The position numbers and the translations under genes are program-made. From Nitrospirillum viridazoti CBAmc (GTDB lineage: Bacteria > Pseudomonadota > Alphaproteobacteria > Azospirillales > Azospirillaceae), in the NCBI RefSeq assembly GCF_000730165.1, contig NZ_CP022113.1, positions 248,001 to 312,000 of the forward strand: DNA of 64,000 nucleotides, given 5' to 3'. Below are positions 1-64,000 of this stretch, piece after piece (position 1 is the stretch's first letter; every line of letters begins with the position of its first letter). Under the pieces are notes generated by a model that saw nothing but the letters and a program-made list of their open reading frames with translations, was not told the DNA's origin and searched no databases.

Positions 1-334
1 CCACGCTCTCCGCCAAACGCCGGGTCACCCGGGCATGGCGCTCCAGCCAATCCAGTCGTTCCAGCCGAGGGCCGCACTGCCCGCACAGAACACGCCGGCG
101 CGGCACCGATATCCACGTCGCCGCATCCAGGATCGGAAGGTCCCGGACAACTCGCATCTCAATGTCGTGAACACGCTCGCTCGCCTGGCCACAACCGTCG
201 CAGATCATCGGCGAACAGGACGGTCGGCCAAGATATATCCAAACCGCCGGCTGCTCACCCGCGCGGCGTTCCACTGTCTCAATCCGGTAGCCTTCCCACC
301 CAACGAGACATGACGTAGCTTCTCTATCGGGCAA
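1..334 (-). CDS. ISL3-family transposase, N-terminal part (cut by window edge)
   Basis: The minus strand is open from a possible TTG start at 334 to the window edge. It reads as the N-terminal zinc-binding and DNA-binding part of an ISL3-type transposase. Visible are a GW.GY.IE opening, a C-x(5)-C-x2-C cluster (SPMICDGCGQ), the RDLPIL segment, PRRRVLC followed by GQCG, and RVTRRLAE. In this family these residues form the zf-ISL3 and HTH regions ahead of the DDE domain, which would lie outside the window. The terminal inverted repeat should fall between about 340 and 400, but I could not fix it with only one end visible. The truncated glycosyltransferase next door suggests the element inserted into that gene. 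Confidence 0.75.
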   Translation of the reverse strand, partial: MPDREATSCLVGWEGYRIETVERRAGEQPAVWIYLGRPSCSPMICDGCGQASERVHDIEMRVVRDLPILDAATWISVPRRRVLCGQCGPRLERLDWLERHARVTRRLAESV

Positions 335-403
335 CGGCGCACCCCCTGGCAGTCTGTGATGTTTGGCGACTACCAGTCTGTCAGAACGCGCCGTTGTCCG
401 CCT

Positions 404-1279
404 CTACCCGCTAATCCGCGATGAACCAAAATTTTCCATCAGGTACAACCGGGCGAATACCATCCAGCGCCGCATCAGGCTGAAATAGTGCGAAGCGCCA
501 TCGACGCTCGTGATGACGGTAACGGGCAGATCTGTCTGGACCACCTGCCCGCCACCGTTTCGGAAGAGCCGGGCCAGGGCGTAATCGTCAGTGACTTCAT
601 GCTCAATGGCGGTGAAGCCTCCTAACCGGTGCAGATCGTCGGTCCGCATCAGTGTGAACATGCCGTTGACGGTCCGCGACAGGCCTAACCGGGCCGCAGG
701 AAGATAGGTAAGCATGGCGTTGGCATTGACGAAGCCGGTGACCAAGCGGGACCAATTGTTGCTGCGCGCGGCATAGAACGGCAGTCCCGTGACTAAGGTC
801 CCCGGTTCTGCCAAGCCCACGGCCCGGTCCAGCGCATGATGCGGAAGTGCGGTGTCGTCATCCAGAACGGCGACAAAAGGTGTTTCCACCTTCAACAGGC
901 CACGGGCCAGCTTGACGACTTTGGGATTTAGGCCGCGCGGTGGAGCTGGCGCCACATCCAGGTACAAGTTGGCGTTGATTCCCGCCGCGATTGCCTGTGC
1001 CATGGCTTTGCTGGCGGCGGCTTGTCCAGCGGCATCCTCGTTATCCAGCAGCCAGACGTAGCGTGCGCCGCCAGCATGGCGCAAGTTTGCCACTAGACAA
1101 TCGGTCAAGGCGGGGTCGCCCCCCAGGATGGGTTGCAACACGGTGACTGCTTGTTCCGTTTGCTGCGAAGGGATGGTCGCTTGCTGACGTCGCCGCTCCG
1201 ATAGGGCCAGAAGCAGCCGTATCAGATTCAGCACCGCATAAGCGGCAGCCAGAATGCCAAACCAGCTGGCGCCGTTCAT
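404..1279 (-). CDS. GT21-type (ceramide glucosyltransferase/HpnI-like) glycosyltransferase, C-terminally truncated
   Basis: This is a family 2/21-like glycosyltransferase that would transfer a sugar to a membrane lipid at the cytoplasmic membrane. One N-terminal membrane segment (about residues 8-27) is followed by the GT core. The nucleotide-sugar motif VLDDDTAL lies near residue 139, the catalytic TDDYALARLF in the last third, and an (R)RW-type acceptor motif LMRRWMVFAR close to the end. Members of this family normally continue for roughly another 80-100 residues with several membrane segments. Here the protein stops at 291 aa, directly beside the ISL3-family element, so it is probably truncated and inactive. 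It overlaps the upstream epimerase gene by four bases (ATGA), showing translational coupling and a joint glycolipid role. The substrate is not predictable. Confidence 0.75.
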   Translation of the reverse strand: MNGASWFGILAAAYAVLNLIRLLLALSERRRQQATIPSQQTEQAVTVLQPILGGDPALTDCLVANLRHAGGARYVWLLDNEDAAGQAAASKAMAQAIAAGINANLYLDVAPAPPRGLNPKVVKLARGLLKVETPFVAVLDDDTALPHHALDRAVGLAEPGTLVTGLPFYAARSNNWSRLVTGFVNANAMLTYLPAARLGLSRTVNGMFTLMRTDDLHRLGGFTAIEHEVTDDYALARLFRNGGGQVVQTDLPVTVITSVDGASHYFSLMRRWMVFARLYLMENFGSSRISG

Positions 1280-2271
1280 GGCACCGCCCCGGCTTTTTGC
1301 CAGTCAATGAAAGCGTCGAAGCCCTGCTCCGGCGTAAAGGGCGGTGGGCCAAGCAGGGACAGCATGCGCGTCACGTCAAAGGTCTTGGAATGTGCTACGG
1401 CGGAGACGCCAAAGCGCGTGATCGGTGGTTCCCGCCAACCGAGCAGCCGGGCTGAAATCTGTTCCGCCACACGAGCCGCCCTCATCGCAGCCGCCACCGG
1501 GATACGCAGGCGTGGTGGTGGATAACCGAGCCTCGAAAGCACAGAGCCAAGCAACCTGTCCGTTTCCTGAGGTGAGGCATCGGTGATATTTATGGTTCCG
1601 CTGATCCTCAGTGTAATCGACCGTTCGATGGCATGCACAAGATTGCCGATATAGACCATGTCGGCAACGGCCGTGCCGCCATCGGGACGGACGATGCGGG
1701 GAAGCATCCCCTTGGCGGCGGCGCGTAGAATGCGAGGAAACAGGACGGTGTCGCCGGGTCCATATATGGCGCGGGGCCGTAATATAAGCGCGTCTGATCG
1801 TTGCGTTAGGACCAATCTTTCCGCCTCCCTTTTCGCTGCGGCATACAGGTTTGCGGGGAGCGTCGGGAAAGGGCTGTCCTCCGTCAGGTCGAATTGATCG
1901 CCCAATATATAAAAGACGGCGGTCGTAGAGATGAAGATGAACTGGCTTGTTTCTTTATCTTGGACGTACCGGAGCAAATGTGCCGTTGCATCGAGAATAT
2001 TCGCCTGATAGGCAGCGGGCGGTGCCCAAGGAGATGCCAATGCAGCCGCGTGAATGACGACGTCGTGCCGCGGCAGGTCGGGGGGGAGCGGGCGGGAAAG
2101 GTCATGCAGGATCTGGTGATCTACGCTGCCTGACCGTGCGGCGCTCCTGCTGAGCCCGGTGACTTCCCAGCCCAAACCGCGTAGGTGCCTTCCCAAGGCA
2201 CCTCCCAGAAAACCGCTGGTGCCCGTAATCAATACCCTGCCGGCTTTCGCCATCTTTTGATCCGCGTTCAT
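1276..2271 (-). CDS. NAD(P)-dependent epimerase/dehydratase (extended SDR)
   Basis: An extended short-chain dehydrogenase/reductase of 331 aa. The N-terminal Rossmann nucleotide-binding motif GTSGFLGG is at residues 16-23. The catalytic pair YAAAK is at residues 143-147, preceded by the ISTTAVF strand carrying the active-site Ser/Thr. The family includes sugar-nucleotide epimerases and 3-beta-hydroxysteroid-type dehydrogenases, and the substrate here cannot be read from sequence. The next gene overlaps it by four bases and is a lipid glycosyltransferase, so a role in making or modifying a glycolipid is inferred. An ORF extends slightly upstream, but the ATG at 2271 followed shortly by the Rossmann motif is a good start. 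The upstream 280 bases hold no gene apart from a terminator-like hairpin. Confidence 0.8.
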   Translation of the reverse strand: MNADQKMAKAGRVLITGTSGFLGGALGRHLRGLGWEVTGLSRSAARSGSVDHQILHDLSRPLPPDLPRHDVVIHAAALASPWAPPAAYQANILDATAHLLRYVQDKETSQFIFISTTAVFYILGDQFDLTEDSPFPTLPANLYAAAKREAERLVLTQRSDALILRPRAIYGPGDTVLFPRILRAAAKGMLPRIVRPDGGTAVADMVYIGNLVHAIERSITLRISGTINITDASPQETDRLLGSVLSRLGYPPPRLRIPVAAAMRAARVAEQISARLLGWREPPITRFGVSAVAHSKTFDVTRMLSLLGPPPFTPEQGFDAFIDWQKAGAVP

Positions 2272-2495
2272 GAGGGATTCCAGGCCGGAAAGAATAAAGA
2301 GCTATCACGGTTAAACAAGTACTTGAAGTATTGCGCGCTGATTTTCATGGTGAGCTAATCTTTGTGTTTTGGGATCAGTGTCAGGCGTACCTCGAAGCTG
2401 AAGCAGGTTTGGACAGGGAGGTGGTATACCTACCTTACTAGGTCACTGAGTCGCATCGCCTTGCCGACCGTTGCGAGCGCGGCGCCTAGCATCCC

Positions 2496-2525
2496 GCCTG
2501 CGGTGCCCTTCGGGCATCCGCAGGC
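2496..2525 (-). terminator. GC-rich hairpin with UUCG loop, probable terminator of the AAA+ gene
   Basis: GCCTGCGG (2496-2503) pairs with CCGCAGGC (2518-2525). An inner GCCC/GGGC stem closes on a TTCG tetraloop, leaving one bulged base. It lies 25 bases downstream of the minus-strand AAA+ ATPase stop. No clear T-run follows, so efficiency as an intrinsic terminator is uncertain. Confidence 0.5.
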
Positions 2526-2549
2526 TGTCTTGACATGTTCGTGGGGGGG

Positions 2550-4079
2550 TCACTGCATTCCGCCGATGGGGACGAGGATCGCGATCGCGGTTTCATCAGT
2601 CGCCGCGTCCAGCGACGCCAACTGCTGCATCAGGTCACCCAAGCGCATGCACCGCCGCGCCTTCCTGGCGGCCCGCCTCGCCCCCCGGACCCACTGTGTC
2701 ACATGGGCCCCCGTGGCACCGCCGGCGGCGGCAATGGCCGCCACCTGGAAGAGGTCGGCACCGGGCAGGTCCGTCCCCAGGTGGTGCCGGAAGATGCCGA
2801 TCAGCGCCGCTGTGTCCGGTACCGGGATGGTGATCACCCGTTCCAGGCGGCCGGGCCGCAGCAGGGCCGGTTCCACCACCTCCGGCATGTTGGTGGCCCC
2901 GATGACGACCACTCCCGGCCGACCGGCCACGCCGTCCAAGTGCTCCAGCAAGGCGTTGACGATCTGGCGCTGATAGGTGCTGTTGTACCCGTTAGAGCTG
3001 GCCGTACGGCTGGTGAAGCCGTCGATCTCATCAATGAACAGGATGCAGGGGCTAGCCTCGGCAGCCTCGGCGAAGGTGGCGTTCATGGTCTTCAGCATCT
3101 CACCCTGGTGTCCCGCCGCTTGCCAGCTGGCGTGGGAGCCGAGGATCAGGGGCACGCCGCAACTGCGCGCCAGGGCTGCCGCGAACGTGGTCTTTCCCGT
3201 ACCCGGCGGGCCGGCCAAAACGACGCCGTGCTCAACCGCATCCCACCCGATCCGGCCCGCGCGGTAGTCGGCCAGGTCCTCGGCCAACTGACGCCCCCAG
3301 GCCACCGCTTCATCCATTCCCGCCAGTTGATCCAGCGTCGGCCCCGCCGGAGGTCCTTGAACCTCAGGTGCCGGCGGCGCTTCGGTGGCCGCCTGCATTC
3401 CCCGCTGAAAACTCGCCCGTGTGGCAAGGGACTTACGGACCGCAGCCAGCCAATCGTCGGCTGTGATCCCGTCGTACCACCCCAGTGCCAGGTCGCCGGG
3501 GACCACCTGGCTGGCGAAGGGGTCCGGTAGCAGTTCCCAGGAAAAACTGGGCCACTGTCCCGTCCGGTCGTCGATGAATTGCATGACCTGCAGGTTTGTC
3601 GGCCCCGGCAACCGGGCCTGCCCGCGCCTCGGCAAGCACCAGAACTCGAGGGGCAGGTCGTCGGCTGAGAAAGCCACCCCGACCACGCTTCGTCCCCGCT
3701 GCCAGGCGTCCGTCACCGCAGCACCTGCGGTATTCCACGAAAGGGGGCCGGGGCTTTCCGGCACCATCCACGGGTCGTCGGTGTGGTCGACAGTGTCGTC
3801 GGCCGCCCGGTTGTTCAGCAGGTGGCGGAGGGCCGCCCGCACCGGCTGGAGCCAGTCAACGCTCGGTACCAACAGCAGCGCGGCGGTCTGGGCATCGGGG
3901 ATGACCTGGTGGTCGCCGCTCTGGGTGCCGCCCAGTTGCAGGTCCATGTCCGTGCCCAGGATCGTGTCCAGGATCATCCGACGGGCGAACTCTACGTCGA
4001 TGGGCAGGACGGGGTGGGCGGGGGCCGCGTCGAGCAAACGCTCCACATCGGCGATGGTGAGGCAGTCAAGATTGTCCAT
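2550..4079 (-). CDS. AAA+ ATPase with uncharacterised N-terminal region
   Basis: A 509-aa protein whose C-terminal half is a classic AAA module of the FtsH/Cdc48 type. Walker A GPPGTGKTT lies near residue 288 and Walker B ILFIDEID near 346. The sensor-1 segment GATNMPE lies near 390 and the arginine-finger segment RPGRLERVI near 415. The N-terminal ~250 residues match no domain I recognise and contain no zinc-protease motif (HExxH), so it is not FtsH itself. Such proteins remodel or unfold other macromolecules with ATP. It is followed after 3 bases (in gene order, preceded) by a metallophosphoesterase on the same strand, so the two are surely co-transcribed. Cellular role unknown: nucleic-acid processing or defence are possible but unproven. 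Confidence 0.85.
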   Translation of the reverse strand: MDNLDCLTIADVERLLDAAPAHPVLPIDVEFARRMILDTILGTDMDLQLGGTQSGDHQVIPDAQTAALLLVPSVDWLQPVRAALRHLLNNRAADDTVDHTDDPWMVPESPGPLSWNTAGAAVTDAWQRGRSVVGVAFSADDLPLEFWCLPRRGQARLPGPTNLQVMQFIDDRTGQWPSFSWELLPDPFASQVVPGDLALGWYDGITADDWLAAVRKSLATRASFQRGMQAATEAPPAPEVQGPPAGPTLDQLAGMDEAVAWGRQLAEDLADYRAGRIGWDAVEHGVVLAGPPGTGKTTFAAALARSCGVPLILGSHASWQAAGHQGEMLKTMNATFAEAAEASPCILFIDEIDGFTSRTASSNGYNSTYQRQIVNALLEHLDGVAGRPGVVVIGATNMPEVVEPALLRPGRLERVITIPVPDTAALIGIFRHHLGTDLPGADLFQVAAIAAAGGATGAHVTQWVRGARRAARKARRCMRLGDLMQQLASLDAATDETAIAILVPIGGMQ

Positions 4080-4082
4080 GTT

Positions 4083-4889
4083 TCAGAACTCCTGTTGCAA
4101 GCCGTAGGGATCGAAAGAGGGGTTGTGGTCGTGAATGCTGTCGCCATGGCCGCGGGGGTTCGTCCACAGGGGCGTCCGGCCGATGGCGAGGTTGGGTGGC
4201 GGGTCGTGGATGTGGCCGTAGCACCAGCCGTCCGGTTGGTACCGCTCCACCAGCCAGTCCAGGTGACTCGCGTAGGCACAGGACCACCGGTCCTGCTGCG
4301 CCCAGGCCGGCAGGCACCGGGCGGATGGAGCGTGGTGAGTGACCACGACGGTGGGACCGTTGTGAGGGGCGGCCAGCCGGCCTTCCAACCAATCCACCGA
4401 CTGGTGGTGGAGGGTGGCCGTGTCCAAGGGACGCAGGCGGCGGTAGCCGCCCCCGGCTACTCTGATCTGCCGATAATCCCGCATGTGGGGGCTGTAGGCG
4501 TCGCCGACCAGCATCGCGGCATCGGCCCTGACCAGGCGGTCGTCGGCACCGGCGAACAGCCGGACATCGGTCCACAGGGTACAACCCAGGAACCGGATAC
4601 CGTGAACGACGGCCTCGTCGCGTTCCAGCAAGGTCACGCCCTGGCTGGCCAGCCTGGTCCGCAGCCTATCCATGCCATCATCGATGCTGCTGCCGAAGAC
4701 GTCGTGGTTGCCGGCTACGGCCAGGACATGGTCGCAGCCGAACATGGCCCTGGCGTCGGGCCAGGGCAGGCCACGGGCCTTGACGTTCAGATCACCAGCC
4801 AGGACGACGATATCGGCCTGCAGGTCGGTGGGTGGTGTCCAGGGGGCGGAATCGAGGTGAAGGTCGGAAAAAAGGGCAACACGGACCAT
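4083..4889 (-). CDS. Calcineurin-like metallophosphoesterase
   Basis: A 268-aa protein with all five metal-binding blocks of the calcineurin-like phosphoesterase fold, in order: SDLHLD (residues 8-13), GDLN, GNHDVFG, THHAP and GHIHD. These bind a dinuclear metal centre that hydrolyses phosphomonoesters or phosphodiesters. The domain fills the whole protein and there is no signal peptide, so it acts in the cytoplasm. Its stop lies three bases before the start of the AAA+ ATPase, making a two-gene operon. Substrate unknown: members of the family act on nucleotides, nucleic acids, phosphoproteins and UDP-lipids. A long perfect hairpin lies just upstream and may separate this pair from the small membrane-protein gene. 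Confidence 0.88.
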   Translation of the reverse strand: MVRVALFSDLHLDSAPWTPPTDLQADIVVLAGDLNVKARGLPWPDARAMFGCDHVLAVAGNHDVFGSSIDDGMDRLRTRLASQGVTLLERDEAVVHGIRFLGCTLWTDVRLFAGADDRLVRADAAMLVGDAYSPHMRDYRQIRVAGGGYRRLRPLDTATLHHQSVDWLEGRLAAPHNGPTVVVTHHAPSARCLPAWAQQDRWSCAYASHLDWLVERYQPDGWCYGHIHDPPPNLAIGRTPLWTNPRGHGDSIHDHNPSFDPYGLQQEF

Positions 4890-4892
4890 GAT

Positions 4893-4938
4893 GGGCTCCG
4901 GAACTGGCCTGGGGCAGTGCCCAGGCCAGTTGGAGCCC
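4893..4938 (-). terminator. Long near-perfect hairpin upstream of the phosphoesterase gene
   Basis: The arms AACTGGCCTGGG (4902-4913) and CCCAGGCCAGTT (4920-4931) are perfect complements around a 6-base loop. They are extended by GGGCTCC (4893-4899) pairing with GGAGCCC (4932-4938). The total is 19 base pairs with one small internal bulge. On the minus strand it follows a 17-codon ORF and precedes the phosphoesterase ATG by only a few bases. It could be a terminator or attenuator, or a structure controlling translation of the next gene. Confidence 0.55.
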
Positions 4939-4946
4939 AGGCGCGC

Positions 4947-5000
4947 TTAAGCCGTGGCTATGGCCACCGGCGGACGTTTGGTTTTGGCGCGCATGGTCAT
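4947..5000 (-). CDS. Possible 17-aa basic peptide
   Basis: The short ORF reads MTMRAKTKRPPVAIATA. An AAGGA ribosome-binding site lies about nine bases upstream of its ATG. It sits between the membrane-protein gene and the large hairpin, an arrangement like a leader peptide ahead of an attenuator. No homology basis is available, so it may be chance. Confidence 0.25.
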   Translation of the reverse strand: MTMRAKTKRPPVAIATA

Positions 5001-5023
5001 GATGATATTCCTTTATCCGGCGG

Positions 5024-5431
5024 TCAGAGTGGGATCGGGATACCGCCCTGGGCCTTGAACTCGGTAGCGGCGAGGCAATAGTTGAAGTCGGCGAGGAGGG
5101 CCGGCAGTAGCAGGAGGCCAAACCCCAGGATGGGGATAGTCAGGATGCCGAAAACAACGAAGAACGTGACGAAGAGAATGGACCTCTTGAGGTAGTACAG
5201 GTCGCCGGAGGGTGTCCTGATCGCCCGGATCTGTCGGCCACTCAGCCAGTTTCCGTTCCAATAAATGGTCGTATCGCCTTGGGCGTGGACGTTGAGGAAG
5301 CTATCCAGCGATTCCGCGATATGAATATTGTTCAGGACAGTGTCGCCGATCTTCACCACGGAGTACTTGCTGAACTTTCCCGCAACGATGCCATTGCCAA
5401 GAAGGCTGAGTCTTCCAGTCACTGATCTCAT
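5024..5431 (-). CDS. Small membrane protein of unknown function
   Basis: A 135-aa protein. I start it at the ATG at 5431 (MRSVTGRL), because the longer reading upstream is arginine- and histidine-rich and looks non-coding. The first ~80 residues look like a small soluble beta-rich domain. Residues ~84-115 contain two adjacent hydrophobic stretches (ILFVTFFVVFGILTIPIL and FGLLLLPALLADF) that would form a membrane hairpin. I do not recognise the family. It lies on the same strand as the phosphoesterase and AAA+ genes downstream and the lipoprotein gene upstream (122-base gap). Confidence 0.65.
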   Translation of the reverse strand: MRSVTGRLSLLGNGIVAGKFSKYSVVKIGDTVLNNIHIAESLDSFLNVHAQGDTTIYWNGNWLSGRQIRAIRTPSGDLYYLKRSILFVTFFVVFGILTIPILGFGLLLLPALLADFNYCLAATEFKAQGGIPIPL

Positions 5432-5553
5432 GATGCACCTACGTCTGTCGGGGCGCACGGCGGCCGGGCCGGACGGGCTTTCAAGCCGCAAATCCAGGCG
5501 GGCCGCCGGCTGGGGCCGGGGGCGGGGAATACGGCAGCCGCCTTGGCGACTGC

Positions 5554-5907
5554 CTAGCCTTTGGCTTTGACGAAGGGGACGGAACCGAGCATCGGGACCT
5601 CGAGCGTCAGGTCGTTCTTGGTGCGGTGGGCGGTGATGCTGTGACCATCGGCTGTGACGATGAACCAAGTGTCGCCGTCGTGCTTGTAGCTCACCGGGAC
5701 GGCGGGAAAGCCATTGCTAGGGACCATGGCGCCCGCGGTGAACTCGACTGTTTCACCGAAGATGGCCGCGTCCTGCTGCTCTTTCGTGGCCGCCTTGGAC
5801 ATCTCCCATTTGCCCAGCACCGGGTTGTTGTCGCCGCAGGCGGTCAGCAGCAGGCCGACGCTGGCGATCACGGTGAGACGGGCGGTGGTGCGGAGGAAGG
5901 CGGCCAT
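5554..5907 (-). CDS. Small lipoprotein, unknown function
   Basis: A 117-aa protein starting at the ATG at 5907. It has a clear lipoprotein signal: a basic n-region (FLRTTAR), a hydrophobic core, and the lipobox LLTAC with the acylated Cys near residue 22. The mature part (DNNPVLGKWEMS...) begins with a GKWE-type segment that resembles small periplasmic beta-barrel/lipocalin-like domains found in secreted alphaproteobacterial lipoproteins, which is a weak resemblance only. It probably sits at the inner face of the outer membrane. The gene is divergent from the XRE regulator, and the intergenic region contains a perfect palindrome, so the regulator may control it. Confidence 0.7.
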   Translation of the reverse strand: MAAFLRTTARLTVIASVGLLLTACGDNNPVLGKWEMSKAATKEQQDAAIFGETVEFTAGAMVPSNGFPAVPVSYKHDGDTWFIVTADGHSITAHRTKNDLTLEVPMLGSVPFVKAKG

Positions 5908-5970
5908 GATGGGTGATTCCGTTGGAGGAAGGCACGCAACGAGCGAAGCCGATGATTGGTGCAACGCTAT

Positions 5971-5984
5971 TCGGATATATCCGA
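5971..5984. promoter_or_regulatory. 14-bp perfect palindrome, candidate operator of the XRE regulator
   Basis: TCGGATATATCCGA is a perfect palindrome in the divergent region between the lipoprotein gene and the XRE regulator. A related half (GTATATATCC) follows 7 bases downstream at 5991-6000. Small XRE regulators typically bind such sites and autoregulate. Binding here is inferred. Confidence 0.5.
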
Positions 5985-6037
5985 TACTTGGTATATATCC
6001 CATGGCGACGTGCAATGCAACAGCGTGTTTTGCCCGG

Positions 6038-6319
6038 ATGGAAGACATCCGGGTTCAGTTTGGGAAGCTATTGAGGGGAAGGCGTCGAGAACGGGGCCTC
6101 ACGCAGGAGGAGCTCGCCTTCAGAGCGGGAATGGACGTGACATATCTGTCGGACTTGGAGCGGGGGAAGTGGAACCCCAGCCTGGCGATGATCGTCGATT
6201 TGGCACGCGGTCTGAGCGTACATCCTTCTGAACTTCTGATTGGACTTCAGGTCGATCAGGCGGATGCCACCGGAACCGAGGATCCCATCCTGCCGGAGCG
6301 GAAGCGCGGTGGGCATTAA
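6038..6319 (+). CDS. XRE-family HTH transcriptional regulator
   Basis: A 93-aa single-domain regulator, starting at the ATG at 6038; an in-frame ATG at 6002 would add 12 residues. Residues ~6-65 form a typical Cro/C1 helix-turn-helix: LLRGRRRERGLTQEELAFRAGM, then DVTYLSDLERGKWNPSLAMIVDLARGLSVHPSELL. The recognition helix is the TYLSDLERG segment. A short charged tail follows, with no effector domain. Such proteins are often autoregulators of small islands or plasmid-like modules. It is divergent from the lipoprotein gene across ~130 bases containing a 14-bp palindrome. Confidence 0.85.
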   Translation: MEDIRVQFGKLLRGRRRERGLTQEELAFRAGMDVTYLSDLERGKWNPSLAMIVDLARGLSVHPSELLIGLQVDQADATGTEDPILPERKRGGH

Positions 6320-6587
6320 GGAATGGTCAGCGTCTCAATGGTTCCTTTGGACGTATTGCTTTCCTACGTCCTGAAGAAATAAACCCCGTTACTAAACTCG
6401 CATACGTTGGGAAGAATATTGCTCACTTCGCCATCGACAACGCGGGCCATTTCCAGGTGGCGCTGGATGCGGATGCCTGCTCGGTAGCGCATTGATCTAG
6501 CGTCAGGGCCATTTTGCTTTGGGCCCTGAAGACAAATGTATTCATTCGCGCCGAAGGGGAAGCAAGCTCAAGTCGACGTGCAACACG
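6320..6587. other. Intergenic region with a hairpin and a possible gene remnant
   Basis: No complete gene. CAGGGCC (6504-6510) pairs with GGCCCTG (6522-6528) over an 11-base AT-rich loop, and may terminate the minus-strand cobalamin operon that ends at 6588. On the plus strand a stop-free stretch of about 50 codons ends at the TGA near 6493. It reads plausibly as protein but has no start and no recognised family, so I treat it as a possible remnant. Confidence 0.3.
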
Positions 6588-7922
6588 TCATCCTTCCCGC
6601 GCGATCAGGTGCAGGAATGACCCCGCCACGCTGCCCCGTCGGCTGCCCAGGGGCCCCAAGTCGGTACCGTCGGCGGCCTTGGCGGTCAGCAGGGGCGCAT
6701 CGGTGCCGGGGGCCAGGACGCTGGCGTAATGGAACTCATGGCCGCGGAAGCGGCTGCCGGCCGGGCCCAGGGCCATGTCGCTCAGGGTGGTGACCAGGCG
6801 GTAGCCCAGGTGCAGCTTGCGCTTGGCGAAGCTGGTCCGGACGGACAGCAGGCCCAGCATCTCATGCGCCTGGCCTTCGGCATCCACCAGTACCTCGCCC
6901 AGGGTCATATAGCCACCGCATTCCCCGAATATGGACGCGCCCTGGGTGGCCAGGTGCTGCATCCCGGCCTTGAAGGTCCCCGCCGCTGCCAGGCGGCCGG
7001 CGTGCAGTTCGGGGTAGCCGCCGGGCAGCACCACCGCGTCGGCGCCGGCATCGGGCGCTTGGTCGGCCAAGGGGGAGAAGGGCAGCACCTCCGCCCCCGC
7101 CGCCCGCCAGCCGGCCAGGACGTGGGGATAGACGAAGCTGAAGGCCGCGTCGCTGGCCAGGGCGATTCGCTGCCCCGGCGACGGCAGGGCCGCCGGGGGG
7201 CTACCGTTGACGGCCGGCGCGTAGGGCACGGCCAGGGCCGCCAGGCGGTCCAGATCGACATGGCTTTCCACCCAGGCGCCCAGGGTGGAAAGCCGCTCGG
7301 CCAGGGCATCGGTTTCCGATGCTTGCACCAGGCCCAGGTGGCGCTCCGGCAGGGCGTGGCCGGGGGTGCGGGGCAGGGCGCCCAGCACCGGAATGCCCAG
7401 GGCGTCGATGGCGCCCTCGATCAGGCTGCGGTGGCGGGGGCTGGCGATATTGTTTAGCACCACGCCGACTAGGCGCACGTCATCGCGATAGGTGGCGAAG
7501 CCCTTCACCACGGCCGCCACCGATTGCGACGCCCCGCGCCCGTCCATCACCAGCACCACGGGCCAGCCGGTGCGGGCCGCGAGGTCGGCCGTGGCGCCGT
7601 TGCCCCAGGCGCCCACCCGGGCCACGCCGTCGAACAGGCCCATCAGGGCCTCGCAGATCAGCAGTTCCCCCCCGTTGGCGGCCTGGGCCGCCAAGCCATC
7701 GACCAGGGCCGGTTCCATGGCCCAGCTGTCCAGGTTCAGGCTGGGGTGGCCGCAAGCGGCGGCATGGAAGGCGGGATCGATGTAATCCGGCCCCGACTTG
7801 GCGGCGCGCACGTCCAGCCCCCGGGCGCGGAAGGCCGCCAGCAGGCCCAGGGTCAGGGTGGTTTTGCCGGAACCCGAGGCGGGTGAGGCGATGATGAGGC
7901 CCGGGGCAACGCGCTCAGTCAT
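6588..7922 (-). CDS. cobB: Cobyrinic acid a,c-diamide synthase (hydrogenobyrinic acid a,c-diamide synthase)
   Basis: CobB uses glutamine and ATP to amidate the a and c side chains of hydrogenobyrinic acid in aerobic cobalamin synthesis. The 444-aa protein has the CobB/CbiA layout. An N-terminal P-loop-like synthetase domain carries SPASGSGKTT (residues 13-22) and KSGPDYIDP. A C-terminal class I glutamine amidotransferase domain carries the nucleophile in FGECGGYM. It is the last gene of the minus-strand cob operon and overlaps cobA by eight bases. CbiA acts on cobyrinic acid in the anaerobic route; the aerobic CobG and CobN nearby favour the CobB assignment. Confidence 0.93.
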   Translation of the reverse strand: MTERVAPGLIIASPASGSGKTTLTLGLLAAFRARGLDVRAAKSGPDYIDPAFHAAACGHPSLNLDSWAMEPALVDGLAAQAANGGELLICEALMGLFDGVARVGAWGNGATADLAARTGWPVVLVMDGRGASQSVAAVVKGFATYRDDVRLVGVVLNNIASPRHRSLIEGAIDALGIPVLGALPRTPGHALPERHLGLVQASETDALAERLSTLGAWVESHVDLDRLAALAVPYAPAVNGSPPAALPSPGQRIALASDAAFSFVYPHVLAGWRAAGAEVLPFSPLADQAPDAGADAVVLPGGYPELHAGRLAAAGTFKAGMQHLATQGASIFGECGGYMTLGEVLVDAEGQAHEMLGLLSVRTSFAKRKLHLGYRLVTTLSDMALGPAGSRFRGHEFHYASVLAPGTDAPLLTAKAADGTDLGPLGSRRGSVAGSFLHLIAREG

Positions 7923-8703
7923 GGGACGCCACCCCCAGCCAGTCGAGGGTGGCGTGCAACTCCGCGATGGCGCCGATGACGATGATGGCGGGTGGTGCCA
8001 AGCCGCTGTCCGCCAGCGCCTGGGCGCAGCGGGCCAGTGTGCAGGTCATCACCTTTTGGCGCGGCGTGGTGGCGTCGCAGATGACGGCCACGGCGGTGTC
8101 GGCCGCCAAGCCGCCCTCCATGAGCGCCGTGGCGATGCCACCCAAACCGCGCCACGCCATGTACAGGATCAAGGGGGCCTTGGTGGCGGCCAGGGCCGCC
8201 CAGTCCGGCCCGTCACCCGCCGACTGGCCGGTCACCAGGATCACGGCTTGGTTGGCGGTGCGGTGGGTGGCGGGAATGCCGGCATAGGCGGGGCCCGCCA
8301 GCCCGGCGGTGATGCCTGGCACCACGCGGAAGGGCAGGCCGGCGGCCACCAGGGCCAGTGCCTCCTCACCCCCACGGCCGAAGACGAAGGGGTCGCCCGC
8401 CTTCAGCCGCAGCACGCGCAGGCCTTGCCGTCCCAGGTCCACCAGGCGCAGGCTGATATCCTCCTGCGCCGGCGACGGGCGGCCGCCGCGCTTGCCGGCG
8501 AATTCCTTCACGGCGGCGGGGTTGGCCATGTCCAGTATGCGCTCGTCCACCAGCGCGTCGTAGACGATATGGTCCGCCTGGCGTAGAGCATGCAGGGCCA
8601 GCAGCGTCAGCAGGCCGGGATCGCCCGGTCCGGCACCCACCAGCCAGACGCTGCCGGGCTGGAAATCGGGAAAGGCCAAGGTCGGTAGGGTCAGGTCAGT
8701 CAT
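7915..8703 (-). CDS. cobA: Uroporphyrinogen-III C-methyltransferase (SUMT)
   Basis: CobA methylates uroporphyrinogen III at C2 and C7 to give precorrin-2, the entry point to cobalamin and siroheme. The 262-aa protein shows the SAM-dependent tetrapyrrole methylase blocks: VGAGPGDPGLLTL near the N-terminus, YDALV, LKAGDPFVFGRGGEE, and VPGITAG. There is no CysG-type oxidase/ferrochelatase domain, so it is the stand-alone form. I start it at the ATG at 8703, because a longer upstream reading is antisense to cbiD. Its start codon overlaps the start codon of divergent cbiD in the tetranucleotide CATG. Caution: the name cobA is also used for a corrinoid adenosyltransferase in enterics; that is not meant here. 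Confidence 0.93.
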   Translation of the reverse strand: MTDLTLPTLAFPDFQPGSVWLVGAGPGDPGLLTLLALHALRQADHIVYDALVDERILDMANPAAVKEFAGKRGGRPSPAQEDISLRLVDLGRQGLRVLRLKAGDPFVFGRGGEEALALVAAGLPFRVVPGITAGLAGPAYAGIPATHRTANQAVILVTGQSAGDGPDWAALAATKAPLILYMAWRGLGGIATALMEGGLAADTAVAVICDATTPRQKVMTCTLARCAQALADSGLAPPAIIVIGAIAELHATLDWLGVASHD

Positions 8704-9844
8704 GGACGTGGACGGCGATATCGATACGGAGGGGACGGAAGGGCGCGCGCTGCGCCCCGGCTGGACCACCGGCGCCTGCGCCACGGCGGCGGCGGCGGCG
8801 GCCACGACGGCTTTGTTCGGCGGTGACTTCCCGGACCCGGTGACCATCACCCTGCCCGGCGGACAGCGTCCGGCCTTCGCCCTGGCCGTCACCGAGCGTG
8901 GTGACGGCTGGGCCGAGGCGGGCGTGATCAAGGACGCGGGCGACGATCCTGACGTGACCCATGGCGCCCTGGTGCGGGCGCGCGTCACGGCGGGGGCGGG
9001 GGGCAGCGGCGTCACCTTCCGCGCCGGGCCCGGTGTCGGCACCGTGACCTTGCCCGGCCTGCCGCTGCCGGTGGGCGAGCCCGCCATCAACCCCGTGCCC
9101 CGCGCCATGATCCGCGAGGCGGTCACCGCCGTGGCCCAGGCCGCCGGGCGGGCGCCGGACCTGGTGGTGGAAATCGGCATCGACAATGGCGAGGTGCTGG
9201 CCCGGCGCACCATGAACGCGCGTCTGGGCATCATCGGCGGCCTGTCGGTGCTGGGTACCACCGGCATCGTCGTGCCCTATTCCTGCGGCGCCTGGATCGC
9301 CAGCATCCATCGCGGCGTGGACGTGGCCCGGGCGGCCGGCCTGCCCCATGTCGCCGCCTGCACCGGCCGCACGTCGGAGGCGGCGGTGACCCGCCACTAC
9401 GGCCTGCCGGAACAGGCGCTGCTGGACATGGGCGACTTCGCCGGCGGCACGCTGAAATACCTGCGCCGCCATCCCGTGCCACACCTGACCATCGCCGGCG
9501 GCTTCGCCAAGCTGGGCAAGCTGGCCCAGGGCCTGATGGATTTGCATTCCAAGCGTCACGCGGTGGACCTGGACTGGCTGGCCGGCGTGCTGGCCGACTT
9601 GGGCGCCACACCCGATCTGGTGGCCAAAGCACGCGGCGCCAATACGGCGCTCGAGGTGCTGCAGCTGGCCGACGCCGCCAGCCTGCCCGTGGCGGACCGG
9701 GTGGCGGAGATGGCCCGCGCCGTGGCGCTGCGGGTGCTGGAGGACGCGCCCATCACCGTCGACGTGATCGTCATCGACCGTCAGGGCGGTATCATCGGGC
9801 AGGCCGGTGGCGTGGGCCAGGCTCACTCCCCCCTCCCGCGATAG
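8702..9844 (+). CDS. cbiD: Cobalt-precorrin-5B (C1)-methyltransferase
   Basis: CbiD methylates C1 of the corrin precursor in the anaerobic cobalamin route. The 380-aa protein begins its conserved region with [15 protein letters not shown] (residues ~17-31), the family hallmark. Further conserved blocks are [31 protein letters not shown], and [18 protein letters not shown]. It is unrelated to CobF, the C1-methyltransferase of the Pseudomonas-type aerobic route, and no CobF is visible in this cluster. It is one of only two plus-strand genes in the locus. Its ATG overlaps the divergent cobA ATG by two bases, and its 3' end overlaps the convergent cobM end by 22 bases. Confidence 0.93.
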
Positions 9845-10584
9845 CGGCGCTGATAGCCGGCGTCGTAAAGCGCGCTGGCGCGAAAATCCTCCGTCCCCAG
9901 CGTCTTGCCCACCAGGATCAGGGCCGTGCGCTCTATGGGGTTGGCACTCACTTGGGCGCCAATGTCCGCCAGGGTGCCGCGCAACACCCGCTCCTCGGGC
10001 CAGGAGGCGCGATAGACCACCGCCGCCGGGCAGTCCGCGCCGTACAGCGGCGTCAGGCGCGCCACCACGTCGTCGATGACATGGATGGACAGGTGGATGG
10101 CCAGCGTGGCGCCGGACTGGCCCAGCACCTCCAACGTCTCATTGGCCGGCATGGCCGACGCCCGGCCGCCGGTGCGGGTGATGACCAGGGTCTGGCTGAC
10201 CTCCGGCAGGGTCAGTTCGCGGCCCAGGGCGGCGGCGGCGGCGGCGAAGGCCGGCACGCCGGGGGTGATGGTGTAGGGGATGCCCAGATCCTTCAGGGCC
10301 CTCAGCTGCTCGCCCAGGGCGCTGTAGACCGACAGGTCGCCGGAATGCAGACGGGCGATGTCCTGGCCCGCCGCATGCGCCGCCTGGAACTCGGCCACGA
10401 TCTCCGCCAGCGACAGCGGGGCGGTATCGACGATGCGAGCATCCGCCGGGGCATGGGCCAGCACGGCGGCCGGGACCAGTGACCCGGCATAAAGGCAAAC
10501 GGGGCAGCGGGCGATCAGGTCGCGGCCGCGCAGGGTCAGTAGGTCGGGCGCGCCGGGACCGGCGCCGATGAAATGCACGGTCAT
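9823..10584 (-). CDS. cobM: Precorrin-4 C11-methyltransferase
   Basis: CobM adds a methyl group at C11 of precorrin-4 to form precorrin-5. The 253-aa protein is a single tetrapyrrole methylase domain: [14 protein letters not shown] at the N-terminus, CLYAGSLV (the CobM/CbiF signature following the first helix), [15 protein letters not shown], and [15 protein letters not shown]. The ATG overlaps the cobE stop (ATGA). The 3' end runs 22 bases into convergent cbiD. Confidence 0.93.
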
Positions 10585-10976
10585 GAGAGGATGCCTTCGG
10601 AACAGGCCACGGCGCAGGTGCTGGACGGTCCCTGAATGCGGGCCAGGATCAGGCGGGCGTTCGGATTCTGCGGGGCGCCACAGGCGGCCAGCGCCGCCGC
10701 TTCCGCCACCGGGGGCAGGTCGTGGCCAGGGGCGGCACTGGGGCTGGGCGTGGTGACGGTACGCAAGGCCTCTTCCTCCAGGCCCAACAACGGCAGGCCC
10801 AGCGTGGCCGCGGCCTGGACCAGACCCGGCTCCTTAACCTTGCGGGCCAGGGTGTTGAGGGTAAGGCCGGCGGGCGCGACGCTCCAGCCCAGGCGAGACC
10901 AGGCCCGGGCCAGCAGATCGAGGATTTCCGCCGCCTCTACGCCCCGGCGGCAACCGATTCCGACAGCGGTTGTCAT
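10581..10976 (-). CDS. cobE: CobE / CbiG C-terminal domain protein
   Basis: A 131-aa protein matching the C-terminal domain of CbiG, encoded separately as CobE in aerobic producers. Recognisable features are [13 protein letters not shown] at the start and a segment with ...[17 protein letters not shown] and [12 protein letters not shown]. CobE is needed for the aerobic pathway, but its exact reaction is not settled; CbiG opens the delta-lactone in the anaerobic route. I start it at the ATG at 10976, which overlaps the cobL stop (ATGA); a longer upstream reading is antisense or out-of-frame cobL. It overlaps cobM by four bases. Confidence 0.85.
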
Positions 10977-12211
10977 AGCGGCTTGTCCGCTCGCCACAGG
11001 GTGACGGGCATTTGCGGCCGCCACCCCCGGAAACTCCCTAGGGGCACAGCGCGCTCTACCGACAGCCGCGTCAGCGACCCGCCCAGCGCGGTGTGCCAAT
11101 GGGAAAGTGCGGCCTCCGTCTCAAGCGTCACGGCCGTGGCGACCAGCCGGCCACCCGGGCGCAGGGCTCGCCAGCACGCCTCCACTACGCCGGCACCCGT
11201 CAGGCCGCCACCGATGAAGACGGCATCCGGCTGGGGCAGATCCGCCAGCGCATCTGGGGCGGCGCCCTCGCGAAAGTCCAGGTTGGGCACGCCGAAGGCC
11301 AAGGCGTTGGCGCGGATGGCGGCCATGCGGTCGGCCCTGTCCTCCACCGCCACGGCGCGGTTGGCCGGGTCGGCCAGCAGCCATTCGATGGCGATGGAGC
11401 CGGAGCCGGCCCCTACGTCCCACAGCATTTCCCCGCGCCCGGGGGCCAGGTGCGATAGGGCCACGGCGCGCACCTCGCGCTTGGTGATCTTGCCGTCGTG
11501 CTGGAACCAGTCGTCGGGCAATCCCGGGCTGCGCGGCAGCACCCGGGCGCCGGGGGTGATGGCGCAGGTCAGCGCGATGGTGTTCAGGTCTTCTGTATCG
11601 CCGTCCGGCCAGGCGTCAGCCGGGGCGTCGCTCAGCCGCTCGCGAGGGCCGCCCATGGCCTCAAGCACCTTGAGCGTGCTGGGGCCGAAGCCGCGCTCGC
11701 GCAGCAGGGCCGCCAGCTTGGCCGGCGTGGTGCCGTCCCAGCTCAACAGCAGCAGGCGGGCCCCGGGGAACAGGTAGGGGATCACGGCCTCCAGCGGGCG
11801 GCCGTGTAGTGACAGGCAGGCGACATCCTGCAGGCCCCAGCCCAGGCGGGCGGCCGCCAGGGTGAAGGCGCCGGGCGCTGGAAGCACACGGGTCTCCGCC
11901 GGCGGCACCAGGCGGGCCAGCGTGGCGCCGATGCCGAACCACTGCGGATCACCACTGGCCAGCACGGTCACCGCCTGGCCGCGTCGGGCCAGCAGGGTGG
12001 GGAAGGCGTCGCTGAGCGGGCTGGACCAGGCCAGGCGCTCCTGCCCCGCCGTCTCCGGCACCAGGGCCAAGTGGCGGGTACCGCCGATCAGCAGGCAGGA
12101 TCCGGTCACGGCGGCGCGGGCGGCCGGCGACAGGCCCTCCCATCCATCCTCGCCAATGCCGACGATGGTTAGCCAGGGAATGGTCAGCCAGGGGGTGCCG
12201 GTGCTAGTCAT
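10973..12211 (-). CDS. cobL: Precorrin-6Y C5,15-methyltransferase (decarboxylating), CbiE-CbiT fusion
   Basis: CobL methylates C5 and C15 and removes the C12 acetate carboxyl to form precorrin-8X. The 412-aa protein is the usual fusion. Residues ~10-215 are the CbiE-like tetrapyrrole methylase (TIVGIGEDGWEGL, VLASGDPQWFGIGATL). Residues ~225-412 are the CbiT-like Rossmann methyltransferase (ITKREVRAVAL, DVGAGSGSIAIEW, FIGGGLTG). The start is placed at the ATG at 12211, because the extra upstream reading is antisense to cobK. cobK diverges from it after a 29-base gap, leaving little room for two promoters. Confidence 0.93.
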   Translation of the reverse strand: MTSTGTPWLTIPWLTIVGIGEDGWEGLSPAARAAVTGSCLLIGGTRHLALVPETAGQERLAWSSPLSDAFPTLLARRGQAVTVLASGDPQWFGIGATLARLVPPAETRVLPAPGAFTLAAARLGWGLQDVACLSLHGRPLEAVIPYLFPGARLLLLSWDGTTPAKLAALLRERGFGPSTLKVLEAMGGPRERLSDAPADAWPDGDTEDLNTIALTCAITPGARVLPRSPGLPDDWFQHDGKITKREVRAVALSHLAPGRGEMLWDVGAGSGSIAIEWLLADPANRAVAVEDRADRMAAIRANALAFGVPNLDFREGAAPDALADLPQPDAVFIGGGLTGAGVVEACWRALRPGGRLVATAVTLETEAALSHWHTALGGSLTRLSVERAVPLGSFRGWRPQMPVTLWRADKPL

Positions 12212-12240
12212 GGCCGGCACACGAGAACGGGGTTGGGGCG

Positions 12241-12981
12241 ATGCGGATATTGGTCCTGGGCGGCACGACGGAGGCGCGACAACTGGCGGGCCTGCTGGTG
12301 GGTGACGCCCGTTTCCAGGCCACGCTGTCGCTGGCCGGCCGCACGCGCGACCCGGCACCGCAGCCCTTGCCCACCCGCATCGGTGGCTTCGGCGGTATTG
12401 CGGGCCTGGCGGATTATCTGCGGGCGGAGGGCGTGCGGGCCGTCATCGACGCCACCCACCCCTTCGCCGACCAAATCAGCGCCAATGCCGAGGCAGCCTG
12501 CGCCGCCGCCGGCGTGCCCCTGGCCGTGCTGACCCGCCCCCCCTGGACGGCTGGCGCGGGTGACGACTGGCGCCGGGTGCCGACCATGGCCGCCGCCGCC
12601 CAGGCGCTTGCCGGCCTGCCCGATACCGTCTTCCTTACCGTGGGGCGGCAGGAGCTGGAACCCTTCCTGGCCATGGATCGGCGGTTCCTGGTGCGCGCGG
12701 TGGACCCGCCGGATGTCCTGCCGGCCGGTGCCACTCTGGTGCTGGACCGGGGCCCCTACACGGCAGCGGGGGAAATGCATCTGATGCGCGCCCACGCCGT
12801 TGGCACGCTGGTCACCAAGAACAGCGGCGGCAATGCCACGGCGGCCAAGCTGCAAGCCGCACGATCCTTGGGCCTGCCCGTGGTCATGGTCGACCGGCCG
12901 GTGGCCGGAACGGCACCCCGGCTCTACACCGCATCCGACGCCGTCGACTGGCTGGCCGCTCACGGCACCTCCGCCGCATAA
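12241..12981 (+). CDS. cobK: Precorrin-6A reductase
   Basis: CobK reduces the C18-C19 double bond of precorrin-6A with NADPH. The 246-aa protein shows the CbiJ/CobK pattern: ILVLGGTTEARQLA at the N-terminus, the TRIGGFGG block, DATHPFADQIS, TVGRQELEPF, and late TKNSGG. It is transcribed opposite to the rest of the operon. It is divergent from cobL and convergent with cobJ, whose last 22 bases it overlaps. It supplies the reductase step between the C1-methylation (CbiD) and CobL. Confidence 0.93.
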   Translation: MRILVLGGTTEARQLAGLLVGDARFQATLSLAGRTRDPAPQPLPTRIGGFGGIAGLADYLRAEGVRAVIDATHPFADQISANAEAACAAAGVPLAVLTRPPWTAGAGDDWRRVPTMAAAAQALAGLPDTVFLTVGRQELEPFLAMDRRFLVRAVDPPDVLPAGATLVLDRGPYTAAGEMHLMRAHAVGTLVTKNSGGNATAAKLQAARSLGLPVVMVDRPVAGTAPRLYTASDAVDWLAAHGTSAA

Positions 12982-13757
12982 TAGCTGCGCGGTGTGTAGA
13001 CCCAGACGTCGCCCAGGTTGTCGCTCCCTTTGCCGCCGCCCTTGCGCGGCAGCAGCCGGGTCTGGCTGGATCCGATCAGCACCAGGGTGCGCATGTCGGC
13101 CGTGGCCGGGTCGCAGTCGGCCAGGGTGGTGATGGTCACATCCTCATCATGGCGGCCCACGGCGCGGGCCAGCACCACCGGTGTTCCCGGATCCTTCATG
13201 GTACGCAGGGTGTCCAGCGCCGCACCCAGCTGCCAAGGCCGGGCCTTGGAGATAGGGTTGTAGAGCGCGATGACGAAGTCGGCCTCCGCCGCCAGGCGCA
13301 GGCGTTTCAGCACCACCTCCCAGGGTTTCAGGTTGTCCGACAGGGACAGTACGCAGAAGTCGTGCCCCAGCGGCGCGCCCACCCGCGCGGCGGCCGCCAG
13401 CATGGCGGACACGCCGGGGCAAACCCGTACCGGCACCCCGGCCCAGGCGGGGTCGTCGCCGGATTCCAGCGCCTCGAACAGGGCCGATGCCATGGCGAAG
13501 ACGCCGGGGTCGCCGCCCGACACCAGGGCCACCTTGCGGCCCGATACCGCCAGGTCCAGCGCCAGACGGGCGCGCGACAGCTCCACCCGGTTGTCGGAGC
13601 CGTGGCGGCGGTGGAAGCTCTGCGGAATGCGATCCAGATAGGGGCCGTAGCCCACCAGGTCGGTGGCGCTGGCCAGCACGTCCGCCACCTCCGGCGTCAG
13701 CCACCGGTCGGGGCCGGGGCCCAGGCCGACGACGGTCAGCGAACCGAGGGTGCTCAT
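12960..13757 (-). CDS. cobJ: Precorrin-3B C17-methyltransferase
   Basis: CobJ methylates C17 and drives ring contraction, turning precorrin-3B into precorrin-4. The 265-aa protein begins with VVGLGPGPDRWLTPE and carries GYGPYLDRI, VSGGDPGVFAMA, CPGVSAMLAAAARVGAPLGHDF, and ALYNPISKARPWQL, all typical of CobJ/CbiH. I start at the ATG at 13757, which overlaps the cobI stop (ATGA); the longer ORF upstream is an out-of-frame reading of cobI. It ends 22 bases inside the convergent cobK. Confidence 0.94.
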   Translation of the reverse strand: MSTLGSLTVVGLGPGPDRWLTPEVADVLASATDLVGYGPYLDRIPQSFHRRHGSDNRVELSRARLALDLAVSGRKVALVSGGDPGVFAMASALFEALESGDDPAWAGVPVRVCPGVSAMLAAAARVGAPLGHDFCVLSLSDNLKPWEVVLKRLRLAAEADFVIALYNPISKARPWQLGAALDTLRTMKDPGTPVVLARAVGRHDEDVTITTLADCDPATADMRTLVLIGSSQTRLLPRKGGGKGSDNLGDVWVYTPRSYYAAEVP

Positions 13758-14557
13758 TCCGCCACCTCGGACTTGGCCGCCTGGGGGGCGGTCAGCACGT
13801 CGCCGCGCTTGCCCTGGCCGGGGATCAGAATCATGGCGAAGTAAGGGGCGACGTCGGGCGCCTCGGCCAGGGGGTGCACCCGCTGGGTCTCGGTCGTGCC
13901 GCGCTCCACATACCAAGCCCGGTGGGTCAGGCCCAGGCTTTCGATCACCCGGCGCACCTTGGGCAGGTTGCCGCCCAGCTTCATGACGGCGGCGGCATCG
14001 GCGCGGCTGAGGGCAGCGGCCAGCTCCACCTCGCCCAGCGTGCCGGGGATGACTGACAGCACGTCGTCGCGGATGGTCAGGGGAATGGGCAGCTGCGCCG
14101 CACAGCCCAGGATGGAGGGCACGCCCGGTACCACCTCCACCCGGAAGCGGTGTGCCAGGCGCAGATGCAGGTGCATGTAGGACCCGTAAAAGAACGGGTC
14201 GCCCTCGTTCAGCACCGCCACGGATTTGCCGGCGGCCAGCAGGGCCGCCAACCGCTCCGCCTGTTCATCGAAGAAGCCCTCGATGGCGGCGGCATAGGCG
14301 GGGCTGTCCGGCGGCAGTTCGGTGGTGACGGGATAGACCATGGGCACCTCCTCATGGGTGCCGTCCAGATGGCTTGCGGCGATGCGCCGGGCCTGGCCGG
14401 GGCCGCCACGCTTGGCGAAATAGGCCACCACCGGGCAGGCGCGCAGCAGGCGCACCGCCTTCAACGTCATCAGCTCGGGGTCACCAGGGCCGGTGCCGAT
14501 GCCGTAGAGGGTGCCGGGCCCCAAAGCGCTGGAAGCGATGTCGGTCATGGCGCTCAT
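13754..14557 (-). CDS. cobI: Precorrin-2 C20-methyltransferase
   Basis: CobI methylates C20 of precorrin-2 to give precorrin-3A. The 267-aa protein has GIGTGPGDPELMTLKAVRLL, AVLNEGDPFFYGSYMHL, VPGVPSILGCAAQL, and VMKLGGNLPKVR, all diagnostic for CobI/CbiL. The start at 14557 (MSAMTD) overlaps the cobH stop by four bases; an alternative start three codons in is possible. It overlaps cobJ by four bases, consistent with a translationally coupled chain. Confidence 0.94.
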   Translation of the reverse strand: MSAMTDIASSALGPGTLYGIGTGPGDPELMTLKAVRLLRACPVVAYFAKRGGPGQARRIAASHLDGTHEEVPMVYPVTTELPPDSPAYAAAIEGFFDEQAERLAALLAAGKSVAVLNEGDPFFYGSYMHLHLRLAHRFRVEVVPGVPSILGCAAQLPIPLTIRDDVLSVIPGTLGEVELAAALSRADAAAVMKLGGNLPKVRRVIESLGLTHRAWYVERGTTETQRVHPLAEAPDVAPYFAMILIPGQGKRGDVLTAPQAAKSEVAE

Positions 14558-15219
14558 TCCCGGTCCGAGGCCAGGGCGTTGACCGCCGCCGCCGCCATGG
14601 CGCTGCCGCCCCGTCGGCCCGCCACGGCCAGATAGGGCAGGCCCCAGGGGTTGGCCGCCAGCGCGTCCTTGCTCTCCGCCGCCCCGACGAAGCCCACGGG
14701 GAAGCCCAGGATGGCGGCGGGACGGGGGGCGCCGGCCGCGATCATCTCCAGCAGGTGGAACAGGGCGGTGGGCGCGTTGCCGATGGCCACCACCGCCCCC
14801 GCCAGATGGGGCCGCCACAGTTCCAGAGCCGCGGCGGAGCGGGTGGTGGCGAGGTTCTGCGCCAGGGCGGGCACGGTGGGGTCGGTCAGGGTGCAGATGA
14901 CGGCGTTATCGGCAGGCAGGCGGGCGCGGGTGACGCCGTGCGCCACCATCTGGGCGTCGCACAGGATGGGCGCGCCGCTGCGCAGGGCCGCGCGGGCGGC
15001 CGCCCCCACGTCGGATGAGAACAGCAGGTGCTCGGCCGTCTCGACCAGACCCGCCGCATGGATGATGCGCACGGCCACGGCGCGCAGATCCTCTGGCAGA
15101 TGGTCCAGCCTGGCCTCTTCCCGGATGATGGCGAACGACCGGGCGTAGATGGCGGCGCCATCGCGGATGTAATCGTACTGCGGGGGCTCGCCTCGGCTAT
15201 GGGGCTCGGGACTGGACAC
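14554..15219 (-). CDS. cobH: Precorrin-8X methylmutase
   Basis: CobH moves the methyl group from C11 to C12 to give hydrogenobyrinic acid. The 221-aa protein has the conserved YIRDGAAIYARSFAIIREE, RIIHAAG (catalytic His), FSSDVGAAAR, ILCDAQMVAHGV, and AILGFPVGFVGAAESK segments. It lies between cobG (14-base gap) and cobI (four-base overlap). Confidence 0.94.
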   Translation of the reverse strand: MSSPEPHSRGEPPQYDYIRDGAAIYARSFAIIREEARLDHLPEDLRAVAVRIIHAAGLVETAEHLLFSSDVGAAARAALRSGAPILCDAQMVAHGVTRARLPADNAVICTLTDPTVPALAQNLATTRSAAALELWRPHLAGAVVAIGNAPTALFHLLEMIAAGAPRPAAILGFPVGFVGAAESKDALAANPWGLPYLAVAGRRGGSAMAAAAVNALASDRE

Positions 15220-15233
15220 GGGGGCGGCTTCCT

Positions 15234-16583
15234 CTACGCGACGACAGTGGCCTCGACCAGGGTGGCCAGTTCGGCCGGCCCACCCAGGCGGGTGATGAAG
15301 GCGGCCGGATCCTCATCCGCCCGCATCCGGTGGGTATAGACAGCTTCCAGCGCCGCCACCAGCGATGTCGCGCGGGCCGGCGTCACGCCACGCCATTGCG
15401 CCGCCCCGCCGGCGGGGGCCAGCAGGCCGACATCATAAGCCTGATGGCCCCGTGCCGTCAGCGTGACCAGCGCCGACGCGGGGTGGGCGCAGCCCTTGGC
15501 GCAGGCCGAGACATGGATATGCCCGCGCGCCAGCAGGCGGGGGGCGACCCGGGCCAGCGCCAGGGCGTCGCCGCGCGCGTCCGTCAGTCCTGAATCACAG
15601 GCACCGCGACCACTGCAGGCCGACAGCGCCAGGCGGGGGTCCTCGGGTGCCAGGATGAATAATCCTGTGGGCTGAAAGAGTTCAACCAGGTCACTGCCGC
15701 CGCCTTCCAGCAGCACGGCGCGCCAGGGTGTCAGGCGCAGGGCCGGCGTCATATGCGCGACGAGCGCCAGCCATTGAATGCTCATGCCGCCGAAGGGAAA
15801 GGCGAGGCCCATCCAGCCAGCGTGCGCCCCCAGCACCCGCTCAAGGCGCAGGCCAGGCAGGCTGATGTCGGCGGGCGTCGGGGTCAGGGGGACATGGCCG
15901 GCGAGCCCGGCCGTGCCCTCCGCCGCCACCAGGGCGGCCAGGCGCCGGTAGCGGCCGTTCGAGAGGCGGACATAGGCGCGGGCCAGGGTAAGGGCGGTGT
16001 CCACCACCGCGTCGGCGGCGCAGACACCCAGCGGCGTGGCGCCGGTCTGATCTCCGCCCACCGCCACGCGGAACAGGCCGGTGCCGGGCAGGGCGTCGAA
16101 GCGGATATCGGCCACGGTATCGGCCAGGGGCGCTTGACCACCACCGTTCAGGACGAAACTGAACTTGGCCGGCAGCGCGGCCCACAGGTCGGGACTATCG
16201 GCCAAGGCGGCGTCCAGCGCCTGGGCCAGGGCGCGTACGGGCGCGCACGCCGGGTCCAGGCCGCAGGTGGGGCTGCACAGCACATTGCGCACCCTCTCCG
16301 CTGCCGGATCGCCGTTGACCAGGCCCAGCTCGCGCAAGGCGTCGGTCAGGGCGGGCAGTGCCGCCTCGGTCACGCCGCGGATCTGCAGATTGGCCCGTTG
16401 GCTCAGATCCACCAGGCCATTGCCGTGGCGCTCCGCCAGGCCGCAGATTGCCGCTGCCGTTGGCCCCGGCAGCCTGCCGCCGGGAATACGCAGGCGCACC
16501 AGCAGGCCGTCGGCCACCGCCATGGGTACCAGCGCGCCGGGGCAGGCGCCCCGCACACGCGGCGGATTGATGGGGGCATTCAT
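15234..16583 (-). CDS. cobG: Precorrin-3B synthase (oxygen-dependent monooxygenase)
   Basis: CobG hydroxylates C20 and forms the gamma-lactone of precorrin-3A using molecular oxygen; it marks the aerobic pathway. The 449-aa protein is a nitrite/sulfite-reductase-like enzyme with two half-domains. N-terminal SQRANLQIRGV is the siroheme-fold substrate loop, followed by CSPTCGLDPACAP. In the C-terminal half a [4Fe-4S] cysteine set is visible in CSGRGACDSG and SACAKGCAHP. Its ATG overlaps the cobN stop by four bases. Its presence, rather than CobZ or CbiG-only, fixes the oxygen-dependent route. Confidence 0.92.
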   Translation of the reverse strand: MNAPINPPRVRGACPGALVPMAVADGLLVRLRIPGGRLPGPTAAAICGLAERHGNGLVDLSQRANLQIRGVTEAALPALTDALRELGLVNGDPAAERVRNVLCSPTCGLDPACAPVRALAQALDAALADSPDLWAALPAKFSFVLNGGGQAPLADTVADIRFDALPGTGLFRVAVGGDQTGATPLGVCAADAVVDTALTLARAYVRLSNGRYRRLAALVAAEGTAGLAGHVPLTPTPADISLPGLRLERVLGAHAGWMGLAFPFGGMSIQWLALVAHMTPALRLTPWRAVLLEGGGSDLVELFQPTGLFILAPEDPRLALSACSGRGACDSGLTDARGDALALARVAPRLLARGHIHVSACAKGCAHPASALVTLTARGHQAYDVGLLAPAGGAAQWRGVTPARATSLVAALEAVYTHRMRADEDPAAFITRLGGPAELATLVEATVVA

Positions 16584-19500
16584 GCCAATTCCTCCCGCAG
16601 GCGGGTTAGATCCTCAGGCGTGGAATTGCGCCGGGGATGCCATAGGCCGCGCCGCAAAGCCTCTTGGAACCGGTCCAGGATTTGGCGGGCGGCGTCGGGG
16701 TTGCTGTCCGACAGGAAGGCCCAGGTTTCGCTGTCCGCCACATAGGCATCATAGAGGCTGTCCACCTGGTGCGATCGCACGGCGCCCGTCAGCGCCGCCA
16801 GGGCCACGGCGCCATCCACCGTGCGGGCCAGGTTGGCGGCCCCGCTGTGGCCATGGCGGCGCTGGCCATCGATCCAGCGTGGGTTGGCGGCGCGGCCGCG
16901 CACCACGCGGGCGGCCTCCTCCGCCATGGTGCGGGGCGTGATGCGCTCCGGCTCGGCGCTGTCGACATGATAGAGGACGGGATCGCTGCCCAACAGGCCG
17001 GCGGCGGCGGCGAACCCGCCCTCAAACTGGGTCATGCCATCATTGTCCAGTACGTCGGTTTCGCGTTGGTCCTGGATATGGACCAAAGCGTCGGCCAGGC
17101 CCACGCGGCGGCGGAACAGGGCGGGCAAGGCCACGCCGTCCAGGTCCAGGCCATAGGCATGGCAGCCGGTGTCGAGATAAGCGGCGCCCAGCTGGTCGCG
17201 GGCCTGCCAGTCGCCGGTGGCCAGCGGTTGTGCCAGGCCGGTGCCGTAGCCGCCGGGGGCGGCGCCGTAGACGCGGGCCGTCGCCTGGCGGCCAGCCTCC
17301 GCCGTATCCATGCCACCGGCCACCAGGGCGTCGCGGTCGGCCCGCACGGCGGTGGCCAGAGGGTTGACCGCGTCCGGCTCGTCCAACCCGGCGACCTTGC
17401 GCGCCGCCTGGTCGAACAGGGCCAGCTGCGCCGGGAACATATCGCGGAACAGGCCGGAGATGCGCAGGGTCACATCCACGCGCGGCCGGCCCAGCACGGT
17501 AGCCGGCAACACCTCCACGCCCATCACCCGGCCGCTGCCGGCCTCCCACATAGGACGTACGCCCATCAGGGCCAGGGCCTGGGCCAGCTCTTCCCCGCCG
17601 GTGCGCAGGGTGGGGCTGCCCCAGCAATCCACCACCAGTTGGCGCGGCCAGTCGCCTTGGTCCTGCAGATGGCGCGTCAGCACGGCATCCGCCCCCTTCC
17701 AGCCCAAGGCCCAGGCGGTGGGCGTGGGCACGGCGCGGGGGTCGATGGCGTAAAGGTTGCGGCCGGTGGGCAACACGTCGGCCCGGCCGCGCGCGGGCGA
17801 CCCACCGGGGCCTGGGGCGACGAAGCGGCCATCCAGGCCGGCCAGCAGGGCGGCCATCTCCGCCGGGCCGCTGGCCGCCAACGGGGGCGCCGCCTCGGCC
17901 CGCAGAGTGGCCAGGACGGCTGCGGCTCTTTGCCATTCCGGATACGGAACGATCTGGCCTGACACCAGCTCCCGCACCAGGCCATCCAGCGCCGCCCGCA
18001 CCCGCCCAACGGACGGACCGGTGCCCGTCCGCTCCGCCAGCAGGGCCGGCAGGGGATGGGGCCAGGGCGCTGCGGCGTCGCCTGTGAAAAGGTCCTCCAG
18101 CGTGCCGGCCAGGCCTAGGTCGCGGGCCAACGCCTCGGTCATGGATGGCTGATCACGGCGGGGGAAGCGCGCCATGGCGGCCAGGAAGGCGGCCTGGGCG
18201 CCGTCGACCGGCGCCGCCCCGAAGACATGCAGCCCATCGCGGATTTGCATCTCCTTGATGTCGCAAAGATGGGCGTCCAGCCGGGCCAGGGCCTCGTCGG
18301 GAAGGTTCCCCGTGGCCAGATCGGTCGGCAGATTCAGGTCTCGGGTGACGCCGGCCTCCCAGGCCAGGTCGCGGATGCGGGCCCGCAGGGTGGGCAGGCG
18401 GCGCGGGTCCAGGCTCTGCGCCTGGGCGTATTCGTCCAGCGCTTGCTCCAGGGCCGCCAAATCGCCGTGCAGCCCCGCCGGCACAGGCGGCGGCGGCAGG
18501 TGCCCCACCAGCACGGCGCCCAGGCGGCGGCGGGCCTGTACGCCCTCGCCGGGGTTGGTGGCGATGTAGGGGTAGAGGACGGGCAGGGGGCCGGCCAGCC
18601 GCTCCGGCCAGCAGTCGGCCGACAGCGCCACGGCCTTGCCCGGCAGCCATTCCAGCGTGCCATGGGCGCCCACCTGCACCAGGGCATGGATATCTATCAC
18701 ATGGCGCAGCCACAGGTGAAAAGCGGCATAGCCGTGGCTGGGCGGGGTATCGGGGTCATGGTGGGCGGTGCTGTCGATAGCGCCATGTCCCCGGCTGGGC
18801 TGGACCGCCACCAGCACATTGCCGCAAGCCTGGACACGAAAGCGCAGGGCGCCGTCATGCGCCAGAGGGTCGGCCGAGGGTGGGCCCCAGCGGTCGGTGA
18901 TGGCGGCCAGCGCCGAGACATCCATAAGCCGGGTGTACTCTGTGAGGCTCAGGCCCGGCGCGGCGCCATCCAGGGGTCGGCGCAGGGCGGTCATCAGGGC
19001 GGCGCCGTCGGCCGGCTTGTCCGCCACCCCATAGCCGGCGCCGGTCAGAGCCGCCAGCATGGCCAGGGTGCTGGCCGGCGTGTCCAGGCCCAGCGCCAGG
19101 CCGGTGCCGCCGCGGGCCGGATAGTCGGACAGCACCAGGGCCACGCGTCGTCCCGCCGGTGGGGTGGCGGCCAGACGGGCCCAGGCAGCCGCCTTGTCGG
19201 CCAGCGCGTCCACCCGGTCGGCACGGGGACGGCTCAAGGCCGGGGCGTATTCCAGGGCGGCATCCCAGTCGGCGGCCGCCTTGAAGGCGATGGCGGGGCC
19301 CTGTAGGCGGCCGTCCATCTCCGGCAGCACCACGGTCATGGCCAGATCTGCGGGACCCAAGCCGGCGCGCGCCTTTTCCCACAGTACCTCCGTGCCCGTG
19401 GACAGCACGGCCTGCAGCACCGGCACACCGGGGGCGTCCAGGGGCGACGCATCCTCCGGACCCTGGCGCGCGGAAAATCCGGTGGCGTTCAGGACCACGG

Positions 19501-20269
19501 CCGGCTGCAGGGCCGCCAGTTGGGCCGCCAGCCATTGCGCAGCCGGGCCTTCCTTCAGGCTGGCCACGTAATAGAGGTGAGGCGCCAGGCCACGCCGGGC
19601 CAGGGCGTCGGCCAAGGCGTGAAGCGCCGCCAGATTGCCGGCCTGCAGGTGCGATCGGTAGAAAACCAGCGCCGCCGCTGGTCCCGCGACGGGTGCCGAC
19701 GGCCGCCAGCCTTCATGACGGCCATAGCGAGGCAGGGGCAGGGGCTCGCCCGCCAGCAGGTCGGCGGGCGGCTGCCGTCCCAGCAATTGGGCGGACTCGG
19801 CCAGGAACCGGACCGTGTTCTCGGGCCCGCCTTCCACGAAGCAGCGCCACAGCCGGCGGGCGGCGGCAGGATCCACGGTGCCGGCGGCATCCAGGCTGGG
19901 ATCCGCCTTGGCCTCCCCGGGCACCACGGCCAGGGCGATACCCCGGGCCCGGCAGGTCTCCGCCACCTGCTCCAGCCCATAGCGCCAGTAGCCGGCGCCA
20001 CCGTTCAGGCGCAGCACCACCAAACGGGCGCGCGATACCACCGCCTCGACATACATATCGACGGATAGGGGATGCCCCAGGCGCATCAGATTGGCCAGGC
20101 GCAGCGTGGGCCGCCAGGGAACATTACCCACGGCGTGGTAGGCGGCGGCCCCCGCCGACAGGTCACTGTCGGAAAAGGACAGCAACACGCACTCTGCCGG
20201 CGTCTGCCCCAAATCCTCGGCTTGGGGGGACGCCAGCAGATCCTCGGCCTGGGTGGGCAACAGGTGCAT
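16580..20269 (-). CDS. cobN: Cobaltochelatase subunit CobN
   Basis: CobN is the large substrate-binding subunit of the CobNST complex, which inserts cobalt into hydrogenobyrinic acid a,c-diamide with ATP. At 1229 aa it has the usual length and follows the CobN/BchH pattern. Visible blocks are NLMRLGHPLSVDMYVEAV near the N-terminus, VGAHGTLEWLPGKAVAL in the middle, and the C-terminal region with VDSLYDAYVADSETWAFL. CobS and CobT are not in this window and must be elsewhere. BchH and ChlH are related, but gene context supports CobN. It overlaps cobG by four bases and is separated from cobW by 154 bases. Confidence 0.95.
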   Translation of the reverse strand: MHLLPTQAEDLLASPQAEDLGQTPAECVLLSFSDSDLSAGAAAYHAVGNVPWRPTLRLANLMRLGHPLSVDMYVEAVVSRARLVVLRLNGGAGYWRYGLEQVAETCRARGIALAVVPGEAKADPSLDAAGTVDPAAARRLWRCFVEGGPENTVRFLAESAQLLGRQPPADLLAGEPLPLPRYGRHEGWRPSAPVAGPAAALVFYRSHLQAGNLAALHALADALARRGLAPHLYYVASLKEGPAAQWLAAQLAALQPAVVLNATGFSARQGPEDASPLDAPGVPVLQAVLSTGTEVLWEKARAGLGPADLAMTVVLPEMDGRLQGPAIAFKAAADWDAALEYAPALSRPRADRVDALADKAAAWARLAATPPAGRRVALVLSDYPARGGTGLALGLDTPASTLAMLAALTGAGYGVADKPADGAALMTALRRPLDGAAPGLSLTEYTRLMDVSALAAITDRWGPPSADPLAHDGALRFRVQACGNVLVAVQPSRGHGAIDSTAHHDPDTPPSHGYAAFHLWLRHVIDIHALVQVGAHGTLEWLPGKAVALSADCWPERLAGPLPVLYPYIATNPGEGVQARRRLGAVLVGHLPPPPVPAGLHGDLAALEQALDEYAQAQSLDPRRLPTLRARIRDLAWEAGVTRDLNLPTDLATGNLPDEALARLDAHLCDIKEMQIRDGLHVFGAAPVDGAQAAFLAAMARFPRRDQPSMTEALARDLGLAGTLEDLFTGDAAAPWPHPLPALLAERTGTGPSVGRVRAALDGLVRELVSGQIVPYPEWQRAAAVLATLRAEAAPPLAASGPAEMAALLAGLDGRFVAPGPGGSPARGRADVLPTGRNLYAIDPRAVPTPTAWALGWKGADAVLTRHLQDQGDWPRQLVVDCWGSPTLRTGGEELAQALALMGVRPMWEAGSGRVMGVEVLPATVLGRPRVDVTLRISGLFRDMFPAQLALFDQAARKVAGLDEPDAVNPLATAVRADRDALVAGGMDTAEAGRQATARVYGAAPGGYGTGLAQPLATGDWQARDQLGAAYLDTGCHAYGLDLDGVALPALFRRRVGLADALVHIQDQRETDVLDNDGMTQFEGGFAAAAGLLGSDPVLYHVDSAEPERITPRTMAEEAARVVRGRAANPRWIDGQRRHGHSGAANLARTVDGAVALAALTGAVRSHQVDSLYDAYVADSETWAFLSDSNPDAARQILDRFQEALRRGLWHPRRNSTPEDLTRLREELA

Positions 20270-20423
20270 GGGAGGGGCGGAACCCGTGTGACGACACTGA
20301 ACGACGAAAAGCGAGCTTTATGCCGCTCTAGCCCCTATACGCCGTCAATTCAACAGCGGGATGGGTCAACAGCGGGATTGGGCAGGGCACCGCTTTGCGT
20401 CCACGCCTCGTCCGCGCGGCCAA

Positions 20424-21473
20424 TCAGGCGGCCAGCGCCGCCTCGATGGCCGCCCTGTCCAGGCCCGTCTCACCGATCACCACCAGGCGGCTGCGCCGTG
20501 CCTCGTCCGGCCCCCACAGCCGATCGTAGCTGGTCTGGATGCGGGGGCCCACACCCTGCACCAGCAGGCGCATGGGCTTGCCCGGCACATCGATGAAGCC
20601 CTTCAGGCGCAGGATGCCGAAGCGCTGGGTGACATCGCCCAGCCGGCGGACCAGGGCCTCCGGATCGGCCTGGGACGGCAATTCGGCGACAAAGCTGGTG
20701 AAGTCATCGTGGTCGTGATCTTCCTCGTTGTCGTGATGGCTGACGCGGGCGTCCAGGTCGGCCTCCGCCGCGGCCGACAGGCCCAGCAGCACATTGGGGT
20801 CGACATCGCCATGGGCCACGCGCACCAGGGGCGGGGCGGTGGGCCGCAGGGCCTTCACCGTGTCGGCCACGGCGGCCAGCCCGGCCTCGTCCACCAGGTC
20901 GGTCTTGCTGACCAGGATGAGGTCAGCGCACAATACCTGATCCTCGAACACCTCCTGCACCGGGGTTTCATGCTCCACGGTGGCGTCGCCGGCCTCCATG
21001 GCGGCCTTCTGCCGCGCCAGCGCCTCCGCATCCGGGGCGAAGCGGCCTTCGGCCACGGCATCGGCCGCCACCACCGCCACCACGCCGTCCACCGTGACGC
21101 GCGAACGCACCGCCGGCCAGGTGAAGGCGCGCACCAGCGGCTTGGGCAGGGCCAGGCCGCTGGTCTCGATGATAATGTGGTCCGGCGGATCGGCGCGGTT
21201 CAGCAGCATTTCCAGCGCCGGCACGAAATCATCCGCCACGGTGCAGCACAGGCAGCCGTTGGCCAGTTCGATCACCCGATCCTCCGGGCAGGCCGCGTCG
21301 CCGCAGCCCTTGAGCACCGCGCCGTCCACACCGACGTCGCCGAACTCGTTGATGATCAGCGCCAGCTTGCGGCCGCCTGGGTTTTGCACCAGGCCACGGA
21401 TCAGCGTGGTCTTGCCGGCACCGAGGAAGCCGGTGATGACGGTGGCGGGGATTTTGGGCGTGGGCGCGGACAT
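20424..21473 (-). CDS. cobW: CobW-family G3E GTPase (cobalt chaperone candidate)
   Basis: CobW is a metal-dependent P-loop GTPase thought to hand cobalt to the cobalamin machinery. The 349-aa protein has Walker A GFLGAGKTTLI near residue 15, the metal-binding GCLCCTV motif (CxCC), ETSGLALP, and the GTPase specificity SKTDLVDEA. A His/Asp-rich loop (HHDNEEDHDHDDF) likely binds metal, and the CobW_C domain follows. I start at the ATG at 21473; the ORF extends 45 codons upstream into IS-derived sequence. The upstream region is short and ends in a transposase fragment. I could not find a B12 riboswitch there, which would be the expected control element. Confidence 0.92.
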   Translation of the reverse strand: MSAPTPKIPATVITGFLGAGKTTLIRGLVQNPGGRKLALIINEFGDVGVDGAVLKGCGDAACPEDRVIELANGCLCCTVADDFVPALEMLLNRADPPDHIIIETSGLALPKPLVRAFTWPAVRSRVTVDGVVAVVAADAVAEGRFAPDAEALARQKAAMEAGDATVEHETPVQEVFEDQVLCADLILVSKTDLVDEAGLAAVADTVKALRPTAPPLVRVAHGDVDPNVLLGLSAAAEADLDARVSHHDNEEDHDHDDFTSFVAELPSQADPEALVRRLGDVTQRFGILRLKGFIDVPGKPMRLLVQGVGPRIQTSYDRLWGPDEARRSRLVVIGETGLDRAAIEAALAA

Positions 21474-21570
21474 GGGCGTGTCTTTCAGGTACCTAAGGGA
21501 CGGAAGTGGATGCTGCGAAACTTTGAACAAAAAGAGAAGAGGCGATAAAATCATATGTCTACCTGAGGGA

Positions 21571-21618
21571 ATGCTTCGCGAAGGGTAGTCTATAAGGTTG
21601 GCCTTCATCGCGAAGCAT
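21571..21618. repeat. Inverted repeat between cobW and the IS481 fragment
   Basis: ATGCTTCGCGAAGG (21571-21584) is nearly complementary to 21602-21618 (CCTTCATCGCGAAGCAT). A self-complementary core CTTCGCGAAG lies inside the left arm. It may be the stem of a terminator or an IS end. It lies immediately before sequence homologous to IS481. Confidence 0.4.
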
Positions 21619-21626
21619 CAGGGGAC

Positions 21627-21893
21627 TGAGCGACAAAGTGATCCAGTTCACCTTCCCGCCACGATATGCCGATGGCCCGACGGCCCGGTACGTGACGCAC
21701 ATGTTCGACAGGCGATGCCAGGAGAATGGCATCGAACGCCGCCTTACCAAGATCAGGCATCCCTGGACCAACGGCCAGGTCGAGCGCATGAACCGAACCA
21801 TCAAGGAAGCCACGGTCAAACGCTACAACTACGACAGCCATGAACAGTTCGAGCAGCATCTGAACGCCTTGGTCGGCGCCTACAACTTTGCAA
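21627..21893 (+). mobile_element. IS481-family fragment
   Basis: Nearly identical to part of the complete IS481 element at 33317-33583, covering the middle to late part of the integrase core. Both IS ends are missing. The left ~15 bases are diverged and the homology stops sharply after position 21893, where IS5-type sequence begins. Confidence 0.85.
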
Positions 21894-22948
21894 TGCCCTT
21901 CGACCGGTCGTCGATGTCCCGCTGGCGCCAGCGTCTGGGCGAGGAGCGGCTGGCGGCGCTGATCCAGGAGAGCCTGCGGGTGGCCCAGGCCACCGGCGCG
22001 CTCAGCACCAAGGACCTGGCGCGCGTGGCGGTGGACACCACCGTCCAGCCCAAGGCCATCGCCCACCCCACCGACGCCCGCCTGACCCACAAGGCCATCG
22101 AGAAGCTGGTCGCCTTCGCCAAGGACAATGGCATCACGCTGCGCCAGAGCTATCTGCGCGTGGCCAAGAAGGCCGCCATCATGGTCGGCCGCTACACCCA
22201 CGCCCACCAGCACAAGCAGGCCAATCGCCAACTGAAGTTCCTGCGCACCCGCCTGGGCCGCCTCATCCGCGACATCAACCGCAAGATCGCCGCCAAGGGG
22301 GGCGTCAAGGCTCCGGCCCTCCTAGCCCGCTACGCCCCTTTATGCGACTTGGCCATCAAGATCAGCATGCAGACCCAGCGCCAGCGCGGGCAAAAGGTCT
22401 ATTCCCTCCATGCCCCCGAGGTCGAATGCATCGGCAAAGGCAAGGCCCGCGCCCCTTACGAGTTCGGTTGCAAGGTAAGCGTCGCCGTCCCCATCACCAA
22501 GCCCAAGGGAGGGCTCTTTGTCCTCCACGCCCAGGCCATCCACGGCAACCCCTTCGACGGACACACCCTCGCCAAGGCCGTCGCCGACATCAAGGCCAAC
22601 ACCGGGCGCGATCCAGACCGGGTCCACGTCGACAAGGGCTATCGCGGGCACAACCATCCCAACAAGTTCAAGGTCTGGATCACTGGCCAGGTCCGCAGAA
22701 CCACCGCCGCCATCAAGCGGGAGATGAAACGCAGGGCCGCCATCGAGCCCATCATCGGCCATCTCAAGGCCGAGCACCGCATGGGACGAAACTACCTCAA
22801 GGGACGCAGCGGCGACCGCATCAACGCCGTCCTCGCCGCCGCCGGCTTCAACTTCCACCTCCTCATTAGGTGGTTCAAAGACCTTTGGCGTGCCCTCTTC
22901 CAGCTCCTCCAAACCCAAAGCAAAATGGCGCTGATCAGCTCCAATTGA
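21638..22948 (+). pseudogene. In-frame chimera of an IS481 transposase fragment and an IS5-family transposase fragment
   Basis: The open frame encodes 436 residues from two unrelated transposases. The first ~85 residues (FPPRYADGPTARYV, GQVERMNRTIKEA) are the IS481 integrase core, including the final catalytic Glu. From about position 21894 the sequence becomes an IS5-family transposase lacking its N-terminus: FDRSSMSRWRQRLGEE, VAVDTTVQPKAIAHPTDARL (first catalytic Asp), VDKGYRGHN, and AAIEPIIGHLKAEHRMGRNYL. Neither part is complete, so the product cannot be a working transposase. The IS5 part also contains the KVYSLHAPEVECIGKGKA block, typical of the ISSod/IS5-group enzymes. The join shows that recombination or insertion removed the start of the IS5 gene and the end of the IS481 gene. 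Confidence 0.85.
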
Positions 22949-22976
22949 GCCAATCAGCGCCATTCTTCACAGATGA
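21894..22976 (+). mobile_element. IS5-family element, left-truncated
   Basis: IS5-type transposase sequence continues from the fusion point to the stop at 22948. The right end probably lies near 22976, where a different coding remnant begins. The left end and the N-terminal third of the transposase are missing. Confidence 0.6.
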
Positions 22977-23270
22977 CTAATTAAAGTCCAACTTGACGTT
23001 GATGCTGACAAGGCGCTTTGGATGCGGGGAACCCAAACAGCGCAGAAGGCGGTCGAGGAAATTTACGACCACGCCCGCAATGCGACGATGCATGGACGTA
23101 AAAATCACAAGAAAGGAAAGCCGGATAGTAAACCATTCCATGACTGGGAGTCTGGGCGCGAACGTGCTGAAGCTTTGGCTCGGTACTGCTTAATGGCTTG
23201 TATCGACTGGACTGCGCAGCACCCCGGCAGTGACGACCCGAGATCGTGGACGGTGCCGTCAATAGGTTGA
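22977..23270 (+). pseudogene. C-terminal remnant of an unknown protein (HEPN/Apea-like appearance)
   Basis: A stop-free frame begins right at the end of the IS5 fragment and ends at a TGA at 23268-23270. The ~97 residues have a convincing protein composition: QKAVEEIYDHARNATMHG, ERAEALARYCLMACIDW, and a polar tail DPRSW. The RNATMHG core followed by an alpha-helix resembles the end of Apea-like HEPN domains (R-x4-6-H type), which are RNases or RNA-binding helical bundles. That resemblance is tentative. The 5' part was removed by the IS5/IS481 rearrangement. A long minus-strand ORF over the same bases is taken to be its shadow. Confidence 0.45.
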
Positions 23271-23435
23271 AAGCTAATTGTTGCGTTTCGTTGTTGTTAT
23301 TTCGTGAATTATTAATGGCGTCTACTTCATCATCGGAAATGTCTCTGACTTTTGTTGACAAAAATTCGAAATTTTGGTGAAGATTCCTGAAGAGAAATTC
23401 GCCCATGTGGGCGTACCATTGCTTCGACATACTTA
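23271..23435 (-). pseudogene. 3' part of the AT-rich gene interrupted by the nested IS stack
   Basis: On the minus strand an AT-rich frame begins with MSKQWYAHMGEFLFRN, then NFEFLSTKVRDISDDEVDAI and a run of Asn. It abuts the left end of IS630 copy 1. If the sequence between 23436 and 31474 is removed, leaving one TA, the upstream gene at 31475-32513 continues into exactly this frame (...GENIS-IS-MSKQW...). The frame, the base composition and the flanking TA all agree. The true stop is uncertain, because the frame runs on antisense to the plus-strand remnant at 22977-23270. Confidence 0.6.
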
Positions 23436-23566
23436 TACCAACGAGCGCTGATGGCGACTCTCGCTAAGGGGATTGAACGAACCCGCTGTCGCGGGAATGG
23501 CGCCGCTGTTGGCGTATGAGGCCTCCGGTCTGAGGATTGCGGTTGTCGAAGCCCAATCCACAGACA

Positions 23567-23574
23567 GGAGGTTC
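23567..23574. repeat. Left copy of the 8-bp IS66 target duplication
   Basis: GGAGGTTC directly precedes the IS66 end at 23575; the identical octamer follows the right end at 26752-26759. Eight bases is the normal IS66 duplication. Confidence 0.9.
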
Positions 23575-23651
23575 GTAAGCGTCAGCGCAGCCCCGCCTTC
23601 CCATGGCGTTATTGATGGGCATGCTTGCCGCTCGGCTTGAGTGGTGGACGC

Positions 23652-24086
23652 ATGGATGACGTGACGGTGATCGGCAAGGAGGCGCTTCGAAGTGCTCATA
23701 CGAGCGCTTCGGAGTTGCACGGCGAAGTTTTGAGCGGGCCGGAGCGTCGGCGGCGCTGGAGTACCGAAGAGAAGCTGCGGGTTCTGGCGCAGAGCGTGGC
23801 GCCGGGGTCGTCGCCGAGCCTGACGTGCCGCATGCACGGTATCAGCACCGGTCAGCTATCGACGTGGCGCAAGCAGTTCCGGTCGGGTGAGCTGACGGGG
23901 TTCGTGCCGGTCTCGGTTGTTGCCGATGCGGCGTTGCCCGCACCGGCTGTCGTACCTGAAGTGGCGGAGCAGACGCCCGTTGCCGTCGGCGTGGTCGAGG
24001 TCGAGCTGCCGACCGGCGTGCGCCTGCGGATCACCGGCGATGTCGGTGAGGCGGCCTTGCGCCGGGTTTTGGCGGCATTGTCGTGA
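23652..24086 (+). CDS. tnpA: IS66-family accessory protein TnpA
   Basis: A 144-aa protein starting at the ATG at 23652. Its N-terminal half is an IS3/IS911-type HTH used by IS66 TnpA (RRRRWSTEEKLRVLAQS, then CRMHGISTGQLSTWRKQF). The C-terminal part is Val/Pro-rich with VEVELPTGVRLRITGDV, typical for these proteins. It overlaps tnpB by four bases. It is required with TnpB for IS66 transposition; its exact biochemical role is unclear. Confidence 0.92.
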   Translation: MDDVTVIGKEALRSAHTSASELHGEVLSGPERRRRWSTEEKLRVLAQSVAPGSSPSLTCRMHGISTGQLSTWRKQFRSGELTGFVPVSVVADAALPAPAVVPEVAEQTPVAVGVVEVELPTGVRLRITGDVGEAALRRVLAALS

Positions 24087-24430
24087 TCGGCCTTCCGGGC
24101 AATGTCCGCCTCTACCTGGCGTGCGGCGCGACCGACATGCGCCGTGGGTTCGACAGCCTGGCCGCTCAGGTGCAGACGATGCTGAGGCTTGATCCCCACG
24201 ACGGCGCGCTTTACGCCTTCCGGGGGCGGCGGGGTGACCTGATCAAGATTTTATGGTGGGACGGCCAGGGCCTCTGCCTGTTCTCCAAGCGGCTGGAGCG
24301 TGGCCGGTTCGTCTGGCCACAGGCCCGGGAGGGCTCGGTCGCGCTTACCGCCGCCCAGGTTTCCATGCTGCTGGAAGGGATCGATTGGCGGACGCCGGTG
24401 CGAACCTGGCAGCCGGACGCGGCCTGCTGA
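24083..24430 (+). CDS. tnpB: IS66-family protein TnpB (Orf2)
   Basis: A 115-aa protein with a GTG start overlapping the tnpA stop. It contains the invariant IS66 Orf2 pattern: YLACGATDMRRGFDSLAA, GALYAFRGRRGDLIKILWWDGQGLCLFSKRLERGRF, and LLEGIDWR. The family is essential for IS66 transposition, with unknown mechanism. Confidence 0.95.
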   Translation: MIGLPGNVRLYLACGATDMRRGFDSLAAQVQTMLRLDPHDGALYAFRGRRGDLIKILWWDGQGLCLFSKRLERGRFVWPQAREGSVALTAAQVSMLLEGIDWRTPVRTWQPDAAC

Positions 24431-24526
24431 GCGCGCTCGGTCCCGTGCGGCCCCCGGCGCGTCATAGTGACTCGGATGCTGTCCACCACGCTGCCGACGG
24501 CGGCGTTTTCGGGTAGAATCCGCCCC

Positions 24527-26122
24527 ATGACCGCCGCCGCCGCAGAGATCGCCGAGCTCCGTGCCCGGCTCGCCGAACGCGAGGCCGAACTGGCCACGGC
24601 GCGGGCGGAACTGACTGGCGCGCGCCTCCTGATCGAGCAGTACAAGGCCCAACTGGCCAAGCTCCGCCGGATGCAGTTCGGCCGCTCATCGGAGAAGCTC
24701 GACCGGCAGATCGCGCAACTGGAACTGATGCTGGAAGACCTGGAGGAAGGCGAAGCCGCCCGGACGGCGCCGTCGCTGGATGCCGGGAACGCGGCCCCGG
24801 AACGGCGCCAGCGGGACCAGCGCCATCCGGTGCGCCATCCCTTGCCGGAGCATCTGCCGCGGGAGGAGGTCGTCCATTCCCCCGGTGACGTCTGCCCCGG
24901 CTGCGGCGGCACGCATTTCTCCAAGCTGGGCGAGGACGTGACCGAGGTGCTGGAGAAGATCCCGGCCCGCCTCAAGGTGATCCGCCACATCCGGCCGAAG
25001 CTCTCCTGCCGGGCGTGCGAGGTCATCCTCCAGGCGCCTGCCCCAGACCTGCCGGTGGAGAAGGGCCGCCCCGGGCCCGGCCTGCTGGCCAATGTCGTGG
25101 TGTCGAAGTACCTGGACGGGCTGCCGCTCTACCGGCAGTCGGCGATCCTGGCGCGCGAGGGCATCGCGATCGAGCGCGCGACCTTGGCCGATTGGGTCGG
25201 CCATGCCGCCTGGTGGGTGGCCCCCCTGGCCGGTCTGATCGGTGCCCATGTAATGGCGGCGCCAGTCATCCACACCGACGACACGCCGATCAAGGTGCTG
25301 GCCCCCGGCAACGGCCAGACCCGGCTCGGTCGGCTTTGGACCTACCTGGTCGATGAGCGGCCCTGGTGCGGGGAGCGTGCGCCAGCGGCGTTCTATCGTT
25401 TCAGCCCGGATCGCAAGGGCGAACGGCCCCGTGAGCATCTCTCCGGGTTCAGCGGGGTGATCCAGGCGGACGCCTATACGGGTTATGAGGCACTGACCCG
25501 GCCATCGAGCCTGGTCCAGCCCGGCATCATCCCATCGGGCATCGTTCATGCTGCCTGCTGGGCGCATGCGCGGCGGCATCTCTACGACCAGTACGAGAAG
25601 ACCAGGTCACCCATCGCCGAGGAGGCCTTGCGCCGGATCGGGCGGCTCTACGAGGTCGAGGCCGCGATCACCGGCCTGTCGGCTGAACAGCGCCGGGACG
25701 CCCGGCGGCAACTCGCCGTTCCCATCCTCGACGACCTCAAGCCATGGCTGGAGGCGCAGCAACGGCGCCTGTCGGCCAAGAACACGCTGGGCAAGGCGAT
25801 CGGGTATGCGCTGAACCGCTGGGAGGCGCTCACCCTCTATGTCGCCGATGGCCGTATCGCCATCGACAACAACCCCGCCGAACGCTCCCTGCGCGGCATC
25901 GCAATCACCAGGAAGAACTTCCTGTTCCTGGGCTCCGAGGCGGGCGGCGACCGGGCGGCACTCCTCTACTCCGTCCTGGAGACGGCGAAGCTGAACGGGC
26001 TCGACCCCGAGGCCTATCTGGCGGATGTCCTGGACCGCATGGCCAAGGGGCATCCGATCAACCGGCTGGCCGAACTTCTGCCCTGGAACTGGATGCGCCG
26101 GGCTGACAAACTCGCGGCATGA
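24527..26122 (+). CDS. tnpC: IS66-family transposase TnpC
   Basis: A 531-aa transposase; the ATG at 24527 is preferred because it starts the conserved N-terminal coiled coil (EIAELRARLAEREAEL). Next come LRRMQFGRSSEKLD, a zinc-finger region with CPGCGG and SCRACE, and the DDE domain with IHTDDTPIKVLAPG, YTGYEAL, CWAHARRHL, and DNNPAERSLRGIAITRKNFLFLGS near the end. All are typical for intact IS66 transposases. Its stop overlaps the start of the passenger ORF (ATGA). Confidence 0.95.
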   Translation: MTAAAAEIAELRARLAEREAELATARAELTGARLLIEQYKAQLAKLRRMQFGRSSEKLDRQIAQLELMLEDLEEGEAARTAPSLDAGNAAPERRQRDQRHPVRHPLPEHLPREEVVHSPGDVCPGCGGTHFSKLGEDVTEVLEKIPARLKVIRHIRPKLSCRACEVILQAPAPDLPVEKGRPGPGLLANVVVSKYLDGLPLYRQSAILAREGIAIERATLADWVGHAAWWVAPLAGLIGAHVMAAPVIHTDDTPIKVLAPGNGQTRLGRLWTYLVDERPWCGERAPAAFYRFSPDRKGERPREHLSGFSGVIQADAYTGYEALTRPSSLVQPGIIPSGIVHAACWAHARRHLYDQYEKTRSPIAEEALRRIGRLYEVEAAITGLSAEQRRDARRQLAVPILDDLKPWLEAQQRRLSAKNTLGKAIGYALNRWEALTLYVADGRIAIDNNPAERSLRGIAITRKNFLFLGSEAGGDRAALLYSVLETAKLNGLDPEAYLADVLDRMAKGHPINRLAELLPWNWMRRADKLAA

Positions 26123-26724
26123 CCGCCGACACCCTTGCCATCCTGCGCATCGAACTGCTCCATACCGAACCCCTGGTCTGGCGCCGCGTTGCCGTGCGCG
26201 GCACCACCAGCCTCGCGGCGCTCCACAAGATCATCCAGGCCGCCATGGGCTGGCTCGACTACCATCTGTGGGAGTTCGAGGTCGAGGGGGCCACCTACGG
26301 CCTTCCCGATCCCGATGGCATGGACTGGGGGCGCACTATCAAGCGCGCCAGCACGATCAAGCTACAAAAGTTGCTCGATGCCGGTGTCGAGACGTTCGGC
26401 TACGTCTACGACATGGGCGACAACTGGGAACACCAGATCATCATCGAGCGCGTCGAGGCCGCTCAGCCGGACCAGCCCTATCCCCAGTTCCTTGGTGGCG
26501 AGCGGCGCTGCCCGCCCGAGGATTGCGGCGGAGTTCCCGGCTACTACGACTTCCTCGATGACATCGCCGGGCCCGACAAGGGCAGAGGCAGCAAAAAGAA
26601 GAAGGAAGCCCTCGACTGGTACGGCGGCCCCTACGACCCCGACGATATCGATGAAGAGCAGATCCGCATTACTCTTAAGCGGATCGCCAGCGCTTCAAGA
26701 ATGAAGAAGGCCGTCAACCCTTGA
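26119..26724 (+). CDS. Plasmid pRiA4b ORF-3-like protein, IS66 passenger
   Basis: A 201-aa protein of the pRiA4b ORF-3 family: LRIELLHTEPLVWRRVAV at the start, LAALHKIIQAAMGW, HLWEFEVEGATYG, and the YDMGDNWEHQIIIERV block, followed by GERRCPPEDCGGVPGYYDFL. The family is common in mobile elements and next to IS66 genes; its function is unknown. It is translationally coupled to tnpC and ends 27 bases before the right inverted repeat, so it belongs to the element rather than to the host. Confidence 0.9.
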   Translation: MTADTLAILRIELLHTEPLVWRRVAVRGTTSLAALHKIIQAAMGWLDYHLWEFEVEGATYGLPDPDGMDWGRTIKRASTIKLQKLLDAGVETFGYVYDMGDNWEHQIIIERVEAAQPDQPYPQFLGGERRCPPEDCGGVPGYYDFLDDIAGPDKGRGSKKKKEALDWYGGPYDPDDIDEEQIRITLKRIASASRMKKAVNP

Positions 26725-26751
26725 ACTGCTCGCCGATCCGCTGACGCTTAC

Positions 26752-26759
26752 GGAGGTTC
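26752..26759. repeat. Right copy of the 8-bp IS66 target duplication
   Basis: GGAGGTTC, identical to 23567-23574. This copy places a GGAGG ribosome-binding core four to eight bases ahead of the recombinase ATG at 26764, so the insertion leaves the translation signal intact. Confidence 0.9.
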
Positions 26760-26763
26760 CGCG

Positions 26764-27624
26764 ATGGCCGAGTTGAGCCCTCTACGTCGCCGCATGATCG
26801 AGGACATGACGGTCCGTAATCTGTCGCCGGCGACGCAACGATCCTACGTGCATGCCGTGGCGAAGTTCAGCCGGTATTTTGGGCGGTCGCCGGACCGCCT
26901 TGGTCTTGAGGACGTCCGTGCTTTCCAGGTCCATCTGGTCGCCACGGGGATATCGTGGCCGGCGTTGAACCAGACGGTGTGCGCCCTGCGGTTCTTCTAT
27001 GGCGTGACGCTGGGGTATGGCGATCTGCCCGAACGCATCCCGTACGCGCGCGAGCCACGCAAGCTGCCGGTGGTGCTGAGCGCGGACGAAGTGGTGCGTT
27101 TCCTGGAAGCGGTGCCGAGCCTGAAGAGCCGGACGGCGTTGACGACGGCGTACGCGGCGGGCTTGCGGGCGTCGGAGGCCGTCAGCCTTAAGGTCGGCGA
27201 TATTGACGGTGGGCGGATGGTCATCCGGGTCGAGCACGGCAAGGGTGGCAAGGACCGCCACGTCATGCTGTCGGCGCAGTTGCTGGGCATCCTGCGCACC
27301 TATTGGCGCCTGGCCCGGCCCGGTCATTGGCTGTTTCCCGGCCGGGACGGGAGCCGGTCGATGGACGTGCAGGTGCTCCATTCGGCCTGCCGTTCGGCTT
27401 GTGCCGCCGCCGGGCTGGCCAAGCGCGTGACGGTCCACACGCTCCGGCACAGCTTCGCCACCCATTTGCTGGAGGACGGCACGGACATCCGCATCATCCA
27501 GGTCCTGCTGGGCCACAGCAACCTGTCGAGCACGGCGCGGTACACCCAGGTCTCCAACAGCGTCATCCGGCGCACCGAGAGCCCGCTCGACCGCCTGAAG
27601 CTGGAGGTGGTGCCTCCCGCCTGA
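26764..27624 (+). CDS. Tyrosine recombinase/integrase of the IS91-type element
   Basis: A 286-aa phage-integrase-family recombinase. The SAM-like core-binding domain (residues ~5-95) starts with LSPLRRRMIEDMTVRNLSPATQRSYVHAVAKF. The catalytic domain has the R in YAAGLRASEAVSL, the HTLRHSFATHLLEDGTD box (H-x-x-R), LLGHSNLSSTARYTQV with its H, and the nucleophilic Tyr. All catalytic residues are present. Such recombinases regularly accompany IS91-type transposases in Proteobacteria, perhaps to resolve intermediates. The gene is 12 bases upstream of the transposase. IS66 has separated it from its original leader. Confidence 0.92.
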   Translation: MAELSPLRRRMIEDMTVRNLSPATQRSYVHAVAKFSRYFGRSPDRLGLEDVRAFQVHLVATGISWPALNQTVCALRFFYGVTLGYGDLPERIPYAREPRKLPVVLSADEVVRFLEAVPSLKSRTALTTAYAAGLRASEAVSLKVGDIDGGRMVIRVEHGKGGKDRHVMLSAQLLGILRTYWRLARPGHWLFPGRDGSRSMDVQVLHSACRSACAAAGLAKRVTVHTLRHSFATHLLEDGTDIRIIQVLLGHSNLSSTARYTQVSNSVIRRTESPLDRLKLEVVPPA

Positions 27625-27636
27625 GCCGGCATCGCC

Positions 27637-28824
27637 ATGCCGGCCGGGCTGGAGGTGGCGGACGTCTTCCGCCGCCACGGCGACGCCTATCGCCAGGCGC
27701 ACGATGGCCACCTCGGCTGCGTCGAGCGCCGGGTGATGGGTGCGATCGAGGCATGCCGCACGGCGGCACTGGGCGGCCACGCCGAAGCTTGCCCGGAGTG
27801 CGGCCTGGTGCGGTGCGCCTACAACTCCTGCCGCAACCGGCATTGTCCCAAGTGCCAGGGCGCCGCGCGGGCGGAATGGCTTGCCGCACGACAGGCCGAT
27901 CTGCTGCCGGTACCCTACTTCCACGTCGTGTTCACGCTGCCGGCACCCGTGGCGGAGATCGCGTTCCAGAACAAGGCGGTGGTCTATGCCATCCTGTTCA
28001 AGGCCGCCGCCGAGACCCTGCGCATCATCGCCGCTGATCCCAAGCACCTGGGCGCCGAGATCGGGCTTGTCGCCGTGCTCCACACCTGGGGCCAGACCCT
28101 TCACCACCATCCGCATGTCCATTGTGTCGTGCCCGGCGGTGGACCGTCGATCGATGGCACGCGCTGGGTCGGATGCCGGCCCGGCTTCTTCCTGCCGGTC
28201 CGCGTGCTCTCCCGCCTGTTCCGCCGCTTGTTCCTCGACGCGCTGGCCGCCGCGTTCGAGGCCGGCACCCTCGGCTTCTTCGGCGACCTCGCCCCCCTGG
28301 CGGAGCCCGCCGCCTTCCACCACCGCTTGCGCGACCTGCGGCGGGTCGAATGGGTCGTCTACGCCAAGCCGCCCTTCGGCGGCCCCGCCCAGGTGCTGGC
28401 CTATCTGGGCCGCTACACCCATCGGGTCGCCATCTCCAATACCCGCTTGGTCGCCATGACCGGCAGAGACGTCACATTCCGATGGAAGGATTATCGCCAT
28501 CATGACAAGGCCAAGGTCATGACCCTGGCATCCTTCGAGTTCATCCGGCGCTTCCTGCTCCACACCGTGCCGGATGGCTTCCACCGCATCCGCCATTATG
28601 GCTTCCTCGCCAACAGTCACCGGGCCGGAAAGCTGGCACTTTGCCGCAAGCTCCTCGATGTCCCACCGCCGGCGCCAACGGTGGCCGAAGAACCCACCGA
28701 CCGCTCCCCATTGGCCAGCCCCCCGCTGGATCGCTGCCCGTGCTGCGGTGGCGCGATGATCCTCCTGGCCGTCTTGCCGCCGCTTCGGCCCCATCGCCCG
28801 CCCCTCCGGTACGACACCTCATGA
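27637..28824 (+). CDS. IS91-family transposase (HUH/Y2-type)
   Basis: A 395-aa IS91 transposase. The N-terminal zinc-binding region (CPECGLVRCAYNSCRNRHCPKCQG) precedes the HUH endonuclease core, with the histidine pair in HHHPHVHCVVPGG. Further conserved parts are YFHVVFTLP, VLAYLGRYTHRVAISNTRL (catalytic Tyr region), and FRWKDYRHHDKAKVMTL. It is full length, with a Pro-rich tail ending in a CPCCGG motif. It mobilises the element by rolling-circle transposition. Noncoding bases 28825-29172 to its right form the element end. Confidence 0.93.
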   Translation: MPAGLEVADVFRRHGDAYRQAHDGHLGCVERRVMGAIEACRTAALGGHAEACPECGLVRCAYNSCRNRHCPKCQGAARAEWLAARQADLLPVPYFHVVFTLPAPVAEIAFQNKAVVYAILFKAAAETLRIIAADPKHLGAEIGLVAVLHTWGQTLHHHPHVHCVVPGGGPSIDGTRWVGCRPGFFLPVRVLSRLFRRLFLDALAAAFEAGTLGFFGDLAPLAEPAAFHHRLRDLRRVEWVVYAKPPFGGPAQVLAYLGRYTHRVAISNTRLVAMTGRDVTFRWKDYRHHDKAKVMTLASFEFIRRFLLHTVPDGFHRIRHYGFLANSHRAGKLALCRKLLDVPPPAPTVAEEPTDRSPLASPPLDRCPCCGGAMILLAVLPPLRPHRPPLRYDTS

Positions 28825-29172
28825 ACCGACAACATTCCAACATCGCCCGGCCGTCCACCCCGGCAGCCCCGCGCGCCGGCCGGAGGTGTTTTACCCGCCG
28901 CACCACCGCGGACAGCTCCCGGCTTCAAAATAGCGGCAAAGCTGACGCCAGTCCTCGCCCGTGGGCCGCCAACGAGCGCCCTACGGTCAATCCAGCCCCA
29001 TCAGAACCCTTCCAACGGGCCCGGATCGGCATCACGAACCAGGCCCCAAAGCCACTTTCCCCATAGCCCGCGCCCGTCATCCCGCGGCTTCGCTCAATCC
29101 GGCTTCAATGAGGTCGCGGTCGCCCCCGGTAGCACCCTCGGCGCAACGCGACCTCACAGAAGCCTCCAGATT
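28825..29172. other. Noncoding right end of the IS91-type element
   Basis: No gene seen. It contains the inverted repeat GAGGTCGCG (29110-29118) / CGCGACCTC (29147-29155), which could be the terminal hairpin recognised by the HUH transposase. The element ends at or just before 29172, where IS630 sequence resumes. Confidence 0.5.
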
Positions 29173-29224
29173 CCCATGGGGCTGATTTTCTGATTCACCA
29201 GAGCAAGCACAGAGGAGGCTTGCG

Positions 29225-30285
29225 ATGGGTTCGGCAGTCGAGATTCGTACGGATTATTCAGCAGCGGCTCTGCGCCAATTGGCCCGCCGGTGCGGCGATG
29301 GCGATCAGGTTCGGCGGTTGTTGGCCCTGGCGCAGATCCTCGACGGTCGGAGCCGGGGTGAAGCGGCCAGGACGGCTGGTGTGACGCTGCAAATCGTGCG
29401 GGACTGGGGCCTTCGTTTCAATGCGGGTGGCCCGGATGGCTTGGCAACGCGCAAGGCGCCCGGCAAGGCATCGCTGCTGAACGATACGCACCGCGCGCGC
29501 TTGGCCGCAGCCGTCGAGGCCGGGCCCATTCCGGCCGTACACGGCGTCGTTCGCTGGCGGCTTGTCGATCTGGCCCAGTTGTTGTGGGACGAGTTCGGCG
29601 TGTCGGTGACGCGCTTCACCCTTGGCCGCGAATTGCGCGCGTTGGGCTACCGCAAGCTCTCGGCCCGGCCGCGCCATCGCGGTCAGAAGCCCGAAGACAT
29701 CACGGATTTTAAAAAACCTTCGCAACCCGCCTGGCGGGCATCCGGCGCCACTTCCCGCCGGGAACGCCAATAGAAGTGTGGTGGCAGGACGAAGCCCGGA
29801 TCGGCCAGCAGACCGAACTCACCCGGCGCTGGGCCAGGCTTGGCACCAGGCCGTCAGCCCCGAAGGATCAGCGCCGGGCCTCGGCTTGGATCTTCGGTGC
29901 GATCTGCCCCGCCGAGGGCAAAGGTGCCGGCATCGTCATGCCCCGATGCAACACCGCTGCGATGAACCGCCATCTCCAGGAAATCGCCGTCCACGTCGCG
30001 CCCGGCGCGCAGGCCGTCCTCATCCTTGATCAGGCGGGGTGGCATCACTCCGCCGAACTCATCGTCCCGGACAACATCACGCTCATGCCTTTGCCGCCTC
30101 GTTGCCCGGAACTTAACCCCGTCGAAAACCTCTGGCAGTTCATCCGCGACAACTGGCTCTCAAATCGCATCTTCCAGAACTATGACGACATCGTCGACCA
30201 CTGCTGCCACGCATGGAACAAACTCGTCGAACAGCCATACCGCATCATGTCCATCGGACTTCGGCAGTGGGCCCATGGGTCATAA
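29225..30285 (+). CDS. IS630-family transposase copy 1, expressed through a -1 frameshift
   Basis: Two frames form one transposase. The first (29225-29773) holds the N-terminal HTH part: QVRRLLALAQILDGRSRGEAARTAGVTLQIVRDW and FGVSVTRFTLGRELRALGY. At A6 (29711-29716) a -1 slip continues into the DDE frame that ends at 30285: VWWQDEARIG, VLILDQAGWHH, and LNPVENLWQFIRDNWL carry the D, D and E. Without slippage the first frame runs on to a stop about 57 bases later. Poly-A slippery sites are usual in IS630-type elements, and the same arrangement is conserved in copy 2, so this is probably programmed rather than decay. Confidence 0.88.
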
Positions 30286-30304
30286 TCAACGCTCTTTGGT
30301 ATTA

Positions 30305-31472
30305 TACCAGCGAGCGCTGATGGCGACTCTCACTGGGGGATTCCCTTCGGGCTGATTTTCTGATTCACCAGAGCAAGCAAAGAGGAGGCTTGCGATGGGT
30401 TCGGCAGTCGAGGTTCGTTCGGATTATTCAGCAGCGGCTCTGCGCCAATTGGCCCGCCGGTGCGGCGATGCCGATCAGGTTCGGCGGTTGTTGGCCCTGG
30501 CGCAGATCCTCGACGGGCGGAGCCGGGGTGAAGCGGCCAGGACGGCTGGTGTGACGCTGCAGATCGTGCGGGACTGGGTCCTTCGTTTCAACGCGGGTGG
30601 CCCGGATGGCTTGGCAACGCGCAAGGCGCCCGGCAAGGCATCGCTACTGAACGATACGCACCGCGCGCGCCTGGCCGCAGCCGTCGAGGCCGGGCCAATT
30701 CCGGCCGTACACGGGGTCGTGCGCTGGCGGCTTGTCGACCTGGCCCAGTTGTTGTGGGACGAGTTCGGCGTGTCGGTGACGCGCTTCACCCTTGGCCGCG
30801 AATTGCGCGCGCTGGGCTATCGTAAGCTCTCGGCCCGGCCGCGCCATCGTGGTCAGAAGCCCGAAGACATCACTGATTTTAAAAAACCTTCGCAACCCGT
30901 CTGGCGGGCATCCGGCGCCACTTCCCGCCGGGAACGCCGATAGAAGTGTGGTGGCAGGACGAGGCCCGGATCGGTCAGCAGACCCAACTCACCCGGCGCT
31001 GGGCCCAGCGTGGCACCAGGCCGTCAGCCCCGAAGGATCAGCGCCGGGCCTCGGCTTGGATCTTCGGTGCGATCTGCCCCGCCGAGGGCAAAGGGGCAGG
31101 TATCGTCATGCCCCGCTGCAACAGCGCCGCGATGAACCGCCATCTCCAGGAAATCGCCGTCCACGTCGCGCCGGGCGCGCAGGCTGTTCTCATCCTTGAT
31201 CAGGCCGGGTGGCATCACTCGGACGAACTCATCGTGCCGGACAACATCACGCTCATGCCCTTGCCTCCCCGCTGCCCAGAACTTAACCCCGTCGAAAACC
31301 TCTGGCAGTTCATGCGCGACAACTGGCTCTCAAATCGCGTCTTCCAGAACTATGGCGACATCGTCGACCACTGCTGCCACGCCTGGAACAAACTCGTCGA
31401 ACAGCCTTACCGCATCATGTCCATTGGACTTCGACAGTGGGCCAATGGCTCGTAATTAATGCTCGTTGGTAT
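30305..31472 (+). mobile_element. IS630-family element copy 2, intact
   Basis: The left end TACCAGCGAGCGCTG (30305) and the right end ...GCTCGTTGGTAT (31472) form imperfect inverted repeats. TA flanks both sides (30303-30304 and 31473-31474). At 1168 bases it is a close copy of copy 1 and abuts it directly: the two share a single TA. Confidence 0.9.
30395..31455 (+). CDS. IS630-family transposase copy 2, expressed through a -1 frameshift
   Basis: The same two-frame arrangement as copy 1. The HTH-containing frame (30395-30943) and the DDE frame ending at 31455 are joined by a -1 slip on A6 at 30881-30886. Catalytic blocks EVWWQDEARIG, VLILDQAGWHH and LNPVENLWQFMRDNW are intact. It differs from copy 1 by only a handful of residues, for example VLRF for GLRF and HHSDEL for HHSAEL, so the two copies are recent. 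It lies entirely inside the undisturbed element and is the more likely active copy. Confidence 0.88.
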
Positions 31473-32513
31473 TATAGAGATATTTTCCCCAATCTGAGAT
31501 AATCTAATTGGTTTTTCAGATATTCCAAATTTATGAACCGAGCTAAAAACATTTTCTATCCGATTGTCTTTCCAATGCATGATTGTGCTTGAAATATAAT
31601 CGTAATTTAAAGATGGTCTATATACGGATATTCTTTCGCCTTTTATTCGAGTGCTAAGAATTGGTGGAATAGCGCAAATTTTTTCCTGAAATTTTGGTGT
31701 GGGTGTGCTTTCGTATTCTCTAAGTGTTCGAGTTACGAGCATATCATCTTGATATTCGGTCTTTATGAAGTGATTGCGAATTTTAAGGTGCTTTATTTTC
31801 TGTCCATTATCTATTGAATCCCAGAACGTGTATAAAATATTACCAATCTTGGCGGCTTTTCCGGCATTAAACATTGCAATTTTAATGGCGCCACCCCATC
31901 GATCCAGAAAATTCTCTCCAGTCATAACTTCAATACCAGTTGCTTGTGCCGCTAACCAAAGCCCATTCATTGTCGCCATAGCCATATAATTATTATCAAA
32001 TATCTGCAACTCTTCTGCGGTTGTGGGCATTTCACATTCGGAAAGAATTTGGGCCATGTGGTGAAATCCACTGCCAGCGATCAGTACGTTTGATAGATAT
32101 TTATGCTCCAATCGGATGGCATCCCTATAAAAATAGGATGTATGTGTTTCTCCTCTGATGAAGCCAATGAGACTCAAGTTCCAAGAATCTTCTGGTGGAA
32201 TTTTTTCCATATATCCCATAATATTTAACTGTGTTATTTCACCTTTTTTGTGAAACTCTTTTAGCTCGCGCATCACTGCCCGAGCCTGAACGTAACTTCC
32301 GGCCCATGCAATTATCAATTTATCAGATAAGATATTTACTTTCTGCTTCATGCCTGTGACATGGGCATGAGCTTTTCTCTTATTCATATAAATATTTACG
32401 TTGTTGTAAGTTGGCGTATTAAATAATTCATCGGATGATCCATCGTTAGATAATAATACGTCTCCGATTAGGATAGGGGAATCGTGAAAAGTATATCCGA
32501 GAATAAGAGTCAT
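31473..32513 (-). pseudogene. 5' part of an AT-rich gene, Ntn-hydrolase-like, split by IS630
   Basis: The minus-strand frame encodes ~346 genuine residues and then runs into the IS630 end, where it gains a spurious tail. The N-terminus (TLILGYTFHDSPILIGDVLLS), then KVNILSDKLIIAWAGSYVQARAVMREL, resembles the beta-sheet opening of proteasome/Ntn-hydrolase proteins; that is a fold guess only. The rest (GFHHMAQILSE, MNGLWLAAQATGIE) is unrecognised. The missing 3' part appears to be at 23271-23435. The gene is clearly AT-richer than its neighbours, suggesting it was acquired. It starts 14 bases after the stop of another broken AT-rich gene, pointing to an operon. Confidence 0.7.
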
Positions 32514-32526
32514 TATTCAATTCCAA

Positions 32527-32676
32527 TTATCTGTTTACCAACCATATATTTTCTATGAGATTGTCGTAATCTGAATCGCATGTTCCGCATCTATGATCCT
32601 TGAGGATGCAATCCAATGAGCAAGGTTCGTACCGAAAATCACATCTAAAACTGCGATGCTGTACTATAGCTTCGTT
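32527..32676 (-). pseudogene. C-terminal fragment of a Cys-rich protein cut by IS481
   Basis: About 49 residues of minus-strand frame run from the IS481 left end to the stop at 32527: HRSFRCDFRYEPCSLDC, KDHRCGTC, and DYDNLIENIWLVNR. The five closely spaced cysteines suggest a metal site, such as the SPASM-type tails of radical-SAM enzymes; that is a weak guess. It ends 14 bases upstream of the AT-rich split gene and shares its AT-rich composition, so both belong to the same lost operon. Its 5' part is either missing or was the gene now ending at 33699; see findings. Confidence 0.45.
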
Positions 32677-33701
32677 TAGGTGTTCGGTCCCAGGGATTGA
32701 TGGTGCAATGACCTCACAGGAATGGAGGGATGCACTATGGGCCAGATACTTCACGGCTGCGCCCGCACGACAGAGGCAGTGCGTCGAGCGATACAACATA
32801 GTCAAGAGAGCTTGAGGGCCCTGGCCAGCCGGTACGGGGTCAATCAGAAGACGGTCGCCAAGTGGCGGGGGCGGCATAATGTGGTGGACCAGCCAACTGG
32901 CCCAAGGGAAGCCAGATCCACTGTCCTGACTCTGGAAGAGGAAGCGGTAATCGTCGCTTTCCGCCGCCATACATTATTGCCACTGGATGACTGCCTCTAT
33001 GCCCTGCAACCGACCATTCCCCATCTGACCCGATCTTCCCTACACCGATGTCTTCAGCGACACGGCATCAGCAGGCTGCCGGAGGTGGAAGGCGACAAGC
33101 CTGCCAAGCGGAAGTTCAAAGCCTACCCGATCGGCTATTTCCACATCGATATCGCCGAGATCAGGACAGCCGAAGGCAAGCTGTACCTTTACGTTGCCAT
33201 TGATCGGACAAGCAAATTTGCTTTCGTGCAGATAGCCAGGAAGACGGGGCGCTCATCCGCTTCCGCCTTCCTGGTCGCCTTGATCGATGCTGTCCCCTAC
33301 ACGATCCACACGGTACTGACCGACAACGGGATCCAGTTCACCTTCCCGCCACGATATGCCGATGGCCCGACAGCCCGGTACGTGACGCACATGTTCGACA
33401 GGCGGTGCCAGGAGAATGGCATCGAACACCGGCTTACCAAGATCAAACATCCCTGGACCAACGGCCAGGTCGAGCGCATGAACCGAACCATCAAGGAAGC
33501 TACGGTCAAACGCTACCACTACGACAGCCATGAACAGTTCGAGCAGCATCTGAATGCCTTCGTCGGCGCCTACAACTTTGCAAGGCGCCTCAAGACGCTT
33601 CGAGGCCTGACGCCCTGGGAATTCATCTGCAAATCATGGACAGCTGAACCCCAGCGGTTCAGGCTAAACCCGCACCATCAATCCCTGGGACCGAACACCT
33701 A
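32677..33701 (+). mobile_element. IS481-family element, complete
   Basis: Left end TAGGTGTTCGGTCCCAGGG (32677) and right end CCCTGGGACCGAACACCTA (ending 33701) are perfect inverted repeats that continue inward for about 30 bases. The element carries one intact transposase. Bases just outside are GTT on both sides. The related IS481 of Bordetella prefers CTAG, and a CTAG/TTAG pair also borders the ends here. Confidence 0.92.
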
Positions 33702-33702
33702 G
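32737..33702 (+). CDS. IS481-family transposase
   Basis: A 321-aa protein; I start at the ATG at 32737 (MGQIL), which has a GGAGGG ribosome-binding site. The N-terminal HTH (ESLRALASRYGVNQKTVAKWRGR) is followed by an integrase core with FHIDIAEI, TDNGIQFTFPP and WTNGQVERMNRTIKEA, giving the D, D and E. The tail has the typical NPHHQSLGPNT. All conserved parts are present, so it may be active. The stop codon lies in the right inverted repeat. A fragment of the same element occurs at 21627-21893. Confidence 0.93.
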   Translation: MGQILHGCARTTEAVRRAIQHSQESLRALASRYGVNQKTVAKWRGRHNVVDQPTGPREARSTVLTLEEEAVIVAFRRHTLLPLDDCLYALQPTIPHLTRSSLHRCLQRHGISRLPEVEGDKPAKRKFKAYPIGYFHIDIAEIRTAEGKLYLYVAIDRTSKFAFVQIARKTGRSSASAFLVALIDAVPYTIHTVLTDNGIQFTFPPRYADGPTARYVTHMFDRRCQENGIEHRLTKIKHPWTNGQVERMNRTIKEATVKRYHYDSHEQFEQHLNAFVGAYNFARRLKTLRGLTPWEFICKSWTAEPQRFRLNPHHQSLGPNT

Positions 33703-35159
33703 TTGATGAAGGGCAACATCAACGCGAACGGCGCCTTGCCCTCCAGCAGGACAATCAGGAAGATCCGCAAGGGACCCTTCGGATGACGGAGCAGAGGGAC
33801 CCGGAATCCGCAATTGGGATTGCAACCGGTCAACGCCGCTACCACGTCCTGGCGAGGCTGGCCGGGGTAGCTGTAGCCAAGACAGCCCGTATCATCGAAC
33901 ACCGCCACCAACGAAGCAATGTTGGGCACCATGCGGGTCGTGGCCCATCCGGTGCATTGATAATTGTTGCCGTTCAGTTCGACTTCTTCCACGGCGCCCG
34001 CTAAGCCGGATGTCTCATAAAAGGGTACTATGCGGTCGATTCGAAGGTCGACGTTCAGTGTAGGCGGGCACGTTAGGGCTGCTGTTGACACGCGATAGAA
34101 GGCCTGCGCGGCCTTGCTGAAATGCTCTGCCCCATCCGCATCGTTCAGCTTCTTGGCGGGCAGGCCCAAGGGGGCGAGGCCATCCGCCACCTGGGCCAGC
34201 GTTTCCGTTATCGATTGGAAGGCTTCGCTAAGGGTGGCTCGATCCCGCCGCAGCCATTCCAGCTCCGTCGCGCTCTGGCGCAGCTCCTCGACCTGGGTGG
34301 TCAGCTGGTTGATCTGTGAAAACACCGCTTGATAGTTCTGTTTCCAGGTTTCAGCTTCCGCGCGGACGCGGCTCAACTCGGCGGGGTCGGGACGTTCGCG
34401 CAGCAGGGCCAACTCGGCCTGCAGTTCCCGTACCTTGCGGGAATCCGAACTGCGGCCATTCTCGGTGGCGTCCAACTGACGCCGCAACTGGGTGATTTCC
34501 AGTACTAAGCCGCTCGCAAACTCATCCAACCGGCGGAAGTTGCTCCAGAGATTACGAATTTGCTGGCTCTTGAACGGCGTGTTGGAGGCGGATGAATCTA
34601 GATCCGGCAGATCACGCCATTGATGACTGGTGGTGGGAGTCTCGGCCGCGAGTGGCATTCCCGGCGTGGCGTCGGCCACGGGCAATGAGGTGGGCGGCGC
34701 GTCAGCGGACGGTGCCGTGACCGGCGCGGCCTCGGCCTTGGGCGCCTTCGGTTTGCGGAGCCGTTTCGTCGTTCCACCAGCGGTTTTGCCTTGGAGGGCT
34801 GATGGGGGCGTTTCCGTCGGGCCGATCGCCGGAGCCACCGGAGCGGTCGATGGCGGGGTGGGAATATTCTCTTCGCGACCCGCGGCGGCTATGGTGACCC
34901 GTTTGGACTTAGCGGCCTTGGCCGTCCTGGCGCCCGTGGCCCGCGCCGGCGTGGCGACGGTTTGAACCGGAGGTGCGACGGGCGCGCCGACCTTTGCCTT
35001 CCCGGCTTTCGACCCTATGGCCGATGTCAGCGTCTCAACCACCTGCAGCGAGGGCGCGGACTTCGCCGTGGTGCTTTCAATTACTTTTTTTTTGGCCCGA
35101 GTCGTACCGGCGGTCGTCACGGTGATGTCCCTTCGCTTGCTCGAATTCGTTGTAGTCAT
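33699..35159 (-). CDS. Coiled-coil protein with C-terminal GWA-type beta domain
   Basis: A protein of ~486 aa, started at the ATG at 35159; a TTG at 35177 overlaps the preceding gene. Residues 1-~185 are low-complexity Ala/Pro/Thr/Lys. Residues ~205-320 look like a coiled coil (VLEITQLRRQLDATEN, VRELQAELALLRE, INQLTTQVEELRQSATELEWLRRD). The last ~115 residues form a beta-rich domain with CTGWATT, PRQDVVAAL and CGFRVPLL, shared with two other proteins of this locus. The stop codon sits at the IS481 boundary, so the C-terminus may be natural or shortened. It follows the big glycosyltransferase gene after 7 bases and may be a scaffold for it. No recognised family. Confidence 0.75.
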   Translation of the reverse strand: MTTTNSSKRRDITVTTAGTTRAKKKVIESTTAKSAPSLQVVETLTSAIGSKAGKAKVGAPVAPPVQTVATPARATGARTAKAAKSKRVTIAAAGREENIPTPPSTAPVAPAIGPTETPPSALQGKTAGGTTKRLRKPKAPKAEAAPVTAPSADAPPTSLPVADATPGMPLAAETPTTSHQWRDLPDLDSSASNTPFKSQQIRNLWSNFRRLDEFASGLVLEITQLRRQLDATENGRSSDSRKVRELQAELALLRERPDPAELSRVRAEAETWKQNYQAVFSQINQLTTQVEELRQSATELEWLRRDRATLSEAFQSITETLAQVADGLAPLGLPAKKLNDADGAEHFSKAAQAFYRVSTAALTCPPTLNVDLRIDRIVPFYETSGLAGAVEEVELNGNNYQCTGWATTRMVPNIASLVAVFDDTGCLGYSYPGQPRQDVVAALTGCNPNCGFRVPLLRHPKGPLRIFLIVLLEGKAPFALMLPFIN

Positions 35160-35166
35160 GGTTGGT

Positions 35167-38100
35167 TCAGGAGGCAAAGGATCGGCGCGGGCGGGCCGGC
35201 GGCGTCACGGGCGTCCGGGCCGGCTGTTGGCTGGCGGCACGGCCGCGGCCACTCAGCGAGGCCACATGACGGAAGACCTGAGCCGGGAAGATCTTCCGCA
35301 TGCAATCATGGTTGCGGCCGCACAGTCGGACATCATCCAAATAACAGGGCGCGCAGGATACGCGTTTGACAACACTGACGCCCAAAGCGTTGAAAGGAGA
35401 CCAGGTGACGGGATCCACAAACCCGGATTGTACCGCCACCGTCGGAATACCGGTAGAGGCCGCGATGTGCTTGGGTCCGCTGTCCGACCCCACGAAGCAA
35501 TCGGCACCACCGATGTAAGTGACCAGCTCCGGCAAGGTGAATTGCCCGATACGGTCCGTCGCGCCCACCGCCACAAGGTCGTCGACCATGGTCGCATAGG
35601 CGGCCTTTTCCGCCGGCGTCCCCACGATTTCCACCGTGAAGCCCGCCGCCACCATCATCGAGACCAGGCCCGCCCAATGGGCGGCCGGCCACATCTTGAT
35701 ATCGTTGCCGGCGAAGGGATGGAGCACGATGAGGCGGCGTTCGTCACCGGCGAATGATTTCGGCTGACCGTCACCCCAGAAGGAGGGCGACGTCGTCTCC
35801 GCCTCGGGGAAGGCCAATTCCAGCGCCGAAACCAGACGCCGCATCTGCACGGCGCCGTTAGCGCTCTTCCGCCATTGCGGCAAATTGCCTTCCCACTCCA
35901 CGGAGACATCCAGCCAGGGGAAACTGACCCCCTGTGAATAGCCTGCACGGGTGGTCGCGGCAATATGTTTCAGGAGGAAGCGTGTGTCGCCGTCGGCACG
36001 GAAATCCACAGCTAAATCATAAGATTGGCCGTGGAAAAGGTTCGACAGCTCTCCCGCGGCGGCGTCCGACCCCAAGGCCCGGCCATCGCCGGAACGCGCG
36101 GCATACAAATTAAAAACGTGCACCACGTCGAACAGGCCGGACTGGACGGCGAGGTCGCGATTCCAGGCCCCCACCACCACCTCGATGCTGGCCTTGGGAA
36201 AGGCGTTCCGGAGTTGGCGGAACGCGGGCAGTGTCAAAACGAAGTCACCGACATGATCCATGCGTAGCAGCAGCATGCGCCGCACCTCACTGCGCACGCC
36301 AGCAATCCCGGCGGACCAGATAGTCTCCACCGGTTCGGGATCCACCTTGTAAATGCCGCTTTCACGTTCCAGATCCGGGTGCCAGTACGGGTCGCCGGCG
36401 GCATGGTGTGCCCGCCATCGCTCCCAATACAAGGGCTCCATCTCGCTTTCCACCAACTCGGCGCGCGACGTCTTCTCGTGGTGCACCAATTCGGCCTGCG
36501 GAACGACCGCCACCTGATGCCCGCGGTCGCGCAACCGCATGTGGAAGTCCAGGTCGTTGAAGGTCAGTGCCAGGCCTTCCTCGAACCCTTCCATGGATAG
36601 GAACAGGTCGCGCGGCACGGCAATGGCGGCGCCCAGCAGCGAGGTGCAGTTGCGCGGCACTTGGTTGACGCTAGTCGCCAGAGGGTGGTCGGCGGTGCTG
36701 AACGCGAAGTCGTTGCGCGCCCAGCCGGCGTGGCTCATCAGGGAAACGCCGGCCGACTGCACCATACGTCCGCCCGCCAGCAGCAGGCGTGGCCCCACAG
36801 CCCCGATGGCCGGCAGATTCAAATAGGCCAGCAACTGCTCGATCCAATCCTCATCGACCACTTCGACATCGTCGTTCAGAAACACGAAGACGTCGCCGCT
36901 GGACAGGGCGGTAGCCATGTTGTTGAAACGCGACCAGTTGAATGGCCCGACGACCGGGATGACGATATCCGCCAGGTCCCGCAGGCGATTCTTGTCGTCC
37001 AACGTTTCCGGCTTGAAGTCGATGTGGTCCAGGACAACGATCTCGATCGCCTTATAGCTGGTGCGATACCGTAAATCTTCCAGGCACTTGAATACCCGTC
37101 CCCGGACACCTTTGGTGGGGATGATGATGGATACCAGGGGGGGCGCTGCCTTCAGATCGGCCGCCAGCCGCAGGGGTGCCGGCCCGGCGCCCTTGAAGTC
37201 CGTACCAGGTTCCAGCGGCAGGATGGCCCCATAACGGGGGGTGATGCCGGCCAGAACGCGCGACCGCGCCTCCCGCTCCACTGGCGACAGGTCGCGCAGA
37301 TCGCTGGCGTACAGGGTGGTGGACAGGGATTCGGCTACGTGGTGGCAGCGCTGGGGCTGATGGTAGAAGCGGTCCAGAGGATGGCCCGCGATGAACAACT
37401 CCAGCCCATCGGCGGCGAGGGTGGCCAAGGTGGCCTTGGTCAGACGCGCCGCCCATCCCCGGCCGACGAAATTCATATGGAAGGCGGTGATGAAGGGGGC
37501 GCCCGGCGTCTTGCGCAACAGGCTGGGCCGGCCGGCGATCGTGGCCCGCTCATCCCAATACAGCAGATCAATGTCGTCGCCGCAGCCATGGGCCGCCAGC
37601 ACCGCGGGCGCGATACGGTCCAGCGTCTCCCCGGGCGTCAGGAAGCTGACGAAGGTCGCCCCCGTCCGCCGTGTGGCCAATCCGGCCAGCAGGGACCGCA
37701 GGCGGGTGGTGTCGCGATAAACCAGATCGCCCTTGTCGGTCGCCATCCGGTCGGCGGGACCACCCGCCTCGCTGAACTCCGCCGGGACTAGGGCTTGGAT
37801 GTGCCATCCGCCGGAATGGACCTTCCGCACCGAGGCCAAGGTCGCCTCAAAGGCGGCGGCCGTGTCGACCGACTGGCCGTCGGCGCGATCGGCCTGCAGA
37901 ATGACGACCGCCCACAGCGTGTCAGTGTCCGGCGGGTGGGATCGTTCACCATCGCCGGCCATGCGGCGGGCGGCGACCAGTTCCCAGAAACGGCGTTCGG
38001 CGTAGGTGCGCGCGCACGCCGCGCGATTATCCTCGGCCGACCGCGTCGCCTTCATCGTATAGCCACGTTCCAACACGTGGCCCGTCTTCAGCTCGATCCG

Positions 38101-38751
38101 GAATTTCAGATCCAGGGTTCCTTCCGGCAATTCCGGAATAAACAGGGAAAAGCCGGTGTTCAGGCCGTTGGGGTTGGTGCGGCGCACAGCCAGGACGTCG
38201 GCGCGGGGAATGCCGAACTGCACAGGCATGACCGTGTCGTCACCCAGGTGGGCGGAGATGGAACGGATCGCTTCCTGTGCCACCACCCAGCCCACTAGGT
38301 GGATGTTAGTAGTGGATGTCTGCAGCACCCCATTGTCGAACCGCGCGTTGTCCAGATGGAATTCCCCGGTGGGCAACCCCTTAACTAGGGTGACTGTCGC
38401 TTCGTGCAGAATCTCGCCGGATCGCCGCATGCGGAAAGACAAGACGGCTCCGTCACGCGCTTCGGCCGGCACGGCGGCAAGGCTGATCTCTGCTTTGAAA
38501 CCTGAAATTAGAGCATTTGGGAGGAGAGGGAACGCCGTCTGGACATCCTTGCGTTCTCCGTTTGGCCTAATGGAGGTTAAAAGAACCTCGTTGTAGAAAA
38601 CATCAAAAGAATGCAGGCCATCCGGAAGTACGGCCCAGCCACCAACAGAAACGACTTCGCCATAGTAATTAAGGCAACCCTCCCGATCTGGGTGTCGTTC
38701 AAGTTGGAATTTTCCGAGATTGGTAGAAGTATTTTGGTCGATTCCTGACAT
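35167..38751 (-). CDS. Large bifunctional glycosyltransferase: two GWA domains, GT2, and GT9 heptosyltransferase-like
   Basis: A 1194-aa multidomain protein, probably a surface-glycan assembly enzyme in the cytoplasm. Residues ~25-125 and ~135-235 are two copies of a beta-rich domain (GGWAVLPDG...RKDVQTAF...GFKAEI and VGWVVAQE...RADVLAV...GFSLFI). Residues ~270-500 may be a degenerate GT-A-like segment. Residues ~538-785 are a GT2 domain: VSIIIPTKG, FVFLNDDVEVVDEDW with the metal-binding Asp pair near 627, and LTFNDLDFHMRLRDRG. Residues ~825-1165 are GT9: MLLLRMDHVGDFVLTLPAFRQL, VLHPFAGNDIKMWPAAHW, and GSDSGPKHIAASTGIP. GT9 enzymes transfer heptose from ADP-heptose, and hldD and hldE lie 10 kb away. 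Specificities are otherwise unknown. Confidence 0.88.
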   Translation of the reverse strand: MSGIDQNTSTNLGKFQLERHPDREGCLNYYGEVVSVGGWAVLPDGLHSFDVFYNEVLLTSIRPNGERKDVQTAFPLLPNALISGFKAEISLAAVPAEARDGAVLSFRMRRSGEILHEATVTLVKGLPTGEFHLDNARFDNGVLQTSTTNIHLVGWVVAQEAIRSISAHLGDDTVMPVQFGIPRADVLAVRRTNPNGLNTGFSLFIPELPEGTLDLKFRIELKTGHVLERGYTMKATRSAEDNRAACARTYAERRFWELVAARRMAGDGERSHPPDTDTLWAVVILQADRADGQSVDTAAAFEATLASVRKVHSGGWHIQALVPAEFSEAGGPADRMATDKGDLVYRDTTRLRSLLAGLATRRTGATFVSFLTPGETLDRIAPAVLAAHGCGDDIDLLYWDERATIAGRPSLLRKTPGAPFITAFHMNFVGRGWAARLTKATLATLAADGLELFIAGHPLDRFYHQPQRCHHVAESLSTTLYASDLRDLSPVEREARSRVLAGITPRYGAILPLEPGTDFKGAGPAPLRLAADLKAAPPLVSIIIPTKGVRGRVFKCLEDLRYRTSYKAIEIVVLDHIDFKPETLDDKNRLRDLADIVIPVVGPFNWSRFNNMATALSSGDVFVFLNDDVEVVDEDWIEQLLAYLNLPAIGAVGPRLLLAGGRMVQSAGVSLMSHAGWARNDFAFSTADHPLATSVNQVPRNCTSLLGAAIAVPRDLFLSMEGFEEGLALTFNDLDFHMRLRDRGHQVAVVPQAELVHHEKTSRAELVESEMEPLYWERWRAHHAAGDPYWHPDLERESGIYKVDPEPVETIWSAGIAGVRSEVRRMLLLRMDHVGDFVLTLPAFRQLRNAFPKASIEVVVGAWNRDLAVQSGLFDVVHVFNLYAARSGDGRALGSDAAAGELSNLFHGQSYDLAVDFRADGDTRFLLKHIAATTRAGYSQGVSFPWLDVSVEWEGNLPQWRKSANGAVQMRRLVSALELAFPEAETTSPSFWGDGQPKSFAGDERRLIVLHPFAGNDIKMWPAAHWAGLVSMMVAAGFTVEIVGTPAEKAAYATMVDDLVAVGATDRIGQFTLPELVTYIGGADCFVGSDSGPKHIAASTGIPTVAVQSGFVDPVTWSPFNALGVSVVKRVSCAPCYLDDVRLCGRNHDCMRKIFPAQVFRHVASLSGRGRAASQQPARTPVTPPARPRRSFAS

Positions 38752-38865
38752 TTTCTAACTAATTCCCTGAATAAATAATTTAACGCGACGCGCATAATGG
38801 CCTGACAGGGTTCCCAGATACCTCAGGGGCTCATTTTTTCTACAGCTCAAGCTCCCCTTGTGTTC

Positions 38866-39156
38866 TTAATTGCTGGAGCCACTTTTACGAGAATTCCCAC
38901 AAATGTGCAGCGCAATAAAATAACCCAAAACAATCATGGTAAACCCATAAAAGCCATCTAAAATTAACAATAACGAAGGGTGAGGCTTTTCTCCAGCACA
39001 TATTGGCGTAGGACGCTCTTCGGGTCTATCTGCGCCCAGTATGAACGGGATGTGACTCCCTCTTTTCCGGTTCGAGGGGGTAAGGCAGGCGTGACAATGA
39101 TATCCGAGGCAAATCCATAGGATCATATTGCGATGTATGGTGTTAAGAAATATCAT
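38866..39156 (-). CDS. Possible small membrane protein
   Basis: A 96-aa ORF in an otherwise gene-poor kilobase. It has one strong hydrophobic stretch near the C-terminus (LLLILDGFYGFTMIVLGYFIAL), a shorter one near the N-terminus, and scattered Cys. No family is recognised and no convincing ribosome-binding site was found. It could be a shadow. Confidence 0.25.
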   Translation of the reverse strand: MIFLNTIHRNMILWICLGYHCHACLTPSNRKRGSHIPFILGADRPEERPTPICAGEKPHPSLLLILDGFYGFTMIVLGYFIALHICGNSRKSGSSN

Positions 39157-39782
39157 GGCTTGAATGGAATCGATAAAGAAACCTGGGCGAGGAGCCTAAT
39201 AACAGGCAGGGCGTCCGCTACGTGGATGGCCAGCATCTGCCGGGGTGGGCGGGTCGATTTCGGTTTCGCTTCGGCTTGATCTGGTGCGACGCACTATGAT
39301 GGCCATCTATAAAATGGTGGCGCGGAAGGGTTAGCCCTTTGAGGGCAATTGCGCTGCCGGTGGATCAGACGTGGGCAAGGTAACTGCCAATGCACTTGAG
39401 CCGCGACATCATGTCCCTTCCGCAAGACAAATGGTCTTCGAGAACCAGCCCTTTCGGAGGGGCGTCGATGACACCATTGTCCACCATGGGCAGTGCCGTG
39501 TGCTTATTATGCTGCGCGATGCCTTTTGCGCGAAGGTAAGTGGTGACGCAATCGCCGCCTGTCAGTTACTCCCTGTTCCAGGACGTGATCAATGCAAACG
39601 CTAGAGGCCGCCGCCCAGACCATTCTTCTGCAGGCATCGCGACTGTGGAGGTTGACGTCAGGGGGGGGGGCTGGGGCATAACGCTGTGAGGTATGCGACT
39701 AAACTCCGGGATGCGCGTGCAATTTTAGTTCGCTATTAGATTTTTGATTCAACGAGCCTTGTCGAGCGAAGGATTAAATGCA
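39157..39782. other. Gene-poor region upstream of the DUF protein
   Basis: Several short frames but none with convincing protein character. A run of ten G lies at 39661-39670. The last ~60 bases before 39783 are AT-rich and likely hold the promoter of the following gene. Confidence 0.4.
39661..39670. repeat. G10 homopolymer tract
   Basis: Ten consecutive G residues, 112 bases upstream of the chosen start of the next gene. Such tracts are prone to slippage and in some bacteria switch surface-structure genes on and off. A regulatory role here is only a possibility. Confidence 0.6.
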
Positions 39783-40928
39783 ATGGCTACGCAATTGGCC
39801 AATACCTTTGATATAAAAATCGCTCGCGGCAGCGGCTGCGAGGATCACTTGCGCGAGGGGTGGTCCTGGATTGAGGCTGACCGGGTTTGGGCCGTGGCCA
39901 ATGAATCTATAATTATGCTTCCTTCCGTTTCTGCTCCCGCCGCTGGCACATTGCGAGTCCGGATCGCCAGCTTTGTTAACCGCTACCGGCCAATTCAGCG
40001 ATTGAAGATCTTTGTGAACAATTTTGAAGTTGGCAATTTTGAGCTCGACTCCTTGGAGTCACGCACACTTGAGATGCCGATTGGCCCTGGCATGTTGAGT
40101 GATAGGCTTGAAAATGAAATTCGACTATACCATCCGGATGGCTCGCGGCCAAGTGATAGCGGGCATGGGGATTTTCGTAACTTAAGTATCTGCTTATTTT
40201 GGATTTCTGTTTCGATTGGAGGTCAGGTTGATATTAAGAATAGCGTGAAGATACGAGATCAAAAATATATCCCGGATAACTTTTTTCCTGATAAGCCAAA
40301 TCGGCAAGATCTATTTGAGGTCAATTCTTTTGAAAGTATTGGAACTGACTGCGAATTTGGCCTTTTCCAGAGAATGATGGGAATTGAGCCGTTGGGCCTG
40401 CTCCGTTTTGCGGGCATCCGTTTTCATGACGTGTGTAACATATTGGAGGGTGAACTCACGGACATTGGTGACGATATTCGGATCGACACCAGCGCTAATG
40501 ATAATGAAATCTGTATAATGGAAAGTAAGTATAATTTCCGATATCACACGTTCACATTCATTGGCCAAGTTGATGAGAGTATTTTGCTTAGAAAGCAGGG
40601 CCGATATTTGAAGTTCCTTGCTAATAAATTAAAAGACGATCTTTCGGTCGGAGAGAAGATTTACGTTTACAAGATGGCAGATCATGTTCCAGATCATTTG
40701 GTTGAGAAACTGTATGAGCTTTTACAGAGATATGGCAATAACACTCTTCTTGTAGTCCGTTTGGCGGATGAGAATCATTCTGCAGGAGACGTAAATTTAG
40801 TGCATGATAGGTTGTGGAATGGATATGTCACGAAATTTCTGGCCCGTGGTGAGCAAAGCACCAGCATTTTGAAAAATGATTGGCTGTCCCTATGCAAAGA
40901 AGCCTATAGGAAAATAAGGAAATCTTGA
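39783..40928 (+). CDS. Beta-domain plus papain-like DUF protein of the glycan locus
   Basis: A 381-aa protein starting at the ATG at 39783, with GAAGGA ten bases upstream; a longer start at 39744 lacks a good site. The N-terminal ~135 residues form a beta-rich domain (GWSWIEADRVWAV). Then comes FESIGTDCEFGLFQRMMGIEPLGLLRFAGI, the signature of the DUF1796-type putative papain-like cysteine peptidase family, with the Cys in TDCEFG as candidate nucleophile. Similar domains occur in polysaccharide-locus proteins beside glycosyltransferases; the biochemical activity is unproven. The gene is AT-richer than fkbH downstream (56-base gap), suggesting separate acquisition. Confidence 0.6.
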   Translation: MATQLANTFDIKIARGSGCEDHLREGWSWIEADRVWAVANESIIMLPSVSAPAAGTLRVRIASFVNRYRPIQRLKIFVNNFEVGNFELDSLESRTLEMPIGPGMLSDRLENEIRLYHPDGSRPSDSGHGDFRNLSICLFWISVSIGGQVDIKNSVKIRDQKYIPDNFFPDKPNRQDLFEVNSFESIGTDCEFGLFQRMMGIEPLGLLRFAGIRFHDVCNILEGELTDIGDDIRIDTSANDNEICIMESKYNFRYHTFTFIGQVDESILLRKQGRYLKFLANKLKDDLSVGEKIYVYKMADHVPDHLVEKLYELLQRYGNNTLLVVRLADENHSAGDVNLVHDRLWNGYVTKFLARGEQSTSILKNDWLSLCKEAYRKIRKS

Positions 40929-40984
40929 GTGTCGAGTCTTCGCCGGCGCGGGAATGTTTCTTTATAATTAAATATCCTTAAAAT

Positions 40985-42886
40985 ATGGATTGGGGGCGTA
41001 TTGTGACTAATCTGATGTGGCTCCCGAAAGTCGATGGCTGGCGCGATACCTTAAAAGCTTTCGCCAAGTCTCCTGATCCAACGTGGGCGCAGGCCGTGTC
41101 GCTGGCCAATGCCTGCCTGGACTTTTCCCAGACGAACGCGTTGGATGAGATCGCCCGCCGTCGGTGGGGTGAGACCGTCCCGGACGGGATAACCGGCAAG
41201 CCCGTCAGGATCGCCGTCCTCGGCAGTTCCACACTGGCGCATCTGCAGCCCAGCATCAGGGTCGGCGGTTTGCGCCGCGGCCTACACGTCGCGGTCTACG
41301 AGAACGACTATGGCCAATATCGCCAGGAGTTGGAGGACGAGGGGTCTGCCCTGTACGCCTTCCGCCCAACGGTGGTGCTGTTCGCCCTGGACGCGGTGAC
41401 GCTGACCAGCGGCCTGCGCATCGGCCAGAGCCAGGCGGACGCGCGCGGACCCCTGGACGCCACCCTGGAAGAGGTCCGGCACTGCTGGCGCCTGGCGCGC
41501 CGGGCGTTCGGTGGCATGGTGATCCAGCAGGCCTGCCTGCCGGTATTCCCCTCCCTGCTGGGTAACAATGAGCACCGCCTGACCGGGTCCCGCGCCTGGG
41601 CGGTCACCTACCTGAATGATCGTCTGCGCGCCATCGCGGATGAGGAGGGCGTGGAAATCCTGGCCGTGGATGCCCACGTCGCCGAGCATGGGCTGGGTGC
41701 CTGGCACAGTGAGGCTCTCTGGCATCGCTCGAAGCAGGAGGTGGCGCTTACCGCCGCCCCATTGTACGGAGACCTGGTCGCGCGTCTGGTGGCGGCCAAG
41801 CAAGGCCGCTCGTTCAAGTGCCTGGCCCTGGATCTGGATAATACCCTTTGGGGCGGTGTCATCGGTGACGATGGGCTTGAGGGCATCACCCTGGGCCAGG
41901 GCAGCGCCTTGGGGGAGGCTTACGTCGCTTTCCAGGCGTATGCCCGTGATCTTTCGCGCCGGGGTGTCATCCTCGCCGTGTGCTCCAAGAACGATGAGAA
42001 GAACGCGAGGGAGCCGTTCGAGCGTCATCCCGACATGATCCTGCGATCGCAGGACATCTCCTGCTTCGTCGCGAACTGGACGGACAAGGCCACGAACCTG
42101 AGGCACATCGCCAAGGAACTCAACATCGGCATCGACAGCATCGTGTTCGTTGACGATAACCCGTTCGAACGCAACCTCGTGCGGCAGGAACTGCCCATGG
42201 TGGCGGTACCCGAGGTCTCGGATGACCCGACCTTCTTCCCTAGGATACTGGCGGCCGCCGGCTATTTCGAAGGGCTGGCGGTGACCGAGGACGACCTAGC
42301 CCGCACCACCCAGTACGCGGGCAATCAGCAGCGCGAATCGTTCCGGTCGCAGGCCACGGACATGGCGTCGTATCTGGCCGGCCTCGAAATGCGCCTGATC
42401 AGCCGCGATTTCGACCGGATCGGCCTGCAGCGCATCGTGCAACTGATCAACAAGACGAACCAGTTCAATCTGACCACCCGCCGTTACACGGACGCCCAGG
42501 TGCAGGGCGTCATGGAAGATGGCAATGCCGTTGGGTTGCAACTCCGTCTCACCGACCGGTTCGGTGACAACGGCATCATCGGCATTGTCATCGGCCGCCT
42601 TGAGGAGACTGATTTCATCATCGACACCTGGCTGATGAGCTGCCGGGTGCTGGGGCGCCAGGTGGAGGTCACCACCTTGAACGTGATCGCCGAACGCGCC
42701 CGCGCCCTGGGCGCGCGCCGTCTGGTGGGCGAGTACATTGCCACCGCTAAGAACGGCATGGTAAGGGAGCACTATCAGAACCTGGGCTTCACCGTCGTTC
42801 ACAGCGATGAACTAGGTAGCCGCAGTGAGCTGGACATCGAGGGCTTCTCGCTGAGGCCGACGGCGATCACCATGGTTTCGGAGTAG
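40985..42886 (+). CDS. FkbH-like HAD-superfamily protein (glyceryl-ACP-forming type)
   Basis: A 633-aa FkbH-domain protein. Residues ~75-260 are an SGNH-like region (AVLGSSTLAHL). Residues ~278-420 are the HAD-IIIC domain: LALDLDNTLWGGVIGDDG carries the catalytic Asp pair, with CSKND and VDDNPFERNLVR following. The C-terminal ~190 residues resemble a GNAT fold (FGDNGIIGIVIG, SCRVLGRQVE, NGMVREHYQNLGF). In polyketide systems FkbH converts 1,3-bisphosphoglycerate to a glyceryl unit bound to an ACP. Here an ACP follows after 3 bases, so the same chemistry is inferred. The product would decorate a surface glycan rather than build an antibiotic. Confidence 0.9.
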   Translation: MDWGRIVTNLMWLPKVDGWRDTLKAFAKSPDPTWAQAVSLANACLDFSQTNALDEIARRRWGETVPDGITGKPVRIAVLGSSTLAHLQPSIRVGGLRRGLHVAVYENDYGQYRQELEDEGSALYAFRPTVVLFALDAVTLTSGLRIGQSQADARGPLDATLEEVRHCWRLARRAFGGMVIQQACLPVFPSLLGNNEHRLTGSRAWAVTYLNDRLRAIADEEGVEILAVDAHVAEHGLGAWHSEALWHRSKQEVALTAAPLYGDLVARLVAAKQGRSFKCLALDLDNTLWGGVIGDDGLEGITLGQGSALGEAYVAFQAYARDLSRRGVILAVCSKNDEKNAREPFERHPDMILRSQDISCFVANWTDKATNLRHIAKELNIGIDSIVFVDDNPFERNLVRQELPMVAVPEVSDDPTFFPRILAAAGYFEGLAVTEDDLARTTQYAGNQQRESFRSQATDMASYLAGLEMRLISRDFDRIGLQRIVQLINKTNQFNLTTRRYTDAQVQGVMEDGNAVGLQLRLTDRFGDNGIIGIVIGRLEETDFIIDTWLMSCRVLGRQVEVTTLNVIAERARALGARRLVGEYIATAKNGMVREHYQNLGFTVVHSDELGSRSELDIEGFSLRPTAITMVSE

Positions 42887-42889
42887 ACG

Positions 42890-43141
42890 ATGCAAGACGA
42901 AGCGATTTACACCGCGCTGGCGCCCATATTCGAGGATGTGTTCATGCGTGACGACATCGTCCTCACGCCGGAACTGTCGGCGAAGGATGTCGCCGGCTGG
43001 GATTCCTTCAAACAGATTGAAATCATTATCGCTGTTGAGTCTCAGTTCGGCTTCAAATTCCACACCCGTGAGCTTGACACCCTCCGGAACGTTGGCGACC
43101 TGGTCCGGGTTGTTCGGGAAAAAAATTCCGCCAAGGGCTGA
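42890..43141 (+). CDS. Acyl carrier protein
   Basis: An 83-aa ACP with the phosphopantetheine site GWDS (Ser39) in AGWDSFKQIEIIIAVESQFGFKF, and acidic helices. It follows fkbH by 3 bases and precedes the MaoC/SDR gene by 14 bases, so it is likely the dedicated carrier of this three-gene module and not the fatty-acid ACP. It would need activation by a phosphopantetheinyl transferase located elsewhere. Confidence 0.93.
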   Translation: MQDEAIYTALAPIFEDVFMRDDIVLTPELSAKDVAGWDSFKQIEIIIAVESQFGFKFHTRELDTLRNVGDLVRVVREKNSAKG

Positions 43142-43155
43142 ACGGGGTACGGGGT

Positions 43156-44610
43156 ATGACGGGTGCTGACGTCATTGGTCGACGTATCTTCAATGACGAC
43201 GACCAGCGCTGGTTTGCCGCGCTATCGGGCGATTGGAACCCCATGCACATGGACGCGATCGCTGCCCGGCGCACGCAGGCGGGGGCGCAGGCGATACATG
43301 GCGTCCATGGGGTGTTGTGGGCGCTGGAGACGCTGAGCGCCATCCAACCCCTCGGCGGATTCAATAGTCTCACGGTAAAGTTTGAGCGTTTCATCGGTCT
43401 GAATAGCCCTGTGCAACTGCGCCTCGTCGCCAGCACGGCCACATCGTTGCGCATGGAACTGGCGGTCGATGGCAGCGTGGCGACCATCATCCTGCTGAAG
43501 AAGGCGCCGGTATCTCAATATGTGCTATTGGACGTAGACAATACTCAGATAGTGGAATCTGGCGATATTGCTGTCCGGGAGCATAGCCTTGAACAGCTGA
43601 TCGGGTTGTCGGGCAGTATTGTCGAAGCGGCTGGTCCTGATGCTTATGAGGCTGCGTATCCTCATTTGTCCGGGAACATTGGGGCCGTTGCCGTAGGGGG
43701 CCTGGCGACCCTGTCCCGGTTGGTCGGGCAGGTATCGCCTGGATTGCATTCGATCTTCCAGCAACTCACGATCTCCTTCAAGGACATCGGCGCGCAAACC
43801 CCTCAGGCCGGCGTTCGCTTCAAGAACACCACCGTGGACGAACGTTTCCGTCTGGTCAGTTGCACGGTTGATTCCTCCGCCATCGCCGGCATGGTCAAGT
43901 CCAGCTGCCGGCATCCGCCCACCGTTCAACCCTCGTTGAATGCGGTTGCCGCCCTGGTGCGGCCGGACGAATTCACCGGTGCGGTCGCGTTGATCATCGG
44001 CGGTTCCCGGGGTTTGGGTGAACTGACGGCCAAGATTGTCGCGGCGGGTGGAGGCAAGGTCATTCTGACCTACGCGGTCGGCAAGACCGATGCCGAGCGG
44101 GTTCAAAGTGAACTGGTCCCCGCCGGGGCATCATGCGACGTTCTTCATTACGACGTCAGGGGAGACGTCGATGCGCAGTTGGGTGCGCTGACGCTTGTTC
44201 CGACCCACGTGTATTACTTCGCCACGCCCAAGATTTTTCGTACCGGATCGGCGATTCACTCGGTCGACGCGCATGCGGAATTCTTCAATTATTATGTAAA
44301 TTCTTTCTATAATATTTGTGATCATTTCAATAAGGTGAAATCACCCCTTTCGGTGTTCTATCCTTCTTCAGTTGCGGTGGCGGAACGTCCCGCAGGAATG
44401 ACGGACTATGCGATGGCCAAGGTGGCAGGGGAAATACTGGCGCAGGACATTGATTCAGGGATGCCGGCCGTGAGGACCTTCATCCGCCGTCTTCCGCGCT
44501 TGGATACCGACCAGACGGCCAGTCTTGTTACCGTTCAGACCGAGGCGGCGATAGATGTCTTGCTGCCGATGATTCGGGAATTTCACCATGCCGAGGTGAA
44601 ACACGGATAG
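43156..44610 (+). CDS. MaoC-like dehydratase fused to a short-chain dehydrogenase
   Basis: A 484-aa fusion. Residues ~1-125 form a MaoC-type hotdog domain: DDQRWFAALSGDWNPMHMD, with the D...H hydratase pair, and GVHGVLWALETL. Residues ~135-265 look like a second, degenerate hotdog. Residues ~275-484 are an SDR with nucleotide motif GGSRGLGE near 281 and catalytic YAMAK near 417. It would dehydrate/hydrate and reduce an acyl chain on the neighbouring ACP. Together with FkbH this makes a small carrier-bound acyl group. The order FkbH-ACP-MaoC/SDR is a compact biosynthetic unit in a polysaccharide locus. Substrate unknown. Confidence 0.88.
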   Translation: MTGADVIGRRIFNDDDQRWFAALSGDWNPMHMDAIAARRTQAGAQAIHGVHGVLWALETLSAIQPLGGFNSLTVKFERFIGLNSPVQLRLVASTATSLRMELAVDGSVATIILLKKAPVSQYVLLDVDNTQIVESGDIAVREHSLEQLIGLSGSIVEAAGPDAYEAAYPHLSGNIGAVAVGGLATLSRLVGQVSPGLHSIFQQLTISFKDIGAQTPQAGVRFKNTTVDERFRLVSCTVDSSAIAGMVKSSCRHPPTVQPSLNAVAALVRPDEFTGAVALIIGGSRGLGELTAKIVAAGGGKVILTYAVGKTDAERVQSELVPAGASCDVLHYDVRGDVDAQLGALTLVPTHVYYFATPKIFRTGSAIHSVDAHAEFFNYYVNSFYNICDHFNKVKSPLSVFYPSSVAVAERPAGMTDYAMAKVAGEILAQDIDSGMPAVRTFIRRLPRLDTDQTASLVTVQTEAAIDVLLPMIREFHHAEVKHG

Positions 44611-44678
44611 TTCTTTATTCCATTCGCGGTGCCGTCGCTGCTGGGCATCGTGTGATACAAAGGCTCTCGGCTAGGTGA

Positions 44679-44987
44679 ATGATGAGGATTCTGCATAATT
44701 TCGAAAAAAAATGGCGTCCGGCCATGTTTCTTTCTGCGGTCTTCGTCGTTTCTGCTTTGGCGTGCACGATCCTGAACCAAGCATTGATAGGGTATATACT
44801 GCTTGGGATCGGGATATTTTTGGGTGTTTTATCTCAAGCCTATCAGCTTCTCCTGCCTGTGGGAGCGTGTTCGTGTCCGGCCTGCAGTTACCGGACGGCC
44901 AAGGAGTTGGGCCTGTCGGTGCAGCGCCACGCTGAGGCGGAGTTGCATTGCACCGGCTTGCGGGCTCGGATATTTGGATTGGACTGA
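44679..44987 (+). CDS. Small membrane protein with Cys motif
   Basis: A 102-aa ORF (ATG at 44679 or 44682). Two hydrophobic helices (MFLSAVFVVSALACTIL and GYILLGIGIFLGVLSQAYQLLLPV) are followed by CSCPACSYRTA, a possible metal-binding knuckle, and a short polar tail. No family recognised. It lies downstream of the acyl module on the same strand, with only a weak ribosome-binding site. Confidence 0.5.
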   Translation: MMRILHNFEKKWRPAMFLSAVFVVSALACTILNQALIGYILLGIGIFLGVLSQAYQLLLPVGACSCPACSYRTAKELGLSVQRHAEAELHCTGLRARIFGLD

Positions 44988-45076
44988 TGGTACGATAGTG
45001 ACTGACAGTGCCACGCTGTCGGTGGCGGCGTGGCTATCGTTTCGGTACCGCTTCGATGATCCAGTTCGGGCGAAAA

Positions 45077-45616
45077 CTATTCCCCTGTCGCTTTTCGGGC
45101 CGGGCGCGTGGTGGCTGGCGCAGGCGACTCCACGGACGGCGACGATATAAGGGCGATATTGATTTTGCCCGAAGTCTGCTGTGCGGGGCCTTTCAGGAGA
45201 GCCGAGAGCCTGGCCGCGACGGTGCTGTTGGGGAAGCGACCTTCCCTGTAACCGTGGCTCGCGAAATGTTGCTGGAGAGAGGCTAGGTTTCCAGCCTCCA
45301 CCGCCATCTGGATGTCACGATACTGGCTTTTGTACCACTCCTCATCCACCGCCACCGGGTATGGCAGGTATCCTTTAAAATATCCGTCGGCATGAAAGTG
45401 CTCTTTGGCGGATGGGTACTCACCCCGCGCCACACTTTCCCTGGCCTGCGGATACTGGTTCAAGTACCAGGCTTCATCAACCATGACGAAATCCAGCAAT
45501 TGACCCAGAAGCAAACGCAATTGTTCCTGGCTAATGGAAACCCGGATCCGGCCATTGACGTGAATGGAATTGAGAGCTTCCTCAACGGCGACAATCGATG
45601 GGGGAATCTTGGTCAT
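45077..45616 (-). CDS. YPDV-type repeat protein
   Basis: A 179-aa protein with two copies of the repeat D-E-x-W-Y-x3-Y...A-x-x-G-x2-x-S-A/L-x2-H-F-x3-G-Y-x-x-G/E-x-x-P (residues ~46-85 and ~92-130). This repeat is found attached to glycosyltransferases and rhamnan-synthesis proteins in alphaproteobacteria; its role is unknown, presumably binding. Here it stands alone with a short N-terminal helix and an Ala/Pro/Thr-rich tail. It is on the same strand as the sulfotransferase upstream (60-base gap). Confidence 0.7.
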   Translation of the reverse strand: MTKIPPSIVAVEEALNSIHVNGRIRVSISQEQLRLLLGQLLDFVMVDEAWYLNQYPQARESVARGEYPSAKEHFHADGYFKGYLPYPVAVDEEWYKSQYRDIQMAVEAGNLASLQQHFASHGYREGRFPNSTVAARLSALLKGPAQQTSGKINIALISSPSVESPAPATTRPARKATGE

Positions 45617-45676
45617 GGAGCTTTCGCGGAAAAAGAATCGGGAGTGGTGGGTAAATCGGTCAGCGGATAGGGGGCG

Positions 45677-46891
45677 TCAGGAACTACTGTAACCGAAAAA
45701 CTCCTCATATTTTCCAAGGACGCGTTTACATTCCGACTTCTGCGCTTCGCTGAGATCCTGCCTCCACCGTTCTTTGGAGGCTGTCGCTGATTTGGTGGTC
45801 GCATGGACTGCCCGGATCGCTTCGCGGCCTTCCGACGTGAAATTGATGGGGGAAGCCAATCCCAGGAAACCGGCGATCGCGTCGCCGCAGGTGCCGGGAG
45901 TATCGATGATATCCTCATACCGCACGAACAATGTGTCCTGACGGTTGGATTGCTTGATGAGCATCATGGCCTCGGCGGCCGTGGCCATGCCCATCAGCGA
46001 CGCATGGAAGTCATTGCCCCAGAAGGACATTTGCGAACAGATCACATCCCGCGGATGGCGCAGCAGGACCAATTCCCGTGTGTCGGGGAAAAGGGTCCGG
46101 CTGACATAGCGCACCGGATCGTCCACCCCGCATTTTTCGATGAAGTAGTGGGGCTTCTTTTTTCCGGCAATAGCCGCGCGGCGTTCATAATAGTCGGAAA
46201 CCAGTTTGCGGAATGCCCGGGCAAGATGACGCGGAGCCGCCACCTCGAAGAACTCGTACATGAACTCCGGTGTATCGTACCGCCACTCCTGCTCCGCATG
46301 GAAATAGGGGTTGAAACCCAGCCGTAGGCTGGAGTTCACCAAATCGTCCGGGTGCCAGGAGTTGGCATGGTCTGCCGGTGAAATCAGAGCGCGGTAAGCC
46401 GCCGCATAATAACCAAGTATTCGGGTCTCATAAGGATAGACGTCAGCCAAGATGATGTCTGGGTTGGCGCCCATCTTTTCCATCACCATGGTGCCGCCTG
46501 AGCGTCCCATGGTGGTCATGAGCACGGGGGCCGGGCTGGGCAGGTTTGTGCCGGCCCCCCGACGCGACTTGGGTTCAGCCACCGCTGCGATCTTGAGTGG
46601 GCCAGGCGGTAAAACGGCCCGACTTGCTAGGAACTCGACTGTAATTTCCGCGATGAGATTCAGGGGGATCGGATAGTCGAAGCGATAAATGAAGCCATGT
46701 TGGCCAGCACCGCCAAAACCCTCCCGGCCCTTCAAGTCGTCACGTTCACGGTTGGCGATGGCGGTCCCCAAATCGTATCCATTCAATTTGATGACCACCT
46801 CGATCGGTTGATCGGGGAAATCGGTGTCCGTCGCCCACCCGGAAACCAGCGATCGGGTAACCCGATCAACACAACCGTTCAGCATTAACAC
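45677..46891 (-). CDS. Sulfotransferase-like protein with N-terminal GWA domain
   Basis: A 404-aa protein. Residues ~1-115 are the beta-rich domain seen in neighbours (VSGWATDTDFP, then RERDDLKG and GFIYRF). Residues ~125-400 are a sulfotransferase fold: TTMGRSGGTMVMEKMG as the 5'-phosphosulfate loop, ELVLLRHPRDVICSQMSFWG as the 3'-phosphate motif, and FVRYEDIIDTPGTC. PAPS-dependent transfer of sulfate to a surface sugar is inferred. Some members of this fold lack activity, and the acceptor is unknown. Confidence 0.78.
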   Translation of the reverse strand: MLMLNGCVDRVTRSLVSGWATDTDFPDQPIEVVIKLNGYDLGTAIANRERDDLKGREGFGGAGQHGFIYRFDYPIPLNLIAEITVEFLASRAVLPPGPLKIAAVAEPKSRRGAGTNLPSPAPVLMTTMGRSGGTMVMEKMGANPDIILADVYPYETRILGYYAAAYRALISPADHANSWHPDDLVNSSLRLGFNPYFHAEQEWRYDTPEFMYEFFEVAAPRHLARAFRKLVSDYYERRAAIAGKKKPHYFIEKCGVDDPVRYVSRTLFPDTRELVLLRHPRDVICSQMSFWGNDFHASLMGMATAAEAMMLIKQSNRQDTLFVRYEDIIDTPGTCGDAIAGFLGLASPINFTSEGREAIRAVHATTKSATASKERWRQDLSEAQKSECKRVLGKYEEFFGYSSS

Positions 46892-47214
46892 CTATTCCCA
46901 TCAAAAAAAATCCGCAGGGGATTTGCACGGCACGATTCGGCGACCTCAGGGTTAAGCAAGCGGACTTAGGGCTTGCCCCACGGCTCCGGTCATATTGTCG
47001 CACCTTATAAACCCCGCGATCAATTCACCGCAAGCTCTAATAGGCGAATGCACAAGGAAGTGGAGTGCAGCCAAAGATTATTATTATAAAAATTTGCATT
47101 TTTGCAATGAAGTCAAGAATATTAGGATTTATATCTAACATCGTTTCAAATACCGGCGAAGCAATCAAGGGTGTATATTCCAATACCAACGGCGCGCGTT
47201 TCACAGGGCGCTTA
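46892..47214. other. Intergenic region, partly AT-rich
   Basis: No supported gene. Positions ~47070-47170 are strongly AT-rich. A short plus-strand frame from the ATG at 47107 runs into the IS5 end; I do not consider it proven. This stretch presumably holds the sulfotransferase promoter (minus strand) and possibly the start of a lost gene. Confidence 0.4.
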
Positions 47215-48115
47215 GAGTCCGTTTTAGAAATCACGGATTGGCGTTTCGTCTTAGCAGATTGCCGCCCATGGCGACGTAGATCATGGCCTGAGAGACATCG
47301 GTTCGCTTTTCATAATCACGAACGAGACGTCGCCAGCGGATCATCCAGCCGAAGGTGCGCTCGACGACCCAGCGTCGGGGCAGCACCTGGAAGCCTTTCT
47401 GATCATCGCAACGGCGTATGACCTCGACGACGAAATCCAGGTAGGCGGCTTTATTCATGAGCTTCAAGCGATCGTAGGCACCATCGGCGAATAGGTGTTT
47501 TATCCAAGGCCAGCGTTTGCGGATCGCTTCCAGGATCGCCTGGGCGCCGGCACGTCGGAGATATCGGCTGGCGTCAGTTTGACCATCAGCAGTCGCCCAT
47601 CGGTATCGACGGCGATATGCCGCTTGCGACCGACGACTTTCTTCCCCGCGTCGTAACCCCTTGTTTCCGCGTGCGGTGCTTTGACCGATTGGCTGTCAAT
47701 CACCCCGGCCGTGGGGCTCGCCTCCCGACCTGCCCGCTCTCCATCAACCATTAGCGCGATATCGTGAATGGTCTGGAACAGAAACCGGCGCGCCAATTCG
47801 CGGAACCAACCGTAGACCGTTTGCCAGGGCCCGAAATTGGTCGGCAGCATCCGCCGTCCGCAGCCCGATCGGACAAGATAGCAAACTGCATTGATCACCT
47901 CCCGAAAGTCAACCTCGCGCAGCCAGCGGCGGCCCGGCTTCGGCATCAGCGGCGCCATCCGTTCCCACTCCTCGTCCGTCAGGTCAGACGGATAGCGCTT
48001 CGTCTTCTTGGCGATTTCGGTCATCCGACTACGGCTCTGCTTCGTCCACATCAACAGCTTGAATCACGCCGCCACCACCACCGCAAGCCATACCAACGAT
48101 TTCCCAAACAGCCTC
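47215..48115 (-). mobile_element. IS5-family element (IS1031/IS427-like), 901 bp
   Basis: Left end GAGTCCGTTTTAGAAATC (47215) and the complement of the right end (GAGGCTGTTTGGGAAATC) are imperfect inverted repeats. TTA flanks both sides (47212-47214 and 48116-48118), a typical 3-bp duplication. The right-hand TTA supplies the stop codon of hldD. The transposase gene inside is frameshifted. Confidence 0.88.
47231..48024 (-). pseudogene. IS5-family transposase, frameshifted
   Basis: The N-terminal part (from the ATG at 48024) has KRYPSDLTDEEWERMAPLMP, REVINAVCYLVRSGC, IDSQSVKAPHAETRGYDAGKKVVGRKRHIAVDTDG and LTPADISD. The frame then breaks near 47555. The continuation (AQAILEAIRKRWPWIKHLFADGAYDRLK, then PRRWVVERTFGWMIRWRRLVRDYE) is in another frame ending at 47231. 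Two further departures from the usual family sequence (GRRWLREV and GCGRRMLP) suggest decay rather than programmed frameshifting. Some IS427-group elements do use a frameshift, so this is not certain. Confidence 0.75.
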
Positions 48116-49102
48116 TTAAACGTAGGGGGTGGGCGTCGCCAAATAAGCCTGGACGTAACGGCAAATGCCATCCTCGAGTTCCGTGAAAGGGGCTGAATAG
48201 CCGGCCGCGCGCAGCCGCCCCATCGACGCCTGTGTGTAGTATTGATATTTGCCTTTGAGATGGGCCGGCATGGGTATGTAGTCGATACGAGGGGGCAACC
48301 CGGCTGCGGTGAAGAGTGAGGTCACTAGATCGTTCCAACTGCGGGCACGGCCGGTACCGAGGTTGAACACGCCGCTGACACTCGGGGTGTCATATAACCA
48401 AAGCATAACGTTGACGACGTCGCCCACCCAGATGAAGTCGCGCACTTGGCCGCCATCGGGATAATCTGGACGGTCGGATGCGAACAGCCGGGCGGCTTCT
48501 CCAGCCATGATTTGGGGATAGAGCTTGGCGGGAACCGAACGCATGTCCCCCTTATGATACTCGTTGGGGCCATATACGTTGAAGAACTTCAGTCCGGCGA
48601 ACTGTGGCGGCGTCACTTCCCCCCGGTCCAACGCCGCCCGCGCCCGGCGATCGAACAGATGCTTGGACCAGCCATATGGGTTCAGCGGCCGTAGGGCCGC
48701 CAGGCCCTTAGCAGTAAAGTCGTCTTCGAAACCTTGCGTGCCGTCCCCGTAAGTCGCCGCCGAAGACGCGTAAATCAGCCGGACGCCACGGCTGGCGCAC
48801 CATGACCACAGGTCAAGGGTCAGGCGGAAGTTGTTCTCGAAGATACGGTCCGCGTCCGTTTCGGTCGTCGCGGAAATCGCGCCCATATGGAAGATGGCGC
48901 TGATGTCGTCCTCATGACGTTCCAGGAATTCCGGAAGCTGCTCGGGGGTGATCATATCGTGCAGGCCGCGCTTGGCCAAGTTGAGCCACTTTCCCCCTTG
49001 GCGGAGCCGGTCGACCACGACAATCGGGCCGATACCCCTAGCTTCCAGGCCGGCGACCAAATTGGAACCAATGAATCCGGCCCCACCCGTAACAACGATC
49101 AT
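48116..49102 (-). CDS. hldD: ADP-L-glycero-D-manno-heptose 6-epimerase
   Basis: HldD (RfaD) epimerises ADP-D,D-heptose to ADP-L,D-heptose for LPS core synthesis. The 328-aa protein starts at the ATG at 49102 (MIVVTGGAGFIGSNL, the Rossmann motif). It continues with IFHMGAISATTETD, YASSAATYGDG, YGWSKHLFD (catalytic Y-x3-K), FFNVYGPNEYHKGDMRSV, and GGQVRDFIWVGDVV, all diagnostic. The stop TAA coincides with the TTA target duplication of the IS5 element, so the protein is complete. It is divergent from hldE across ~220 bases, which should hold both promoters. Confidence 0.95.
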   Translation of the reverse strand: MIVVTGGAGFIGSNLVAGLEARGIGPIVVVDRLRQGGKWLNLAKRGLHDMITPEQLPEFLERHEDDISAIFHMGAISATTETDADRIFENNFRLTLDLWSWCASRGVRLIYASSAATYGDGTQGFEDDFTAKGLAALRPLNPYGWSKHLFDRRARAALDRGEVTPPQFAGLKFFNVYGPNEYHKGDMRSVPAKLYPQIMAGEAARLFASDRPDYPDGGQVRDFIWVGDVVNVMLWLYDTPSVSGVFNLGTGRARSWNDLVTSLFTAAGLPPRIDYIPMPAHLKGKYQYYTQASMGRLRAAGYSAPFTELEDGICRYVQAYLATPTPYV

Positions 49103-49320
49103 GGCTTTCAACTTCTCGCGAATTAAGGAATGGACTGTGACGGCCATGGGCGCCGGCCGCGATCATTCCCCCATTAATACAGACCCGATCCAGGGACGCC
49201 AAGCCTTGGTGAGTGGTGTGACCCGCCGTGGAGGTTTGCGTATGCCGTGTGCAAAACCGTTGATGAGGTTGCCGGATCGCGATATTGCTTGCCGCCCTTA
49301 TGTTCCTGAATTGGATCATC

Positions 49321-50793
49321 ATGCAACGTCACGCCGGACTGACATCCTCGGTGGAGTGCCTTGGCGGTGCTCGTGTTATGGTCGTTGGCGATGTCATGCT
49401 CGACCGGTTTGTCCGCGGCAAGGTGGCGCGTATCTCGCCGGAGGCGCCGGTCCCCGTGTTGCGCAACGCGCATCAAGAGGTCATGCTCGGAGGCGCTGGC
49501 AACGTCGTCCGCAACATCACCGCGTTGGGGGGGCATGTCGTCCTGGCTGGCGTGCTGGGTAACGACGACGCCGGCCGCCACGTCAAGCGGCTGGTGGCTG
49601 AGGATGGGCAGATAACCTCCATACTGCAGGTGGATCCGGCGCGTGTCACGTCTGAGAAAAGCCGGTTTGTGGCGGATGGTCACCATCTGCTGCGCTCGGA
49701 CTGGGACAGCGAGGCGCCGGTGGCCGAGGAGGTCCATGAGCGGCTACTGGCCGCCGCTGCTGACCACATCGATACCGTTTCCGCCGTCATCCTGTCCGAC
49801 TATGCCAAGGGTGTCCTGACGCCGCCGGTGTTGCGTCGCCTGATTGACATGGCCCGGAATGCAAGCAAGCCGGTGATCGTCGATCCCAAGAGCGCCGACT
49901 ACGCCCTGTATCGCGGGGCCACCCTGGTCACTCCGAACCGCGCGGAGCTGGCGATTGCCGTGGGGTACCGGCCCGCGACGACGGAGGATATCGTCGCGGC
50001 AGCCGAAGGGCTGATGCGTGACCATGATATCCAATCCTTGCTGGTCACCCGCAGCGAGGAGGGCATGACCTTGGTTTGCGGCGACGGCCTGTCCGTCAAC
50101 GTCCAGGCTGAGGCCAAGGAGGTCTTCGACGTGTCGGGGGCTGGCGACACGGTGGTCGCGGTCATGGCAGCCTGTCTGGCCACAGGCACCAATCTGTCGG
50201 ACGCCGTACAACTGGCCAACGTGGCGGCCAGTTTGGTAGTGGCGAAGCTAGGAACGGCCGTCGTCACGCCCGCAGAAATCTTGCATGCCCTGGCCGAGCA
50301 GGACGACCGGGCCAATTCCGACAAGGTGCTGACGCTTTCGGAATTGCAGGAACGCATCGCCTTGTGGAAGCGGTTGGGCCTTAAGGTCGGTTTCACCAAC
50401 GGCTGCTTCGATCTGGTCCATCCTGGACATGTGCAACTGTTGGCGGCCGCGCGGCGCGAATGCGACAGGCTGATCGTGGGCCTGAATTCAGACGCGTCCG
50501 TACGACGGTTGAAGGGCCCGCAGCGTCCTATTCAAGAGGAGCGGTCCCGGGCCATCGTCCTTGCGGCGCTGGCTTCCGTCGATGCCGTGGTGCTGTTCGA
50601 AAAGGATACGCCGCTGGAGCTGATTCAGCAGGTCCAGCCCCAGGTTTTGATCAAGGGGGCGGACTACACTATCGACCAAGTCGTGGGCGGCGATTTCGTG
50701 CAGCGGAACGGCGGCCGCGTCGCGCTAGTGCAATTGGTGCCCGACCAGTCCACCACGCGTATAGCGAAGCGTATACAGGGTAACGCAGGCTGA
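49321..50793 (+). CDS. hldE: Bifunctional D-glycero-beta-D-manno-heptose-7-phosphate kinase / heptose-1-phosphate adenylyltransferase
   Basis: HldE (RfaE) phosphorylates heptose 7-phosphate at C1 and later attaches AMP, giving ADP-D,D-heptose. The ~490-aa protein has an N-terminal PfkB kinase domain: VMVVGDVMLDRFVRGKVARISPEAPVPV, GGAGNVVRNI, and VFDVSGAGDTVVAVMAA with the catalytic Asp. The C-terminal nucleotidyltransferase (from ~residue 345) has VGFTNGCFDLVHPGHVQLL, with the H-x-G-H motif, and VLIKGADYTIDQVVGGDFV. I choose the ATG at 49321; upstream in-frame starts at 49285 or 49300 are possible. It works with hldD next door and a GmhA/GmhB located elsewhere, and could feed the GT9 domain of the 1194-aa transferase. 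Confidence 0.95.
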   Translation: MQRHAGLTSSVECLGGARVMVVGDVMLDRFVRGKVARISPEAPVPVLRNAHQEVMLGGAGNVVRNITALGGHVVLAGVLGNDDAGRHVKRLVAEDGQITSILQVDPARVTSEKSRFVADGHHLLRSDWDSEAPVAEEVHERLLAAAADHIDTVSAVILSDYAKGVLTPPVLRRLIDMARNASKPVIVDPKSADYALYRGATLVTPNRAELAIAVGYRPATTEDIVAAAEGLMRDHDIQSLLVTRSEEGMTLVCGDGLSVNVQAEAKEVFDVSGAGDTVVAVMAACLATGTNLSDAVQLANVAASLVVAKLGTAVVTPAEILHALAEQDDRANSDKVLTLSELQERIALWKRLGLKVGFTNGCFDLVHPGHVQLLAAARRECDRLIVGLNSDASVRRLKGPQRPIQEERSRAIVLAALASVDAVVLFEKDTPLELIQQVQPQVLIKGADYTIDQVVGGDFVQRNGGRVALVQLVPDQSTTRIAKRIQGNAG

Positions 50794-50805
50794 CCGCCGG
50801 CGTGC

Positions 50806-50961
50806 CCTCTGTTGGGTGGCGCCGCCGTTCAGGGCGACGATGCGGTCGGCCATGGTCATGCCCTCTACTTGGCCGTGGGGGGACATAGAGCTGGTGGCCT
50901 CCAGGTCGCAATGCCTGGGTGCGATCTTCATGCGCGCGTGAGGCTGAATCAGCGCCTTGCG
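50806..50961 (-). pseudogene. Remnant of a sugar ABC transporter ATPase
   Basis: About 45 residues resemble the region just after Walker B of UgpC/MalK-type ATPases. HGQVEGMTMADRIVALNGG corresponds to the family's THDQVEAMTMADRIVVL, preceded by MKIAPRHCDLEATSS (family: RxEIxRLHRDLxAT). Key bases are changed, including the H-loop D, and the flanks are out of frame, so it is a relic. No other part of the transporter is visible. Confidence 0.6.
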
Positions 50962-51088
50962 CCGGTGTTATCCAATCCGGCAACAGCCCAGATCGACCAT
51001 GCGAAGCGCGCCGTTGCTCCAAGGTCTTGGCGATAGTTCACGGGTTGCCTTACCCGAGTGAACCACTGCTTGACCACCGCCTGCCACG

Positions 51089-52267
51089 CTATCCCAACAA
51101 CGTGGTCAGTGCCCTCTCCAGGCGCTCTGGTTCGATCACGAAGTCATTGCGGCCTACAGGGTGGTTTGTAACAACTCGGCCAAAGATCTCGGCGTAGGTC
51201 ATTCCTATCTGCCCAGCCACATCCCAGAAAAAAGGGTCAATGAAGTCGCCGGGAGATAGGCAAATCGCGGTCGCTTCGGGTTGGCAGAACACAAGATTGG
51301 CCAATGCCGCGCCCTTGACGCCCATGATGACTTCAGCGGAACTGAACAGTTGTGCCTGTTCAGCCAGCGACATTCCGCTGGTGAAGACCGTTCTGAAGCC
51401 AAATTGATCAAACAGGTCCTTGAGGGCATCCTCATTGGCCAAAGTGCGCGTCTTCACATCTGCCCGTGAAAGATACAAACGCTCACCGTGGTTCATTTGA
51501 ACTCGGCTTTCGACAAAGGCATCCTTAAGCTTGGTCATGGCCGGGGGCCACTTGATCATGGGAGGGCGATGCAGAGGGGTGACATAAAGGAGATTGGAGA
51601 ATCGCCATGTGACATTGTCTGGCATCTCGATGACGCTGGCGCCCGGGCAAATTTTTCTTATGGTCTCCTGGACAATATTTCTTTGGATTTCACTTTCATT
51701 TGCGCCGACCATGATGGTTAACTGTTTAGTTTCGATCTGCTGTGCGAAATACGCAAGAATTGTAGCATTATCTACAAGCCAGTGGCCGTAATTCCGATAC
51801 CAGGGCCGCTTTACTAGAATGCAGGGTGCCTCCACTGGCGTACTCGGGGGGTGCGCGAATGCAAAAGTTTGATCCGCCTGACCGTGACAGAAGCCATCGG
51901 GGACCTGTCGGTGGGCCAGATATTCAATGGCGCTTTCTTCGATAAGCAAGCCGTTGCGCGTGACCACCGTTCCTTGCCCGGCAACATAAGCATCCACTAA
52001 CGTCGTTGCATTTATCTGTGGGTAGAATTGTTCAGAAATATTTCTGTAATGATCAAAAATGCCCCGAACTTCGGCGTTAATATGAAAATCGTCTACTAGC
52101 GCCATAGGACGCCGTGAATAGCTTCCCCTGGGAGATAACTGGTCGAAGTGTTTGATTCCAGCTCCTTCAAGGGAGGACAGGCCATTTCCATCGATAATGG
52201 ATTCAAGACTTCTGACGATTAATGAGATCGGATCACTCAAAGCCATATCCTCGGCATCGATAAACAA
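51089..52267 (-). CDS. GT61-family (DUF563) glycosyltransferase
   Basis: A 392-aa glycosyltransferase of the DUF563/GT61 group. Conserved parts are YRNYGHWLVDNATILAYF, LYVTPLHRPP, RLYLSRADVKTRTLANEDAL, and the C-terminal GVKGAALANLVFCQPEA, which binds the nucleotide. No membrane segment is visible. A nearby ATG at 52246 (MALSD) is an alternative start. In eukaryotes GT61 adds xylose or GlcNAc; bacterial members lie in capsule/LPS loci and have mostly unknown donors. Its place beside hldE supports a role in a surface polysaccharide. Confidence 0.85.
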   Translation of the reverse strand: MFIDAEDMALSDPISLIVRSLESIIDGNGLSSLEGAGIKHFDQLSPRGSYSRRPMALVDDFHINAEVRGIFDHYRNISEQFYPQINATTLVDAYVAGQGTVVTRNGLLIEESAIEYLAHRQVPDGFCHGQADQTFAFAHPPSTPVEAPCILVKRPWYRNYGHWLVDNATILAYFAQQIETKQLTIMVGANESEIQRNIVQETIRKICPGASVIEMPDNVTWRFSNLLYVTPLHRPPMIKWPPAMTKLKDAFVESRVQMNHGERLYLSRADVKTRTLANEDALKDLFDQFGFRTVFTSGMSLAEQAQLFSSAEVIMGVKGAALANLVFCQPEATAICLSPGDFIDPFFWDVAGQIGMTYAEIFGRVVTNHPVGRNDFVIEPERLERALTTLLG

Positions 52268-52424
52268 ACAGGCGGATCATCCACCAAGAGTAAAACAGAC
52301 GCGCACTATCTGTAACGTAGAACCGATCATATCGTAGTGTCGCATCGGACTATCGTCGCCGCAACGTCGACGTGCTTGTGCGCCGCGTGGCAGTTGACCG
52401 CCTTTTAGCATGGGCATCCACCTT

Positions 52425-53819
52425 TCACTCAAGTACGGCCAGTTCGGACTGAACCGACTGTTGGCGAGCGGCGGTCAGTGGGTGCAGCCAGACCAGGAAT
52501 GCCGATGTCATATGCGCCGCCATGGGTACCCAGATGGCGGCAATGGCCAGCACCAAGAGGGCCTGGGGTGTTTGCGGCACGCTTGCGGCCCGAGCGTCAA
52601 AGCCTGCCGCGCTTAAAGCGGTCAACGCCAGCGCCGGCCCCACGGCCGCGGCCAGCTTGTCGGAAACGGAGAGTAGGGAGGCCAGGGTACCCATCTGGTC
52701 TGCGCCGGTGGCCAGGCGGCGTTCGTCAGCCAAATCCGCCATCATGGAACGCACAAGGATAGGATCGGCGGAGAGGAAGAGGCCGAAGCCCCCCAGGATG
52801 ACCATGCCTGTGGGCAGAGTGGTCCACGGAACCAGATGCACGACCAGGTACATTAAGGCCAAGCCGCCGAAGGCAAGCGTCATGGCGCGGTGCTTTTCCA
52901 GTCGGCTGCCCATCCGGCTCCAGACGTACGTTCCCAGCATGGCGCCCACCTTGACCGCGAACAGCAACGTTGCCGTCTGCACCCGATCCAGACCATGGAA
53001 GGTTCCATAATAGAAAAAGAACATGGCGCCACCGGCGTAGATGGCCGCACTGGAGAGGAAATCGGCGGCGAGCAGGCGGATGACGCCGGCTTGGCCAAGC
53101 AGACTGAGATAATCACGTCGCCCCGGTGTCCGTCGGCGGCTTCCCGCGTGCTCCGGCACCAGAATCAGGGCCGCGCCGACCCCCAAAGGCAGGCTCAGCA
53201 GCACGAACCAGCCCATGGCGGGCAGAACCTGCTGCGGTGCCGAGCGCAAGGCGGGCAACAGGGGCAGGGCGGTGACAACCAGTCCCCCAACCAGAAAAAG
53301 TGTTTGCCACCAGGCGAAGACGCTGTTCCGTTCGTCGTAGTCCCCCGACAGTGTGCCGCCCCAACCCAGATGGGAGACGAAACATAGCGACCACGCGGTG
53401 TAGGTTCCGGCCAAGCCCAGCGCCAAGTGGAGGAAGCCGGCGTCGGGTGGCGGCATGTACAGATACTGGACCGACAGCATCAATAGGGGCGTGCCAATCG
53501 CCAGCCACAGGCGGAACCGGCCGAAGCGGCAGCGTGTCCTGTCCGTCAGGATCCCCACAACAGGGTCAACGGCAATGTCGGCCAAACGCGCCACCAGAAA
53601 GGCCGTGCCGACGAGTCCCAGGGGAAGCCCGACCACGGTTCCGTAATAGTCGGGAAGATAAATCAGCAGCGGCAAGCCTAAGGCCGCCAACCCCACAGTC
53701 GGGGCGGCGTAAGCCACCTTGGTCAGTATGCGCATGCCTCCGTCCCCGCCATCCAGGCCCCCGGAAGATTCAATACCCGTCGCAGGACCCTGTGTCGCGA
53801 CAGCAGAACACTCTGCCAT
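52425..53819 (-). CDS. GPH-family (MelB-like) sugar:cation symporter
   Basis: A 464-aa membrane protein with about 12 hydrophobic segments. The cytoplasmic loop RLADIAVDPVVGILTDRTRCRFGRFRLWL between helices 2 and 3 is the hallmark of the glycoside-pentoside-hexuronide family (D-P-x-x-G-x-x-x-D-R-T). It would import a glycoside or related anion with Na+ or H+; the substrate is unknown. An internal start at 53735 (MRILTKV) is possible and would remove a Gly-rich tail. It stands apart from its neighbours (61 bases from the next gene, same strand). Confidence 0.85.
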   Translation of the reverse strand: MAECSAVATQGPATGIESSGGLDGGDGGMRILTKVAYAAPTVGLAALGLPLLIYLPDYYGTVVGLPLGLVGTAFLVARLADIAVDPVVGILTDRTRCRFGRFRLWLAIGTPLLMLSVQYLYMPPPDAGFLHLALGLAGTYTAWSLCFVSHLGWGGTLSGDYDERNSVFAWWQTLFLVGGLVVTALPLLPALRSAPQQVLPAMGWFVLLSLPLGVGAALILVPEHAGSRRRTPGRRDYLSLLGQAGVIRLLAADFLSSAAIYAGGAMFFFYYGTFHGLDRVQTATLLFAVKVGAMLGTYVWSRMGSRLEKHRAMTLAFGGLALMYLVVHLVPWTTLPTGMVILGGFGLFLSADPILVRSMMADLADERRLATGADQMGTLASLLSVSDKLAAAVGPALALTALSAAGFDARAASVPQTPQALLVLAIAAIWVPMAAHMTSAFLVWLHPLTAARQQSVQSELAVLE

Positions 53820-53880
53820 CGGCGTCAGGCGGATGCCAATGATCCGAAGGACGGCGCAGTCGTTCAGGGATAGGACGGAC

Positions 53881-54363
53881 TCAGGCGCTCAAGGCTTCCC
53901 GCTCGCAGGTGGTCGGCAATTGCGAGGCTGGCGGCGTCAGGGTCAGGTGGTTGTGCCCTAAGGCGAAGGCCAAGGCCCGCGCCGTCATTGCCAGGGCGGG
54001 GCGGTCATCATCCGTGGCCAGCCAACGGAGCTGAGCGTCGAACTGCGCCTCCTTGCCATTCTGGGCGGCCGCGACCAGCTGCAACACTTGCCGTTCATCT
54101 GCCGTCAGGCTGGGGCAGCCGGGATGGCCAATGGACAATTCCCGACGGCAGGTGTGAATCAGGGCCAGCAGGAAAGTGTGCAGGGTGGCCAGCACCTCGC
54201 GCCCGTCCTCGCCACAGGTGTCGGCGAACTCCTGTCCCACCAGGGGGCCGTAGTCCTTACCCTTGACCATGCGGCGCAAGGCCCAAACCAGCAAATGCTC
54301 GCCGGGGCCGAATTCCGGCGTGTGGTCCATCGTTCCGGCAATGGCATCCATCAACGACATCAT
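53881..54363 (-). CDS. Hypothetical protein, possibly iron-regulated
   Basis: A 160-aa soluble protein, started at the ATG at 54363 (MMSLMDAIAG), which has a GGGGGA site upstream. It looks all-alpha, with FGPGEHLLVWALRRMV, ADTCGEDGREVLATLHTFLLALIHTCRREL, LTADERQVLQLVAAAQNG, and TARALAFALGHNHL. There are several conserved-looking Cys and His, but I recognise no family. A Fur-box-like sequence lies 50-70 bases upstream, so a role in iron homeostasis is inferred. Confidence 0.6.
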   Translation of the reverse strand: MMSLMDAIAGTMDHTPEFGPGEHLLVWALRRMVKGKDYGPLVGQEFADTCGEDGREVLATLHTFLLALIHTCRRELSIGHPGCPSLTADERQVLQLVAAAQNGKEAQFDAQLRWLATDDDRPALAMTARALAFALGHNHLTLTPPASQLPTTCEREALSA

Positions 54364-54414
54364 TAGTCCCCCGGCCACTTCCACCCCAACGCCGGGGAGG
54401 CTAAGCGCCGTAGA

Positions 54415-54432
54415 TGCAAATCATTCTCAAAT
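54415..54432. promoter_or_regulatory. Fur-box-like site
   Basis: TGCAAATCATTCTCAAAT closely resembles Fur operators, whose core AATnATTCTCA is typical. It lies between the divergent hypothetical gene (minus, start 54363) and the dehydrogenase (plus, start 54678), closer to the former. Confidence 0.55.
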
Positions 54433-54677
54433 CATAACCCATGTCCGCGCCAATGGCAAAGAGCGGCGTCACAGGCTGCTGGGTCGACCGTCACCGGCTC
54501 CGCCCGCATCACCCTACACCCCTCCGCCATCACACGGCCATGCCTGTCGGCGGTTCTTGGCTGGTCTGCGGTGGCAGGCAACGGCAGACAAGCGCCCGAG
54601 AGGCGGCTTATGCTGGCCGCAACCCACCCCAGCAAATTGGGGGCCCGTCCCCGGAACGGCAAGAGGACCTTGGCAGA

Positions 54678-55649
54678 ATGGCACCTCGCTTCGATATCGA
54701 CCTGCTCATGCCCGCCCCCATGATGCCCTTCATCATGGAGCGGCTGGACCAGGCCTTCCATGTGCACAAGCTCTGGCTGGCGGCGGATGCCGATGCCCTC
54801 CTGGCGGAGGTCGCCCCCAGCGTCCGCGCCATCGCCGCCGCTGGCGGGGCGGCCATCACCGCCGACCTGATGAGACGGCTTCCCAGGCTGGAATGTGTCT
54901 CCGGCTTCGGCGTGGGTTACGACAGCATCGACGCCCAATGGGCCGGAACCCACGGCATCACGGTCACCAACACGCCCGATGTGCTGACGGAGGAGGTGGC
55001 GGATACTGCATTGGCTCTGACGTTGATGGCGGTTCGGCGCCTGCCCCAGGCCGAACGTTATCTGCGTGCCGGCCACTGGCTGGAAAAGCCCTTCCCCTTA
55101 ACACCTTCTCTGCGCGGCCGCACGGCCGGCGTCCTGGGCCTGGGCCGCATCGGCAAGGCCATTGCCCGGCGTTTTGCCGCTTGCGGCGTGCCGGTGCACT
55201 ATCACGGCCGTCACCGGCAGGCGGATGTCGACCTGCCCTACCATGCGACGCCTGTCGATCTCGCCCGGGCTGTGGACGTCCTGGTGGTGGTGACCCCGGG
55301 CGGCTCGGAGACGCGCAACCTGGTGGACGCGGCGGTGCTGAAAGCCCTGGGCCCCGATGGCATCCTCGTCAACATCGCCCGGGGCACGGTGGTGGACGAG
55401 CAGGCGCTGGTCGCCGCCCTGCGGGATGGCACCATCCTGGGCGCCGGCCTGGACGTGTTCGCCCAGGAACCGGCCGTGCCCCAGGCCCTGCTGGACCTGG
55501 ACAATGTGGTTCTGCTGCCCCACGTCGGATCCGCCACCACCCATACCCGTCAGGCGATGGGCCAACTGGTGGTGGACAATCTGGTCGCCTGGGCCGAAGG
55601 GCGGCCGGTGCCCACACCTGTGCCGGAAACGCCCATTAAGGCCGGCTGA
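54678..55649 (+). CDS. D-isomer-specific 2-hydroxyacid dehydrogenase (glyoxylate/hydroxypyruvate reductase type)
   Basis: A 323-aa NAD(P)-dependent enzyme, started at the ATG at 54678 with AAGAGGA upstream; the longer open frame is not credible coding sequence. The NAD motif GVLGLGRIGKAIARRF lies near residue 152. The substrate Arg is in ILVNIARGTVVDE and the catalytic Glu in LDVFAQEP. The catalytic His is in LLPHVGSATTHTR. All active-site residues are present. The family reduces 2-oxoacids such as glyoxylate or hydroxypyruvate; the exact substrate is open. It converges on corA with only 3 bases between stops. Confidence 0.9.
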   Translation: MAPRFDIDLLMPAPMMPFIMERLDQAFHVHKLWLAADADALLAEVAPSVRAIAAAGGAAITADLMRRLPRLECVSGFGVGYDSIDAQWAGTHGITVTNTPDVLTEEVADTALALTLMAVRRLPQAERYLRAGHWLEKPFPLTPSLRGRTAGVLGLGRIGKAIARRFAACGVPVHYHGRHRQADVDLPYHATPVDLARAVDVLVVVTPGGSETRNLVDAAVLKALGPDGILVNIARGTVVDEQALVAALRDGTILGAGLDVFAQEPAVPQALLDLDNVVLLPHVGSATTHTRQAMGQLVVDNLVAWAEGRPVPTPVPETPIKAG

Positions 55650-55652
55650 TTC

Positions 55653-56630
55653 TCACAGCCAGCCCCGGCGGCGGAAATACCAGTAGGGCAGGATGGCGGA
55701 GACAACCATCAAGCACAGCGCGCCGGGGTAGCCGAACACCAGGTTCAGTTCCGGCATGTGCTTGAAGTTCATGCCGTAGATGGAGGCGATCAGCGTTGGC
55801 GGCAGGAAGATGACGGCCGCCACGCTGAAGATCTTGATGATGGCGTTCTGCTGGATGTTGATCAGGCCCAGGGTAGAATCCAGCAGGAATTGCGTCGTCT
55901 GCGCCAGGTAGAGGTTGTAGTCCAGCAAGGACTGGATGTCGCCGTTCAGCGTGTTCAGGATCAGCTTGATTTCCGGGGCGATGGGCGTGGCCTTCTCCGC
56001 CGCCTTAAGGAAGGACACGGTGCGGGCCAGACTGTGCAGACTCTCCCGCACGCGGGATGCCAGGTCGCCGCTGCGGCCGATGCGCTTCAGCGCGTTCTGC
56101 AGGTCGGCGTCGACGATGCTGGGTGATTGTTCCCCGCCCTGGCTGAAGACGGAGCGGGACAGGGTGTCCAGCCCGTCCTTCACTTCCTCCAGCACATCGG
56201 CGACCCGACCGACGATGGCGGTCAGGATACCCAGCAGGATGGCTTCTGGGTCGGTGGGTACGTCGTTGCCCTGGTCCACCCGGGTGGAGAAGGTGCGGAA
56301 GGGCGTGCTGTCCAGATACCGCACCGTCACCAGATGCTGGGGCGTCAGGATGAAGGTAGCGTCGGCCAGGGCCGGGCCCAGGGGCGCTTGGCGGGTCAGC
56401 ACCCGCACGGTCATGACCAGGGCGTCGCCGGATTTGTACACCTGGGCGCTGGTCTCGATCTCCCGCATCTCTTCCCGGGTGGGGATCTCCACCCCCAGCG
56501 CCGCTTCGACCGCCGCTTCCTCCTCCTTGGTGGGGGCGATCATGTCGATCCACAGGTCGTCGGCCAGGCAATCGGCGGCGGGGTCGCGCCGCGTCAGGGT
56601 GCCATTCTCCAGCCGGTACAGGGTGAACAT
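55653..56630 (-). CDS. corA: CorA-type magnesium/cobalt transporter
   Basis: A 325-aa CorA family channel. The long cytoplasmic domain is followed by a coiled stalk and two C-terminal membrane helices (IFSVAAVIFLPPTLIASI and ALCLMVVSAILPYWYF). The signature YGMNF lies between them, followed by an acidic periplasmic loop (KHMPEL) and the short basic tail RRRGWL. It takes up Mg2+ and can carry Co2+ or Ni2+. The cob locus is far away, so no functional link is claimed. Confidence 0.92.
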   Translation of the reverse strand: MFTLYRLENGTLTRRDPAADCLADDLWIDMIAPTKEEEAAVEAALGVEIPTREEMREIETSAQVYKSGDALVMTVRVLTRQAPLGPALADATFILTPQHLVTVRYLDSTPFRTFSTRVDQGNDVPTDPEAILLGILTAIVGRVADVLEEVKDGLDTLSRSVFSQGGEQSPSIVDADLQNALKRIGRSGDLASRVRESLHSLARTVSFLKAAEKATPIAPEIKLILNTLNGDIQSLLDYNLYLAQTTQFLLDSTLGLINIQQNAIIKIFSVAAVIFLPPTLIASIYGMNFKHMPELNLVFGYPGALCLMVVSAILPYWYFRRRGWL

Positions 56631-56776
56631 CCGGGCCTCAATTGAAGTTATGCTGGGTAAGACTTAGCAAAGAGAAGGCAGATCGATCGAGAAGGCAAGT
56701 CGCTGCTTCGGAACGGGTCTGCAATTTCCGCACTCGTCACCTTATCTACTGCTCATTTCTTACGTGATGATAATTG

Positions 56777-56818
56777 CGTGTGATCGGTTCAGGTGATGCC
56801 ACCTGAACCGATCACACG
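56777..56818. terminator. 19-bp perfect hairpin, probable terminator
   Basis: CGTGTGATCGGTTCAGGTG (56777-56795) pairs perfectly with 56800-56818 around the loop ATGC. It lies downstream of the beta-helix gene (minus) and upstream of corA. The following minus-strand bases are AT-rich but without a long T-run. Confidence 0.65.
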
Positions 56819-56868
56819 ACAAGCCAAAAGCTTAGAGTCTTTCTGATGACTGGATTTAAGTAAGAACC

Positions 56869-58533
56869 CTAATTCTCTATTGTCGTGACCAAAGCCATGC
56901 AAGAGACGGTTAGGTTCCGGGAGCCTGCGAAGCTGAAGGCGATACCCCCATTCTTGGTGTCGTTGCCGATGCCCAGACGCCACTTTTTTCCGGCGTCGCT
57001 GGCGGACAATTGTCCGGCCGGTCCGCTGTCCGCCTCTTTTTTCGTCGTGTAGCGAATGGCGAAGGTCGACGGACCGTCGGCCCGGGTGGCGTAGCCGCCG
57101 AAACGCCAATAGGCATAATCGGGCGTCGTTGCCGATCGGCAGTTCATTTGGACGTCATAGGACAAGGCGGCGTTGTCCGGCAGCCAAATCATGTTGGTCG
57201 GCTTCGCGGCGCCGGAGCCGTCCGTGGTCAGGGTCACCGTACCGCCGTCCACGCTTTTTCCCACCAGGGTCATCACCTTGTTGTAGGGGAAGTTGGTGTT
57301 TGCGATCTGGTTGCCGTGGCCCGGCCCTATGGCCCACAACACGTCATTAGAGATGATGACGGGGTTCGGCAAGATACGGGGATAAGCCTGTTCTATGCCG
57401 TAGGCGGTGTTGGCGGTGAGGGTCGAATGCCCATTTAGGATAATCTGTGTGCTGGGATCCTCTGTGCGAATGCCGGAATGGGTGCCGGATGAGGTGCTGC
57501 CGATGAAGGTGTTGGTGAAGACCAATGCTGAACTGTTGGGGGCGGAGACGACATGCACGCCGTTGCCGCCTTGGGTGGCGATGCTTGATCCCACCCATTG
57601 CCACTGGGTCAGGCCCCCCAACGGCGTGTTGATGACGATGTTGTCGGACTTGCTGGTGTCGAAGAAGCAGCCTTCTCCGAACGTGGCTCCTTTGTTGGGG
57701 GTGTTTGGGTCGTCGCTGTTGTCCACGTAGAAGTCGTGGAAGCTTTCCGACATGGTGGACTGGGAACAGGTGAAGCCCTCAGCTCCACCCGTGAAATGCA
57801 AGGCTATGTGGTTGAATCGCAGATTGGTCAGGTGGATCAGCGTATCGACGCTATGGGCCAGCCGCAGGCCATCCTGTTGCGCACGTACCTGGACGTTCTC
57901 CAGATGCAGGCCGCCAGAGTAGTCGGCGAAGATGCCGCTGTAGTGCCGATTGCCGCCACCATAAGCGGCCAGCAGGTCGTTGTTGGTATCCACGTTCAGG
58001 AAGAATACATCCATGGCGTTCTTTAAGTGGAAGGTGTAGCCGCTGGTCTTGGTTACCGCGGGAAAAATGGTGAAATCCCGGAAGACGTAGGTGTACGTGC
58101 TGACCACCGATCCGGGCTTGGCGTCATCACCGACAAAAACCTCGTCCCCCGTTTCCGACGTGGGTTCCAGGAAGGTGATCATTCGGCCTTGGCCGATCCA
58201 TTGTGTGCCGGTGCCCTTGAGCTTGATCGTTCCGCTCCACCGGCAATGGCCGGCCGGCCAGATCATCGCTGTTCCCGGCCGAGCGGCGATGGCCGCGGCG
58301 ATGGCGGCGGCGTTGTCCTTGGCGCCATCGCACACCACGCCGTAATCCGCCAGATAGGTGTAGGGCAGGCGCCTGCTCATCATGGCCGCGGCTTCTCCGA
58401 TAGGTGTGGCGCCGCCGTCCTGGCGGGTAGCTTCGGCGGACTTGGCCAGGGGTGTCTCCAGGGCCTGAGCGCCCAACGCGGGCGCCGCAATCATGATAAG
58501 AGCGGTGATGGCGACGGCGCGTGATGGTTTCAT
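56869..58533 (-). CDS. Exported right-handed beta-helix (pectate-lyase-like) protein
   Basis: A 554-aa secreted protein, started at the ATG at 58533 (GGAGC site upstream). It has a Sec signal peptide, KPSRAVAITALIMIAAPALGAQA, with cleavage after ALGAQA. The early block YLADYGVVCDGAKDNAAAIAAAI is the Pectate_lyase_3 opening seen in phage tail-spikes and polysaccharide lyases, followed by regularly spaced beta-strands (FRDFTIF, LENVQVRAQQDGLRL, LTNLRFNHI). A C-terminal ~110-residue beta domain follows. Active-site residues cannot be assigned. It could bind or cleave a polysaccharide outside the cell. Confidence 0.75.
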   Translation of the reverse strand: MKPSRAVAITALIMIAAPALGAQALETPLAKSAEATRQDGGATPIGEAAAMMSRRLPYTYLADYGVVCDGAKDNAAAIAAAIAARPGTAMIWPAGHCRWSGTIKLKGTGTQWIGQGRMITFLEPTSETGDEVFVGDDAKPGSVVSTYTYVFRDFTIFPAVTKTSGYTFHLKNAMDVFFLNVDTNNDLLAAYGGGNRHYSGIFADYSGGLHLENVQVRAQQDGLRLAHSVDTLIHLTNLRFNHIALHFTGGAEGFTCSQSTMSESFHDFYVDNSDDPNTPNKGATFGEGCFFDTSKSDNIVINTPLGGLTQWQWVGSSIATQGGNGVHVVSAPNSSALVFTNTFIGSTSSGTHSGIRTEDPSTQIILNGHSTLTANTAYGIEQAYPRILPNPVIISNDVLWAIGPGHGNQIANTNFPYNKVMTLVGKSVDGGTVTLTTDGSGAAKPTNMIWLPDNAALSYDVQMNCRSATTPDYAYWRFGGYATRADGPSTFAIRYTTKKEADSGPAGQLSASDAGKKWRLGIGNDTKNGGIAFSFAGSRNLTVSCMALVTTIEN

Positions 58534-58782
58534 GGGGCGCTCCTTGCTGACGTATCCACTGGCGGCCACCCTCGATCGAAAGTCCGGAAGCAAAAAGGGG
58601 CCCCGGGAAGGGCACACTCACATAACATTGGCCCCCGGTGATGACTTGCCAGCCACCAGACAGCTAACCAGTCGGAATATAGTAATAAAGCGTCACGATC
58701 TCTGAACCGGGGTTCACCTCAGCGATACCGGCGTTGGGAATGTGGCCGAAGCACAGGTGACGTGGGAAGTCCGACCGATAGA

Positions 58783-60780
58783 TCACGCCTCCGTCAGCGC
58801 CCGGATCTTCCGCCCCAGCTCGTCCAGATCGAAGGGCTTGGCGATATAGTCCATGCCCTCGCCGACGAAGGCCGAGCGCTGGCTGGCGCCCTCGGCATAG
58901 CCGGTGGCGAACAGGATCTTGAGGCCGGGCCTCAGGCGGCGGGCTTCGTGCGCCAGCGCGCGTCCGTTCATGCCGGGCAGGCCGACGTCGGTCAGCAGCA
59001 GATCGATGGCGCCGCTCCCTTCCAGGTGGGGCAGGGCGTCGGCCGCCGTTTCGGCCTCGATGACGCCATAGCCATGCTCCTCCAGGATGTCGACCACCAC
59101 CATGCGCACCACCAGCTCGTCTTCCACCACCAGCACGGTGCCCCGTCCCTTGGGCGGGGTCTCATGCGGGGTGGGCTTGGGCGCCTCCGCCGTGGCTGAA
59201 GCGCTACGGTCGCGGGGCATGTACAGGCAGATGGTGGTTCCCTTGCCCGGGGTGGACGCCAGCGTGACATGCCCCCCGACCTGGCGGGCGAAACCATAGA
59301 TCATGGAGAGGCCCAGGCCCGTGCCGTGGCCGATGGGCTTGGTGGTGAAGAAGGGGTCGAACGCCTTCTCCAGCACCTCCGGTGGCATGCCGGTGCCGGT
59401 GTCGGTGACGCAGGTCAGGACATAGTCGCCGGGCTGCAGGTCGGCGGACGCACGCTCGTCCCCGTCGCCGATGGTGACGTTGCTGGTCTGGATGGTGAGT
59501 CGCCCGCCCGCCGTCATGGCGTCGCGGGCGTTGATAGCCAGGTTCAGGATGGCGCTCTCGAACTGGTTGGCGTCCGTGATGGCCGGCCACACCTCGGGTG
59601 CCAGGGAGATCTGCAGGTCGATGCCCTGGCCCAGGGTCCGGCGCAACAGGTCGTCCAGCGAGCTCACCAGCTGGTTGATGTCGGCGGGCTTCAGATCCAG
59701 CGTCTGGCGCCGGGCAAAGGCCAGCAAGCGGTGGGTCAGGCCGGCCGCCCGGTGCGCGGAGGACAGTATGTTGTCGACATAGCGGCCGATGCTGTCGAAA
59801 CGGGCGTCGCGCACCCGCGTCTGGATCAGGTCGGCGGCACCGACGATACCGGCCAGCATGTTGTTGAAATCATGGGCGATGCCACCGGTCAGCTGGCCGA
59901 TGGCCTCCATCTTGTGTGATTGGCGCAACGCCTCTTCCTTGACGCGCAGCTCCTCCGTGCGCGCCACCACCTCCGCCTCCAGCGCGTCGCGGGCCAGCTT
60001 GGTCTCGGTGATGTCGATGGCGCAGCCCAGAAAGCCCAGGAAGGTGCCGGCGTCGTCGAAACGTGGGCTGCTTTCACACCGCAGCCAGCGCACCTCGCCC
60101 GTCGCCTTGCGCACGCGCATGTCGTCCAGGAAGGGGGTGCGCCCGACGAACAGCGCCCGGCGTACGGCGCTCAGCGTGGGCCAGTCGTCTTCATGGATTA
60201 GGGCGGCCCAACCCTCCGCTTCCATGCGCGCCGGCGGAATCCCGAATTCCGTTTCAAAGCGGCGGTTGGCGAAGATGATGCGGCCTTCGGCGTCGGACGA
60301 CCAGATCAGGGCCGGCGTGTTGTCCGCCATGGACCGGAAGCGCTGCTCGCTTTCCCGCAGCGCCTGGGCCGATCGCCGCGCCTGGCGGCGGTCTTCCGCT
60401 TCGCGCAGGGCGCGGGTCACCACCATGGGAATGCGGGCCAGGTTGCGCTTGGTCACATAGTCGGTGGCGCCGGCGCGCAGCGCTTCGGTCGCGAACTCCT
60501 CACCAATGACGCCGGAGATGAAGATGAAGGGCACGGCCGGGTCGCGGGCGCGGGCCAGTTCCAGCGCTGCCAGGCCGTTGAAGCCGGGCAGGGAATAATC
60601 GGACAGGATGATGTCGAAATCGCCCCCGGCCAGCGCGGCCTCATATTCCGCCCGCACGGCCACGCGCGTCAGGATCAAGGGCTGATCGATCTTGCGGAAC
60701 TGGTGGGCGATCAGTTCCGCATCGATGTCGCTGTCCTCCACCAACAGCAGGGCGACAGGCTTTTCCGCGGGTGGCGACAC
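58783..60780 (-). CDS. Hybrid sensor histidine kinase, REC-PAS-HisKA-HATPase-REC
   Basis: A ~665-aa cytoplasmic protein, read from the GTG at 60780, which overlaps the stop of the response regulator by one base (TAGTG) and has GGAG upstream. The N-terminal REC domain has [10 protein letters not shown] and the phospho-Asp in [11 protein letters not shown] (near residue 58). A PAS domain with PAC tail ([19 protein letters not shown], then [10 protein letters not shown]) spans ~145-270. The kinase has [14 protein letters not shown] with the phospho-His, [21 protein letters not shown], and [15 protein letters not shown]-terminal REC has [14 protein letters not shown]. No membrane segment. It is co-transcribed with bphP, so it likely relays the light signal. 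Confidence 0.9.
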
Positions 60781-61223
60781 TAAAAATCTCCAGGCACGGG
60801 CTCGTTCAGCACCGCCCAAAAGATACCTAGGTCGCGGATGGCCTCGAAAAAGGCCTTGAAGTCCACCGGCTTCACCACGAAGGAGTTGACCCCGTAGTGA
60901 TAGCTGCGCACCACGTCGCTCTCCTCGCGGGAGGACGTCAGCATGACGATGGGGGTGGCGCGATGCCGGGGGTGGGATTTCACCTTTTCCAGCACTTCCA
61001 GCCCATCCACCTTGGGCAGCTTCAGGTCCAGCAGCACGACGGCTGGGGCGCCCGGCTCACGGTTCGCGAATTGGCCCTCGCTGAAAATGTACTCCAGCGC
61101 TTCCACACCGTCGCGGACGACCACGATTTCGTTGGCCAGCTGGGTTTTCCTCAGGGCTGCCAGGGTCAGTTCCACGTCGGCGGGATTGTCCTCGACGAGA
61201 AGGATGGGTCTAAGCGTGGCCAC
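60780..61223 (-). CDS. Single-domain response regulator, bacteriophytochrome partner
   Basis: A 147-aa stand-alone REC protein, read from the GTG at 61223. LRPILLVEDNPADVELT carries the acidic pocket, VVLLDLKLPKVDGLEVL the phospho-Asp (near residue 62), and VMLTSS and KPVDF the switch Thr and Lys. There is no output domain. This Rcp1-like layout is typical for regulators encoded next to phytochromes. It overlaps the end of bphP by 14 bases and the start of the hybrid kinase by one base, so it likely receives phosphate from BphP. Confidence 0.92.
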   Translation of the reverse strand: MATLRPILLVEDNPADVELTLAALRKTQLANEIVVVRDGVEALEYIFSEGQFANREPGAPAVVLLDLKLPKVDGLEVLEKVKSHPRHRATPIVMLTSSREESDVVRSYHYGVNSFVVKPVDFKAFFEAIRDLGIFWAVLNEPVPGDF

Positions 61224-63516
61224 GGTTTCCTCCTGTCTGTCGCTTAGGTAGGGTGAAGCTGAAGGCGGCGCCCTGGCCGACGGCACCTTTGGCTTCCAGC
61301 GTGCCGCCGTGCCGGTCGATGATGCGTTTCGTCAATGCCAGGCCGATGCCCGTGCCCTCGAAATCCTCTTGCCGGTGCAGGCGCTGGAACACCTGGAACA
61401 GCTTGCCGGCATAGTTCATGTCGAAGCCGACGCCGTTGTCCTCCACGCAGTACAGCACCTCGTCGGGCCGGTCCTGGCCCCAGACCTTGATGCGGGGCGG
61501 GGTGGCGTCCCGGCTGTATTTCAAGGCGTTGTCCACCAGGTTGAACAGGGCCTGGCGCACCAGGGTGGTGTCGCCCCAGGCGGGGGGCAGGACGCCGATT
61601 TCCCATTCCACCGGTCGCTGTCCTTCGGTGATGGCCAGGCTCCGACGGATTTCCGCCATCACCTTGGTCATGTCGATGCGGGACATCTTCAGATTGGTGC
61701 GGCCCAGTTGCGAGAAGTGCAGTAGGTCATCCACCAGCTCACCGGCCGACAGGGCCGCGGCGATGATGCCGTCCAAGTAGTGGCGCGACAGGGCTTTCAG
61801 ATCAGGCTCCTCCTCGCCCAGCAGTTCGGCATAGCCCGCGATGTGGCGGAAAGGCGCCCGCAGGTCATGGGAGATGGAGTAGGAGAAGGCCTCCAGCTCT
61901 TTGTTCGAGCGCTGCAGTTCCTCCGTCAGCTGGGCGCGTTCCTCCGCTCGTTGCAGGACGAAGTTGATGATGGCGCCGCGGAAGTCGGCGGCGCTCAGCA
62001 GTTCGGCCGACCGCCAGGGCTGGGCACGCTCGCGCACCTCCTGCTTCCAGGCTTCGAACGACAGGCGCGGGTGCAGGCGGCCCGCGGTGTCCGTGGCCTT
62101 GGCCGCGCGGGGATCGCCACCCCAGCGTACGGTCTGCACCACTTCCGGCCGGAACCATAGGATGAAGCTGGCATGGAGGCGCGAGATGGGAACGGCGATG
62201 ACGCCGCTGGCGACACCGGCGATGTTCTTGCCCGGCGGCCAGTCTGCGCTCAGGGAGCGGGTGGCGTAGATTTGGTCGACGTTGCGGGTCCGCAGCCATT
62301 CGACCAGGGCCAGGATGCTGTCGATGGGCGGCGCCTTGCCGGCGGCCAGGACGATACCGTTGGTGACGACGGCCGCCCCGGCGCTGTTGGTGAGGGCCAG
62401 CCACTGGCTGGCGCAGTCGACCAAGCCCGCCTGGAAGCCGGGCGCCCGCGCCAGATGGGCCACCAGTTCCGTCTCTATGTTTTTCAGCTGCAGCCGTTCG
62501 TCGATCTCGGCCGCGCGCTCGCGGGCGGCGATCTGCTGCGCCACGATGCGGCCCAGGAAGTCACAGGCGGCGCGGATCTGGGGGCCGACGTAGCGCGGCT
62601 GGGCATGATGGCACGAGATCAGGCCCCACAACTGCCCGTCGATGACGATGGAGATGGACAGCGAGGCCGCGGTGCCCATGTTGCGCATATATTCCAGGTG
62701 CACGGGCGAGACGCTGCGCAACGCCACGAAACTCATGTCCAGCGGCGCCCCGTCGGTGGGACACAGGGCGGGTATCAGCGGCGCGGGCGTGTACGTGGCG
62801 GTCGGGATCAGGCGCAGGCGGTTCGTGCGATACAATTCCCGCGCCTGGGCCGGGATGTCGGAGGCGGGGAAGCGCAGATCGAGGTAGGAGGGCAGGGTGC
62901 CGTCCCCCTTTTCTGCGATGACGGTGCCGTTCCAGTCCTCATCAAAGCGATAGATCAGGACGCGGTTGAAGCCGGTCAGGGTCTGCACCTCTGCCGCAAC
63001 GCCGGCGCTGAGATCCGCCACGGTCTTCAGCCCATCGGAATTGTCCAGGAAGTCGCGCAGCAGCTGGTAGAGGCTGGCGCTGCGCCCGCGCTCGGCCTCG
63101 TCGAATGACTCGAATTCCAGGATCAGGCCTTGGGAAGTGCGCTGGCCGCTGACATGGAAGGTACGTCCGTCGATCTGGTACTGCTCCAGAAAGGCGGTAT
63201 CCGTGCCGCCGGCCCAGAGGCGGACGTCATTCTCCAACGCGGTGCGCGGGCCCACCAGGTCACCCAGCGTCTGGCTGCCGTCGAAGGCGACAGGGCGGTC
63301 CAGGATGGCGCCCAGGTTCGCGCTGGCCTGGATCACAACCAGATCCTCTGGCCGCAACACCGCCACCGCGCCGTGAGGCTGGATGCCGCCGGGAATGCGG
63401 ATGGGTTCCCGCGCGCACTGGTCCAGCAGGTCGTGGGGCACGGACGGCACGTCCGGGGCGATATCGGTGTTTCCTGGGCTATGTGACGTGACCACGGGGC
63501 AGACCCATTTGTCCAA
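61210..63516 (-). CDS. bphP: Bacteriophytochrome histidine kinase
   Basis: A 768-aa red/far-red photoreceptor kinase. The biliverdin-binding Cys is Cys34 in LLDQCAREPIRIPGGIQPHG (PAS domain). The GAF domain has FNRVLIYRFDEDWNGTVIAE, the chromophore-contact LRFPASDIPAQARELY, and SPVHLEYMRNMGTAASLSIS. A PHY domain follows. The kinase part has FSYSISHDLRAPFRHIAGY (His550), LVDNALKYS, DNGVGFDMNYAGKLF, and GTGIGLALTKRII. All key residues are present. The heme oxygenase gene that supplies biliverdin lies 54 bases upstream and the cognate response regulator overlaps downstream. Confidence 0.96.
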   Translation of the reverse strand: MDKWVCPVVTSHSPGNTDIAPDVPSVPHDLLDQCAREPIRIPGGIQPHGAVAVLRPEDLVVIQASANLGAILDRPVAFDGSQTLGDLVGPRTALENDVRLWAGGTDTAFLEQYQIDGRTFHVSGQRTSQGLILEFESFDEAERGRSASLYQLLRDFLDNSDGLKTVADLSAGVAAEVQTLTGFNRVLIYRFDEDWNGTVIAEKGDGTLPSYLDLRFPASDIPAQARELYRTNRLRLIPTATYTPAPLIPALCPTDGAPLDMSFVALRSVSPVHLEYMRNMGTAASLSISIVIDGQLWGLISCHHAQPRYVGPQIRAACDFLGRIVAQQIAARERAAEIDERLQLKNIETELVAHLARAPGFQAGLVDCASQWLALTNSAGAAVVTNGIVLAAGKAPPIDSILALVEWLRTRNVDQIYATRSLSADWPPGKNIAGVASGVIAVPISRLHASFILWFRPEVVQTVRWGGDPRAAKATDTAGRLHPRLSFEAWKQEVRERAQPWRSAELLSAADFRGAIINFVLQRAEERAQLTEELQRSNKELEAFSYSISHDLRAPFRHIAGYAELLGEEEPDLKALSRHYLDGIIAAALSAGELVDDLLHFSQLGRTNLKMSRIDMTKVMAEIRRSLAITEGQRPVEWEIGVLPPAWGDTTLVRQALFNLVDNALKYSRDATPPRIKVWGQDRPDEVLYCVEDNGVGFDMNYAGKLFQVFQRLHRQEDFEGTGIGLALTKRIIDRHGGTLEAKGAVGQGAAFSFTLPKRQTGGNRGHA

Positions 63517-63570
63517 GGAACCGTGAACCAGCCATTTGCCGGAAATTTAAGGCGAATATGGGGCCGCGGC

Positions 63571-64000
63571 TCATTTTTCTGACACCTGCCCACGGCCGTG
63601 GCTAGCCTGATAGTGGCCCAAGACCTGTTCGGCCGCCTTTTGGAATAGGCCGAAGGAGGCCACCGCGGCCGCCACAGCCTCGGCTCGGAAAGTGCTGTCG
63701 GCGGCTTCCTTGTTGAGCAGGGCCACGAAGCCGCGCCAGAAGGGGCGGCCCCGGCCATGCGCCAGGAAGCGGGTGGCCTGGGAAATGAGGGGATCCCCTG
63801 AGGCCAGCGCCCGGCGCAACAGCACCTCGGCGCCCAGCCGTGACCCTTCCAGCACATACAGATGACCCAGGGCCTGGGCCCGGCTGCGGATGAGTGGTGC
63901 TTCCACCAGCACGGCTGATAGGCGGTTGTTGGCATTCAGCGCCGCCAGATCCGCCTCCAGCGCGTGGCGGCGGCGGCGCTGTTGCCAGTCGGGCAGGATC
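63571..64000 (-). CDS. bphO: Heme oxygenase, bacteriophytochrome-associated (cut by window edge)
   Basis: The minus-strand frame is open to the window edge, so the N-terminus with the proximal His lies outside. The visible ~143 residues match bacterial biliverdin-producing heme oxygenases: EADLAALNANNRLSAV, then ALGHLYVLEGSRLGAEVLLRRAL (distal helix with its Gly-rich kink), and a C-terminal helical part with FLAHGRGRPFWRGFVALL. It would open heme to biliverdin, the chromophore of BphP encoded next. Confidence 0.85.
   Translation of the reverse strand, partial: ILPDWQQRRRRHALEADLAALNANNRLSAVLVEAPLIRSRAQALGHLYVLEGSRLGAEVLLRRALASGDPLISQATRFLAHGRGRPFWRGFVALLNKEAADSTFRAEAVAAAVASFGLFQKAAEQVLGHYQASHGRGQVSEK

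What the first reader, a model, noticed from the sequence alone, without database searches (positions are those of the whole stretch)
23271..32513. One AT-rich gene split by 8 kb of insertion sequences, reading frame recoverable
Removing 23436-31474, which leaves a single TA, lets the minus-strand frame of the 31475-32513 gene (...GENIS) continue in frame into MSKQWYAHMGEFLFRN at 23430 and on to about 23271. The two halves have the same AT-rich composition, unlike the surroundings. The N-terminus looks like an Ntn-hydrolase/proteasome-like fold, so the intact protein in relatives may be an uncharacterised family carried on an acquired island.
Basis: partly seen in the sequence, partly recalled or inferred. 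Interest (0 to 1): 0.7.

Follow-up and report, generated by a model that had tools for sequence, protein, structure and literature searches.

The report
IS-broken gene for a proteasome-like enzyme
An AT-rich, probably acquired gene for an uncharacterised relative of the proteasome's protein-cutting subunits has been split by stacked jumping elements in this bacterium, while a few intact copies occur in scattered other bacteria and plasmids.

Summary
The frame claim holds: leaving out 23436-31474 (8039 bp, IS630-type ends, one TA kept) keeps the minus-strand frame, and both pieces have the same GC (37.2%, 38.0%; window 63.9%). The 5' piece (346 codons) belongs to a small scattered family: eight distinct relatives, roughly 19-29% identical, in Proteobacteria and one cyanobacterial plasmid; no Pfam, NCBIfam, PHROG or PADLOC match in the members scanned. 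All nine members have Thr after Met1, Asp 16 residues later, and Lys-x13-Gly, the proteasome/HslV active-site layout. The family profile matches HslV of related genomes better than 200 of 200 column shuffles. All nine genes are AT-rich against their surroundings. Weak points: the 3' piece shows no similarity to relatives' tails, its frame runs past where they stop, and both structure models are low-confidence. Closest known are the proteasome homologs of Fuchs et al. 2021; which of their subfamilies, if any, could not be tested. Boldest lead: both plasmids with a relative also carry a multiubiquitin cluster within about 7 kb, but none of the six other relatives' genomes has a multiubiquitin match.

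The parts
31475..32513 (-). 5' piece of the proteasome-like Ntn-hydrolase gene, 346 codons, starting M-T (catalytic Thr expected after Met removal)
31407..32513 (-). present-day ORF: the 346 codons plus 22 codons read out of the IS630 end, then a stop
23271..23435 (-). putative 3' piece (54-55 codons), in frame with the 5' piece; same GC; no similarity to relatives' tails detected
23436..31474 (.). 8039-bp stack of insertion sequences between the two pieces, TA on both sides
23436..23470 (+). left end of IS630 copy 1 (separated from its body)
29169..30302 (+). body of IS630 copy 1 (94.7% identical to copy 2 over 1136 bp)
30303..31474 (+). IS630 copy 2, lying directly behind copy 1
23471..29168 (+). 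block with IS66-type and IS91-type genes (named by recognition, not searched) inside IS630 copy 1
22949..23270 (+). 3' end of a gene convergent with the Ntn gene; HEPN-like R-x4-H motif (recalled); 77% and 72% identical to the C-terminal part of ORFs in two genomes of the same family
32514..32676 (-). AT-rich remnant upstream of the Ntn gene: C-terminal tail of a cut ORF, no Pfam match
32677..33701 (+). IS481-type element (Pfam rve domains; family name by recognition) with perfect 30-bp inverted ends, cutting the AT-rich stretch upstream of the Ntn gene

Best explanation
A mobile, AT-rich gene for a proteasome-like N-terminal-threonine hydrolase was acquired and then broken when an IS630 element landed at a TA near its 3' end; IS66/IS91-type elements and a second IS630 piled in. 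Shown: the insert and frame geometry, the family, and the conserved Thr-Asp-Lys-Gly layout. Inferred: methionine aminopeptidase removes Met1, and the exposed Thr1 attacks a peptide or amide bond with help from the Asp and Lys; no unfoldase partner is evident in the flanks read. Eight of the nine members carry 21-26 extra residues between Asp and Lys, the site where connectase has its specificity insertion, so a substrate-specific protease or ligase seems more likely than a general one. A role in plasmid or island defence or stress is a guess from context (about 0.3). In the window the protein has lost the last 17-35 residues that relatives have (a strand and a helix in a low-confidence model) and is probably dead.
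For: Frame, TA and GC. Family: plasmid relative at 28.3%, E 5e-17; others. Motif: 9 of 9 members have T2, D18 and K with G 14 later. In the same of 396 ORFs of 150 aa or more (distinct by their first 60 residues, overlapping ORFs included) fit T2/D18/K-x13-G: 7 family members and 1 Anbu-type protein (name recalled). Profile against 12 HslV sequences of related genomes: E 0.0042 with the window row, 0.0018 with the eight relatives alone; 0 of 200 column shuffles reach the score (maximum 19.2 against 26.7); reversed alignment E 0.54. PDB hmmsearch: 16 of 20 listed sequences are proteasome subunits (best E 0.026) and one is HslV. Foldseek: the 50 chains listed of 928 matches are all proteasome chains. 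AT-rich in 9 of 9.
Against: Both models are poor (mean pLDDT 36.9 and 36.8), so the Foldseek list is only suggestive (best E 3e-3, none at or below 0.001). HHalign probabilities are low (2.1-14.9%), the match covers only positions 1-64 of 175 of HslV, and I trimmed both inputs to begin at the Thr, so the Thr1-Thr1 start is not independent evidence. The PDB E-values are not significant and 15 of the 16 proteasome hits are variants of one alpha-subunit type or its near kin. The 3' piece has no detected homology. Starts of two relatives (G109, Mariprofundus) were set at an internal M-T to fit the family. Activity and function are untested.
Confidence: 0.7

Rival explanations
1. The 5' piece is a broken Ntn gene, but 23271-23433 is not its original 3' end: a deletion beside the IS630 or exchange between its copies brought in other AT-rich DNA, and the frame match is luck.
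For: No similarity to relatives' tails; the frame has no stop within the 17-35 residues where relatives end and runs into the antisense of the next gene.
Against: TA-precise ends, kept frame, 54 open codons, same GC; about 0.8% by chance. The relatives' own tails align poorly with each other.
Confidence: 0.3
2. The present ORF 31407-32513 (368 aa, with 22 codons from the IS630 end) is still a working enzyme.
For: All four conserved active-site positions and the region matched to HslV (profile positions 1-86) are intact.
Against: The last 17-35 residues that all 8 relatives have are missing; upstream DNA is cut by an IS481-type element at 32677; the convergent neighbour is also a remnant.
Confidence: 0.12
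3. The protein is not a proteasome-like Ntn hydrolase; the motif layout is coincidence.
For: No Pfam match above cut-off; low-confidence models; no PDB sequence hit better than E 0.026.
Against: Motif in 9 of 9 and specific; HslV profile match, 0 of 200 shuffles; proteasome chains lead two listings, one by sequence profile and one by model.
Confidence: 0.06

Closest known systems
Proteasome homologs of Fuchs, Alva and Lupas 2021 (PMC8665760), above all those with an S3/S4 insertion (PMI-5, PMI-6, connectase) or an extra C-terminal domain (DAH)
   Same: Thr1, Asp17, Lys33 and Gly47 positions; patchy prokaryotic distribution; no clear gene context; insertion between Asp17 and Lys33 in 8 of 9 members; long C-terminal part beyond the region matched to HslV
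   Different: Which subfamily, if any, cannot be told: their sequences are not held here. Members here are 343-393 aa where intact and AT-rich against their surroundings in 9 of 9.
HslV
   Same: Thr1, Asp17 and Lys in the N-terminal part align
   Different: Family starts M-T; 343-393 aa against about 175; match limited to HslV positions 1-64; the genome has its own HslV-type gene elsewhere
Anbu
   Same: M-T start, Asp at 18 and K-x13-G in one of two Anbu-type proteins fetched (L038; name recalled)
   Different: 243-251 aa as ORFs; no insertion between Asp and Lys in L038

Membership tests
Proteasome-like Ntn hydrolases (features as given in PMC8665760) | Thr1 or Ser1 nucleophile | tested here: met
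   T2 after Met1 in 9 of 9, start chosen at an internal M-T in two
Proteasome-like Ntn hydrolases (features as given in PMC8665760) | Asp17 | tested here: met
   D18 in Met numbering in 9 of 9
Proteasome-like Ntn hydrolases (features as given in PMC8665760) | Lys33 and Gly47 | tested here: met
   K followed by G 14 residues later in 9 of 9; Lys displaced by an insertion in 8 of 9, at 33 in the Tenderia member
Proteasome-like Ntn hydrolases (features as given in PMC8665760) | S1-S11 beta core and flanking helices | tested here: inconclusive
   mean pLDDT 36.9 and 36.8; strands and helices of the first 130 residues come in a plausible order
One of the 22 subfamilies of Fuchs et al. 2021 | Sequence membership | not testable with these tools
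   Their alignments and representative proteins are not held; only main-text sections were read
HslV | Match over the whole HslV subunit | tested here: not met
   only positions 1-64 of 175 align
Connectase-like | Insertion between Asp17 and Lys33 (S3/S4) | tested here: met
   Asp-to-Lys distance 37-41 in 8 of 9 and 15 in Tenderia; 16 in a same-genus HslV (L027, counted). Resemblance in position only
Connectase-like | Protein ligase activity | not testable with these tools
   needs biochemistry
Known anti-phage systems | Match to a PADLOC model | tested here: not met
   none for the window ORF, the 3' piece and three relatives: Oscillatoria, L012, L011; the other five relatives were not scanned

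The most novel reading that the evidence does not exclude
The family is a dedicated peptidase or ligase partner of bacterial multiubiquitin conjugation systems: a plasmid-borne ubiquitin-plus-proteasome-like pair distinct from Pup and the 20S proteasome. Both plasmid records carrying a relative also carry a multiubiquitin cluster within about 7 kb (with E2, E1 and DUF6527 in Oscillatoria; with ThiF and a weak JAB match in Tenderia), while 151 or 169 of 72,556 plasmid records, by query, have such a gene; the window's genome has a weakly matching Ub-like ORF next to one that looks like a JAB-ThiF fusion on another contig. Against it: 0 of the 6 other relatives' genomes has a Multi_ubiq match.
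Probability: 0.08. Interest if true: 0.85.

Novelty: new member of a known kind. Interest (0 to 1): 0.45.

Why it matters
Many proteasome-like enzymes beyond HslV, Anbu, BPH, connectase and the 20S proteasome are uncharacterised (PMC8665760). This group is rare in the genomes sampled, lies in AT-rich patches of unrelated genomes and in one case inside a type I restriction operon, which points to a mobile accessory function. Intact members from bacteria not known as pathogens could be expressed directly, so what such a proteasome-like enzyme does is testable. The window itself is a clear case of decay of an acquired gene by stacked insertion sequences.

Tried and rejected
Viral origin: four scans of viral contigs with window, A3, L012 and Oscillatoria queries and one phage tblastn with the Oscillatoria protein found no relative. 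Close relatives in the order: none in 81 other genomes. Families of two hosts: only the known member in 17 and in 149 genomes. Genome-collection scan: two relatives, one of them the Mariprofundus contig already found; only two short patterns could be used, so other members were probably missed. Homology of the 3' piece: fragment alignment scattered it and Smith-Waterman sums against the last 45 residues of the eight relatives did not beat shuffles (157 against mean 163.3 for the whole piece, 1398 of 2000 as high; 142 against 137.9 for its first 30 residues, 714 of 2000 as high; the Mariprofundus tail there carried a stray stop sign and one residue too many). Structure: two predictions, both low-confidence. 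Ubiquitin link in trans: 0 of 6 genomes of the non-plasmid relatives have a Multi_ubiq match (one of them is 78% complete, for another no completeness is given) against 12 of 385 in the class, so no genome-wide co-occurrence is seen. The blastn of IS630 and IS481 against the whole window gave no output because the word size was given twice; the IS481 repeat rests and the IS630 copies and the IS630-to-IS630 comparison. Papers: PMC8665760 was seen as outline with abstract, Results and Discussion sections and passages; other papers were seen only in search listings. I found no other paper that looked to be on such a family in those searches, which do not cover subscription journals.
Full report
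What is in the sequence. The minus strand holds an AT-rich ORF from 32513 down to 31407. Its first 346 codons end at 31475, and the last 22 are read from the end of an IS630 element. Between 23436 and 31474 lie 8039 bp with TA on both sides and inverted ends. Leaving this out and keeping one TA, the codon phase continues into the ATG frame at 23430. Only that frame of 23271-23433 is stop-free. GC is 37.2% for the 5' piece, 38.0% for the 3' piece, 53.1% for 22960-23270 and 63.9% for the window. A chance open frame of 54 codons at this GC has probability 0.025, or about 0.8% with the phase included. The frame does not stop at 23271; it goes on to 22981 on the antisense strand of the next gene.

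The stack. IS630 copy 2 (30303-31474) and the body of copy 1 (29169-30302) are 94.7% identical over 1136 bp. The left end of copy 1 lies at 23436-23470, cut off from its body by 5.7 kb with IS66- and IS91-type genes, which I named by recognition. The own genome has 9 matches to IS630 copy 2 in all, full or partial, these included. Upstream, an IS481-type element with perfect 30-bp ends (32677-33701) cuts the AT-rich stretch. Downstream, 22949-23270 is the 3' end of another gene: it matches C-terminal parts of ORFs in 2 of the 81 other genomes of the order searched, at 77% and 72%. Both of those ORFs end at about the same residue as the window's, so the stop at 23268-23270 looks native and the two genes convergent.

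The family. A plasmid of Oscillatoria nigro-viridis holds a 393-aa relative (28.3% identity, E 5e-17). Search by protein and profile added members in a Mariprofundus MAG, a gammaproteobacterial MAG, four genomes of the window's class and a Candidatus Tenderia plasmid, where PLSDB's gene table, which is incomplete, lists no gene. With the window this makes nine distinct members. Frequencies were 3 of 398 genomes drawn from the phylum (protein query) and 5 of 385 from the class (profile), own genome included, and 1 of 82 in the order, the window's own. No library match passed a cut-off: Pfam, NCBIfam and PHROGs over the eight rows of A2, which lack L012, gave only weak hits at E 0.019 or worse; PADLOC gave none for four members and the 3' piece.

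Why a proteasome-like hydrolase. In 9 of 9 members Thr follows Met1, Asp stands 16 residues after the Thr, and a Lys is followed 14 residues later by Gly. PMC8665760 gives Thr1/Ser1, Asp17, Lys33 as the catalytic triad and Gly47 as the oxyanion hole. In the Tenderia member the Lys is at 33 in Met numbering, 15 after the Asp; in the other eight it is 37-41 after the Asp, that is 21-26 extra residues, which I take to be the S3/S4 site of that paper, where connectase, PMI-5 and PMI-6 have insertions. The pattern T2, D18 and K-x13-G fits 8 of 396 ORFs in all my loci: seven family members and one Anbu-type protein (the two members whose ORFs start upstream of the M-T do not count there, and HslV ORFs start upstream of their Thr too). 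A profile of the family against 12 HslV sequences of related genomes gives E 0.0042 (0.0018 without the window row); 0 of 200 column-shuffled profiles reach the score (maximum 19.2 against 26.7). Both inputs had been trimmed to begin at the Thr, so that the alignment starts there is not independent. Against a set with two Anbu-type proteins added the E-value is 0.023. HHalign's own probabilities are low, 2.1-14.9%. In the PDB by profile, 16 of 20 listed sequences are proteasome subunits, best E 0.026, most of them versions of one alpha-subunit type, and one further is HslV. AlphaFold with three rows gave mean pLDDT 36.9 and 36.8. Foldseek on the second model gave 928 matches at E up to 10; the 50 listed are all proteasome chains, best E 3e-3 and none at or below 0.001. 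This fits but carries little weight on its own because the model is poor.

Is the 3' piece the real end? All 8 relatives have 17-35 residues after the column where the 5' piece ends; in the low-confidence model of L012 this part is a strand and a helix. The 3' piece could supply that, but its sequence does not resemble the relatives' tails: 1398 of 2000 shuffles score as well, and it has no stop at the expected distance. I put the chance that it is the original end at about 0.65.

Contexts. Every gene is AT-rich against its surroundings, 9 of 9. Six relatives come from genome assemblies, replicon type untested. In the flanks I read (part of the output was cut and L015 was relisted) no partner gene stood out by eye; the Mariprofundus gene lies at a contig end, so one side is unseen, and in L012 the gene starts 15 bp behind a long ORF on the same strand. 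These neighbours were not searched against family models. The Oscillatoria gene lies between HsdS and HsdR of a type I restriction operon, overlapping HsdR. Both plasmids with a relative have a multiubiquitin gene cluster nearby: multiubiquitin, E2, ThiF and DUF6527 about 5-7 kb upstream in Oscillatoria, and multiubiquitin, a weak JAB match and ThiF about 3-5 kb away in Tenderia, with two other genes between. Multiubiquitin relatives are found in 151 or 169 of 72,556 plasmid records, depending on the query. Against a general link, 0 of 6 genomes of the other relatives have a Multi_ubiq match. The window's own genome has one weak match (E 1.5e-4, 25.0 bits against a cut-off of 24.5) on contig C3 beside an ORF that looks like a JAB-ThiF fusion. 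The class background is 12 of 385. Two plasmids are too few to claim more than a lead.

Verdict. The finding is real and mostly read correctly: a probably acquired gene for a proteasome-like Ntn hydrolase broken by stacked insertion sequences. The kind is known (Fuchs et al. 2021 described 22 such subfamilies and expected more); whether this is one of them could not be tested.

Noticed in passing
window 22949-23270 (+): 3' end of a gene with a HEPN-like R-x4-H motif (recalled); the related 492-aa ORF L023:1483-2961 matches no Pfam or PADLOC model at E 0.01. A possible uncharacterised defence gene.
   Followed up: partly
L003:6001-7182 (NC_019763.1 34579-35760): A proteasome-like Ntn hydrolase gene embedded between HsdS and HsdR of a type I restriction operon, overlapping HsdR; the HsdM there is split into two ORFs that match the first and the later part of one type I methyltransferase model.
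   Followed up: partly
L011:5914-6945 (CP013100.1, minus strand): Proteasome-like gene on the Tenderia plasmid with no gene listed there in PLSDB's incomplete table, about 3-5 kb from multiubiquitin, JAB-like and ThiF genes; it lacks the Asp-Lys insertion of the other members.
   Followed up: partly
L045:1327-3193 (own genome, contig C3): Small ubiquitin-like ORF overlapping a large ORF that looks like a JAB-ThiF fusion (by eye, not searched).
   Followed up: no
window 29225-30285 and 30395-31455 (+): Both IS630 copies have their transposase in two ORFs (182 and 169 aa); a T4A6 run lies some 60 bp before the end of the first ORF (29707-29716 in copy 1), which could be a frameshift site.
   Followed up: no
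window 21638-22948 (+): Chimeric ORF: the 3' part of an IS481-type transposase (21619-21901 is 94% identical to 33309-33591) joined in frame to a DDE_Tnp_1-type transposase, marking a junction between two elements.
   Followed up: no
window 32514-32688 (-): C-terminal tail of an AT-rich, cysteine-containing ORF cut by the IS481-type element just upstream of the Ntn gene; no Pfam match.
   Followed up: partly
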